A stretch of 39,374 nucleotides of DNA, taken from a virus. Within the stretch, counting starts at the first letter, position 1, and each line of letters opens with the position of its first letter. The notes under the pieces are model-generated. The model was not told the DNA's origin and searched no databases. It was given only the letters and a program-made list of their open reading frames with translations. The stretch spans positions 1 through 39,374 of IMG/VR virus record IMGVR_UViG_3300028800_000037. One strand, given 5' to 3'. Positions 1 through 39,374 of the stretch are shown one piece after another. The translations under genes and the position numbers were made by a program.

Positions 1-127
1 CCTGGAATGTCCCTTATTATGGAAAAAGGGTATAGTCATTTGGACGTCTTGCATATAAAGCAGTAGATTATGCCCCGCCGGGGAAATTTTCACAAGGATA
101 GCTAGTATGCGATTAGCTAAACAAGCG
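1..127. repeat. Terminal direct repeat, left copy (assembly overlap of a circular genome)
   Basis: Bases 1-127 are identical to 39248-39374. The repeat carries the last 22 codons, including the stop at 64-66, of the gene that begins at 38834, so the first bases of the window are that gene's 3' end. A length of exactly 127 matches the largest k-mer commonly used by de Bruijn assemblers, so the simplest reading is an artefactual overlap on a circular or circularly permuted molecule of 39,247 bp. Confidence 0.95.
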
Positions 128-132
128 GGGCA
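71..132. other. Nested inverted repeat downstream of the fibre-module gene
   Basis: An 8-bp outer arm, TGCCCCGC at 71-78, pairs with GCGGGGCA at 125-132. It encloses a second stem, TAGCTA at 99-104 with TAGCTA at 114-119. A competing short hairpin, CCCC-GCC-GGGG at 73-83 followed by AAATTTTC, resembles a weak terminator. The element sits between the stop codon at 66 and the fibre-like gene starting at 213. It could be an attenuator or an RNA processing site. This is inferred from the base pairing only. Confidence 0.4.
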
Positions 133-212
133 ATGAAAGTATACAGGCAATAGTGGAACATTTCCATTATAAAAATGGGCTAAACTTACTGTGGCAATTT
201 AAGGAAGAAATT

Positions 213-1496
213 ATGACAGCAACATTATGGCGTTCAGAGATTGGCACAGTAGATTATGCCCCTGGAACACTTTTACTAAGCACTACGGATGACTTATCTA
301 CAGTTACCACGGCGGGTTATCTGAACAATGCTGCTGCAGCTTCCTCTGTACAAATCAGACCAACAGATTTCATCATGGCAAATTATGGTGACGGCAGTGG
401 GTTGTTTACACTTACTATCAGTGGTGGTGTTTATACTATGGTTGCTGTTGGGGGTGTTTCTATTCCTGTATCGGTTGCGGATGGTGGAACTGGGGAAACT
501 TCATTGTCGGCATATGAAGTTTTGGCAGGGGGAACAACAGACACAGGAGCAATTCAGTCCATTCCATCGGTTTCTGCCGGATATGTTTTGACAGATAATG
601 GTCCAGGAGTTCTTCCAAGCTTCCAAGCTGGTGGTTCTTCAGGTTCTGTTTTGCTCGACCCTGGCGTCGGCGTAAATCAAATAATTGTAAATGGTTTTTT
701 AAGAGCTGTGCATGGTTTCCAAGCCGGTAGCCCAGCAGCTCAAAATGGTTTTATTTATCTCCACAGCTCTAATCATACGCAGCCCGCAATAGAATATATA
801 GGCGCCAATAATTTGGGCGCTTATACTGTCAGAGTTGAAAATGCTGCATATGGCCAAAGCACTGTTTTAACGATCCCAGATGTAAACATAAGCGCCGCAA
901 GCTTTATTATGTCGGACAATTCGACTGGCCAGACTATCAGCACAGGCTCTTTCACTGTCGCTCAAGATGCAATTATTTCGGGCTCTCCTGGTAATTCTGG
1001 GGAAATAGTCATTGAAGATGGAACGGCAAATTATCTTGTTATTGCTTGTACGGGAGCATTAGGTAATCAAGTCAATTTCGTGCCAACTGGAACTTTTGGG
1101 CAAAATACAAACTTCTTACTGTCAGATCCTGGTGCAACAAATGCTTATATAACAGGCCTCCAGTCTAATGGCTCAGAAGCAAATCATCTTGTTAAATTTG
1201 CGAATACAAATGGACTGATGTCAGATTCAGGCATTTCATCAACTGATGTCCAGCTAAATACGAACATACGCGCCCAAAAATCAGGAAATATTGGAGGAAG
1301 TGGAGCGGGCCCGATATCTGTTTCTGTTGCTGGGTTAACATCATCAAGCGTTGTTGTTGCTTCAATCGTATCAAGTTCAAATCCTGTTTCTATCATCGCT
1401 GTGACAACAGGATCTGGCGCCTTTGATATTACTTTCTCTGCAGACCCAGGAGCAAGCGCAATAATTTCTTACGTTGCATTTATTGCAGCCCAATGA
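213..1496 (+). CDS. Tail fibre-like virion protein A (shares an anchor domain with its neighbour)
   Basis: 427 residues. ATG 213 is chosen over an upstream in-frame codon at 153 because AAGGAAG stands just before it and the paralogue starts at the same motif, MTATLWRSEIGTVDYAPGT. Residues 1 to about 75 match the N-terminus of the next gene, including 86 bp of perfect DNA identity. The remainder is rich in Gly, Ser, Thr, Asn and Ala, with beta-repeat character typical of fibres. A GGTGETS segment near residue 90 is common in phage fibre shafts. The gene follows the large fibre genes across the circle junction. The inferred role is a receptor-binding or accessory fibre with a conserved virion-attachment N-terminus. 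No enzymatic motif was seen. Confidence 0.7.
   Translation: MTATLWRSEIGTVDYAPGTLLLSTTDDLSTVTTAGYLNNAAAASSVQIRPTDFIMANYGDGSGLFTLTISGGVYTMVAVGGVSIPVSVADGGTGETSLSAYEVLAGGTTDTGAIQSIPSVSAGYVLTDNGPGVLPSFQAGGSSGSVLLDPGVGVNQIIVNGFLRAVHGFQAGSPAAQNGFIYLHSSNHTQPAIEYIGANNLGAYTVRVENAAYGQSTVLTIPDVNISAASFIMSDNSTGQTISTGSFTVAQDAIISGSPGNSGEIVIEDGTANYLVIACTGALGNQVNFVPTGTFGQNTNFLLSDPGATNAYITGLQSNGSEANHLVKFANTNGLMSDSGISSTDVQLNTNIRAQKSGNIGGSGAGPISVSVAGLTSSSVVVASIVSSSNPVSIIAVTTGSGAFDITFSADPGASAIISYVAFIAAQ
324..409 (+). repeat. 86-bp perfect direct repeat, copy 1
   Basis: Identical to 1633-1718 (offset 1309). Both copies encode the end of the shared anchor domain, around the residues PTDFIMANYGDGSG. Flanking DNA of the two genes differs at many positions, so the perfect block points to recent gene conversion or recombination between the paralogues. 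Confidence 0.9.
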
Positions 1497-1521
1497 TTTT
1501 TTTAATATTAAGGAAAAAACT

Positions 1522-2604
1522 ATGACAGCAACACTATGGCGTTCAGAAATTGGCACAGTAGATTATGCGCCTGGCACAATTCTTTTGAACACAATCGATA
1601 ATTTATCAACAATTACTACTGCAGGATATTTAAACAATGCTGCTGCAGCTTCCTCTGTACAAATCAGACCAACAGATTTCATCATGGCAAATTATGGTGA
1701 CGGCAGTGGGTTGTTTACCGTAACGATTGCTGCTAATGGTGTTATTACAATGGTTCAAGCATCATCATTGAATGGTGCTGTAGTGTTAGCACCAACCGCA
1801 GATCAAACTATCACCGCCCATAACTTGATTTTAGCCGCCGGTCAATTTATCAGCGGGACCCAAGGTTCTAATGCTGGGGAAATTACGCTACTGTCAAGCT
1901 CTGCAAATGGTAGCTTGCAAATGGTCGCTGCACCATGCGCAGCCCCAGGCGCAGGCGCAATTATTACAAATGGTAACTTTAATCAATCGACTACTTTCAC
2001 TATACCTGATTACGGCTATAGCACTAATACATTTGTAATGACACAAGGAACTCAAACTTTACAAGATCAAATCTATTTTACTAATTCCGTTGATGCAAAT
2101 GGCGGCCTTTATGTCGGAGGACCAGGATTTAATGGTCAAATAGCTATTGTTCCAACATCAAGTATTGGTAATCATTCTATTACCATAGCATCTGATACAT
2201 ATGGCCAAGATACCAATATTAACATCCCTGACCCTGGTGCTTCTAGTGCAAAATTTGTTTTAAATACTGGCGCAACGACAATGGCTGCCGGATCTAAAAT
2301 CAATTTAGACAAAGGCACCGGCACAGAAGCCTCAAACGCTGTGACCATCAGCCATCAATCAGGCGTAATCACTACATCTGCTTTGACGACAGCCGCCGGA
2401 AGCACTTACACCATCACATTGACGAACACCAAAATTGCAACAAGCTCGGTTGTTCTAGTAAGTCTGATGGGCGGTTCAAACACGACTTTGGGCGTTCAAT
2501 TGAGCGCTACGGCTGGAAGTGGTAGCTCAACAATTACGATTGCCAATATCAATGCAACTGATGCATTAAACGGCACTTTAATCATTGGCTTCACAGTGTT
2601 ATAA
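1522..2604 (+). CDS. Tail fibre-like virion protein B (paralogue of the preceding protein)
   Basis: 360 residues. ATG 1522 follows the Shine-Dalgarno-like AAGGAAAA, and the protein begins with the same MTATLWRSEIGTVDYAPGT anchor as the gene at 213. After about residue 75 the two diverge, although both keep low-complexity beta-rich sequence and a short SxFVLN or SFIMS type motif. A strong terminator follows directly, so this ends the virion transcript. The pattern of a shared N-terminus with a variable C-terminus is that of duplicated receptor-binding proteins. The structural role is well supported by context; receptor binding is inference. Confidence 0.7.
   Translation: MTATLWRSEIGTVDYAPGTILLNTIDNLSTITTAGYLNNAAAASSVQIRPTDFIMANYGDGSGLFTVTIAANGVITMVQASSLNGAVVLAPTADQTITAHNLILAAGQFISGTQGSNAGEITLLSSSANGSLQMVAAPCAAPGAGAIITNGNFNQSTTFTIPDYGYSTNTFVMTQGTQTLQDQIYFTNSVDANGGLYVGGPGFNGQIAIVPTSSIGNHSITIASDTYGQDTNINIPDPGASSAKFVLNTGATTMAAGSKINLDKGTGTEASNAVTISHQSGVITTSALTTAAGSTYTITLTNTKIATSSVVLVSLMGGSNTTLGVQLSATAGSGSSTITIANINATDALNGTLIIGFTVL
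1633..1718 (+). repeat. 86-bp perfect direct repeat, copy 2
   Basis: Second copy of the block at 324-409, in the same reading frame of the neighbouring paralogous fibre-like gene. The identity ends where the two proteins begin to diverge. Confidence 0.9.
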
Positions 2605-2610
2605 AAATGG

Positions 2611-2644
2611 ACGGGGGAGAACATGATGTCTCCCCCGTTTTTAT
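2611..2644 (+). terminator. Rho-independent terminator at the end of the virion operon
   Basis: A 10-bp perfect stem, ACGGGGGAGA at 2611-2620 with TCTCCCCCGT at 2629-2638, has an 8-base loop and runs into TTTTTAT. The opposite strand also has a T-rich run after the stem, so it probably stops the convergent leftward gene too. Confidence 0.9.
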
Positions 2645-2683
2645 CCATTTTCAACCATCCAGAGAATCTGGATAGTTTATAGA

Positions 2684-3547
2684 TTAGACTAGAGTATTCC
2701 CAAGAGAATCTTCAAATCCAATCACAGTCAACACGCCCACAGATCCAGCGTTATCCACGAAGTATTTAACTTCTGCATCGCCAGTACTAGCATTTGGCGT
2801 AGCAATCATCTCGATCATAGATGAATTTGGCTGAGAAGCAACAGAACCAAAGATTTGTGCGGGAGCAACAGAGCCAGCAGTAGCATTACCAGGCTCAACA
2901 GAAATCCATCCGCCTGCAGCATTTGGGCTAATATTGGCATCTAGTAAAACTTTACGAACAGAACCCGCTGGAACTGGCAAATCACCAGAACTGAGGTCAA
3001 CAGTCGTTTGAGCAGTGGCGCTGCCAGAAACAACTTGAACGCCATCCTGAAGAATGTAAGTACGTAAATCACCATGGCCAGATTGAATCATAGGAATTAG
3101 ATGCAAGGTATCATCATTGATGTATGCCCAACCAATGCGACGAAAAGCATCATAACCGGCAGGAAGGAAGTTATTGCCAGTAGCCACAACTATACAGAAA
3201 CCAGGGCCAGAAACTGCAGGATTAGCAGGATTGCGAGTCGTACCGGCAGAATCAAAGCAAGCATAAACTGGTAGCTGGGTAAACAAGCCCAAGCCCATTT
3301 GAGCCAAGCTAAGTGGGTAGCAGCCATTTGGACCAACAGTAGACACATCCACGGTTACCACGCCTGGTACAGACGCGCTGAATGATGGATAAGCAATCAC
3401 TTGGCTGGAGGTCAAAGCGCGACACATACCAGGTTGCACAGTCAAAGTCGTGTTGCCAGTTACAGCCAGCTCAAAGCCAGACACAAAAGGGGAAGACTCA
3501 TAACTTGGGATAGCGGAGAAAGCTGGGGCTGGGATAAAAGTTGCCAT
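2684..3547 (-). CDS. Virion-like protein of unknown function, opposite strand
   Basis: 287 residues. The start is preceded by AGGA on the minus strand. The protein has no charged enzymatic core. It is rich in Ser, Thr, Val, Gly and Ala and in hydrophobic beta-type stretches, like phage tail or decoration proteins, with four Cys. It is the only structural-looking gene on this strand in this part of the genome. It converges on the terminator at 2611-2638 and diverges from the rightward operon starting near 3675, where a TGTTATAA extended -10 on the minus strand could serve it. I do not recognise a specific family. A virion role is inferred from composition and position. Confidence 0.6.
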   Translation of the reverse strand: MATFIPAPAFSAIPSYESSPFVSGFELAVTGNTTLTVQPGMCRALTSSQVIAYPSFSASVPGVVTVDVSTVGPNGCYPLSLAQMGLGLFTQLPVYACFDSAGTTRNPANPAVSGPGFCIVVATGNNFLPAGYDAFRRIGWAYINDDTLHLIPMIQSGHGDLRTYILQDGVQVVSGSATAQTTVDLSSGDLPVPAGSVRKVLLDANISPNAAGGWISVEPGNATAGSVAPAQIFGSVASQPNSSMIEMIATPNASTGDAEVKYFVDNAGSVGVLTVIGFEDSLGNTLV

Positions 3548-3639
3548 GATTATAATCCTATTAAAATGTTAAAAGACGAGCTCGACATTAAATGTCACCT
3601 TAGAATAGCCTAAAACCCCTAAAAACTCAATTAGCACTA

Positions 3640-3668
3640 TTGACACACCGAGAGAACCGTTATAACAT
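3640..3668 (+). promoter_or_regulatory. Sigma70-type promoter of the RusA/lysis operon
   Basis: TTGACA at 3640-3645 has a 17-bp spacer to TAACAT at 3663-3668; a TATAAC at 3661-3666 gives a 15-bp alternative. It lies 25-50 bases before the ATG at 3693. The same spot carries TGTTATAAC on the minus strand, an extended -10 pattern that may drive the divergent gene ending at 2684. Confidence 0.65.
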
Positions 3669-3692
3669 TATAAATATCACAAGGAGATAGTT

Positions 3693-3929
3693 ATGTTAAA
3701 GTCAGTAAGAGATATGCGTTCTAGCAAAAATGTCCCAGAATTTTTCATCCCAAAAGGGCCTTATACGCCCGTCAAAATGGCCACAGGAAAACAAGAATTG
3801 AGAAGGAAAGCTAAGTTAATAAAGCGGATCACATTAGCCCTGGAGTGGACGTATTACGCTGCAGTCACTGCAATGTGTGTTAGCGTTATGCTGCATTTAA
3901 CAGGATTTTGGTTAATATCATACCAATAA
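3693..3929 (+). CDS. Small single-span membrane protein (possible holin)
   Basis: 78 residues after a clear AAGGAGA ribosome site. The first 48 residues are basic and soluble. Residues about 50-75 form one hydrophobic span (WTYYAAVTAMCVSVMLHLTG) with a very short end. It is the first gene of a rightward operon that also holds a transglycosylase-like endolysin candidate, so a holin-type or other envelope role is reasonable. No family was recognised, and a superinfection or membrane-anchor role would fit equally well. Confidence 0.6.
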   Translation: MLKSVRDMRSSKNVPEFFIPKGPYTPVKMATGKQELRRKAKLIKRITLALEWTYYAAVTAMCVSVMLHLTGFWLISYQ

Positions 3930-3945
3930 TGTTCCACATGGAACA
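3930..3945. promoter_or_regulatory. parS-like palindrome (candidate host ParB binding site)
   Basis: The 16 bases TGTTCCACATGGAACA differ at one central position from the canonical parS form TGTTCCACGTGGAACA. The left half-site is perfect and the right half is 7 of 8. The palindrome extends to 8-bp arms around ACAT (3928-3947). It lies between the small membrane-protein gene and rusA, directly after a stop codon. It could instead be a hairpin in the mRNA. The parS consensus is established; binding here is inference. Confidence 0.45.
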
Positions 3946-3983
3946 TTTTCCAAAAACATGTTTTATTAAGATATACTTATTTT

Positions 3984-4394
3984 ATGATAGATATGTTTTT
4001 GGAAGTTACCCCGACCGCTAAAGCCCGCCCCAGACTTGGGAAGGGAGGCGCGGTATATACTCCAGAAAAGACAAAAATGGCTGAGCGAGAGCTTAGAATT
4101 TTGTTGATATGCGAATTGAACAGGTCTAAGCAAAAAATAACCGACAAGCCTGTCTGCGTTAAGCTGAGGTTCAACTACATTTTCCCCCGAAAATTAAGTG
4201 CCCATGACAGATTATTGGCGGATTTGGATATGTTGTATAAGGTCACTAGACCAGATATAGATAATCTAGCTAAATTAGTGTGTGATGCCATGAATGGGCT
4301 TATATATTACGATGACAATCAGATTGTGAAATTAGTCGCTGAGAAGGTCTATTCCCAGCGTGAAGGAATAGAGTTAAAGGTATTGGAGCTATGA
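3984..4394 (+). CDS. rusA: RusA-family Holliday junction resolvase
   Basis: 136 residues, close to the usual 120-140 for RusA. It resolves four-way DNA junctions by paired nicks, acting with the phage annealing pathway before packaging. The diagnostic block RPDIDNLAKLVCDAMNG is present at residues 89-105, and YYDDNQI follows at 108-114. Asp91, Asp93 and the Asp110/Asp111 pair correspond to the metal-binding acidic residues of the family. A second in-frame ATG at 3993 is possible; neither start has a strong ribosome site. Its stop overlaps the next start as ATGA. The location away from the recombination genes (ERF, SSB) and next to lysis-type genes is unusual but not unique. Confidence 0.9.
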   Translation: MIDMFLEVTPTAKARPRLGKGGAVYTPEKTKMAERELRILLICELNRSKQKITDKPVCVKLRFNYIFPRKLSAHDRLLADLDMLYKVTRPDIDNLAKLVCDAMNGLIYYDDNQIVKLVAEKVYSQREGIELKVLEL

Positions 4395-4900
4395 TAATGG
4401 GAATAGATGCAAAGGATTTGATTATTCAAATTATAAGGCCAGCATTGTGTAATGCGCACATCTGGAGCAAGGCTGCAGAGCAATTATTGGCAGGGACTTG
4501 CGCCCAAGAGAGCCAAATGGGCACTTATTTTAAGCAGCAATTAGGACCCGCCCTAGGTATTTTTCAAATGGAGCCAGCCACGCATGATGATATTTGGAAT
4601 AACTTTTTGAAGTACAATCCTGATTTGGTTAAGCTGGTATTGAAATCGTGTGGGATCTCAGATTTAGCGCCTGACCAAATCCCATCAAGCGACTTATTGG
4701 TTTACAACTTGAGATATTCTGTTTGCATGGCAAGATTGAAATACATGCGAGCCAAAGACCCCCTGCCTGCATATAATGACATTCTAGCGCAGGCTGAGTA
4801 CTGGAAGAAGATTTATAACACCGTTTCCGGAAAAGGCGACACAGCGGCTTACGCTAATAATTACAACCGATTCTTGAGAAATTATTACGGGTCATTATGA
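4391..4900 (+). CDS. Transglycosylase-like protein, candidate endolysin
   Basis: 169 residues, overlapping rusA by ATGA. The segment GTCAQESQMG, followed by GPALGIFQMEPATHDDIW, carries the pattern of lysozyme or transglycosylase-like folds: a Glu after Gln in the first motif, then a Gly-Ile-Phe-Gln motif. The candidate catalytic residue is the Glu of QES near residue 40. No signal peptide is seen, so release would need a holin. The flanking genes each encode a short membrane protein, which fits a lysis cassette. The family is recognised by pattern only; it could also be a virion-associated peptidoglycan enzyme. Confidence 0.6.
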   Translation: MIMGIDAKDLIIQIIRPALCNAHIWSKAAEQLLAGTCAQESQMGTYFKQQLGPALGIFQMEPATHDDIWNNFLKYNPDLVKLVLKSCGISDLAPDQIPSSDLLVYNLRYSVCMARLKYMRAKDPLPAYNDILAQAEYWKKIYNTVSGKGDTAAYANNYNRFLRNYYGSL

Positions 4901-4948
4901 AGATCGGAAACACGTGAACTATACTTCTAACTATTGGGAGGTATTAGC

Positions 4949-5167
4949 ATGTCAAATTTCTTCAAAAAGCTGCTAGAAGTGGCCATCAAGCTCGCGCCGA
5001 TCATAATATCTGCAGCAAGTTTGACTGCTGCCATTACCCCGAGAGTAGATGAGCACGGAAATGCCACAACTTGGCATAAATACCTTGATGTGTTTGCGTT
5101 GAATGTTCTTAATTCTGCTCATGAGGCTGGATATATGCCAGAGATTCAATGCAAGCAACCGGATTGA
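4949..5167 (+). CDS. Small membrane-associated protein of the lysis cassette
   Basis: 72 residues. ATG 4949 is chosen because GGGAGGT lies 7 bases upstream; a TTG at 4934 overlaps that site. Residues about 8-30 form an amphipathic to hydrophobic helix (LAPIIISAASLTAAITP), followed by a short soluble tail. It follows the endolysin candidate with a 48-base gap. It may be a holin, antiholin or spanin-like accessory, but there is no lipobox and no periplasmic coiled coil. The function is unknown. Confidence 0.6.
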   Translation: MSNFFKKLLEVAIKLAPIIISAASLTAAITPRVDEHGNATTWHKYLDVFALNVLNSAHEAGYMPEIQCKQPD

Positions 5168-5181
5168 TATATACTTAAGAC

Positions 5182-5254
5182 GGCACTCTTTTTGCGGTTT
5201 CCGCCATCGTAGCTTTTTTCTCCTAGGGTTACGGTTTGTTATGGAAAGAGTGCC
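5182..5254. other. Long inverted repeat between convergent operons
   Basis: GGCACTCTTT at 5182-5191 is the exact reverse complement of AAAGAGTGCC at 5245-5254. The 53-base interior holds a small hairpin, GCGG-TTT-CCGC at 5194-5204. It lies between the end of the rightward lysis operon (5167) and the end of the leftward early operon (5260). It may be a shared processing or terminator structure, or a small RNA. There is no clear U-tract after the outer stem. Confidence 0.45.
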
Positions 5255-5259
5255 ACCAT

Positions 5260-5346
5260 TCAGATCCCATATCTAAACATCTGAGCGCATCCACTAAGCT
5301 GGATTGCTAATAATGTCATTCCAACGAAGAAGATTATCTTATTCAT
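5260..5346 (-). CDS. 28-residue lipoprotein
   Basis: The ORF begins with a Met-Asn-Lys basic start, then a hydrophobic stretch at residues 4-17, then the lipobox Leu17-Ser18-Gly19-Cys20. Only eight residues follow the acylated Cys (AQMFRYGI). Its ATG overlaps the stop region of the upstream gene by 8 bases, so translation is probably coupled. Cleavage by signal peptidase II would leave a nine-residue lipopeptide. Similar tiny lipoproteins include lysis lipoproteins, Rz1-type outer-membrane spanins and superinfection-exclusion proteins. It is the last gene of the leftward early operon, far from any Rz-like partner. The lipoprotein prediction is strong for so short a peptide; the role is open. 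Confidence 0.65.
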   Translation of the reverse strand: MNKIIFFVGMTLLAIQLSGCAQMFRYGI

Positions 5347-5620
5347 TTAATTTGTCTCTTTCTGATTCGTTGATGTGCTGAATTATTTCGGCAGCGGCGA
5401 CCCCGAAAGCATGATATCTTGTGCTTGTATCACTATAATACTGGCAAATGACACGCCCCAAAGTTGACGTTAGACATGAGAAAATGAATGCCTCCTCAGT
5501 CATTTCTGCTTTTTCGGAAATTTCTTCATCACAAAACGAAAGAAGCAAATCCCAAATTTTTTTACAACAGACTTCAAACTCATCTTCTTTCGCACTTTTA
5601 AAATCAATTATGTTACTCAT
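5339..5620 (-). CDS. Hypothetical acidic helical protein
   Basis: 93 residues, predicted mostly helical, with five Cys spread along the chain and an acidic N-terminal half. The start codon stands directly after the stop of the upstream gene, so it is translated as part of the early operon. No family was recognised. Confidence 0.65.
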   Translation of the reverse strand: MSNIIDFKSAKEDEFEVCCKKIWDLLLSFCDEEISEKAEMTEEAFIFSCLTSTLGRVICQYYSDTSTRYHAFGVAAAEIIQHINESERDKLNE

Positions 5621-5932
5621 TTATTTATCATCCACCACTTCAAGGCTATCAAAAATTGGTGTCCCGTGCTTTTCTTCGTAACGGCCACACATGATTAAAA
5701 AGCTAACTACGTCTTCAACTTCAAAAGGGATTTCACAAGATTTTTGCCTGAGCATATCGCCAACAAAAATAGGACGGTAATTTCTGTCATATGCGCCAGT
5801 GTGAAAGGAAAAATCAAATTCATCGTAATTAAAGGACCATAAGCTATTGCCATCTTTGACTGGGATGGCAAAACTAATCTCTTGAGGAAGTTGTTCATTT
5901 TTTATGAAAAGATAAAATCCCTTTATGCTCAT
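5621..5932 (-). CDS. Hypothetical early protein with a weak YopX-like motif
   Basis: 103 residues, with AGGA eight bases before the ATG. The central segment GAYDRNYRPIFVGDMLR resembles the 'D..G..I..GDI' turn of YopX proteins, such as the one encoded at 6824-7192, but the characteristic N- and C-terminal parts are absent. It is a small soluble protein, and the YopX link is only suggestive. It is flanked by tightly packed early genes on the same strand. Confidence 0.6.
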   Translation of the reverse strand: MSIKGFYLFIKNEQLPQEISFAIPVKDGNSLWSFNYDEFDFSFHTGAYDRNYRPIFVGDMLRQKSCEIPFEVEDVVSFLIMCGRYEEKHGTPIFDSLEVVDDK

Positions 5933-5941
5933 GCTTTTGTC

Positions 5942-6382
5942 CTATGCTTCAAATGCTTTTGTTATTGCCGATATGGCGTCTCTGTGATTGTCTTGTCTTT
6001 TTTCTGTTTTTCCGGCTTTTATCTCAAGCTTCTCAAGTCTTCTATAAATTCCGTTAATATGTTCCTTATGGTTAACGCCTATGAACTCTATCTTTGACTT
6101 TAAATCTCGAATGTTTTCACTCATCTTGTCAATTTCCGCAAATGCTTCCAGACCTTTTAAAACATCTTCATAAAGTATAAATTTAGGTGGCTCTTCTGCT
6201 GGCTTTAAAACTCCATGATCTTCTTTTCTTTTCATTAATTCATCATAATCAGCAACTATTCCACGCATTATTTCTATATCTTCTTTTATTATTCTGTCCC
6301 ATGGTATGCCTGATTGACTAAATATGCTTGTCACATTTCTTAAGCTTGCCGATAAGCTTTCGCATCTATTTAATATGTGCAT
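5942..6382 (-). CDS. Hypothetical coiled-coil early protein
   Basis: 146 residues, rich in Glu, Lys, Asp and Ile. The segment at about 80-135 has heptad-like spacing (LKSKIEFIGVNHKEHINGIY and beyond), predicting a coiled coil. The start at 6382 lies inside the end of the preceding gene. It is supported by GGAG eight bases upstream, within codons for that gene's C-terminal ARGE motif. No enzyme motif and no family were recognised. Confidence 0.65.
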   Translation of the reverse strand: MHILNRCESLSASLRNVTSIFSQSGIPWDRIIKEDIEIMRGIVADYDELMKRKEDHGVLKPAEEPPKFILYEDVLKGLEAFAEIDKMSENIRDLKSKIEFIGVNHKEHINGIYRRLEKLEIKAGKTEKRQDNHRDAISAITKAFEA

Positions 6383-6572
6383 TTTCTTTCTCTCCTCTCG
6401 CGGAATCTAATATTCGTTTAATTACAAGGTCCAACTTATCGACAAACAAATGAAAACTTTTTTTTGTTTCTTTCTGTTCGGCAAGTAGAAAGCAATCTAT
6501 TCCCCTGCGCAAATAATGCGAGCAATCGCGAAGATTAATGATGTCATCTAAACTTATTTCGTATTTTGGCAT
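6366..6572 (-). CDS. Small early protein, tandem paralogue 2 (MPKYEIS family)
   Basis: 68 residues. The first 17 residues (MPKYEISLDDIINLRDC) are identical to those of the adjacent upstream gene, and the C-terminal pattern of I(L)..ARGE is also kept. The middle differs. Its start shares the base pairs TAATG with the stop of the paralogue. The GCGAGAGG-type codons for ARGE in each gene double as the ribosome site of the following one. It is a small, probably helical protein of unknown role. Confidence 0.7.
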   Translation of the reverse strand: MPKYEISLDDIINLRDCSHYLRRGIDCFLLAEQKETKKSFHLFVDKLDLVIKRILDSARGEKENAHIK

Positions 6573-6763
6573 TACCCTTCCTCCCCTCTCGCGGTATTTA
6601 ATATTCTCGCCACAACTCCATCTAGATGGTCAGTGATATCTTTTAAAAAAATCTTTGTATGCTCATAATTACTTGGGATCCCATCTCTTATTGCATGACG
6701 ATAATAATGAGCGCAGTCACGGAGATTAATAATGTCATCCAGGCTTATTTCATATTTTGGCAT
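6572..6763 (-). CDS. Small early protein, tandem paralogue 1 (MPKYEIS family)
   Basis: 63 residues, the upstream member of a tandem pair. Codons of the shared N-terminal motif differ at several third positions between the two genes while the amino acids are the same, so protein-level selection is visible. The start codon lies inside a short remnant of a YopX-like frame. The function is unknown. Confidence 0.7.
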   Translation of the reverse strand: MPKYEISLDDIINLRDCAHYYRHAIRDGIPSNYEHTKIFLKDITDHLDGVVARILNTARGEEG

Positions 6764-6830
6764 TATTTATTCCCCACAATTTCGTTTCTTCAACAAAAAA
6801 TGTCTTGTCCAAAACCCTAAACCCTAGCAT
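6750..6830 (-). pseudogene. Remnant of a second YopX-type gene
   Basis: A 26-codon frame begins with ATG overlapping the stop codon of the intact yopX-like gene (ATGCTAG). Its first residues, MLGFRVLDKTF, match that gene's start, MLGFRVWDNVDKKF. It then runs into the start region of the MPKYEIS gene and stops. It is best read as the 5' remnant of a duplicated YopX gene. It might still be translated as a coupling peptide. Confidence 0.55.
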
Positions 6831-7192
6831 TTCGCACTCTCCAAAAACTCTGGGTTTTCGTAAATATTTCCCAAAACCTTAAAATATCTTGAGTCTGGGG
6901 CTTCGTCAATCTCATAGATATAATATTTATTGAAAAATTCGGTCACATTATTTACAACAGTAACCCATGAAAACTGTTGTCTGTGCGCCAATTTTTCAAC
7001 TATATCGCCTTCAAATATTTCTTTTCCATCGCAATCAAATAGCCCCGTTGATTGCAGGGGAATAAATCGGTCACAGTTTTTAACAAAAGTCGTCCTATCC
7101 ATCATGCCTACTTCCCCCTTGAAATTCATGACTTCATAAGAGCAATTAGTAAATTTTTTATCTACGTTGTCCCAAACTCTAAACCCCAGCAT
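6824..7192 (-). CDS. YopX family protein
   Basis: 122 residues, with the family's typical layout: an N-terminal FRVWD, a central stretch reading LQSTGLFDCDGKEIFEGDIV (residues about 48-67), and a C-terminal VLGNIYENPEFL. ATG 7192 is preferred over TTG 7195; AGGA lies seven bases upstream, and the start overlaps the previous stop as TGATG. YopX proteins are common small cytoplasmic proteins of phages and prophages with no proven biochemical function. It sits among unknown early genes, and a truncated copy of its start follows. Confidence 0.88.
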   Translation of the reverse strand: MLGFRVWDNVDKKFTNCSYEVMNFKGEVGMMDRTTFVKNCDRFIPLQSTGLFDCDGKEIFEGDIVEKLAHRQQFSWVTVVNNVTEFFNKYYIYEIDEAPDSRYFKVLGNIYENPEFLESAKC

Positions 7193-7503
7193 CAATTCAT
7201 CCTCATTCGTTTAAAATAATCAATCACGGGTTGTACAAATCTTTTGATCTCATCTTCCTCGATATCTCCTGGATATTTAACACACAAAACAACTCCGTCA
7301 TCATTTCTAAAGTCGATTATCCATTGAGTTATCTCATGGCTATCTGGATACAAATCACGATTATAGATGTCTATATATTTTGCGCCAGTGTCTTTTCTAA
7401 GCTTCTCAATATCGATATCATCGAACAATGTCTCATCTTTTTCGGGATGCCAATCGGCAACCAGGCAATGCACATTAGATATTTTCATTACCGAATTATT
7501 CAT
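7192..7503 (-). CDS. Hypothetical early protein
   Basis: 103 residues, acidic, mixed alpha/beta, with an Asp/Glu-rich N-terminal third. An AGGA site precedes ATG 7503, and that site is formed by the last codons of a 16-codon leader frame. No family was recognised. It is translationally coupled to the YopX gene downstream. Confidence 0.65.
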   Translation of the reverse strand: MNNSVMKISNVHCLVADWHPEKDETLFDDIDIEKLRKDTGAKYIDIYNRDLYPDSHEITQWIIDFRNDDGVVLCVKYPGDIEEDEIKRFVQPVIDYFKRMRMN

Positions 7504-7505
7504 TT

Positions 7506-7556
7506 TTAATCCTCATCATCTTCTTGATTATTCCTAAATGAGCCAATAGCCAGCAT
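7506..7556 (-). CDS. Micro-ORF, 16 codons, possible leader peptide
   Basis: It starts with ATG overlapping the upstream stop (TAATG) and encodes MLAIGSFRNNQEDDED. It ends three bases before the next start, at 7503. Its GATGAGGAT codons supply the ribosome site of that gene. This arrangement suggests a coupling peptide, or the 3' remnant of a longer gene. There is no other evidence that it is made. Confidence 0.3.
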   Translation of the reverse strand: MLAIGSFRNNQEDDED

Positions 7557-7807
7557 TATTTATTCCCCTTCAAAGAGTTCGCGATAATGCTCAAATTCAT
7601 TATTTTTCTGTCCTCGTCGCTAATTACGCCGAAACTTGTATCCCACCAGTTCAAGGGGTTCTGGACTCCATTTTTTACAAACAAACTTTCAGCGTATTTC
7701 AAACATGGGAGGCAAATATTGAATATCGGCTCACCTGCCTCATTGTCCAGCTCTACAACGGTTCTTTGTGAATTGCAATGATCGCAATAATCGTCAATTA
7801 CTTTCAT
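7556..7807 (-). CDS. Small zinc-ribbon-like protein
   Basis: 83 residues. Two Cys pairs, CDHC at residues 8-11 and CLPC at about 32-35, are spaced as in treble-clef or zinc-ribbon proteins. An AAGGG ribosome site is eight bases before the start. It is likely a small zinc-binding regulatory or nucleic-acid-binding protein. The exact family was not recognised. Confidence 0.65.
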   Translation of the reverse strand: MKVIDDYCDHCNSQRTVVELDNEAGEPIFNICLPCLKYAESLFVKNGVQNPLNWWDTSFGVISDEDRKIMNLSIIANSLKGNK

Positions 7808-7816
7808 GATTTGCCC

Positions 7817-8143
7817 TTAACATGTCAGCGAACAAATTAAATAAACAACCAAGCTAGGGATGCCAAGACAAAGTGCCGTCAACTTTAACCCCCCACTTTC
7901 CCAAGAATAACTTTTTTCAAAAAAAACAAAAAACATTATAATTGCAATAACAACCCAGACTAATGTCATTAAGGAAGCTGCTGAGGATTGAACCTTCTTT
8001 TTATAAAAATCTTCGCAATATTCTAATTCTAAAATTGTTAAATCTTCCGTAGTCTTGCAAAAGAAATCTACCGTTTTATTGTCGGCACGTCTTTGCCTTG
8101 ATTCTTCTGACTCGCGATAGCCGCCTGATGGAACATACGCCAT
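7817..8143 (-). CDS. Two-span membrane protein
   Basis: 108 residues. ATG 8143 is chosen over an upstream TTG at 8152 because it overlaps the RNA-ligase stop as TAATG. The N-terminal half is charged and soluble. Two hydrophobic spans follow, at about residues 58-77 (LMTLVWVVIAIIMFFVFF) and 87-106, joined by a short loop. The function is unknown; an early membrane protein may act in exclusion or in host membrane remodelling. Confidence 0.65.
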   Translation of the reverse strand: MAYVPSGGYRESEESRQRRADNKTVDFFCKTTEDLTILELEYCEDFYKKKVQSSAASLMTLVWVVIAIIMFFVFFEKSYSWESGGLKLTALCLGIPSLVVYLICSLTC

Positions 8144-8952
8144 TATGGACAAACCTCTTCATTTAAGAAATCTCTTACAAAATGGAATATGCTGCGCGAG
8201 CAATCTTTTTTAATTCTATCTATATCTTCCATGCTGCCCGTGATCTGCTCTTCTTTTATCAAGTCCGCGATATAATCTTTTACGATCACCGTCAACGTCT
8301 CAGGATAGCCGACAATATAACGCTCATCGCGCGATAGCAATTTCTCTAATCTCATCGGCTGCAGCAAGTAGGAGTAATCAGCAAATTCTCGGGGCTCTCT
8401 CTTAGGCTTCTTGATTCCACACCATTTTGTTTCCTCAGCCGTGAAAGTCTTTTTATATCGTTTTCCGTCAATCTCAACAACAATTCCTTCGACTTTCATA
8501 AACCCAGGCACAGCATAAGACCCATGATCTAATAGAATATCCATGACTTCGTTAATCTTTGATTGATCAACGGGCCCTTTATATAGCTCAGGAACAAATT
8601 CAACATTAGGGGGCAAAATCTTGTCAGAATATCTGTCTGGATGGCTAAATAAAAAGAATGTTCTCTCTTTCAGTCCTTCGCCAGAATTAATTCCAGGCCC
8701 AGCCCATTCGCCGTAATGTGTGCCAATCCCAAGATCTAAAAACTCTTGTACATGATCATAAACGAATCTTGCAAAGCCAAAGTTATCATCATCTGGACAA
8801 ATCCAGCGATTCCTTGATCCCGCACATAGCTTTAATTCACCCTCTTGCTCATAAACATGAACTTGAGCATTGCTGCCATGGATTTTTTGTGTGATCCGCA
8901 TAAACAATTTGCCCAAGGGCATGATTGTTGAAAATGATTGGAATTCTAGCAT
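8143..8952 (-). CDS. ATP-dependent RNA ligase family protein
   Basis: 269 residues. It has the nucleotidyltransferase motifs of RNA ligases: motif I KIHGSN at 23-28 with Lys23 as the expected AMP-accepting lysine, an Arg motif (SRNR) at 46-49, motif III-like GEWAGPGI at 81-88, motif IV EGIVVEI at 155-161 and Lys-rich motif V candidates at 164-169. This layout is that of phage RNA ligase-like proteins related to Rnl2, and it lacks a kinase or phosphatase domain. The expected reaction is sealing of 3'-OH/5'-phosphate RNA ends. It is an early gene between two membrane-protein genes. With a phage tRNA-Asn at 24431, a role in repairing cleaved tRNA is plausible but unproven. Confidence 0.85.
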   Translation of the reverse strand: MLEFQSFSTIMPLGKLFMRITQKIHGSNAQVHVYEQEGELKLCAGSRNRWICPDDDNFGFARFVYDHVQEFLDLGIGTHYGEWAGPGINSGEGLKERTFFLFSHPDRYSDKILPPNVEFVPELYKGPVDQSKINEVMDILLDHGSYAVPGFMKVEGIVVEIDGKRYKKTFTAEETKWCGIKKPKREPREFADYSYLLQPMRLEKLLSRDERYIVGYPETLTVIVKDYIADLIKEEQITGSMEDIDRIKKDCSRSIFHFVRDFLNEEVCP

Positions 8953-8958
8953 TCTTCA

Positions 8959-9144
8959 TCACCCATCTTTCTCAATGTTTATCCTATACCGTCCAATTGC
9001 ACCGATAATATTCACAACCGAGACAAAAACATATGCGGCCAAAATATTATGCTCCACATCATAATAACCAAAAAAAAATGAGCAGCAAATCCAGAATATT
9101 AAATCACTAATAAATTTAATAGCGCAATATTTTGAATATTTCAT
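8959..9144 (-). CDS. Small two-span membrane protein
   Basis: 61 residues from ATG 9144, which has AGGAG eight bases upstream. A longer frame back to 9219 would overlap the preceding gene and lacks such a site. Two hydrophobic segments, at about residues 7-24 and 31-49, with a basic C-terminus, predict a membrane hairpin. The function is unknown. Confidence 0.6.
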   Translation of the reverse strand: MKYSKYCAIKFISDLIFWICCSFFFGYYDVEHNILAAYVFVSVVNIIGAIGRYRINIEKDG

Positions 9145-9196
9145 CCGAGAACTCCTAATTAATCCTAGATCGAGATGCTGGAAAAGCTGGTCAATA

Positions 9197-9421
9197 TTAC
9201 TGATCGCTTTCCGACACAATCAAAACAATGAGATTATCCAACAATTTATTAATTTCATCATGAGCCCCTCGCAAATTAATCATCGTTTGTCGAATTTCTA
9301 GCCTTATTCCCTCGCAATCAACCACTGCTTCTAAAGAATGACGCATTTGATTAGTCGATCTTCTTATCATGTCAATTACTTCTAATTCTATATTAGCATT
9401 GTGACTTTCATTAGTGTTCAT
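9197..9421 (-). CDS. Small helical early protein
   Basis: 74 residues, mostly charged and helical, with a leucine/isoleucine-rich C-terminal third (INKLLDNLIVLIV). Its start overlaps the upstream stop as ATGA. No family was recognised. It may be a small coiled-coil or partner-binding protein. Confidence 0.6.
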   Translation of the reverse strand: MNTNESHNANIELEVIDMIRRSTNQMRHSLEAVVDCEGIRLEIRQTMINLRGAHDEINKLLDNLIVLIVSESDQ

Positions 9422-9657
9422 TCTTCATATATCCAATTAACATGTCTGACGTTTTTCTCTGGCATCTTGCCATTTTCAGTGATAACAATGCATCCTGTGA
9501 TCGGGCCATACTCAGCATGTGACCATGAATTTACGCACCTAATACGGTTCGCAAAATATCCAAAAGCCAGCCAGCACACCATGCAAATCAAGACAAATTT
9601 TCCAATGTTATTTGAAGCCCATTCAAAAGCATTCAAAATGTGATCATATAATTTCAT
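9418..9657 (-). CDS. Single-span membrane protein
   Basis: 79 residues. A hydrophobic span at about residues 19-36 (KFVLICMVCWLAFGYF) is followed by a soluble domain with two Cys. It overlaps the genes on both sides by ATGA, so its translation is coupled to the ERF gene. The function is unknown. Confidence 0.65.
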   Translation of the reverse strand: MKLYDHILNAFEWASNNIGKFVLICMVCWLAFGYFANRIRCVNSWSHAEYGPITGCIVITENGKMPEKNVRHVNWIYEE

Positions 9658-10271
9658 TCCGCCCCCTTAAATGACTCAAGTTTCAATTTATAAGCTTGTC
9701 TGAGTGTTTTGCGATCATGGTCACTTATATTAGCATCTTGCAAATTAGGAACCAATTTAGACAGCTCATCAGCACTTTGAGCAATTGAAATCTTATCTTT
9801 CAGCTCTAAAACAAAACTAGGAACAGACGCAGACGCACGTGCAGAGGCAGGGGCAGACGCAGGCGCAGACGCAGACGCAGCATTACCATCATCATCATCT
9901 TCATCAACATTGAGCTTTAAAATGGACACTAAAGCATATCTACGCATGTAAGTGATACATGAGCCAATCCCCTGGGGGTCTTTCTTGGTAGGCGACATAG
10001 AAAAAACAGACTCCAAGTACTCGCCAGTTTCAGCGTGTACGATCATAGTTGACAGTGACACCACGTCAGCACTTTGGCCGTCAACCGGATGCTGCATAAT
10101 CAAGATCCCATGCTCAATCAAAAGGGGGTTAATATTGTCCAATATGTGACTCAAAGACGCATACTTACTTTTAAAAAAAGGATTGTTAGAGTCCTTTTGA
10201 ATCTTCGATATCCGGCCCTGAAACTGAAATAAAGCTTTTGATAAATTTACAATTGATTCGCTATGGCTCAT
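9654..10271 (-). CDS. erf: ERF-family single-strand annealing protein
   Basis: 205 residues, the usual size for ERF proteins. It anneals complementary single strands in phage recombination and genome circularisation. The family pattern is clear: FQG at 17-19, KSKYASL at 34-40, GSCITYMRRYAL at 103-114 and an acidic DEDDDDGN tract at 123-130. A low-complexity Ala/Ser/Pro linker (residues about 131-155) built from repeated GCAGAC-like hexamers joins a C-terminal helical domain. With SSB and RusA it completes an annealing, protection and resolution set. Its start overlaps the upstream stop as TAATG. Confidence 0.92.
   Translation of the reverse strand: MSHSESIVNLSKALFQFQGRISKIQKDSNNPFFKSKYASLSHILDNINPLLIEHGILIMQHPVDGQSADVVSLSTMIVHAETGEYLESVFSMSPTKKDPQGIGSCITYMRRYALVSILKLNVDEDDDDGNAASASAPASAPASARASASVPSFVLELKDKISIAQSADELSKLVPNLQDANISDHDRKTLRQAYKLKLESFKGAE
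9826..9881 (-). repeat. Hexanucleotide-rich tract in the ERF linker
   Basis: Repeated GCAGAC/GCAGGC/GCAGAG units encode alternating Ala, Ser and Pro between the ERF core and the C-terminal domain. Such tracts change length by slippage, so linker length probably varies among relatives. Confidence 0.75.
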
Positions 10272-10480
10272 TATTCGTTCCCCGCTTCCACTTCTTCAAT
10301 TAGGCTCACTAGTCTTTTCATCATAAAATCATATGAAACTTCTGGCTCATCCAATATGGTTCCATTGTTCAGATAGATCTTAATCAAAAAATCACCATTT
10401 TCTTCGCATTCAGATGGCGGGACAATCCCGACAATCAAGTCTGCTCTTATATATCCAGAATTCAACTCTACAAATTTCAT
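10271..10480 (-). CDS. Small hypothetical early protein upstream of ERF
   Basis: 69 residues from ATG 10480, which follows the ACACACGGAGAAA leader shared with four other small genes; the longer frame to 10519 would lie inside the upstream gene. It is acidic with a beta-type N-terminal half. Its position directly before erf and the TAATG overlap suggest co-translation. No family was recognised. Confidence 0.65.
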   Translation of the reverse strand: MKFVELNSGYIRADLIVGIVPPSECEENGDFLIKIYLNNGTILDEPEVSYDFMMKRLVSLIEEVEAGNE

Positions 10481-10481
10481 T

Positions 10482-10991
10482 TCATTTCTCCGTGTGTGGT
10501 ATATTCTGTTGTGCTTCATTGTATAATCTGAGATTCTCTTTTAACGAGTCCTCTATTTTTTTTTCCAGTTCTAATTCAAGCTCTCTTGCTATTTTAGCTA
10601 ATGATTCTCTTCTTATTTCCTTTAGCCTATTTCTTTCATCAACGATGGAATTGTATTTACCTTCGTCAATCTCTAATCCCCCATGCTCTTTATCGTCTCT
10701 AATATGTTGAACATACCAGTCCAATAGCGTTTCATGTTTCCATTCTATAAAACTATACCTTGCGCTTACTTTATCAAGTTGCTCAGGGTCCATTATGCTA
10801 CAAATCAGGCATAGTCTTTCATTAATCTCTGACTCAGCATACCCTGGGAATGCTTTAATGTTTTTATCCTTGGCTATAGCTTGCTGCTCAGGAGTCATGT
10901 AAGACTGAATATCAAAATACATCATGGTTTTGCTTCTTTTTTCTATTTCAGCCTGATGCGTTTCTCCAGGGCAATCATAATAACAAGGCAT
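10482..10991 (-). CDS. Hypothetical early protein with C-terminal coiled coil
   Basis: 169 residues. The N-terminus, MPCYYDCPGETH, contains a Cys pair. The C-terminal third (residues about 115-160) is Glu/Lys/Arg-rich and helical, predicting a coiled coil. A GAGAG site precedes the start. It is located two genes before erf. The function was not recognised. Confidence 0.65.
   Translation of the reverse strand: MPCYYDCPGETHQAEIEKRSKTMMYFDIQSYMTPEQQAIAKDKNIKAFPGYAESEINERLCLICSIMDPEQLDKVSARYSFIEWKHETLLDWYVQHIRDDKEHGGLEIDEGKYNSIVDERNRLKEIRRESLAKIARELELELEKKIEDSLKENLRLYNEAQQNIPHTEK
10485..10498 (-). promoter_or_regulatory. Shared leader box CACACACGGAGAAA (copy 1 of 5)
   Basis: A ribosome site embedded in a longer conserved box upstream of the gene starting at 10480. 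The other copies lie at 15988-16002, 16170-16182, 16644-16659 (variant CACACACTGGAG) and 16951-16966, each 5-8 bases before a start codon. Conservation of CACACAC beyond the Shine-Dalgarno core suggests a common control element. Confidence 0.6.
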
Positions 10992-11000
10992 AAAAATCTC

Positions 11001-11282
11001 TCAGTTTATCGTTACTTTCTTGTCATTCTCTAGCATGTCTGCAAGAGTTTTGCTAAAACAAAATAGTGCGCTCTCACGTGAGCAACCGCCATCAAACCGT
11101 GAGACAAACTCAGCAACTGCAGATGCTAAACAAATCTGAATCATTGCCCCAATCTTCGTTTCCCCGCTGTGTTTTTGCTCATGTGCCAATTGGTTCAGAA
11201 TATCACCAATATTGCCACACGCTTCAATCGCAGCGTCCCACTCTTCATCAGTAAAGTTTACTTCTGTAAGTTGGTCACTCAT
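11001..11282 (-). CDS. Hypothetical acidic early protein
   Basis: 93 residues, acidic, largely helical, with four Cys. It is coupled to the upstream AT-hook gene by ATGA. No domain was recognised. Position in the early operon suggests a host-interaction or replication-accessory role, but nothing in the sequence fixes it. Confidence 0.65.
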   Translation of the reverse strand: MSDQLTEVNFTDEEWDAAIEACGNIGDILNQLAHEQKHSGETKIGAMIQICLASAVAEFVSRFDGGCSRESALFCFSKTLADMLENDKKVTIN

Positions 11283-11641
11283 TCAAATTCTCCAGACTTA
11301 CGCGGACGGCCTCGGCGCGGCTTATCGGCGTCAATAACAATAGCCATAGATGCTTCTGTTTTATCGGAATCAATAGTAGTAGTCATCAATGTTTCCGGTT
11401 CTTGCATCTGAAAATCTTCAAGGCCACCAATCGCCAAAGGCGCAGGCGGGGCATCATTAATCCGCGCTTGCGCTTCTTCATAGATGCGCAAATTTTCAGC
11501 CATCGAGTCCTCAGCAATCCTGTCACCAAGGCCCGCTCTAATCAATCCCAGGGTCTGTAATGACAGCTCAGTATTTCGCTGACGAATAAATTTATCCAAT
11601 TCAGAAATTAATCTCGTCAAATTCTTTGTATCAATTTTCAT
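11279..11641 (-). CDS. Early protein with a C-terminal AT-hook
   Basis: 120 residues. A helical N-terminal domain (residues 1-60) is followed by a flexible acidic linker and a C-terminal RRGRPRK motif (about 109-115). That is the minimal AT-hook that binds the minor groove of A/T-rich DNA. An AAGGAA site precedes the start. It may bind the A/T-rich intergenic regions of this genome or the host chromosome. The motif is seen; the function is inferred. Confidence 0.65.
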   Translation of the reverse strand: MKIDTKNLTRLISELDKFIRQRNTELSLQTLGLIRAGLGDRIAEDSMAENLRIYEEAQARINDAPPAPLAIGGLEDFQMQEPETLMTTTIDSDKTEASMAIVIDADKPRRGRPRKSGEFE

Positions 11642-11753
11642 AATCGTTCCTTAATTAGTATCCCCCAGCACCACACCACTTTCAGAACGTTGAATTTGCA
11701 GCACTGGGGAATGAATACATTGTATATGAAGTTATAAATATTTCAACAAATAT
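11642..11753 (-). other. Leader between HTH gene and AT-hook gene
   Basis: A leader hairpin can form from CCCCAG (11663-11668) and CTGGGG (11704-11709). A perfect 12-bp A/T-rich palindrome, arms 11732-11743 and 11748-11759 around CAAC, overlaps the 3' end of the HTH gene. It may be an operator or an mRNA end structure. No further gene was seen. Confidence 0.4.
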
Positions 11754-12002
11754 TTATAAATATTTTCTGTATTGTAGAATGTCGGGGCGTAGCGTGATGA
11801 CGTCAATGTCATCGGGGAAATTTTGAGCCAAGCGCTCAGCATGTTTAATCGGTATTAGCTGTGAGCCACGTGCCCACAAATAAACATTAGTGCGATTAAC
11901 TTCGAGAAAATCAGCCATGTGGCCGTAAGACTCAAACAAAGAGATAGCACGTCTGATCGCGTTGACATGCGCTTTAGTAATTTCGATTTTTTCTTGTGAC
12001 AT
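11754..12002 (-). CDS. Cro/YdaS-like helix-turn-helix regulator 2
   Basis: 82 residues. ATG 12002 is chosen because a TGGAG ribosome site overlaps the alternative TTG at 12014. Residues about 14-50 form a helix-turn-helix of the Cro/YdaS type (FLEVNRTNVYLWARG). The C-terminal half, IPIKHAERLAQNFPDDIDV, resembles that of the next HTH protein. A perfect terminator hairpin stands in its leader. It is probably a repressor of early promoters. Confidence 0.8.
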   Translation of the reverse strand: MSQEKIEITKAHVNAIRRAISLFESYGHMADFLEVNRTNVYLWARGSQLIPIKHAERLAQNFPDDIDVITLRPDILQYRKYL

Positions 12003-12012
12003 GACAAACTCC

Positions 12013-12046
12013 AAAAAAACATCCGGTTACAAAACGTAACCGGATG
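12013..12046 (-). terminator. Rho-independent terminator/attenuator between the two HTH genes
   Basis: The perfect 11-bp arms CATCCGGTTAC and GTAACCGGATG around a 5-base loop, read leftward, are followed by seven T residues. The hairpin ends about ten bases before the next start codon. Transcripts from the SSB/HTH1 promoters would be cut here unless antiterminated, so it can control all downstream early genes. Confidence 0.85.
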
Positions 12047-12101
12047 AATGACAATTAGCAACAGCAAAATTATGCCAGCTAGGATGTAAGCATTCATTCT
12101 A

Positions 12102-12353
12102 TTATAACATTATAGCATTGTCAATATACGCATCGGGTCTCAACTGTGCTTTGTCTAAAGAGTCGGGGAATAGCACGCCCAAACGTTCTACGATGCGCAC
12201 GGGAATGGGGTTTCTTCCGGTCATCCAATGCGTGACCGTAGCGGGCAACGTGCCCATAGAGCGTGCAAAATCAGAATAATTGATGAAATTTTCTTCGATG
12301 AATTGGCGAAGGGCTTTGCCCGCGATAACCTTTTGCTTAACAGTCATTGTCAT
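12102..12353 (-). CDS. Cro/YdaS-like helix-turn-helix regulator 1
   Basis: 83 residues with GGAG six bases before the start. The helix-turn-helix lies at about residues 25-50 (YSDFARSMGTLPATVTHWM). The C-terminal part, IPVRIVERLGVLFPDSLDKA, is paralogous to the protein encoded at 11754-12002. The closest broad family is Cro/YdaS. Tandem small HTH proteins flanking a terminator suggest a regulatory switch. There is no protease-type repressor partner in this genome. Confidence 0.8.
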   Translation of the reverse strand: MTMTVKQKVIAGKALRQFIEENFINYSDFARSMGTLPATVTHWMTGRNPIPVRIVERLGVLFPDSLDKAQLRPDAYIDNAIML

Positions 12354-12399
12354 TTATCTCTCCAAATTGTATAAATAATGCTCAAATGGCATTTAGGGC

Positions 12400-12414
12400 A
12401 CGTATTATATACGT
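12400..12414 (-). promoter_or_regulatory. Operator-like palindrome over the HTH-1 promoter
   Basis: ACGTATTATATACGT is a perfect 15-base palindrome. On the minus strand it contains TATAAT, a consensus -10, about 50 bases before the HTH-1 start. The -35 match is poor. This is a natural site for autoregulation by one of the two HTH proteins. Confidence 0.5.
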
Positions 12415-12528
12415 TCTGGAGTAAAAAGGGGTGTGGATAAGTGGGATGTTTGGATCTACACCATACAATATGGGCTAGACGATGAAGCCCGCATTGCAAT
12501 CTTACGATAACATCCCGTAGAAGTCATT

Positions 12529-12981
12529 TTAGAAAGGCAGATCATCATCAAAGTCATTAGATGTGTCTTTTCTGGCGTAAAGTTCTGCTTGTCGTTTTAC
12601 TTCGGCCTTATTGCCAGTCTTTGATTCTCTATCTGTTGAGGTTGTAGATTTTGAATCTAGCATCTGCATGGTTTGGCCGACGATTTCTGTGATTGTTTTT
12701 TCTTCCCCTTTTGATTCATATTTTCGGGTTTTTAAAGTACCCTCAATATAAACTTTAGATCCTTTGCGTAAGAATTGTTCTGCGATTTCTGCGAGCTTGC
12801 CAAAAAATACAACTCGATGCCATTGAGTATCAGTTTTCAATTCGCCAGAATGTTTGTCTTTCCAAGATTCAGAGGTGGCAATAGAAATTGCTGTTGTTAT
12901 TCCGCCCGTGAATTCTTTGACAATCGGGTCTTGTCCCAAGTTACCCAAAAGTATAACTTTATTAACGCCTTTTGTAGCCAT
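12529..12981 (-). CDS. ssb: Single-stranded DNA-binding protein
   Basis: 150 residues from ATG 12981, which has GGAG directly upstream; a frame extension to 13056 lacks homology to SSB. Residues 1-105 form the OB fold, with the standard start [16 protein letters not shown] and the [14 protein letters not shown] block. A polar linker leads to the acidic tip DFDDDLPF, which in bacterial SSBs recruits replication and repair proteins. It diverges from the primase-helicase gene and shares the intergenic control region with it. Confidence 0.95.
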
Positions 12982-13072
12982 GATTATCTCCATAAAATTA
13001 GGACCCGTCGGGGTGCGCTGCGCCCGAAATGTCCACACACGGAAAGACAGGCACAAGCGTGACGGGTTGAGA

Positions 13073-13085
13073 TAACATTATAACA
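13073..13085 (-). promoter_or_regulatory. Extended -10 promoter of the leftward early operon
   Basis: On the minus strand the region reads ATGTTATAATGTTAT, containing TGTTATAAT, an extended -10 that needs little -35 support. It lies about 95 bases before the ssb start. Related ATGTTATAA sequences occur before other leftward genes, near 3669, 12106 and 16988. Confidence 0.5.
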
Positions 13086-13100
13086 TGATTAAAATAAAAA

Positions 13101-13130
13101 AACCCCGTCTATCAGTAGAAAGACGGGGTT
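13101..13130 (-). terminator. Terminator hairpin between divergent ssb and primase genes
   Basis: AACCCCGTCT (13101-13110) pairs with AGACGGGGTT (13121-13130). Read leftward it is followed by TTTTTTTATTTT, an excellent termination run; read rightward it has only TTTTG. It lies between two divergent genes, so it does not end either. It may insulate ssb from leftward read-through or prevent antisense transcription. Confidence 0.75.
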
Positions 13131-13231
13131 TTGTGGATCACATTAGCCATTGATGATACAATCGTAAGTGCGAAGTTAAGACATACAATCAACAGGTTAC
13201 TAAGATCCATGTATACAAAGGAATCTATACA

Positions 13232-15373
13232 ATGAATAGAATATCATCAAAGACCTCTGCAATCAAGCTAATTGAATGCTCATCTACATTTTATGAGTTT
13301 ACTCAATCATTAGGGCATCCCATTACAAAATCTTTAAAGTGGGGCTCTTGGCAAAGATTTAATTGTGCCATTCATAACAGTAAAAATTCCGCTTCATATA
13401 AAATATTCCAAGGAACATCTGCAAACGGGAACACGGATTGGGGGTATTTTAATTGCTTTCGTTGTCAAACTGAGACTTTTTTCTGGTCTAGCAAAAATCA
13501 TTCCGAATTAACCGAAGAGCAAAAAGCTCACTTCAAAGAGCAGATAGAAAAACAAAGGCTGGCTGAAAAAAAGAAAGCTGAAAAATCTATTGAAGAAGCA
13601 AGGAACACATGGTTAAAAGCAAAATCTGCTGATGTTAATTCATATATCAAAAAGAAAAATGTAATTCCCTATGGGGTCAAGGAGTTACATGGCACCTTGT
13701 TAATTCCTATTTATGATCAGAACAATTGTGTAATAAATCTTGAAAAGATTTGGTTCGATGAGAATGGAAGAAAATGCATAGGAAGGATAACCGGAGCAAG
13801 CACTCATGGGGTCGGCGTGATCTCCCTACCAAAAAACGAAAATGAAATAATCTACTTAGGGGAAGGGTTTGCGACAATGGCAACAGTTCATGAAGCAACC
13901 GGCAGCCCCTCATTTTTCTCTTTTGGCGCTGGGAATCTAAAAAGATCCTATGATTTGATAAAAGCAAAATATAAAAACAAAGTAGTCATAATCGCAGATA
14001 ACAATTCAGATCAAACAGGGGAAAAAGCTGCAAGAAAAGTTGCAGAGTATATTCTATCTCCCGTCCAAAAAGATTTCAATGATTACTTTATTCAACTAAT
14101 TAACAAAGGAATGTCAAGAATGAAAGCACTCAAGGTTATAAAAGGCTCTATTGAAGATGCCAAAATCCCATTTAATTACATAGAATTTCCAGACATGGGA
14201 TCTAAAGGGCCACTGGCTACCATCGAAAATACAAAAGCCCTGCTGGCAGGATATGGGATTACTCTAAAATTTAATGAGATGAAATATCGCAGAGAGATAA
14301 AAATTCCTGAGACAAACTTAAATCCAACAGGATTAATGAATGATCAACTAACTTATATTTGTAGTCTGGCTGCAAAGCATGGGCTAGCTAGGGCACAGAT
14401 AGATAGTCATTTAGACTTGATTGCTGGCGAAAATCGTTATCACCCCATTGAAAAAATTATTAACGAAACGATTTGGGATCACTCCTCCAGGCTTGGGGAT
14501 TTTATAAACACTTTAAAAGTAGTCCCTGAACAAGAAGAATTGAAAGTTATTGTGCTTAGAAAGTGGCTAATGCAAGGCATTAAATCAATTTTAAGCCCAA
14601 CGGGATATGCGAATCAAATTGTGCTTATGCTATATGGCGCACAAGGACTAGGGAAGACCTCTTGGTGTCGGGAATTCTTTTCAACCCTAGATTTAGAAGC
14701 AACAATGACAGATTTCTCCCTAGACCCCAATAAAAAAGATGATGTCATGAGATTTTACGAATACGCATTTGTTGAAATCGGCGAAGCGGAACTGACAATT
14801 AATAAAAGTAAAATAGCGGGAATTAAAAGAATCTTAACATCGAATGTGAATCAAGAAAGAAAAGCTTTTGCACGACATGATTCTCTCAGATTTCGCAGAT
14901 CATTCGTAGTCGCAACAGTTAACCAAGAAAAGTGCTTAGTCGACGAAACAGGCAACAGAAGATTCGCACCAATCGAAGTTACAGAAATAAATTACTCCTA
15001 TTCATCAAGAATTGATATGGCTCAATTATTAGCTGAAATTGCTTACTACCTACATGCTGGGGAATCAGAAATTTTTACAAAACAAGAAATGGACCTCATA
15101 AATTCATCAAATAAAAACTTTGAAATGAAAGATCCAATCGAAGAAATGATTTTAGAAAGATTTGATTTTGAAGCCTACATGCTCGGGAATTGTCAAACAG
15201 TACCCATGACCATTTCAAAAATATTCACCCACCTCCCGAGCCATTCAGGAATGCTAGATAACAAAACACATGCAAGAATTGGCAAGATTCTCAGAGGGTT
15301 ACTAAAAGACAAGCCATTGAGAAAAACAAAAGGGATGGTATACAGCATGCCTCCTCTTTCAACAAAATTCTAA
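13232..15373 (+). CDS. Primase-helicase: zinc finger, Toprim and VirE-type ATPase
   Basis: 713 residues. An N-terminal zinc-finger-like set (Cys45, His48, Cys75, Cys78) precedes a charged helix. A Toprim domain follows, with GEG at 210-212 and a DNNSD acidic motif at 256-260, as in DnaG/gp4-type primases. The C-terminal half is a VirE/VapE-type P-loop ATPase with Walker A GAQGLGKTS at 469-477 and the family signature TGNRRFAPIEV near 583-593. It would unwind DNA and make primers for a recruited host polymerase, since none is encoded here. AAGGA precedes the start. The gene is followed by the repeat-rich candidate origin. Confidence 0.9.
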   Translation: MNRISSKTSAIKLIECSSTFYEFTQSLGHPITKSLKWGSWQRFNCAIHNSKNSASYKIFQGTSANGNTDWGYFNCFRCQTETFFWSSKNHSELTEEQKAHFKEQIEKQRLAEKKKAEKSIEEARNTWLKAKSADVNSYIKKKNVIPYGVKELHGTLLIPIYDQNNCVINLEKIWFDENGRKCIGRITGASTHGVGVISLPKNENEIIYLGEGFATMATVHEATGSPSFFSFGAGNLKRSYDLIKAKYKNKVVIIADNNSDQTGEKAARKVAEYILSPVQKDFNDYFIQLINKGMSRMKALKVIKGSIEDAKIPFNYIEFPDMGSKGPLATIENTKALLAGYGITLKFNEMKYRREIKIPETNLNPTGLMNDQLTYICSLAAKHGLARAQIDSHLDLIAGENRYHPIEKIINETIWDHSSRLGDFINTLKVVPEQEELKVIVLRKWLMQGIKSILSPTGYANQIVLMLYGAQGLGKTSWCREFFSTLDLEATMTDFSLDPNKKDDVMRFYEYAFVEIGEAELTINKSKIAGIKRILTSNVNQERKAFARHDSLRFRRSFVVATVNQEKCLVDETGNRRFAPIEVTEINYSYSSRIDMAQLLAEIAYYLHAGESEIFTKQEMDLINSSNKNFEMKDPIEEMILERFDFEAYMLGNCQTVPMTISKIFTHLPSHSGMLDNKTHARIGKILRGLLKDKPLRKTKGMVYSMPPLSTKF

Positions 15374-15590
15374 CCCTAGGAGTATTTTATATGTATGTAG
15401 GATGTAGGTTATGTAGGTTTTTTCTTAAGAGTATATTGAAACGGGTGGTAGATGTAACTAACATTAGTTATAATACTCTACCAACCGATGCAATGTACTC
15501 TACGAGAAATAGCCTACATACATACATGCCTACATACATTCAGATATGAAATGAAATAGTGAAATAGTGAAATTAAATAAGGAAATTTAA
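15374..15590. other. Repeat-rich non-coding region, candidate replication origin
   Basis: GTAGG/CCTAC-type repeats occur on both sides. ATGTATGTAGG at 15391-15401 is inverted at 15513-15523 and again at 15529-15539, and extra GTAGG units lie at 15397-15416. Between them are the palindrome TAACTA-ACAT-TAGTTA (15455-15470) and an imperfect GGTAGA/TCTACC pair. A/T-rich direct repeats (GAAATAGTGAAATAGTG) follow at 15551-15572. Iterons, dyads and an A/T-rich stretch directly downstream of the primase-helicase gene are typical of a theta origin. No gene lies here. Confidence 0.5.
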
Positions 15591-15782
15591 ATGACTAACG
15601 AAGAGCACGAACTTTTGTGTAATTACAAAAAAGAAAATATTGAGTTAAGAGCAGAAAGGAAAGAAATGTTCCAGATTATAAAAAATCTATCTTCGGAGAA
15701 TTGCGAAAAATTGGATATTTTGAATCACCATGTCGATCTGGTTGAGAAACTGGTGAAAGAAAGCAAAAGGAAAGACATTTAA
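15591..15782 (+). CDS. Small coiled-coil protein downstream of the candidate origin
   Basis: 63 residues after an AAGGAAA site. Charged heptad-like sequence through residues 5-60 (Leu, Ile, Glu, Lys) predicts one long coiled coil. It is expressed from the primase strand and ends before a strong terminator. The function is unknown; its position next to the candidate origin could indicate a replication accessory protein. Confidence 0.65.
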   Translation: MTNEEHELLCNYKKENIELRAERKEMFQIIKNLSSENCEKLDILNHHVDLVEKLVKESKRKDI

Positions 15783-15803
15783 AACGGTTTTGGGAGTAGT
15801 TTG

Positions 15804-15843
15804 ACCCTGGGGAATACATTCTTATAGCCCCAGGGTTATTTCT
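15804..15843 (+). terminator. Rho-independent terminator of the primase operon
   Basis: The 9-bp perfect stem ACCCTGGGG (15804-15812) and CCCCAGGGT (15828-15836) has a 15-base loop and is followed by TATTTCTTCT. It stands between the convergent small genes at 15782 and 15846. Confidence 0.85.
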
Positions 15844-15845
15844 TC

Positions 15846-15983
15846 TCATGCGGGAATATGCGCGTCCTCAAGGCATTCTAGCCACTCCTCCCATTCCTCA
15901 GACAACAAATCATCCAGTTGTTGCGTTGGATCATCACATGCCATTAAGCCATCTAACTCTGGATTGTCTTCTTGTTCATTCAT
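15846..15983 (-). CDS. Very acidic 45-residue protein
   Basis: ATG 15983 is chosen because the ACACACGGAGAAA leader lies just upstream; the longer frame to 16061 would start inside the neighbouring gene. The peptide has 16 Asp/Glu, a DDLLSEEWEEWLECLED segment and no basic region. Acidic phage peptides of this kind are often DNA mimics or inhibitors of host proteins. That is a suggestion only; no family was recognised. Confidence 0.6.
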   Translation of the reverse strand: MNEQEDNPELDGLMACDDPTQQLDDLLSEEWEEWLECLEDAHIPA

Positions 15984-16164
15984 TTTCTTTCTCCGTGTGT
16001 GTTTTATCTTCCTCTGTCTTTTCTTTATCTTTATTAAGATGTGCGCAGAAGTCCTCGCCATATCTTAATTTTATCGCTTCCGGTGATCTGCTCATGTCTA
16101 CATAAGAGATTGGGGTTTCTGACCCTGGCCAGAACTGTGGATTTAATGGGTTGTATTCGTTCAT
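15976..16164 (-). CDS. Small charged protein with CACACACGGAG leader
   Basis: 62 residues. The N-terminal part contains NPLNPQFWPGSETPISYVDM; the C-terminal third is a Lys/Glu/Asp repeat. It has the common leader box at 16170-16182. Its last 8 bases overlap the next start. The function is unknown. Confidence 0.65.
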   Translation of the reverse strand: MNEYNPLNPQFWPGSETPISYVDMSRSPEAIKLRYGEDFCAHLNKDKEKTEEDKTHTEKENE

Positions 16165-16211
16165 TTTGCTTCTCCGTGTGTTTAATAATCTTTATACAAT
16201 AATATTAAAAT

Positions 16212-16226
16212 CTGCCTATTCGGCAG
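16212..16226 (-). terminator. Short leftward terminator
   Basis: CTGCC and GGCAG form a 5-bp stem with a 5-base loop. Read leftward it runs into ATTTTAATATT. It lies just after the stop of the gene at 16236-16637. Confidence 0.6.
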
Positions 16227-16235
16227 TGAGAAGGC

Positions 16236-16637
16236 TTAAGGTAAAAAGTCATCTATTGTTGGCCTGTTATCATTATAAAAATAATATAATTTTTTTAATT
16301 TATAAACATCATCAACACTCGGAATATAGTCCCTTATGTCTTCTATTATCTCTTGCATAAGCTCTTGATTTTCAAAATCAGATTCATAGAGATCATCTAA
16401 TACCAACAGTATTTCGCTCGATTCACTTAAAGAAAGAGACAAATCTGGGTCAGGGCAATCAAAATCATTGTATAAATACTTTCCTCCTGTCTGGTAGAAT
16501 GCCTCTAGCTCAACATCATCAACAATTATCTTGTTAAAAACATCAACATTATGCAAAGTATATAATCCATGCAAATGATTCCCCACTTTAGATTCTCCGT
16601 GATAGCTGCTGCCAAAGTCTGTTTTTTGTAACTTCAT
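16236..16637 (-). CDS. Acidic hypothetical protein
   Basis: 133 residues, strongly acidic (Asp/Glu-rich in residues 55-110), with many Tyr and Leu. It carries a variant of the shared leader, CACACACTGGAG. There is no signal peptide or membrane span. The family is unknown. It is part of a four-gene leftward cluster placed between the replication and packaging modules. Confidence 0.65.
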   Translation of the reverse strand: MKLQKTDFGSSYHGESKVGNHLHGLYTLHNVDVFNKIIVDDVELEAFYQTGGKYLYNDFDCPDPDLSLSLSESSEILLVLDDLYESDFENQELMQEIIEDIRDYIPSVDDVYKLKKLYYFYNDNRPTIDDFLP

Positions 16638-16709
16638 TTTCTTTACTCCAGTGTGTGTATGTTCAATAATGATATTTTATAACTTTATAATAAAATAATC
16701 AACTTTTAT

Positions 16710-16943
16710 TTATTCAACCCAAAACAAAACATGATCAATATTTAAATCTCTGGCATCTTCTTGCAGGCCAATGATTTCATCATGCGCATCAAATAACTCT
16801 TGCCCTGAAAAGTAGACTTTAATTCCATGATCATCACAAAATTCTCGAATTAGTGATATGACATTAAATGGCTCGGTGTTGAGTATGTGTATCGCGTGCA
16901 ATGGTGCGCGGTGCTTGTTTAGCGATAGTTTAATCTTTGACAT
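16710..16943 (-). CDS. Hypothetical small protein
   Basis: 77 residues, mixed alpha/beta, with the CACACACGGAGAAA leader directly upstream and a TGTTATAA extended -10 motif near 16985. It is the first gene of the small leftward cluster, diverging from the packaging operon. No family was recognised. Confidence 0.65.
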   Translation of the reverse strand: MSKIKLSLNKHRAPLHAIHILNTEPFNVISLIREFCDDHGIKVYFSGQELFDAHDEIIGLQEDARDLNIDHVLFWVE

Positions 16944-16950
16944 TCTGTAT

Positions 16951-16966
16951 TTCTCCGTGTGTGTGT
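16951..16966 (-). promoter_or_regulatory. Shared leader box CACACACACGGAGAAA (copy 5)
   Basis: Longest copy of the box found before five small leftward genes. It lies eight bases upstream of ATG 16943 and follows an extended -10 type sequence, so it is probably near the 5' end of the mRNA. Confidence 0.6.
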
Positions 16967-17086
16967 TCGATGTTGCTATCTTATAACATCATAACAAGCG
17001 CGTCAACACAATATAGAGATATTTTGCATTTATTTTCACATTGCATTGTGCGGCGTCTATATAAGTGAGTTTGATGAGTGAAGGAA

Positions 17087-17114
17087 TTGACAAATTCGTT
17101 TTTGCAAATATGAT
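17087..17114 (+). promoter_or_regulatory. Promoter of the packaging operon
   Basis: TTGACA at 17087-17092, a 16-bp spacer, then TATGAT at 17109-17114, with a further TATAAT overlapping at 17114-17119. It is 40-65 bases before the small-terminase start. It is the best -35 match in this intergenic region. Confidence 0.75.
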
Positions 17115-17152
17115 ATAATGACATTACAACTAACATGAGCTAAAGGGACGAT

Positions 17153-17602
17153 ATGCCTGTTAACAAAAACAAGATCGTGAAGGGTGGGAGAAGCAATCTA
17201 GCCCCAAAAGAGACGGGCAGGGCATGGAATATCGCTACTCTATATGAAGAGCATTTCCCCAAAGAAGTAGTAACAATGATGGCAAAGGGCCACTCTATAT
17301 ATGAAGTAGCACTGCATCTTGGGGTCGGTGTTCGTACAATGCAAAAATGGGCGCATGAATTCCCTGAGTTTGCTACTGCACTTGAAGATGGCAAGGATTA
17401 TCGCAGAGCATGGCTAGACAAAGGCTTCCGCTCTTATATGGATGAGAAGTTTGACATCAAAGGATATACAGTGGCTCTGACTGCAGATTACGGCTACGCC
17501 GACAAAGCGCCCACGGTTAATGTGAATTTGTCTCAAGCAGACGATGAAGCAGTCAAGACAGTAACGGGCATAATCCAAGACTTACATAAGACGACTATAT
17601 GA
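17153..17602 (+). CDS. Terminase small subunit-like protein
   Basis: 149 residues. The central region (about 35-75) has a helix-turn-helix typical of DNA-recognition subunits (VALHLGVGVRTMQKWAHEFP), followed by a helical core. It is the first gene of the rightward packaging operon, with the large subunit five small genes downstream. Such proteins bind the pac site and regulate the large subunit. The family assignment is by motif and position; AAAGGGA precedes the start. Confidence 0.8.
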   Translation: MPVNKNKIVKGGRSNLAPKETGRAWNIATLYEEHFPKEVVTMMAKGHSIYEVALHLGVGVRTMQKWAHEFPEFATALEDGKDYRRAWLDKGFRSYMDEKFDIKGYTVALTADYGYADKAPTVNVNLSQADDEAVKTVTGIIQDLHKTTI

Positions 17603-17784
17603 GCATTAAGTTATTGCTACACTATAAAACTATCCCGTGGCAAATATTAGATCAACTCCAGATATGCTATGATGAAGGTGATGATAATATTAAGAAAGCA
17701 ACTCTTAAAGCTGCTCAACTTATGGATTATCATCTTAAGAAAATGGAAAGCATCTGGACATCAAAGGATTGCAAAAATGGATAA
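17599..17784 (+). CDS. Small hypothetical packaging-operon protein
   Basis: 61 residues, overlapping the small terminase by ATGA. It is helical and moderately basic. No domain was recognised. It is likely co-translated with the terminase gene. Confidence 0.6.
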   Translation: MSIKLLLHYKTIPWQILDQLQICYDEGDDNIKKATLKAAQLMDYHLKKMESIWTSKDCKNG

Positions 17785-17947
17785 ACTTAAAGAATTATTA
17801 AGCGAGATGATGAAGGCTATCGCTGCACATGCGCAGGCAATTGATGCGCATATCGCGAGCATTCCCAGCGCAAACTTGGAAGTTGATGCTGCAAAAGCAT
17901 TGGCCACCGAAGCAGTCAATGAAATTGAAGCACATGAGGCCAAGTAA
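17777..17947 (+). CDS. Ala-rich helical small protein
   Basis: 56 residues from ATG 17777, overlapping the end of the preceding gene by 8 bases; the longer frame from 17669 is mostly inside that gene. The sequence is Ala/Glu-rich with heptad-like spacing throughout (MKAIAAHAQAIDAHIA), so a coiled coil is expected. The role is unknown. Confidence 0.6.
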   Translation: MDKLKELLSEMMKAIAAHAQAIDAHIASIPSANLEVDAAKALATEAVNEIEAHEAK

Positions 17948-17949
17948 CT

Positions 17950-18102
17950 ATGCCATTGAAGAAAGGTAAAAGCCGAGATGTCATCGGACAGAATATAGAA
18001 GAGTTAGAAAGCTCTGGACGAAACAGGAATCAGGCACTGGCGATCGCATTAAGCGAAGCTAAAGTTAAACGCAAACCCAGCAAGAAGGGGAAGAAAAAAT
18101 GA
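17950..18102 (+). CDS. Small basic phage protein (50 residues)
   Basis: Starts two bases after the preceding stop and ends overlapping the next start as ATGA. It has a recognisable phage pattern: MPLKKGKSRDVIGQNIEELE, then an NQALAIALSEA helix and a Lys-rich tail. Proteins of this type occur near portal or terminase genes in many podoviruses, with no defined function. It is supported by tight coupling on both sides. Confidence 0.75.
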   Translation: MPLKKGKSRDVIGQNIEELESSGRNRNQALAIALSEAKVKRKPSKKGKKK

Positions 18103-18353
18103 GACCTAAAAAAACTAGTGAAGATCACACAAAAGAGTATCAAGACGCACAATCGCGCAGAAGGCTCACAAAATTAAGTACCCAAACTTCTGGGCTTAGA
18201 CAAATTAAAGACGCCGAAGCTGCCGGAAAGGCTGTCAAAGAAAATAGCCCAAATTATAATAAAAATGGCTTAAATGCAGCAGGGGAGCCTACGACTAGCG
18301 AAGGGAAAAGCAAAAGAAGAAAGGAACGCAGTGCATCATATTTCTCAAAATGA
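18099..18353 (+). CDS. Small basic hypothetical protein
   Basis: 84 residues, Lys/Arg/Ser-rich, with low hydrophobicity and probably disordered. It overlaps genes on both sides by ATGA. Basic, flexible proteins in packaging operons may bind DNA, but no motif allows an assignment. Confidence 0.6.
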   Translation: MRPKKTSEDHTKEYQDAQSRRRLTKLSTQTSGLRQIKDAEAAGKAVKENSPNYNKNGLNAAGEPTTSEGKSKRRKERSASYFSK

Positions 18354-18385
18354 AACGAATCACACTCACCAAAAGGAAAGAAAAA

Positions 18386-18544
18386 ATGAAAGATGGATAC
18401 AAAAAAGAGCACAAAATGGAACTGGGCGAAGACATGCCCAAAGCTGCAGTTAAGCGCGAAGGTGGGCTAGAGAAAGTAACGCTTCATGGCTCAGGCTCTG
18501 GCGCATACCCCAAGAACAAGAAACTTTGTCATCTTGGATACTAA
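18386..18544 (+). CDS. Small basic hypothetical protein before the large terminase
   Basis: 52 residues from ATG 18386, which has AAGGAAAG close upstream. An earlier ATG at 18350, overlapping the previous stop as ATGA, would add 12 basic residues. The sequence is Lys/Glu/Gly-rich and soluble. Its stop is six bases before the large-terminase GTG start. The function is unknown. Confidence 0.55.
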   Translation: MKDGYKKEHKMELGEDMPKAAVKREGGLEKVTLHGSGSGAYPKNKKLCHLGY

Positions 18545-18550
18545 GCGCAA

Positions 18551-21049
18551 GTGATAGAGCTAAGCCCTGAGCAGAAAGGGCTTGTCTCCTCTCTTAGCAT
18601 TAGAGACGTAGCGAAAGCAGAGCTGCTGGGCAGTTTTCTGCTTTTTGCGCGTGTGTTCTTCAAGCTTAAGACGGGGCGCGAGTTCGTCATATCTAAGCCT
18701 CCAGGCAGGGAACCGCACGTTATAACAATGGCGCGTGAGCTTAAGGCTGTCTTCAACATGGAGACAAAGCGCCTGCTGATGAACGTTCCCCCTGGATATC
18801 ACAAGTCAACAATATTATGCCTTTGGGTAGCCTGGTGTTACGCCAATCATCCTGACTGCAACTTTTTATATATAAGCGTCGCTTATGAACTGGCGGAAAA
18901 GCATACCGCGTTCATCAAAGAAATTATGGAGCTGAGCGAGTACAAATCCTTTTTTGGCGTACATTTGCGAAGCGATAGCAAGTCTAAAGGAAAGTTCAAA
19001 ACTGAATCTGGCGGGGCTTGTGTTGCGTTCGGTGCCAAAGGCGCAGTTGTCGGGAATGATGCAGGGCTGCCAAATCTCTCGCGCTTCTCTGGCTGCGTGA
19101 TTATGGATGATATGCACTCTCCCGCTGATTGCTTCTCTGACACGATGAGGCAAGCGGTAATAGACAACTTTCTGTCAACAATCAGACAGCGCCCCCGTGG
19201 CTCCAATGTCCCAATCATCTTCATTGGTCAGCGTCTTCATGAGCAAGATTTGCCAGCATATTTCATTGATGGCCGTGAGGGCTACGATTGGAAGAAAGTC
19301 ATATTAAAATCGCTTGATGACAATGATAATCCGCTCTATCCCGAAGTCTTCCCCAAAGAAATGCTTGAGATAATGCGCAGGACTGACGAATACACATTTT
19401 TTGCCCAGCACCAACAATGCCCACAACCCGCAGGGGGTGGTATCTTTAAGCGTGATTGGTTCCCATTAACAGACATGGAGCCGCCAATTATTAGCACTTT
19501 CTTAACAATAGACACTGCAGAAAGCGATAATAATTGGTCTGATTTTACTGCCCTTAGCTTTTGGGGCATTTATAAGATTGAGAATCGAGGCATTGAAACA
19601 GGCATGTATGGGATACACTGGCTTGATGCGAGGCAGATCCGGATTGAGCCGAAAGATTTGGAAGCAGAGTTCTATGATTTCTATATGGGGTGCATGAGGC
19701 ACAGAGTCAAGCCCGATAAGGTATTAATCGAGAAGAAATCAGCCGGTACCACTTTGGTATCAATCCTAAAGGGAGTGGCTGGGATGCACGCAATACCAAT
19801 CGAGCGCAACGCTGGGGGTGGTAACAAAACCGCTAGATTCTATGAGTGTCAGAAATATATCGCATCTGGAAGAATAACGCTTCCTAGACTTGGCAGGCAT
19901 ACCGAAATGTGTCTAGAGCATGTTAGAAAGATTACTGGGAATAATTCACACGCGCACGATGATTTATGTTTCGTGGCTGGCACTGAAATAGCTACGCAAT
20001 ATGGGTATATGAATATTCAAGACATTAAAATAGGAGACAAAGTTTTAACGCCTTTTGGTTTGGGTAATGTAATAGATAGCAAAAAGACTGGAGAATTCCC
20101 TGTTGTCAATAAAGCTGGATTGATTGGGACAGCACGACATCCTATTTTTGCAAATAATAACTTCTTGCCTCTAATGAGCGTGGATGATACGATGACATTT
20201 GATAAGTTATCATTTAAGGGATTTGTTGGATGGCGATTAAAAACATTATTGTATTTAATGGAATCAGATATTCTCTCGCCCCGACGGGAAGATATTACAG
20301 AACTAGCTCAAAAAAGAGTAAATATAAACTCCTTCATAGAGATATATGGTCGTTTTATACTGGAAAGGAAATACCGGAAGGTTTTCACATTCACCATAAA
20401 GATCATAACCGAATCAATAATGAGTTTGAAAATTTGGAGTGCATTCGTCGCGGGGAACATTCGGCAATCCATAATAAAAAAAGATCGATTGATTGGTCAA
20501 AAATGGAAAAAATGTGGGCTAAATCTGCTGAATATATGGTCAGTGAAAAAGGCAAGTCAGAAAAAAGAGAATTGGCTAAAAAGATTTTTACTCCCACCCT
20601 CCCAGTTAAATGCAGTAACTGCCATGCCGAATTTATGCCCGTCAGATTCCAGCATCATCTATGCTCAAGCGAATGCGGGAGATTGTGGAGGAATAAACTT
20701 AGAAGAGAAAAATACGAAAAACTTGAATTCTTTACGGCAATTTGCGCATTTTGCGAACAAGAATTCACAGCAAAACGAACATTCTACAATCAATCAAACA
20801 GCAAAACATGTTCCAGATCATGCGCCAGAAACCATGGCCATGAACTCAGTTTACAATCTAACAGTTGAAGCCTATGGCGTTTACTATGCCAATGATATTT
20901 TGGTATCAAATTGCGATACTCTTGAAATGGCTTGCAGAGCGGTCTTTATAGATGAGTCTTTGCTTCCTTACACCAGCCCCAACACGGCTATCTTGACTAA
21001 ACTTTCAAACGACGTTAACAAATTGGCAGCCCTTCGGGCACGGGGATAA
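18551..21049 (+). CDS. Large terminase subunit interrupted by an intein
   Basis: 832 codons; removal of the 315-residue intein leaves a 517-residue TerL, the normal size. It is the packaging motor: ATPase plus nuclease. Visible motifs are a divergent Walker A, NVPPGYHKST, at 78-87; Walker B, VIMDDM, at 183-188; a coupling motif, FIGQRLH, near 224-230; and the nuclease acids Asp321 (TIDTAE), Glu394 (IEKKSAG) and Asp470/Asp471. The intein begins at Cys473, between HDDL and CDTL of the third nuclease motif. Translation starts at GTG 18551 with no strong ribosome site, six bases after the preceding stop. The P22-like portal follows. Splicing must occur for a functional nuclease domain. Confidence 0.93.
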   Translation: MIELSPEQKGLVSSLSIRDVAKAELLGSFLLFARVFFKLKTGREFVISKPPGREPHVITMARELKAVFNMETKRLLMNVPPGYHKSTILCLWVAWCYANHPDCNFLYISVAYELAEKHTAFIKEIMELSEYKSFFGVHLRSDSKSKGKFKTESGGACVAFGAKGAVVGNDAGLPNLSRFSGCVIMDDMHSPADCFSDTMRQAVIDNFLSTIRQRPRGSNVPIIFIGQRLHEQDLPAYFIDGREGYDWKKVILKSLDDNDNPLYPEVFPKEMLEIMRRTDEYTFFAQHQQCPQPAGGGIFKRDWFPLTDMEPPIISTFLTIDTAESDNNWSDFTALSFWGIYKIENRGIETGMYGIHWLDARQIRIEPKDLEAEFYDFYMGCMRHRVKPDKVLIEKKSAGTTLVSILKGVAGMHAIPIERNAGGGNKTARFYECQKYIASGRITLPRLGRHTEMCLEHVRKITGNNSHAHDDLCFVAGTEIATQYGYMNIQDIKIGDKVLTPFGLGNVIDSKKTGEFPVVNKAGLIGTARHPIFANNNFLPLMSVDDTMTFDKLSFKGFVGWRLKTLLYLMESDILSPRREDITELAQKRVNINSFIEIYGRFILERKYRKVFTFTIKIITESIMSLKIWSAFVAGNIRQSIIKKDRLIGQKWKKCGLNLLNIWSVKKASQKKENWLKRFLLPPSQLNAVTAMPNLCPSDSSIIYAQANAGDCGGINLEEKNTKNLNSLRQFAHFANKNSQQNEHSTINQTAKHVPDHAPETMAMNSVYNLTVEAYGVYYANDILVSNCDTLEMACRAVFIDESLLPYTSPNTAILTKLSNDVNKLAALRARG
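19967..20911 (+). mobile_element. Intein in the large terminase (residues 473-787)
   Basis: Block A is CFVAGTEI at the start with nucleophile Cys473. Block B is GTARHPIF, with the Thr and His of the TxxH motif. Block F is VYNLTVEAYG at about 767-776. Block G ends LVSN with Asn787, followed by extein Cys788. The penultimate residue is Ser instead of the usual His. The joined exteins would read HDDL-CDTL, restoring the conserved TerL nuclease motif. No in-frame endonuclease domain is recognisable between blocks B and F. That stretch instead overlaps an HNH gene in another frame. Confidence 0.92.
20230..20868 (+). CDS. HNH homing-type endonuclease nested out of frame in the intein
   Basis: 212 residues, read in the frame one base ahead of the intein. 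HNH core: LLHRDIW at 34-40 and HIHHKDHNRINN at 53-64, then NLEC at 68-71, with the paired His, Asp and Asn expected of the betabetaalpha-metal site. Two Cys4 clusters follow (Cys128/131/145/149 and Cys172/175/194/198), likely zinc-binding DNA-recognition modules. ATG 20230 has AAGGG ten bases upstream, so independent translation is plausible. Its stop lies within the intein's block F codons. It probably cuts intein-less terL alleles to spread the element. The frame overlap is seen; homing is inference. Confidence 0.9.
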   Translation: MAIKNIIVFNGIRYSLAPTGRYYRTSSKKSKYKLLHRDIWSFYTGKEIPEGFHIHHKDHNRINNEFENLECIRRGEHSAIHNKKRSIDWSKMEKMWAKSAEYMVSEKGKSEKRELAKKIFTPTLPVKCSNCHAEFMPVRFQHHLCSSECGRLWRNKLRREKYEKLEFFTAICAFCEQEFTAKRTFYNQSNSKTCSRSCARNHGHELSLQSNS

Positions 21050-21055
21050 TCAGGG

Positions 21056-23329
21056 ATGAGCGACCTTTACGACAAGAAATCAGAATTACACCGCATCAAA
21101 AAGAACATTGAGAACGCATATCAGGGTTTTGAGGATAATTATGAGACTTATACCAAATGGCGTAATTTTGTTTTTGTCGATACTTTATCTGACGGCTCTA
21201 AGTCTATCAATAATCAAATACAACGCCCTAACGTGCAGTTCAACATTATTGAGGCCTATTTGTCTCGACTCTGTGGTGAAGTGAGCAAAAACGAACCCAG
21301 CCCATCTGTAACCTCATCTGATGACTACGTTCCAGAGAATGAGCAACAAAAAGAAATCCAAACAAAGCAAATCGAAGTGCTGGAAGGGTATTTGCGTCAT
21401 ATCCTGACAGAGTCCAATAAGTCCGGCATGGAATATAATCTCTTGCGTGATACCTTCTCGGGTGGTATGACATCATTAAAAATCAAGACTGATTATATTT
21501 CCTCCTCCAGCTTCCTGCAGGATATCACCCTGGAAAGAACATATGACCAGACTCTTATTGGGTTTGACCTGTTGGCTACGTTGCCGGATAAGTCAGATGG
21601 TGATTTTTGCTTTGAAATAACCCCGATGAGGTATGAGGATTTCTTGCGAGAGTTCCCCAAAGTCGACTCAAGCGATATGAAGTTCACCAGTGGATTCTTG
21701 CCCATGAAGTCTGGACAAGGGCACCTTGGGCCATTTAATTGGTCATACAAGGTTGGCGATGACAAGATTATTTTGGTATGTGATTATTATGAAAAGATTA
21801 GAACCGCAGAAACATTGGTGCAATTGACAGACGGAAAAACAATGCTCAAGTCTGCGGTTAAAGAGCATCTTAAAAAGTGGGAAAAAGGCGGGGAATTTTG
21901 GCCAATGCAGGCCCCTCAAGTTGCATTAAAAAGAAAAACAGAAACCGTTAAGATTGTACGCCATCGGTTGATTCAGAATAAAATCATCAAAACAGAAGAA
22001 ACGGACTTTTTAAATCTGCCTATCAAATACATTGATGGAAACTCTATTGTTACCAAAGATGATAGGACTGGCTCATGTCATCAAATGACCAGGCCATTCT
22101 TCTATAATGCCGAAGGCGCCCAGCGCTTGAAAAACTTCTCGCTGCAGTGTCTTTGTGATGAGCTGGAGAATATGAGGCCCGCCCAAATTATTGCCTCCCT
22201 AGAGTCTATCCCAGAAAATTATATTGACGCATACCGTGAGCCAAAAAACACAACCACCCTGGTTTACTATGCGTTTAAAGATGGCAACCCTCAAATCCCG
22301 TTGGCTCCTCCCATGATTGCTGAGCGTTCGCCAATTCCTCCCGCGATTCTTGAAGCTAGCGTGATGGCTGATACGTTAATTCAAAACATATTGGGCGCAT
22401 CTAATGTTTCAAATGTTCCGATGACTGATGCGGAAATGAGCGGTAAAGCGATTCAAGAGGTGTTGTCTGCGGGTGTCTCCACCGCTAGGCCGTATGTTGT
22501 TAACTACTGTCTGGGGCTGCAATCTGCGCTTCAAGATGTTGTTGACCTAATGCCTTTGTACCATAAGACAGAGCGCAGTTTGCCGATTATTACGCGGGAT
22601 GGCAAGCGTTCTGCTGTCATGATTAATACTGTTGATGGCGTTCCTATGGATTATAAGCCTGGTGATTTTAAGATTAAGGTAGAAATGGGCGCAAGCTTTG
22701 GCGTTCAGCAGTCCAAGGCTCTGCAGCAGGTTACGGCTTTGGCTCATGCCATCCCTATGTTTGGTAAGTTTATTAATGATGCCTGCCTGGATTTGGTGAC
22801 TGGTTCGTTGGAAATTCGTCAGAAAGAAGAATATCAACGTCGCGCAGGGGTTTGGCTAGAAGAACAGCAGAAGATGAAGCAAATGGCTATGCAGCAAGCG
22901 CAACAACAGCCGAACATGGAGCAAATGGCTATGCAAGTTGCTCAACAGCAGGTTCAAGCTGAGCATCAAGTTGGCATGGCTAGAGTTCAGCAGGCTGCCC
23001 AGGCTACAGATGCGAAAACAGGGCTTGAGGCTGCGAAAATCGAGCTTGAACGTGAGAAATTACGTGTTGAAGTGGCGAAAATCATTGCGGATATGCGAGT
23101 TGATGAGCAGAAGTTGGGCATTGAGCAACAAAAGGCGGATGATGATCGCATTTCTACCGTGCTAGACGCTGCAATCAAGACCTCTGAGCATACTCATTCG
23201 CTTGCAGATAAGCATTTTATGCGAGAAACTGGGCGAGTTGATGCCAATAGGGCGCATGAATTGGCTGAAAAAGCCTCCAAGATGACAGAAAATGCCTCAA
23301 AAAATGGTAAGAAAGAGAGTAAAGAATGA
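21056..23329 (+). CDS. Portal protein, P22-like
   Basis: 757 residues, the size of P22 gp1-type portals. Position directly after TerL, the N-terminal start DKKSELHRIKKNIENAYQG and conserved blocks such as TRPFFYNAEGAQRLKNF near 350 support it. The C-terminal quarter (about 600-730) is Gln/Ala/Glu-rich and forms the long helical barrel or coiled coil seen in P22-type portals. It forms the dodecameric ring through which DNA enters and leaves the capsid. A short AGGG precedes ATG. The downstream gene overlaps by ATGA. Confidence 0.88.
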   Translation: MSDLYDKKSELHRIKKNIENAYQGFEDNYETYTKWRNFVFVDTLSDGSKSINNQIQRPNVQFNIIEAYLSRLCGEVSKNEPSPSVTSSDDYVPENEQQKEIQTKQIEVLEGYLRHILTESNKSGMEYNLLRDTFSGGMTSLKIKTDYISSSSFLQDITLERTYDQTLIGFDLLATLPDKSDGDFCFEITPMRYEDFLREFPKVDSSDMKFTSGFLPMKSGQGHLGPFNWSYKVGDDKIILVCDYYEKIRTAETLVQLTDGKTMLKSAVKEHLKKWEKGGEFWPMQAPQVALKRKTETVKIVRHRLIQNKIIKTEETDFLNLPIKYIDGNSIVTKDDRTGSCHQMTRPFFYNAEGAQRLKNFSLQCLCDELENMRPAQIIASLESIPENYIDAYREPKNTTTLVYYAFKDGNPQIPLAPPMIAERSPIPPAILEASVMADTLIQNILGASNVSNVPMTDAEMSGKAIQEVLSAGVSTARPYVVNYCLGLQSALQDVVDLMPLYHKTERSLPIITRDGKRSAVMINTVDGVPMDYKPGDFKIKVEMGASFGVQQSKALQQVTALAHAIPMFGKFINDACLDLVTGSLEIRQKEEYQRRAGVWLEEQQKMKQMAMQQAQQQPNMEQMAMQVAQQQVQAEHQVGMARVQQAAQATDAKTGLEAAKIELEREKLRVEVAKIIADMRVDEQKLGIEQQKADDDRISTVLDAAIKTSEHTHSLADKHFMRETGRVDANRAHELAEKASKMTENASKNGKKESKE

Positions 23330-23577
23330 ATGAATTGATGAAAATCAAATCAACTTTCGGATTTTCTGTTGAAGATGTTGATTATGCCTGCAAAGAAGGT
23401 GAAAATACCATTTATATTCTTAAAAATGGCAATGAGATATCGTTTTCCCCGACTGATTTCGCGGAAAAAATATTAGATAAGCTTGGCAGAAAAGAGGCTA
23501 CGAACTTCATTAAGACCTTATTGGATAAAATCCCTCATGAAGTAAACCGGAGATTAAAGAATGAAATTAAACTTTAA
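23326..23577 (+). CDS. Hypothetical protein after the portal
   Basis: 83 residues, starting in ATGA overlap with the portal stop. Mixed alpha/beta, with an EGENTIYILKNGNEISFSPT beta-type segment and a basic C-terminus. The function is unknown. It is probably co-translated with the portal. Confidence 0.6.
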   Translation: MNELMKIKSTFGFSVEDVDYACKEGENTIYILKNGNEISFSPTDFAEKILDKLGRKEATNFIKTLLDKIPHEVNRRLKNEIKL

Positions 23578-23773
23578 GAAAATTTACAAGTCGACCATAA
23601 GGACGCTAGAGGCTCATCAGATCGAGCTATCTATTGCTTTGACGGCCATAAGTCTGCTGGCATTTGCACCAGATCCGGAGCTAGATGATGTTCGCGTACT
23701 GCTGACCGACATGCAAAGAATCAATAATGAGCAAATCGCTGCATTAAAACTTAGGCTTGGCGATTCTGAATAA
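23561..23773 (+). CDS. Small protein with one hydrophobic segment
   Basis: 70 residues. GGAG within the end of the preceding gene serves its ATG, and the two genes overlap by 17 bases. A hydrophobic stretch at about residues 22-37 (IELSIALTAISLLAFAP) is followed by an acidic helix. It may be membrane-associated or a virion accessory protein; the role is unknown. Confidence 0.6.
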   Translation: MKLNFKKIYKSTIRTLEAHQIELSIALTAISLLAFAPDPELDDVRVLLTDMQRINNEQIAALKLRLGDSE

Positions 23774-23777
23774 ACGG

Positions 23778-23815
23778 CTGGGGCCTCTATGCCTTATGGC
23801 ACACGCTCCAGTTTT
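23778..23815 (+). terminator. Bidirectional terminator between packaging operon and leftward cassette
   Basis: CTGGGGC (23778-23784) pairs with GCTCCAG (23805-23811), including one G-U pair; an inner GCC/GGC pair lies between. TTTTCTATTTATT follows. It stands between convergent genes and can serve both. Confidence 0.65.
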
Positions 23816-23826
23816 CTATTTATTAA

Positions 23827-24258
23827 TTAATGCACCAAATCACTGATAATCGGCTGAGCCTTGGGGGCCTGGACTTCGCCATCAAGAATGATTTTCTTCT
23901 TGTTGGCTTCTTCAATAGCGCGATTGCGGGCCTCAATTTCGGCATTTTCTGGCCTTTCAACATATGGCGGGGGCTCTTTCAATCCTCCCATAACATTGTT
24001 AATAACTTCATCAACTGACTCTTTTGCGACATTGGTATGGATTATATAGCGCAAAAAGTTTGCTGCAGCCAATATTTGAATCTGCCCATATTCTGAATTT
24101 GTGATTGCGTCAACTGCCAATTTCCTGAAGAATTTTTCATTTGCCACTGACAGGTTATCGAATAGATAATTCGTGGTTTTTGCTAAAACGGCATGGCGCT
24201 CAGGGGTGTTATCGCCTGGGGTTGTCAAGCCTTGGCCGTCTGGGTTTATTTCAAACAT
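23827..24258 (-). CDS. Hypothetical protein of the leftward tRNA cassette
   Basis: 143 residues with AAGGA seven bases before ATG 24258. A helical, acidic-to-neutral protein; residues about 100-125 are a charged helix rich in Glu, Ala, Arg and Lys. It lies on the opposite strand within the rightward virion region, together with tRNA-Asn and a tRNA-like element. No family was recognised. It may be a carried accessory gene or a virion component. Confidence 0.65.
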   Translation of the reverse strand: MFEINPDGQGLTTPGDNTPERHAVLAKTTNYLFDNLSVANEKFFRKLAVDAITNSEYGQIQILAAANFLRYIIHTNVAKESVDEVINNVMGGLKEPPPYVERPENAEIEARNRAIEEANKKKIILDGEVQAPKAQPIISDLVH

Positions 24259-24274
24259 GGTTTATTCCTTAAAA

Positions 24275-24415
24275 GGGGGAGTGGGATTCGAACCCACCGG
24301 TTATCCGGTCTAGCTATAACACCCATATCAATCTGACACTAATGTCGTCGGGTGACCACTCCCGATTGGCATAGCCCATGATACAAGATGATTTTCGCCA
24401 ATCCTCCAGGCCCCC
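24275..24415 (-). ncRNA. tRNA-like structured element with a clear T-arm
   Basis: Read leftward, a T-arm is unmistakable: a 5-bp stem (GTGGG/CCCAC) with loop TTCGAAT (24281-24297). Other pairings are GGGGG/CCCCC closing the whole element (24275-24279 with 24411-24415), GATTGGC/GCCAATC (24364-24370, 24397-24403), CACCC/GGGTG (24320-24324, 24350-24354) with an inner GACA/TGTC stem, and CGG/CCG (298-300 and 305-307 of the 24,000 block). It does not fold as a standard 73-90-base tRNA; an 8-bp GGGAGTGG/CCACTCCC pairing competes with the T-arm. It may be a divergent, inserted or decayed tRNA, or a leader element of the gene at 24258. Confidence 0.45.
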
Positions 24416-24430
24416 AGAAAAATAAAAAAA

Positions 24431-24504
24431 TGGCTCCCACGGAAGGAATCGAACCTTCTCCAGCGGATTAACAGTCCGGCGCACGACCTTCGTGCTACAT
24501 GGGA
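24431..24504 (-). tRNA. tRNA-Asn (GTT)
   Basis: Cloverleaf on the minus strand with encoded CCA. Acceptor stem TCCCATG/CGTGGGA, D stem GCAC/GTGC, anticodon loop CTGTTAA with anticodon GTT, T arm GAAGG-TTCGATT-CCTTC, discriminator G. Total 74 bases. One anticodon-stem pair (C27-C43) is mismatched and the D loop is short, but the fold is otherwise complete. It may supply Asn codons or replace a cleaved host tRNA. Confidence 0.9.
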
Positions 24505-24561
24505 AATGCTATGACTTAATATATCATATTATAAACATATAGCAATTATTAAGTTATTCTG

Positions 24562-24590
24562 TTGCAATTATTAAACATTACCGCTATATT
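24562..24590 (+). promoter_or_regulatory. Promoter of the scaffold/coat operon
   Basis: TTGCAA at 24562-24567, a 17-bp spacer, then TATATT at 24585-24590. It is about 125 bases before the scaffold start, leaving a repeat-containing 5' leader. Confidence 0.65.
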
Positions 24591-24614
24591 ATTAAATGCC
24601 GCTAACGAGAGCGT

Positions 24615-24680
24615 AATCTCGGGTCTACCTGGTTGAAGGGTTCTACAACAGCGACGAGCGCTAAATCTCGGGTCTACCTG
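24615..24680 (+). repeat. Direct repeat in the late leader (two 17-bp copies)
   Basis: AATCTCGGGTCTACCTG occurs at 24615-24631 and 24664-24680, 49 bases apart. Each copy is preceded by a related GCTAACGAGAGCG or GCGACGAGCGC sequence that pairs with CTCG in the copy. The two similar hairpins lie in the 5' leader of the scaffold gene. Confidence 0.75.
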
Positions 24681-24716
24681 CAAGACACAGGGTTCAAAAG
24701 TCGAAAGAGGTTTTAA

Positions 24717-25433
24717 ATGAGTAATGAAGGTTTACAGAATCAGGCTGCGTCTGACGCTGCGATTTCGTCCACACAAGAGTTAATGACTCAAGACAAGGCG
24801 AATTATCTGATCACAAAAGCAAAAGAGACTGGCTACGAAAAGGGACGCCAGGAAGCCATGATGGCACTCCAGATGCAGATGGGATCTACGCAACAACAAG
24901 CGCAAGCTGCTACTGCTGGGATGTCTGAGGCACAGATTCTTGATTTGATCGAGAAGAAAGCCGACGAGAAAATCAGCGCGAAATTGCAGGCAATGCAAGC
25001 CGAACAGGCGAATCAGAATGTCGCGAGACAGATTGTTAGCCAGTACGTGGAGCAAGTCGAGCAAGGTCGCAAAGAGTACGAAGATTTTGATGAGGTGACT
25101 GGGGCATTTAACTTGGCAAATTCACCGAGCATGGTGGCTTTACTGACGACAATCCCTAATGCGAAAGATGTTATGTATGAATTTGGTCAGAATCCTACTA
25201 AGTTCAGTGATATCGAAAGTTTGCTTGATAAAGGCCATAAAGTGGCAGCCGAAAGGGCGATTAAGAAACTGTCGGACTCAATCACCGAAAATAGAAAAGA
25301 GAAAACCAAGGCAGCATCTAGCAAAGCGCCTGAGCCTTTAGATCATCTAAAACCGTCAACAGGACAAGTTGATGGCAAAGAATGGACGCAAAAATCAATG
25401 AAAGCTGCGATTCGTTCTTTGAAGAGATACTAA
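24717..25433 (+). CDS. Scaffolding protein
   Basis: 238 residues, highly charged and Gln/Ala-rich, with predicted long helices (about residues 40-130) and a basic C-terminal tail (KSMKAAIRSLKRY). The position between portal and coat, the composition and the basic end match P22 gp8-type scaffolds, which guide procapsid assembly and leave the shell before packaging. AGAGG precedes the start. Confidence 0.8.
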   Translation: MSNEGLQNQAASDAAISSTQELMTQDKANYLITKAKETGYEKGRQEAMMALQMQMGSTQQQAQAATAGMSEAQILDLIEKKADEKISAKLQAMQAEQANQNVARQIVSQYVEQVEQGRKEYEDFDEVTGAFNLANSPSMVALLTTIPNAKDVMYEFGQNPTKFSDIESLLDKGHKVAAERAIKKLSDSITENRKEKTKAASSKAPEPLDHLKPSTGQVDGKEWTQKSMKAAIRSLKRY

Positions 25434-25509
25434 ATACTCGCTTTGATGATTATTTAAGTCTCACCATCGACTAAGTGAATTTTTACTTTGGTTGAACGGA
25501 GAGACTACA

Positions 25510-26763
25510 ATGGTCCCATCAAATATTTTACAACAGGTGATCACCTGGAACATGGCCGACTTGGAAATTTTCCAAAACTTGGCTTGTTTTGTCGCGACTG
25601 CTAATACGAAATTTAAAGACCCACAAAATTTCCCAGGTAACTTGGGTTCTAGCGTGTCTTACGAAACACCCCCACGCTTCGTATCTCAAGAAGGCTTGGT
25701 TGCAAACTTCCAAGAAATCCAACAGAACGCGCGTACTCTTACGGTTAATAACCAAGAGAATATCTCTTATGCTGGTACCGCTCAACAAATCGTGTTCAAC
25801 AACTTAGAAGAATATACCACCCGTCTTGGCAACGCTGCCATGGCTGAATTGGCATCTAAAGTTGAAAATGACGTAGCAACGATTTGCGAAAAGTTCCCCT
25901 ATCGCTTCTATGGTAACGGTTCTACCGCAATCAGCTCTGCTCAACAATTGGCTCAAATGCTGGCCAACTTCCGCGCATACTCAACTGCTCCTGGCGATTT
26001 GAAGGTCTATCTTGACCTGCAAGCTGTCCCTGGAATCGTTAGTTCAATGCAAAACCAATTCACTGTTGACCGAAATGATGAAAACTCAATGTCATGGTTC
26101 GTTGGTGATTGGGATGGCGTTAATTACTTCCAATCAAACCTATTGCCAATTCACTTGGCGGGTACTTTGGGTAACGCTGGAACGACTTTGACCGTTGTTT
26201 CTACCAATGACCCTACTGGTAACAACATCACTCAAATCACCTTCTCTGGTGCCGGCACTGATGGAAATGCAGTCAAAAAATATGATTTGATGCAATTCTT
26301 GGGTGCTAACGCTCCGAAGTTCTTAACTTACACTGGGCACAATCTTTCTAGCTTGCCAGTTCAGGTTTCCGCAACTGACGACGCTGCATCTAGTGGTGGT
26401 AACGTGACCATCAACATTACTCCTGCCCTTTGTGCAACCGCTGGAAGCATGAACCAAAACTTAAGCACCAACATTGTTGCTGGTATGACGGTTCAATTGT
26501 TGCCGACTCACAAATGCGGATTGGTAGTGTCTGACAATGCCTTCTACGTGGCTATGCCAAAGCTGCCCGATACTACGCCTTTCCCATCTGCCAGTGCTAT
26601 GGACGAAAACACCATGGTATCTGTCAGACTGTATTACGGCGTTATCCCATTCCAAAACGTCTATGGATGGACAAGGGATGTGATTTACGGCTATGACGCA
26701 GTTCCACAAAACTTGATGCGGATCGCATTCCCCATCAATACCGGCAGCGGACTTGGTTTCTAA
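25510..26763 (+). CDS. Major capsid protein, P22 coat-like
   Basis: 417 residues; P22 gp5 has 430. ATG 25510 is chosen because GGAGAG lies 7 bases before it, and a TTG at 25492 would overlap that site. The protein has the HK97-type layout of P22 coats. An inserted domain rich in Thr, Gly, Val and Asn lies at about residues 220-320. The C-terminal part is beta-rich and ends in FPINTGSGLGF. It forms the capsid shell. The highly expressed gene is followed by a stable hairpin. Confidence 0.9.
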   Translation: MVPSNILQQVITWNMADLEIFQNLACFVATANTKFKDPQNFPGNLGSSVSYETPPRFVSQEGLVANFQEIQQNARTLTVNNQENISYAGTAQQIVFNNLEEYTTRLGNAAMAELASKVENDVATICEKFPYRFYGNGSTAISSAQQLAQMLANFRAYSTAPGDLKVYLDLQAVPGIVSSMQNQFTVDRNDENSMSWFVGDWDGVNYFQSNLLPIHLAGTLGNAGTTLTVVSTNDPTGNNITQITFSGAGTDGNAVKKYDLMQFLGANAPKFLTYTGHNLSSLPVQVSATDDAASSGGNVTINITPALCATAGSMNQNLSTNIVAGMTVQLLPTHKCGLVVSDNAFYVAMPKLPDTTPFPSASAMDENTMVSVRLYYGVIPFQNVYGWTRDVIYGYDAVPQNLMRIAFPINTGSGLGF

Positions 26764-26773
26764 ACCAAGTTGG

Positions 26774-26804
26774 TTTGGGCGCAATTATAGGGATTGCGCC
26801 CAAA
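26774..26804 (+). terminator. Stable hairpin after the coat gene (partial terminator)
   Basis: A 12-bp perfect stem, TTTGGGCGCAAT with ATTGCGCCCAAA, around TATAGGG. Only a short T-run follows (TAGGTTT). It probably trims or protects the coat mRNA and lowers read-through to the tail genes. Confidence 0.7.
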
Positions 26805-26866
26805 TAGGTTTCAATAATCCATGGGCCAAGCAGTAAGTCCTAGGATAAATCCGCTCGGAGGTCACT

Positions 26867-27595
26867 ATGGCATTTACGACACGCCAACTAATCATTGAGG
26901 CTTATTATCTTTCAGGAATCGTTTCAAGAACCCTGGAAACAGTCACGGGCGACGAACTCAATGATGGGCTAGACAGGCTTAATGACTTCATCACCATCAA
27001 GGGCGCAGATACAAAACTTATTCCTTACTACACTGAAATCAACGCAAATTTCATAGCAGGACAAGAAATCTATTTTATCCCAAATCTTGTTGAAATTGAC
27101 ACGCTGACTTTCTTCTTGCCAAACCCAAGCAGTTCTCCCCAGGCAACGATTAGATTCCAAATGGAAGAATTGTCTAGGGAAGAATATTTCGCTGTACCAC
27201 GGGCAGAAAACATTAAAACTCTCCCTTATATTTACCATTTAGAGCGTATCTACGGTGGTTCAAATCTCTATGTATATTTCCTGCCAGACAAGCCTTATGC
27301 CTATCAGATGTGGGCAAAATTCGCACTATTGGCGACCGATTTTAATCAAGACCTGGCTTTAATTTATGATGAGTGGTATATGGCTTATCTGAAATATGGT
27401 CTGGCCATCTGGCTTTGTGAATACCGCTCTGTTCAGCCTCCCTCTGCTGTCGTGAAAACTTTTGACGCCATGGAGCAAAAACTGACGACTATGGGCGTGA
27501 TTGACTTCACTCATCGTAAACTGCAGTATTTCAAACATGGTGGCGGATTGACATGGGCGGACGTAAATTACGGGCACGGATGGCGCAGTAACTAG
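26867..27595 (+). CDS. Head-completion/tail accessory protein, P22 gp4-like
   Basis: 242 residues; GGAGGT before ATG. Its position directly after coat, its length and the helical start MAFTTRQLIIEAYYLSGIVS fit P22 gp4-type proteins that bind the portal and start tail assembly. There is no visible muramidase motif. The assignment is mainly by gene order and general pattern. Confidence 0.8.
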   Translation: MAFTTRQLIIEAYYLSGIVSRTLETVTGDELNDGLDRLNDFITIKGADTKLIPYYTEINANFIAGQEIYFIPNLVEIDTLTFFLPNPSSSPQATIRFQMEELSREEYFAVPRAENIKTLPYIYHLERIYGGSNLYVYFLPDKPYAYQMWAKFALLATDFNQDLALIYDEWYMAYLKYGLAIWLCEYRSVQPPSAVVKTFDAMEQKLTTMGVIDFTHRKLQYFKHGGGLTWADVNYGHGWRSN

Positions 27596-27687
27596 CTGAC
27601 TTATCTCTAACAGAATGTATTTGATATAAAGGGTAAAAATGTGATATTAGGCAAAGCTTCCTCCTATCTTAGGAGTTTTGGAAAATT

Positions 27688-29328
27688 ATGACCATGCGTC
27701 CGATTGCTGAAAGACCAAACTCGCAAACCCAGCTAAAGCTTGTTGGGGGAAATACTTTCGGGCGTAACAAAAAAATCTCAGCCGAACAAACATTCAACAT
27801 GTTTGTTTCTGATGACGCATTGATTCAAATGCCAGGGTACAAAAAGGTAATCAATACTGGCGCAGGGCTTAAAGGGCGCTGCATTTACAATAGTGAGCGC
27901 GGTGATTTCTTAATTGCCGTTATCGGAAACAGTGTCTACAAAATCCAAGGCCCTGAAAACCTACTGAACTACCAATTGATATTCCAAATTAATACCTATT
28001 CTGGTGATGTTTCTATTGATGAAAATCTTGCGTATCAAATCGCTATTTGTGATGGGTTGGATTTATGGATTTACTACTGGGGACCTGATTCAGCCACCCC
28101 CAGGGTTACAAAAGCCGTTTTGCCAATTAATACCCAAACAGGCAATAGTATCGTTCCAGGCTTTGTTACATATCATGATGGCTATTTTCTGGTTCCAGAC
28201 ACAAGCTCTGGCGATTGGTACTTATCTAAGCCCAATGATGGAACAACATGGAATTGGGGAGCAGGAGGAATTGCCGTCTTCTCTAGCATCCAAACCAAAG
28301 CAACATCGGCAGAGGCTGTTTTACGAGCCCCAGGCAAGGGTAATCTTATCTATGTTTTTGGCCAAACCGTCACCGAACTATGGAATGATGTTGGGACACA
28401 ATTGTTCCCATATCAGCGTAATAACTCAGTATCTATCGACTATGGCTGCCTCAGCTCGAACACAATCGCAGCCATGGATGAGTTTGTGGCATTCTTGGGG
28501 GCCAATGAAAAATCAGGCCCAACGCTTTTGGTAAGTGCTGGCGGCCCATTTCAGCGTATATCAACCGATGGTATAGATTTTAAGCTTGGGGAATTGTTTG
28601 CGCCTCAGACATCTTATGGCTTCTTTTATAAGATTGGCGGTCATGTTTTCTATCAAATCACATTTTATGACCCAAGAGACAATTTTTCACTGATTTATGA
28701 CTTTAATACCAAGCTGTTTTCGTACATGACTGATGAAAACATGAATTATCATATTAGTGAGTCAGTAGCCTTTTACAACAACTCTTATTATTTCGTCAGC
28801 CTAAATGATGATTGCATCTACCAGATGAGTGCTGAATTGTATGCTTATGACTACACGGAGCCAAAAGCTGGGGCTATTAAGAATGTGTTTATGATCCCGA
28901 CAGACCGAGTCACCAATACTGTCCAGCAAGTAGACTCCAGCCAATTCATTGCCAACTCTGTTTCATTCATCATGGAGCAGGGAGTTGATCCGAATTATGC
29001 CAGCTCACCACTCAGATTGATTACAACTGAGGGCGGGAAAGTCATAACGCAAGAAATTAAGCCTGGTTATGTTGGACAATATATTCAGACCGAAAAAGTA
29101 CTGTTGAATTATGCCCCAATCATCAATATGACTGTGTCAAAAGATGGCGGGGAAACTTTTGGGAATGCCTACAGGAAAGAATTAAATCCATTGGGAAAAC
29201 GCAAGAATCGGGTGGTTTTTTATGGAATAGGAACATCAAACACTCTGACGTTCCGCTTTGCGTTTCGCTCCCTTTATAGGAAAACCATCAGTGATGGGAT
29301 TATCGAGGTAAGGGAGCGACCAGACTAA
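27688..29328 (+). CDS. Tail/DNA-stabilization protein, P22 gp10-like
   Basis: 546 residues, close to the 470-550 range of gp10-type proteins. The N-terminal motif NMFVSDDALIQMPGYKKV, followed by beta-propeller-like repeats with Trp, Tyr and Gly, fits the family that forms the tail hub below gp4. AGGAG precedes ATG. It is followed by a one-codon overlap (TAATG) with the next gene. Confidence 0.82.
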   Translation: MTMRPIAERPNSQTQLKLVGGNTFGRNKKISAEQTFNMFVSDDALIQMPGYKKVINTGAGLKGRCIYNSERGDFLIAVIGNSVYKIQGPENLLNYQLIFQINTYSGDVSIDENLAYQIAICDGLDLWIYYWGPDSATPRVTKAVLPINTQTGNSIVPGFVTYHDGYFLVPDTSSGDWYLSKPNDGTTWNWGAGGIAVFSSIQTKATSAEAVLRAPGKGNLIYVFGQTVTELWNDVGTQLFPYQRNNSVSIDYGCLSSNTIAAMDEFVAFLGANEKSGPTLLVSAGGPFQRISTDGIDFKLGELFAPQTSYGFFYKIGGHVFYQITFYDPRDNFSLIYDFNTKLFSYMTDENMNYHISESVAFYNNSYYFVSLNDDCIYQMSAELYAYDYTEPKAGAIKNVFMIPTDRVTNTVQQVDSSQFIANSVSFIMEQGVDPNYASSPLRLITTEGGKVITQEIKPGYVGQYIQTEKVLLNYAPIINMTVSKDGGETFGNAYRKELNPLGKRKNRVVFYGIGTSNTLTFRFAFRSLYRKTISDGIIEVRERPD

Positions 29329-29627
29329 TGGATATTCCAAGTTACATTCCGATGAAAATTGTTGATGAAAAGGGTTTTTTGACTGCCGAATGGGCAAATA
29401 TATTTAACCAAATTATCAGCCAATTACAGATTAACTTTGGGAACGAAGGGTTAAAACCTCCCGGCTTAACCACCGACCAAATCAATGAATTAGTTTTGAT
29501 TGCAGCAGAAGGCGCGGCACAAGCTGAGGTATCAAACTCTAACATATTTTTTGACACGACGACCAACAATAGTACCTCGATGAAGACTATTATTAATGGA
29601 ACGTTATATACTTTTACTCTAACGTGA
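29328..29627 (+). CDS. Hypothetical tail-region protein
   Basis: 99 residues, coupled to the gp10-like gene by TAATG. Mixed helix (residues 20-70) and a Thr/Asn-rich C-terminus. Its place corresponds to the tail needle gene in P22, but it is too short to be that protein and shows no long coiled coil. The function is unknown. Confidence 0.6.
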   Translation: MDIPSYIPMKIVDEKGFLTAEWANIFNQIISQLQINFGNEGLKPPGLTTDQINELVLIAAEGAAQAEVSNSNIFFDTTTNNSTSMKTIINGTLYTFTLT

Positions 29628-29637
29628 TGAGGTTATT

Positions 29638-30330
29638 ATGGCATTTTGGGATGATTTATTTGGCAGTGGCCCCGATTACGGCGACCCACAAGAATACCTA
29701 GACCAAATCAAGCCAATGCTTGAGCAATATTACAATCCGTATATTGAGCGCGGCCAAGCTGCGGGCAATACGCTTGACTCTCAATATTCCATGCTTCTAA
29801 ATAACCCTGCTGCAAAACAGCAGATGCTTGGGGCAGGCTATGAGCAATCCCCTGGGTACCAGTACCAGATGGATGAAGCCATGAATGCTGCCATGATGTC
29901 TGCTGCTGCTGGGGGTAAGCTGGGGACATCTGCCCATCAGCAAGAGGCAATGAAGACAGCTACTGGACTGGCTAACCAAGATTATTGGAATTATTACAAC
30001 CAGAATGCCAATTTATTTAACACAGGCTTAAAGGGAACTGAAGGCATGTTTAATACAGGGTATAATGCTACAAACCAAATGACCCAAGGATTAGGCAATT
30101 TATATGGAACTCAAGCTAATTTGGCTTACACCGGACAGCAAAACCAAAACGAAATGCTTTCTAGCTTGTTGGGAGCAGGGATTGGTGCTGCAGGCTATGC
30201 GTTTGGCGGAGTTCCTGGCGGAATGGCAGCAACTGCGGCGGCTCAGGGATTAATGGGTTCTGGAAATTCTGGTGATAACTGGAAGCAACAGACTGGTTAT
30301 TTGAACTACGGCACGCCTTCTTTTGGTTAG
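29638..30330 (+). CDS. Putative DNA-ejection protein, gp7-like position
   Basis: 230 residues. Rich in Gly, Ala, Gln, Asn, Tyr and Met, with a Gly/Ala-rich hydrophobic segment (about 175-205) that could enter membranes. It occupies the first of three positions that in P22 hold gp7, gp20 and gp16, internal proteins released with DNA. Sequence similarity is not visible by eye; assigned by order and composition. Confidence 0.65.
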   Translation: MAFWDDLFGSGPDYGDPQEYLDQIKPMLEQYYNPYIERGQAAGNTLDSQYSMLLNNPAAKQQMLGAGYEQSPGYQYQMDEAMNAAMMSAAAGGKLGTSAHQQEAMKTATGLANQDYWNYYNQNANLFNTGLKGTEGMFNTGYNATNQMTQGLGNLYGTQANLAYTGQQNQNEMLSSLLGAGIGAAGYAFGGVPGGMAATAAAQGLMGSGNSGDNWKQQTGYLNYGTPSFG

Positions 30331-30352
30331 ATAACATTTAATAGGAATAAAC

Positions 30353-31618
30353 ATGCCTGTACCATTACTACAATTTCAAGCTTACAACCCAATGGATACG
30401 TTAATTAAGACGGCCATGGGCACGTATAGTGGCTTGGGCGAGGCTAAGGGTCGTCAAATTCAAAATCAAATTAGCCAATCACAGCTTCCATACGCTCAAG
30501 AAAATGCTAGAAACGAAGCATTGCTTAAAAGCATACAAACACAATATGCGCCACAAAAGGCTGCCATGGATTACCAAAAGGCGATTATAGATCTGCAGCA
30601 AGCTGATCAAGAATTGCAAATGTATGGCGAAAACCAGTCATCTTTGAATAATTACAGAGATGCATTGTCTGCAGTGAATTGGTTCAAATTGAATAATCCT
30701 GCTTTGATGGGTTCTGGCGCGGCAAAAGATATCGCAACTTGGGGGCTGACTGATGAAGGGCAAATTGGCGGGGGTATGCCAAATAGACATGGAATACCAG
30801 CGGGGCCATCAAGCTTTTCAGGCATGGAGAAACCCCAGGCTCAGTCATCACTTCAACCGCAGCCTGTCCCGTCGCAAGTTAATGCAGCTATCAGTGCAAA
30901 TCCTAATATTGCGAACAATCCAAATTATGTACCAGTTCAAGGAATGCATGGGAATGCCCCTATGGGGAGCCCTTATCAACAAGCTAAGAATATTGCATTA
31001 GCAGAGGCGGGAAAAACATCTGCGGAAAAAGCGACAGAAAGCGAAAGGGCCGTTCAAAATGTCAAAGCTTATGAAAAGAAAATGGAAGAGCTGGGGACTA
31101 CTGCTGCATTAGCTGGGGAAGAAAATCAAGTTGTCGATTCTATATTAAGCGTTTACAAAGATATCCCAGAGGGGCAAAAAGGAGCTTTTCTTGGCGAATT
31201 GAAGGCAATTCATCCCGATGCGAAGATATTTGAAGCCCTAGAAAAAGGCCTTGTTTTAGAAGAATTAAGAAAATCTACTGGTACTCAGTCAGATCAGGAT
31301 ATGCGTGGAATCGAATCTCAATTTGGAGGAAAGACTTTGAATGACAGCTCAAAGGAAAAACTCCTAACAATCTATAAAATCCAAAACAACAGAGAAATAG
31401 AACGCCAGAAATTTTATGCAGATAGAGAAGGAACTCCTGTTAGACAAATTGATGCTGAATGGAATAAACAGCTTCAAAATAGATCTATATTCAAGGAGCC
31501 AGAATATCAGCTCGTGGAGTTTAATCAAAAGATTAGAAATATGACTCCAGAACAAAGAAAACGTGCAATAGAAGATCAAGCGATCAAGGTGCAAATGATG
31601 CAAGAAGGTGTTAGATGA
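30353..31618 (+). CDS. Putative DNA-ejection/internal virion protein, gp20-like position
   Basis: 421 residues. Gln-, Ala- and Lys-rich helical N-terminal part (to about 115) with possible coiled coils, a Pro/Asn/Gly-rich middle (130-210) and a charged helical C-terminal domain. The composition resembles P22 ejection proteins. The following gene overlaps its stop. Confidence 0.65.
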   Translation: MPVPLLQFQAYNPMDTLIKTAMGTYSGLGEAKGRQIQNQISQSQLPYAQENARNEALLKSIQTQYAPQKAAMDYQKAIIDLQQADQELQMYGENQSSLNNYRDALSAVNWFKLNNPALMGSGAAKDIATWGLTDEGQIGGGMPNRHGIPAGPSSFSGMEKPQAQSSLQPQPVPSQVNAAISANPNIANNPNYVPVQGMHGNAPMGSPYQQAKNIALAEAGKTSAEKATESERAVQNVKAYEKKMEELGTTAALAGEENQVVDSILSVYKDIPEGQKGAFLGELKAIHPDAKIFEALEKGLVLEELRKSTGTQSDQDMRGIESQFGGKTLNDSSKEKLLTIYKIQNNREIERQKFYADREGTPVRQIDAEWNKQLQNRSIFKEPEYQLVEFNQKIRNMTPEQRKRAIEDQAIKVQMMQEGVR

Positions 31619-33261
31619 CCGAATTAGAGCTTGAGCAGGAAAAGTTGGCCGCACTTCAAAAGTACGATCAATCTCGTGGAAACGAAGTGATTGCAACGTT
31701 AAAAGAAAGTCCTTACACGCAACCTCTTTTTGCTGCTGCCGACACTATTGCACACCCTATTTATAATGCTGCAGTTGGGCTAGATAGATATACTGCTCAG
31801 GCATTAGGAAATGAGCCTATTCTTGAGCCTTTGAATTTTAGATCTGGAGCAAAATCTGGTAATGCTGGGTTTGTTTATGATTTGAGCAGAGGGACGGCCG
31901 ATATGGCAAGGCATCTTGCGGCCAGAACCCCTATGGGCGCCGTGATGCTTGGAGGGGTGATATCAGCCGCTGAAAACCCTTTAGATCCTATGAAAGCATT
32001 TAAAGAAGGCGCAGGTTATGCAGCTCTTGGAGAATCAATTGGCCCTGTTGCTGGGAAACTAGCAGGCGGAGTTGGAAAAGCATATGCAGGGCTAAAAGAC
32101 ACGATATCACTAGATTCCGCCACAATGAAATATGTTAAAGAAATCGCTGACAAATATAACATATCATCTGATGATGCATGGAATTTAATGAAAGGGTTGG
32201 TTGGAAAAACAGAGGAAGGAGGTCTTGGTGCACTTCCATTGTCTAAAGAAATTCCTGCAAAAACATTTACTCCAGAAGAAGCTGCTGAAACATATTTAAA
32301 ATCCAAAGAATTTACTCAAAACTTTGGGAAAGATGTTAAAGAAGAATTCGGCCATGTTTTAGAGGATGCGATTGAATTTGGCGGATCTGATGCAAAAAAC
32401 TTTGACAAAGTATTTAATAAATATTTAAATAGTCCAGAATTTAAAAAACAGTATGGGAAAGAAGCCCCTGCCCTTAAAGAAGAATATAAAGAGATGTTTG
32501 ACTCAATGACTGAATATGTCGGTGGTAAAGTTGTCCCCGCAAAAACTGAATTTGCACCTGGGATAGAAGAATTTACGGAACTTTCTAAAAAGCATCCTTC
32601 GTTAATTCCTACTAAAGCAAAAGAATTAATCAAAGTATTTAATGACGATCCTAATATTGAGAATGCTTATAATATTACCAAAGAATTGAATAAATCAAAG
32701 GCCAAGTTAAAGCCTGGTGATGTTGAACTATCCAATATTTATGATGAAATGATTGGGTCTTTGCGCAAAGCTTTCAAAAAGGTTGGCGGGGAAGCAGATA
32801 CAAAAGTGGTCAAAGAATTTGAGCAAGGGACAAAAGAATTTGCAAAGAATGTCGGGCCTTTTTACACTGACGAACTCATTGAGGCCGCTGCCGGTGGAAA
32901 TGCACTTCCAACTGTAGAGCTTAGACCTTTAGTAGAGGCAATTGAAAGGCAAATGAGATCCCCCGCCAGAGGCAAATATTCCAACATTGATAAAGGGCAT
33001 TTTTTGGGGAACGTTGTCTCCAGGGCCAATAAAGACATTGCCAAATCAGACTTGGCGCAAAGTAACGTATTATCTCGTATGCTGATTGGAATGACTGGAG
33101 GAATGGGAACATTCAAATCCAGAGAGCTTGAAAGAGAATTGCTTAAACAACTTGAGAGTAAAATAGTAAACTCTAAAATATCAAAAGCAGCAAATCTTTT
33201 GTTAAAAAATTATGGCCCTTCCGACTTGGAAGCTGAAGAAATCGGATTGCTTGGAGAATAA
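31615..33261 (+). CDS. Putative DNA-ejection protein, gp16-like position
   Basis: 548 residues, overlapping the previous gene by ATGA. A hydrophobic Gly/Ala-rich stretch (residues about 95-160) is followed by a long Lys/Glu-rich helical region with repeated KEF/KEL motifs. That fits an internal protein which crosses membranes during infection. No peptidoglycan-hydrolase motif was seen. The assignment rests on gene order. Confidence 0.65.
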   Translation: MTELELEQEKLAALQKYDQSRGNEVIATLKESPYTQPLFAAADTIAHPIYNAAVGLDRYTAQALGNEPILEPLNFRSGAKSGNAGFVYDLSRGTADMARHLAARTPMGAVMLGGVISAAENPLDPMKAFKEGAGYAALGESIGPVAGKLAGGVGKAYAGLKDTISLDSATMKYVKEIADKYNISSDDAWNLMKGLVGKTEEGGLGALPLSKEIPAKTFTPEEAAETYLKSKEFTQNFGKDVKEEFGHVLEDAIEFGGSDAKNFDKVFNKYLNSPEFKKQYGKEAPALKEEYKEMFDSMTEYVGGKVVPAKTEFAPGIEEFTELSKKHPSLIPTKAKELIKVFNDDPNIENAYNITKELNKSKAKLKPGDVELSNIYDEMIGSLRKAFKKVGGEADTKVVKEFEQGTKEFAKNVGPFYTDELIEAAAGGNALPTVELRPLVEAIERQMRSPARGKYSNIDKGHFLGNVVSRANKDIAKSDLAQSNVLSRMLIGMTGGMGTFKSRELERELLKQLESKIVNSKISKAANLLLKNYGPSDLEAEEIGLLGE

Positions 33262-33263
33262 AA

Positions 33264-35735
33264 ATGTCATTAAACCCCTTATACGTAGTCGCTCCAAACA
33301 TCCAATATTATTTCGTAGATCGAGATACTGGCGCCCCTTTATCTCAAGGGAAGGTTTTCTTCTACCGTGACGTAGATATGATAACCCCCAAGGCTGTATA
33401 TGAGCTACAAGGCAACAGCGCCAATTATACTTATTCCCCATTGCCGAACCCCATAATCCTTTCATCTGTCGGAACTATAGTTGATGATAACGGAAATCAA
33501 GTAATTCCTTATTTTAAGCCTTTTGATGAAAATGGAGATGAAGATTTATATTACATTGTCGTTCAAAATGCTGTTGGAGCACCCCAATTTACAGTCCACG
33601 CCTGGCCTAATCCACAAGGCGGCACGACTCCCATTGGAGACAATAACACAGTAAATTATGTGCCAAATGGTCAATTTCTAGCCCATACAAACCTTCAAAA
33701 CAATGAATTAGTACCAGGGTCTAATGTAATTGCACAAGGCGGTTTCAGTATAGAATTAGATGATGGAGCAACGTCAGAAAATACTCTATCATGGATTTTT
33801 CAGCAGCCCACTCAGGAGCCTCCTCAGTCTCCGAGGTGGGTTGCTGATTTTATTTGCGTAAACTCGGTTTCTTCTGAAACCAATAAGTCATTCAGGCTTA
33901 AATTTAGAGATGTAAATAAATTTAACGATGAAGGTCCTTTTACTTTTGCATTTTGGGCTCAGGCTACAGGAACCGTCCCGATCACTGTTGCAGTGGTAAA
34001 ATACTTTGGCAGTGGCGATTCTAGCGGTTTACTTGCCCCTATTCCGATGTCATCAGGTGACATTACAACCTCTCCTCCGGTGAACGGGCTTTATAATTAC
34101 AGCATTAACTTTGGATCAAATGAAGGATTTATCGTTGGGCCAAATGATGATGATTGGATTGCAATTGACATCATATTCCCGACTGACATCCAGTTTAATG
34201 TTAAACTGTGCGACTTCGTTTTGATATATGGAAATGAGGCTCTTGTAGAGACTTTCCCATTGCAAACGAATGCAAATATGCTGGCAAATGGGGTTGCAGG
34301 ATGGATGACATCCCCAAATCCAGACGGCTCAGATTTGTTCTGTCCTTTAGTCCTAACCAGGGAAGGGATGCAGTTTGACCATAGTGGGATCGGAATGATT
34401 TACGCCTCCCCGTCGGCTGTTCCGGCTCCATCAAGCTCAACCTCAACTACAAATCTTTTGCCATGTGATGGTGCCACTTATGTATCTTCCGATTATAGTT
34501 TTCTTGGCATTCCTTACACTCGCCTCGCTAATTATCTAACAGCGGCATCTGGTATTGGGCACTATCCTGCCTATGGAACCGGCGCAGACTTTGCAACTGG
34601 CTGGACAGATACAGGAATATCGCCAAACACCTCATTCTATGTCGTGGTAAATGCTCCAGGGACTCCAGTGGCAATTGCATCAAATGGCACTATCGGATGG
34701 ACTTTTGATCCGGTCATGACTTATGGTTCTACCCAGATTGGTTCATCGGCAATCTATCCCACAGCATCATGGAATCAATCTTCATTGTTCCAGGCTATCG
34801 GAACGCTGACTACTGCATCAGTGACGGATGGAACACCTGGCACTGGATTTGGGCTGACATTGTTTGATGCTGCAACAGGACTGTTTTCACAGCAAGCGAC
34901 TAATGGGTTTTATGGAACTGCTATTTCTGCCGCATCATTGGCAGTTGGGTCAGGACAATGCAAGTACTTCAACTTTGTTTATAATTCTATAACATACAAA
35001 GTTCAATATCGGATTGCCTCAACAGGTACCGTTACAACTGGCACGAATGATATCACAATCGATTTGCCATCAACTGCTGCAGCGTCAACTGTTGCTCAAA
35101 TGACTGCTTATGCTCTCCAGGGGCTTCAAGTGTCAAGAATCACAGCGACAACTCACCCTGGGACTGGGTTGACTGCGGGCCAATACTGGAGCTTTCAAAC
35201 CAATCCATCGGCAACCAAATATTTTTATGTTTGGTACACAATTAATGGCATTGGTAGCAAGCCTGTGGCGACTGGTACGGCCATTCAGGTAGATTTGCTA
35301 TCTACGGACACGATTGCACAGGTTGTAACCAAAACATATGCAGCGATAAACTTTTACCAAGTTTCAGTGCCCGATTTAGAAGGGATGTTCCTAAGAGGAT
35401 ATGATTCAACGCCAACATGGGATGCTGATAAAGCAACCAGATTCTCACAAGGAACTGGTCCTGGCGGAACATTTGGCAGCTATGAGTATGGGCAATTTGA
35501 AAGTCATTTGCATGGGGCAACTTCTAATTCTGTTTCATCAACAACAATTTTGCAAAGAAATGGCAGTGGAACTTCCCAAGAACCCCAGCGTGCAAGCACT
35601 GCATCTGCGACATTTTCTTCATCAAGCCTGCTTCAAGGGTCAACAACTACTACAACCACAACGACAATTTCTGATGCTGGCGGAAATGAAACAAGGCCTG
35701 TTAACTCATATGTTAACTGGGTAATGAAATATTAA
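33264..35735 (+). CDS. Tail fibre with head-binding-type N-terminus and tail-collar-type C-terminus
   Basis: 823 residues. The start (PNIQYYFVDRDTGAPLSQGK, then VFFYRDVD) resembles the virion-binding domain of podovirus tail spikes. The middle is beta-rich. The C-terminal end, from residue about 700 (VSVPDLEGMFLRGYD, GSYEYGQFESHLHG, NETRPVNSYVNWVMKY), is the pattern of tail-collar/short-fibre tips, with the ETRP motif at the end. It probably binds the host receptor. It is the first of several fibre genes. Confidence 0.82.
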   Translation: MSLNPLYVVAPNIQYYFVDRDTGAPLSQGKVFFYRDVDMITPKAVYELQGNSANYTYSPLPNPIILSSVGTIVDDNGNQVIPYFKPFDENGDEDLYYIVVQNAVGAPQFTVHAWPNPQGGTTPIGDNNTVNYVPNGQFLAHTNLQNNELVPGSNVIAQGGFSIELDDGATSENTLSWIFQQPTQEPPQSPRWVADFICVNSVSSETNKSFRLKFRDVNKFNDEGPFTFAFWAQATGTVPITVAVVKYFGSGDSSGLLAPIPMSSGDITTSPPVNGLYNYSINFGSNEGFIVGPNDDDWIAIDIIFPTDIQFNVKLCDFVLIYGNEALVETFPLQTNANMLANGVAGWMTSPNPDGSDLFCPLVLTREGMQFDHSGIGMIYASPSAVPAPSSSTSTTNLLPCDGATYVSSDYSFLGIPYTRLANYLTAASGIGHYPAYGTGADFATGWTDTGISPNTSFYVVVNAPGTPVAIASNGTIGWTFDPVMTYGSTQIGSSAIYPTASWNQSSLFQAIGTLTTASVTDGTPGTGFGLTLFDAATGLFSQQATNGFYGTAISAASLAVGSGQCKYFNFVYNSITYKVQYRIASTGTVTTGTNDITIDLPSTAAASTVAQMTAYALQGLQVSRITATTHPGTGLTAGQYWSFQTNPSATKYFYVWYTINGIGSKPVATGTAIQVDLLSTDTIAQVVTKTYAAINFYQVSVPDLEGMFLRGYDSTPTWDADKATRFSQGTGPGGTFGSYEYGQFESHLHGATSNSVSSTTILQRNGSGTSQEPQRASTASATFSSSSLLQGSTTTTTTTTISDAGGNETRPVNSYVNWVMKY

Positions 35736-35752
35736 TCATTTAGGAAAAAATC

Positions 35753-36118
35753 ATGGCTTTACCACTTTATATCGTTCGTGACATCCAAGGGTTTGTGACC
35801 AATGGCTCTCAAATGGCCAGAAACTTTCCTAATAATGTTACAAGATTTGAGCTGACTGCAAATACTCCATTTGTGACTACGGTTCCAACAGATCAGGGTG
35901 CAAAATTAGTTGCTTATTTTAGCTTCAACAAAGCAGCGGATGTATTTGTTCAGCCTGGGGCAGCGCCGACTTTGGCATTCCCAACGGGGACTGCAGATCA
36001 TAACGTCAATGAACTCAACCCCATTGCTCGTATTGTTACAGCCGGAGAAACCTTACAGTTTCTGACTTCCGCATCAACCGTTTATGTAACAATTTCATAT
36101 TACGAAGTTTTGGCATAA
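35753..36118 (+). CDS. Small virion protein between fibre genes
   Basis: 121 residues, beta-rich and soluble, with Phe/Val/Thr patterns but no recognised motif. It is flanked by two long fibre genes with gaps of 17 and 10 bases. It could be a decoration, baseplate or fibre-connecting protein. No family was recognised. Confidence 0.65.
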   Translation: MALPLYIVRDIQGFVTNGSQMARNFPNNVTRFELTANTPFVTTVPTDQGAKLVAYFSFNKAADVFVQPGAAPTLAFPTGTADHNVNELNPIARIVTAGETLQFLTSASTVYVTISYYEVLA

Positions 36119-36128
36119 GGATTAAAAA

Positions 36129-38837
36129 ATGGCTCAATACTACTCAGGCCCAATTTCTCAGCTCCCATTGTCGCCAAATCCAGTATCGGGCACAAACATT
36201 TATCCTGCTACCGATGTAAATGATTTGACGGAGAGCCCCTCTGGCACCACTTACAAATATACAGTCGCTCAACTTGCAACATTTCTTTCTAATGAGATTG
36301 TTGCCAGCAACATTGAATCTGTTAAGATGTCCAGCACTGCAGATTTAGATGCCGTTTACAATAATGGAACAGCGGGCGTTGGGGCCACTCTGACGAATAT
36401 TGGAACCAATGCTACATTGGTACTCGATGGCGTGACAGCGGCAGTAAATGACAGGGTTTTGATTAAAGATCAGACCTTCCAGCTTCAAAACGGGATTTAT
36501 ACTGTCACGGTTGCGGGAGATTCTCTTACGCCCTGGGTGTTAACGAGAGCCACAGATTACAACAACTCAAACCATATTGCTGAGTTTGGGGACTTTGTTG
36601 GGGTCGTAGAAGGAACAATGAATGATTTAACATTTTGGTTCCAAACCACTCCAAACCCAATAACCATTGGGACAAATCCGATTGTTTTCCAAGAAGCGCA
36701 ACAATCAACTAGCGGCAATGTGCTGCCTGGCGCAATTAATGATCTTGGCTATTATGCTTCAGCTGGAAGTACAATTAGTCCATTGGCGACATTAAATGAT
36801 GCCGTTTTGGCCACAAACGGAGCTGGTGCTCCCGCCATGACTCACGCGCTCCCTGGAACCGTTCAAGTTCCTGTAGCTTCGTTAAATTCTGGAACTTCTG
36901 CAAGCTCTACTACGTTTTGGCGAGGCGACGGCGTTTGGGCCAATGGAGTCGGATTATCTTATCAAAATGCATTTTGGGTTTCTCAAGCTACCGGAAACAA
37001 CTCTAATGCTGGCTCTAGTATCGACGACCCATTTTTGACTGTTCAACATGCCGTTGCAGTTTCCGGAACCACCCCTACAGTTATTTATGTTATTGATGGC
37101 AACAATTCCAATAATGAAACAATTGTTACTACCGGAACAGGGCAAACAATTTACATTGAAGCTCCAGGGACAGAATTTCAGGGAACTGTAACGCAATCTG
37201 CTAATGATTCTTTGACTATCAATTGTCAATATATTGATTCATTTCTAAGCAATTCAGCGTCTCTAACCTATTTAAATGGTGGAAATTTGAATGCAACAAT
37301 TAATGCAGGCGGAACGGCTTATATTACATGTGGTCAATTTGCGGGTAATGTAAATAATAATTCCAATCTTTTGTTGAGCTGTAACGAGCTCAATGCTTTA
37401 AATGTTGATGCTACATCATATGCTAATGTTTCTGCTCCATTCTCGCAAAGTATTAACAATGCTGGCCAGATGTTTTTAAATACTAATACTGCTCCTGGTT
37501 CTTGCATTTCTGCAAACACAGGAACAATTAATGGAAATGTTGGGGGAATTTTGTTTGGCAATGCGGGAGTTGCACCGGCAAACACCTCAGCAGCCGTATA
37601 CAATCTCCCATTATCAGATGGTATGAGCGGTCAATTTTTACAGACAGATGGTGCCGGAAATGCGACATGGCAAAACGTTTCTGGGAGCGGGACAGTCAAT
37701 TCCGGCCTGGTTAATGAGATGACGTGGTACGCGGCGAACGGGGATGTTGTAAGCGGCCTAGCAACTGCCAATAACTCCATTTTAGCGACTAGCAATTCTG
37801 GAGTCCCAGGGTTTACAACTGCGTTACCGCACGCAGTCCAAGTCGCAGTTAACTCGCTTGATTCTGGAACTTCCGCCAGCAATACTACTTTCTGGCGCGG
37901 TGATGGTACGTGGGCGACTGTCTCAGGTTCTGGAACTGTTAACAGCGGGACTCAATATCAAATCGCTTATTATGCAACAACTGGGGCAGCGGTTAGCGGT
38001 GTGGGGACCGTAAATTGGGGAGTGCTCAATTCAAATGGTTCCGGCGTACCTTCGATGACTGCCACGCCGGTTATCCAGCAAATTAATGATGTCAACGGGA
38101 ACATTATCACTAAATTTCTCCCGATTGCTTCTTCCGTTAACTATGTACAGATTCAAAACAACGCTACTGGACTTAATCCTATCATTTCCGCTGTTGGCTC
38201 TGATGCTGATGTCTATCTAAACTTACAGCCCAAAGGTGCAGCGGGTGTTCAGATTGTTGACTCTTTCGGTAATCGAGTATTTGCTAGTAACTCGCCTGGT
38301 TCTTCCGCTGTTAATTATGCCATTTGCAGCAGCAACACCACGGGCCAACCGCCATATTTTCAAGCTGTAGGTTCTGATACTAACATTGCGCTATTCCTAG
38401 AAGGAAAAGGGAATCAGGGTGCAGCAGTTCAAGGCTACAAGGATGGAAGCAATGCAAACACGGGCTATGCGGGCGAAGTTATTTCATCGTCTGTTAACTT
38501 TGCAAGTCGCATTAGCTTGACTACTGCAACAGCAAAGACAATTACTAGCATTATTCTTACTCCTGGAAGATGGAGAATAGACGCAAACTTCATAATAGAT
38601 TTCACGGGAAACTCGACGTTTTTTGCGGGAGGAATCGGAACCACAACAAATACGCTACCTGACGTGTCTCTGCAAACCTCTGGCGTACCGGCTTTGGCCA
38701 CTAATCACGGCGCCCCTGTCCCTTTTTATTACGTCAGTATTACCACAAACACAACTTACTATATAGTTGCCACAGCGACGTTTACAACCGGAACCGCTAC
38801 GGCTTGCGGTAACATTACAGGCACTAGGATCGCATGA
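36129..38837 (+). CDS. Long repetitive tail fibre
   Basis: 902 residues. It carries repeated shaft modules such as SGTSASSTTFWRGDGVW (about 257-273) and SGTSASNTTFWRGDGTW (about 580-596), and repeated SGSGTVNSG motifs. The sequence is very rich in Asn, Thr, Ser, Gly and Ala. The N-terminal 70 residues, with GPISQLPLSPNPVSGTNIYP, may anchor it. The C-terminal 120 residues form a compact beta domain. It is likely a trimeric fibre. The next gene begins within its stop (ATGA). Confidence 0.78.
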   Translation: MAQYYSGPISQLPLSPNPVSGTNIYPATDVNDLTESPSGTTYKYTVAQLATFLSNEIVASNIESVKMSSTADLDAVYNNGTAGVGATLTNIGTNATLVLDGVTAAVNDRVLIKDQTFQLQNGIYTVTVAGDSLTPWVLTRATDYNNSNHIAEFGDFVGVVEGTMNDLTFWFQTTPNPITIGTNPIVFQEAQQSTSGNVLPGAINDLGYYASAGSTISPLATLNDAVLATNGAGAPAMTHALPGTVQVPVASLNSGTSASSTTFWRGDGVWANGVGLSYQNAFWVSQATGNNSNAGSSIDDPFLTVQHAVAVSGTTPTVIYVIDGNNSNNETIVTTGTGQTIYIEAPGTEFQGTVTQSANDSLTINCQYIDSFLSNSASLTYLNGGNLNATINAGGTAYITCGQFAGNVNNNSNLLLSCNELNALNVDATSYANVSAPFSQSINNAGQMFLNTNTAPGSCISANTGTINGNVGGILFGNAGVAPANTSAAVYNLPLSDGMSGQFLQTDGAGNATWQNVSGSGTVNSGLVNEMTWYAANGDVVSGLATANNSILATSNSGVPGFTTALPHAVQVAVNSLDSGTSASNTTFWRGDGTWATVSGSGTVNSGTQYQIAYYATTGAAVSGVGTVNWGVLNSNGSGVPSMTATPVIQQINDVNGNIITKFLPIASSVNYVQIQNNATGLNPIISAVGSDADVYLNLQPKGAAGVQIVDSFGNRVFASNSPGSSAVNYAICSSNTTGQPPYFQAVGSDTNIALFLEGKGNQGAAVQGYKDGSNANTGYAGEVISSSVNFASRISLTTATAKTITSIILTPGRWRIDANFIIDFTGNSTFFAGGIGTTTNTLPDVSLQTSGVPALATNHGAPVPFYYVSITTNTTYYIVATATFTTGTATACGNITGTRIA

Positions 38838-39313
38838 TGATAGACATAGATTCTTACGAGCAGAACAAATATACAGCCATAGAACTTAATCAGACAGTCG
38901 AAAATAGAATCGCTAATGTTTCTTTAACGGACGGGAGTTATTATAATTTTCAAGTTTTGATGAGCGTAAAAGTTCAAAATATAAAATCAGGTGATTTGCT
39001 TGTTGTGACCTCGGAATATGAAGTGACGAACAATACGGGCGTAAATCTTCAAACATCGTTCTATGTTGTCATCGGAGATAAGCCTGATTCGATTGAAGGC
39101 GTAAGAATTGACGCCGCAAAAGGCTATAACATCGACCAAATGATGCACCACGGAACGCATACGATCGCCAAGATTTACAAGTGCACATCAGATATAAGCG
39201 AAGGATACATTAATGTCGTTGTTTATTCTGTTAGCTCTGCTTATAGGCCTGGAATGTCCCTTATTATGGAAAAAGGGTATAGTCATTTGGACGTCTTGCA
39301 TATAAAGCAGTAG
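38834..39313 (+). CDS. Small protein at the end of the fibre operon
   Basis: 159 residues, overlapping the long-fibre stop. It is beta-rich with no low complexity, and its C-terminal 21 residues are repeated at 1-66 because of the terminal overlap. The position suggests a fibre chaperone or fibre-tip protein, by analogy with small genes after long-fibre genes in other phages. No motif proves this. Confidence 0.65.
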   Translation: MMIDIDSYEQNKYTAIELNQTVENRIANVSLTDGSYYNFQVLMSVKVQNIKSGDLLVVTSEYEVTNNTGVNLQTSFYVVIGDKPDSIEGVRIDAAKGYNIDQMMHHGTHTIAKIYKCTSDISEGYINVVVYSVSSAYRPGMSLIMEKGYSHLDVLHIKQ

Positions 39314-39374
39314 ATTATGCCCCGCCGGGGAAATTTTCACAAGGATAGCTAGTATGCGATTAGCTAAACAAGCG
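39248..39374. repeat. Terminal direct repeat, right copy
   Basis: Exact copy of 1-127. It begins inside the coding sequence of the 38834-39313 gene and ends inside the inverted-repeat element described at 71-132. No coding or structural boundary coincides with its ends. This argues against a biological long terminal repeat and for an assembly overlap. Confidence 0.95.

What the first reader, a model, noticed from the sequence alone, without database searches (positions are those of the whole stretch)
18551..21049. Terminase intein whose endonuclease is a complete HNH gene in another reading frame
Seen: intein blocks A, B, F and G lie in frame with TerL, and a 212-residue HNH protein with its own ATG and AAGGG site lies at 20230-20868 in a different frame. 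The intein frame stays open for about 213 codons through the HNH gene; with equal base use, the chance of no stop is about 4 in 100,000. Standard inteins carry a nuclease in frame, inserted between splicing blocks, or none. Here the two functions are separate products from the same DNA, so the host protein needs splicing while the nuclease is made alone. The overlap even runs into block F. Relatives may show the same layout.
Basis: partly seen in the sequence, partly recalled or inferred. Interest (0 to 1): 0.93.

Follow-up and report, generated by a model that had tools for sequence, protein, structure and literature searches.

The report
Intein with overprinted out-of-frame HNH gene
A self-removing protein insert in a phage DNA-packaging gene carries, in another reading frame of the same DNA, a complete gene for the DNA-cutting enzyme that probably spreads it, and the same two-in-one layout turns up at about 130 other phage and prophage loci, where it seems not to have been recognised.

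Summary
The TerL gene (18551-21049) holds a 315-residue intein (19967-20911) whose blocks A, B, F and G are in frame. A 212-residue HNH protein with its own SD-ATG (20230-20868) lies nested in another frame. I found the same layout at about 133 loci (IMG/VR, GTDB MAGs, three named phage genomes): 126 use the window's frame, 7 the other. In 93 clusters sharing under 60% identity the host frame has 0 stops where 229 are expected if synonymous codons are permuted. Free-standing or split relatives show 207 against 193 expected. HNH residues, zinc fingers and starts are conserved; slippery sites are not enriched. AlphaFold gives a confident Hint fold broken by a low-confidence overprinted stretch, and a confident HNH fold.

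Mobility is visible. L002 carries the intein in phage DNA 96-98% identical to six intein-free contigs, with exon changes clustered within 25 nt of the junction. L160 and L161 share a 96% identical HNH in TerLs that are 76% identical.

Best reading: a protein-splicing homing element whose nuclease is translated separately from an overprinted frame. The same HNH family also occurs between halves of split TerL inteins and free-standing. The closest precedent (ShiLan) is out-of-frame but not an intein. Splicing, expression and cleavage are untested.

The parts
18551..19966 (+). TerL N-extein (472 aa: ATPase and most of the nuclease domain, ending ...SHAHDDL)
   Evidence: phrog_38 E 5e-75; junction
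19967..20911 (+). Intein, 315 aa in the TerL frame, C1 to N315
   Evidence: C1, T55, H58, N315 invariant in 72 aligned inteins; Hint halves pLDDT 96-98; gp41-1 intein is the best solved relative
19967..20005 (+). Intein block A (CFVAGTEIATQYG)
   Evidence: N-block HMM score 103.5
20117..20149 (+). Intein block B (GLIGTARHPIF, TxxH)
   Evidence: T55/H58 invariant
20216..20220 (+). Shine-Dalgarno-like AAGGG, 9 nt before the HNH ATG
20230..20868 (+). Nested HNH endonuclease gene, frame TerL-1 (212 aa); the TerL frame stays open through it and encodes the inter-block spacer
   Evidence: HNH_3 E 9e-13; pLDDT 91.7; synonymous permutation
20326..20463 (+). HNH catalytic domain (H55, H56, N64, N68, H77 invariant)
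20611..20823 (+). Two CxxC...CxxxC zinc-ribbon-like motifs of the HNH protein
   Evidence: alignment
20849..20893 (+). Intein block F (VYNLTVEAYGVYYAN); its first 20 bases overlap the end of the HNH gene
   Evidence: C-block HMM 38.2
20894..20914 (+). Intein block G (DILVSN) plus the +1 Cys codon of the C-extein
20912..21049 (+). TerL C-extein (45 aa, CDTLEMACR...) and stop
   Evidence: aligns with intein-free TerL ...HDDIADSLEMACR...

Best explanation
This is a mobile class-1-type intein in the phage large terminase whose homing endonuclease gene is overprinted on the splicing protein. One transcript is read twice. A ribosome starting at the TerL start makes a precursor in which the overlapped DNA is read only as an open spacer between the two halves of the Hint domain; the intein should excise itself to give 517-residue TerL. 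Another ribosome starts at the internal SD-ATG (20230) in the -1 frame and makes a free 212-residue HNH/zinc-finger nuclease, which should cut intein-free terL at the insertion site so that repair copies the whole unit. Purifying selection keeps the HNH protein intact and the host frame free of stops, since any host-frame stop destroys TerL. Shown: both ORFs, conserved catalytic and splicing residues, stop avoidance, conserved starts, recent gain and transfer. Inferred: splicing, separate translation, cleavage and homing.
For: Same layout in L002 and three named phages plus a gut phage contig; about 133 loci in all. Host frame has 0 stops where 229 are expected in 93 clusters; non-overprinted homologs 207 vs 193. 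Blocks found by HMM without using openness: stops are 0 or at least 4, never in between. HNH-frame ATG before the conserved domain in 75 of 82 loci vs 14 expected; slippery heptamer 10 of 90 loci vs about 6 of 84 expected. SD of 5 nt or more 31% vs 11% in controls. Structures, HNH nearest I-HmuI. Mobility: L002 vs L004-L009, L160 vs L161. HNH aa identity averages 0.65 in 26 pairs, with the host frame lower in every pair.
Against: No transcript, protein or cleavage data. Half of the nested starts lack a strong SD. This copy's openness alone is only P about 0.015. The class was partly collected by openness, though block-based classification agrees. The host frame is slightly more conserved than the unused frame (+0.022, higher in 21 of 26 pairs), so some peptide-level constraint cannot be excluded.
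Confidence: 0.86

Rival explanations
1. Sequencing or assembly indels broke an ordinary in-frame HNH intein into two apparent frames.
For: In-frame HNH inteins of a related kind exist (L143, L145, L146; dCTP deaminase intein of CL131, PMC6293099).
Against: Needs two compensating indels per genome in more than 100 independent contigs and named phage genomes, nearly always with the same offset; own ATG in 75 of 82 vs 14 expected; stop avoidance.
Confidence: 0.01
2. The HNH domain is made by programmed -1 frameshifting as a TerL/intein-N/HNH fusion, not from its own start.
For: In most loci the HNH frame is host -1, the direction of common frameshifting.
Against: A stop in the HNH frame lies just upstream of the ATG in the window; slippery heptamers are at background (10 of 90 vs about 6 of 84); ATG strongly enriched; SD enriched; 7 loci use the opposite offset.
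Confidence: 0.06
3. The HNH protein is a terminase-associated packaging nuclease (HK97 gp74-like role), not a homing enzyme.
For: Free-standing members sit next to terS/terL (BP10, PAE1, SN1).
Against: Phages 96-98% identical to L002 lack it; the HNH moves between divergent TerLs; inteins with this HNH also sit at another TerL site (L044) and in a protein without a terminase match (L148); nearest solved structure is a homing endonuclease.
Confidence: 0.06
4. The open host frame is a chance by-product of the HNH sequence; the intein is dead or the HNH is a remnant.
For: Frame +1 is the low-stop frame for this HNH (207 vs 565 stops in the two frames of non-overprinted homologs).
Against: 0 vs 229 expected stops; none of 32 non-overprinted clusters is open by chance; C1, TxxH, N315 and HNH residues invariant.
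Confidence: 0.02

Closest known systems
ShiLan element: out-of-frame HNH in phage DNA methylase (Arsenault, Gosselin and Gogarten 2025, PMC11855218)
   Same: HNH endonuclease hidden in a frame different from an uninterrupted host gene; mobile; host frame open
   Different: ShiLan has no intein blocks and no predicted splicing; here a complete Hint intein surrounds the HNH, so the host protein can be restored
Full-length inteins with in-frame HNH (e.g. CL131 dCTP deaminase intein, PMC6293099; loci L143, L145, L146)
   Same: Hint halves flank an HNH_3 nuclease at the usual endonuclease position between blocks B and F
   Different: Nuclease is in frame and part of the precursor there; here it is a separate ORF in another frame
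Fractured genes: split inteins with an endonuclease gene between the halves (Dassa et al. 2009, cited in PMC6892783 and PMC7090010; MIJ3 PolB with HNH)
   Same: Nuclease is a separate protein encoded between intein N and C parts; best solved relative of this intein is the natural split intein gp41-1; the same HNH family occurs in split TerLs (L020 and about 12 others)
   Different: Here the precursor is one continuous ORF (cis-splicing) and the DNA is read in two frames
LAGLIDADG TerL inteins of mycobacteriophages (PMC5050341)
   Same: Intein in TerL with a homing nuclease
   Different: LAGLIDADG nuclease in frame
I-HmuI, HNH homing endonuclease (1u3e)
   Same: HNH region; only solved relative found by sequence (E 1e-4)
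   Different: Known as an intron-encoded enzyme; low overall fold similarity

Membership tests
Intein (class 1 type) | Nucleophile Cys1 at block A | tested here: met
   C1 invariant in 72 aligned
Intein (class 1 type) | Block B TxxH | tested here: met
   T55, H58 invariant
Intein (class 1 type) | Terminal Asn and Cys/Ser/Thr at +1 | tested here: met
   SN|C in the window; N315 invariant in 72; +1 Cys or Ser in the listed loci
Intein (class 1 type) | Hint fold | tested here: met
   pLDDT 96-98 for residues 1-80 and 290-315; Foldseek top hits inteins
Intein (class 1 type) | In-frame insertion into an extein with an empty homolog | tested here: met
   L003-L011 intein-free; L002 vs L004-L009
Intein (class 1 type) | Protein splicing activity | not testable with these tools
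   needs expression
HNH homing endonuclease | HNH catalytic residues and zinc-binding cysteines conserved | tested here: met
   H55, H56, N64, N68, H77, C128, C131, C145 invariant; HNH_3 E 9e-13
HNH homing endonuclease | Presence/absence in near-identical hosts and sequence change at the junction | tested here: met
   7 changes within 25 nt of the insertion, none at 25-75 nt on either side
HNH homing endonuclease | Site-specific cleavage of the empty site | not testable with these tools
   needs biochemistry
Full-length intein with in-frame endonuclease domain | Endonuclease in the intein reading frame | tested here: not met
   HNH offset +2 to TerL
Fractured gene / split intein | Precursor encoded in two ORFs separated by the nuclease gene | tested here: not met
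   One ORF of 832 aa, 0 stops
ShiLan-type out-of-frame HNH insertion | Out-of-frame HNH in an element without splicing blocks | tested here: not met
   Blocks A, B, F, G present

The most novel reading that the evidence does not exclude
Overprinted inteins are a widespread, long-lived class in phage terminases, and they are the evolutionary source of fractured split inteins: a stop or frameshift in the overprinted host frame, with new starts, turns a cis-splicing overprinted intein into a trans-splicing split intein with a nuclease gene between the halves.
Probability: 0.35. Interest if true: 0.9.

Novelty: new variant of a known kind. Interest (0 to 1): 0.83.

Why it matters
Textbook inteins carry their nuclease in frame, in a separate gene between split halves, or not at all. 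A fourth layout, two proteins from two frames of the same DNA, conserved across divergent phages, is a rare case of long overlapping genes in which each frame's job is known: one must fold and cut, the other must merely stay open. It separates nuclease dose from TerL dose, ties loss of the host frame to loss of an essential protein, and suggests how natural split inteins may arise. It is hidden by gene callers that drop nested ORFs: the records of TJE1, Highwayman and LS06 list only TerL there, and PHROGs appears to hold the spacer reading as a family of unknown function.

Tried and rejected
(1) Sequencing error: rejected by independent relatives. (2) Equal-base-use probability as proof: replaced by synonymous permutation; for this copy alone only P about 0.015. 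(3) Programmed frameshifting: slippery heptamers at background. (4) Comparing synonymous divergence in HNH with that in TerL exteins to measure dual-frame selection: confounded, because intein and extein have different histories; kept as mobility evidence. (5) Host-frame peptide conservation: small excess over the unused frame (+0.022), but only 2 non-overprinted pairs as control, so inconclusive. (6) HNH tree (FastTree): overprinted and split classes cluster, free-standing members are scattered; support weak and the window's own place unsure, so no direction of change is claimed from it. (7) One related-loci run used the wrong frame and one script failed (repeated). (8) Dassa et al. 2009 is not in the paper library, so its details rest on citing papers and my own knowledge.

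Full report
WHAT IS THERE. The window is a 39,374-base virus record. The TerL ORF at 18551-21049 (832 aa) matches terminase families (phrog_38, E 5e-75) and is followed by a P22-type portal gene. Inside it lies a 315-residue intein, 19967-20911: block A CFVAGTEIAT, block B GLIGTARHPIF, block F VYNLTVEAYGVYYAN, block G DILVSN, then Cys. The exteins are 472 and 45 aa, so spliced TerL is 517 aa. Intein-free relatives read straight through the site (...SHAHDDIADSLEMACR...; the window's joined exteins read ...SHAHDDLCDTLEMACR...). The insertion site is at the conserved HDD motif of TerL. Within the intein, in frame TerL-1, lies a 212-aa HNH_3 protein (20230-20868; E 9e-13) with AAGGG 9 nt upstream of its ATG. 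Its last 20 bases overlap block F.

IS IT MORE THAN CHANCE? For this copy alone, permuting synonymous codons while keeping the HNH protein and its codon usage predicts 2.7 host-frame stops, P(0) about 0.015. That is suggestive, not proof. Relatives decide it. L002 (TerL exteins 66% identical to the window) has the same layout with the same offset, as do Acinetobacter phage Highwayman, Tetrasphaera phage TJE1, Rhodobacteraceae phage LS06 and a gut phage contig. Scans with the HNH alignment in viral contigs and GTDB genomes, with the phage records, gave 85 loci (the window included) with an intein C-block, by pattern or HMM, and an open host frame. A scan with one HNH gave 47 more, and L123 adds one: about 133, with a few near-duplicates. 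126 use the window's offset; 7 use the other (L046, L073, L083, L178, L181, L183, L184).

STOP AVOIDANCE. After clustering below 60% identity, 93 window-type HNH genes have 0 host-frame stops against 229 expected by synonymous permutation; four other-frame clusters have 0 against 35.6. The 32 clusters that are free-standing or sit in split inteins have 207 against 193, with none open. The class had partly been collected by openness, so I also called intein blocks with HMMs that ignore openness: among HNH genes in another frame than the flanking blocks, stop counts in the block frame are 0 or at least 4, with nothing between. The preferred offset is the cheap one. In it, stops arise only where an HNH codon ending TA precedes A or G, or one ending TG precedes A (Leu, Ile, Val, Met codons), and non-overprinted homologs average 6.5 stops there against 17.7 in the other frame.

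WHICH FRAME IS SELECTED FOR WHAT? Across 26 independent pairs the HNH frame averages 65% amino-acid identity and the host frame is lower in every pair. The host frame is only slightly above the unused frame (+0.022; 21 pairs up, 3 down). So the HNH is the conserved protein and the host frame is mainly kept open. AlphaFold agrees: intein residues 1-80 and 290-315 are predicted at pLDDT 96-98 as a Hint fold, while much of the overprinted stretch is below 50, apart from a helix at about 134-190. The HNH protein is predicted at mean 91.7. The best solved intein relative by sequence is gp41-1, a natural split intein; the nearest HNH structure is I-HmuI.

HOW THE NUCLEASE IS MADE. An HNH-frame ATG precedes the conserved domain in 75 of 82 testable loci against 14 expected. 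Slippery heptamers occur in 10 of 90 loci against about 6 of 84 expected. Strong SD matches (5 nt or more) occur at 31% against 11% of control ATGs; half of the loci have no 4-nt match, so coupling or weak initiation may operate there. Own-start translation is favoured over frameshifting; this is inference until measured.

MOBILITY. L002's flanking DNA is about 96-98% identical to intein-free contigs L004-L009 over up to about 7 kb, and its exteins are 98-99% identical to theirs, yet only L002 has the intein. Against L005, seven differences lie within 25 nt of the junction and none at 25-75 nt on either side. They change I-A-D-S to V-C-D-T, bringing the Cys needed at +1. This looks like a recent gain with short co-conversion. 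L160 and L161 share 96% identical HNH proteins with 0 of 40 fourfold differences, in TerLs that are 76% identical with 65% fourfold differences, which indicates transfer between phages.

WIDER FAMILY. The same HNH family occurs (i) overprinted in a continuous intein; (ii) as a gene between the halves of a split TerL intein (Lactobacillus phage CL2, L067, L129, L089, L052, L110 and others; Brochothrix phage BL3 keeps only an HNH remnant); (iii) free-standing beside terS/terL (BP10, PAE1, SN1). More distant HNH proteins sit in frame in long inteins (L143, L145, L146). Hosts are mainly TerL (53 of 64 match phrog_30251 and 49 phrog_2; 52 match Pfam Intein_splicing), but L044 has the intein at another TerL site and L148 in a protein without a terminase match. 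L029 and L042 carry a second intein-type stretch with an in-frame LAGLIDADG domain as well. Because overprinted and split members are near neighbours in the tree, and going from open to stopped is far easier than the reverse, overprinted inteins may give rise to split ones. That is a hypothesis.

NOVELTY. Literature searches found in-frame HNH inteins (PMC6293099), split inteins with an HNH gene between (PMC6892783) and the ShiLan out-of-frame HNH that is explicitly not an intein (PMC11855218), but no intein with an out-of-frame nuclease. Only openly licensed papers are held, so an unseen description is possible. I class it as a new variant of a known kind: a homing intein with a new genetic architecture.

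LIMITS. There are no expression, splicing or cleavage data. The collection scans were capped, so no prevalence is claimed. The tree is weakly supported. The test of host-frame peptide constraint lacks good controls.

Noticed in passing
L020 (Lactobacillus phage CL2) 506-2771; also L041, L052, L067, L068, L069, L089, L098, L110, L113, L115, L129, L135: TerL encoded in two pieces with intein N and C halves flanking a separate HNH gene of the same family: unannotated split terminase inteins.
   Followed up: partly
L213 (Brochothrix phage BL3) 705-2585: Split TerL intein (gp2/gp3) with only a C-terminal zinc-finger remnant of the HNH gene overlapping the gap.
   Followed up: partly
L029:1203-4784 and L042:1140-4847: One ORF appears to carry two intein-type stretches, one with an in-frame LAGLIDADG domain and one with an out-of-frame HNH.
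   Followed up: no
L148:1169-2779 (Dermatophilaceae MAG): Overprinted intein in a host protein with no terminase match; both alternative frames are open.
   Followed up: no
window 18545-21046 vs PHROGs: phrog_30251 (TerL, 799 aa) and phrog_35162 (unknown function) appear to be database families that include the spacer reading of overprinted inteins.
   Followed up: partly
L143, L145, L146: Long ORFs (1313-1705 aa) in bacterial MAGs with an intein-like insert and an HNH domain in frame.
   Followed up: partly
L111:3421-5156: Intein N-block and C-block lie in different frames around the HNH: a possible frameshifted or split intermediate.
   Followed up: no
window 8143-8952 (-): RNA ligase family protein (phrog_548, E 3e-23) near an Erf-like annealing protein gene (9654-10271, -).
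   Followed up: no
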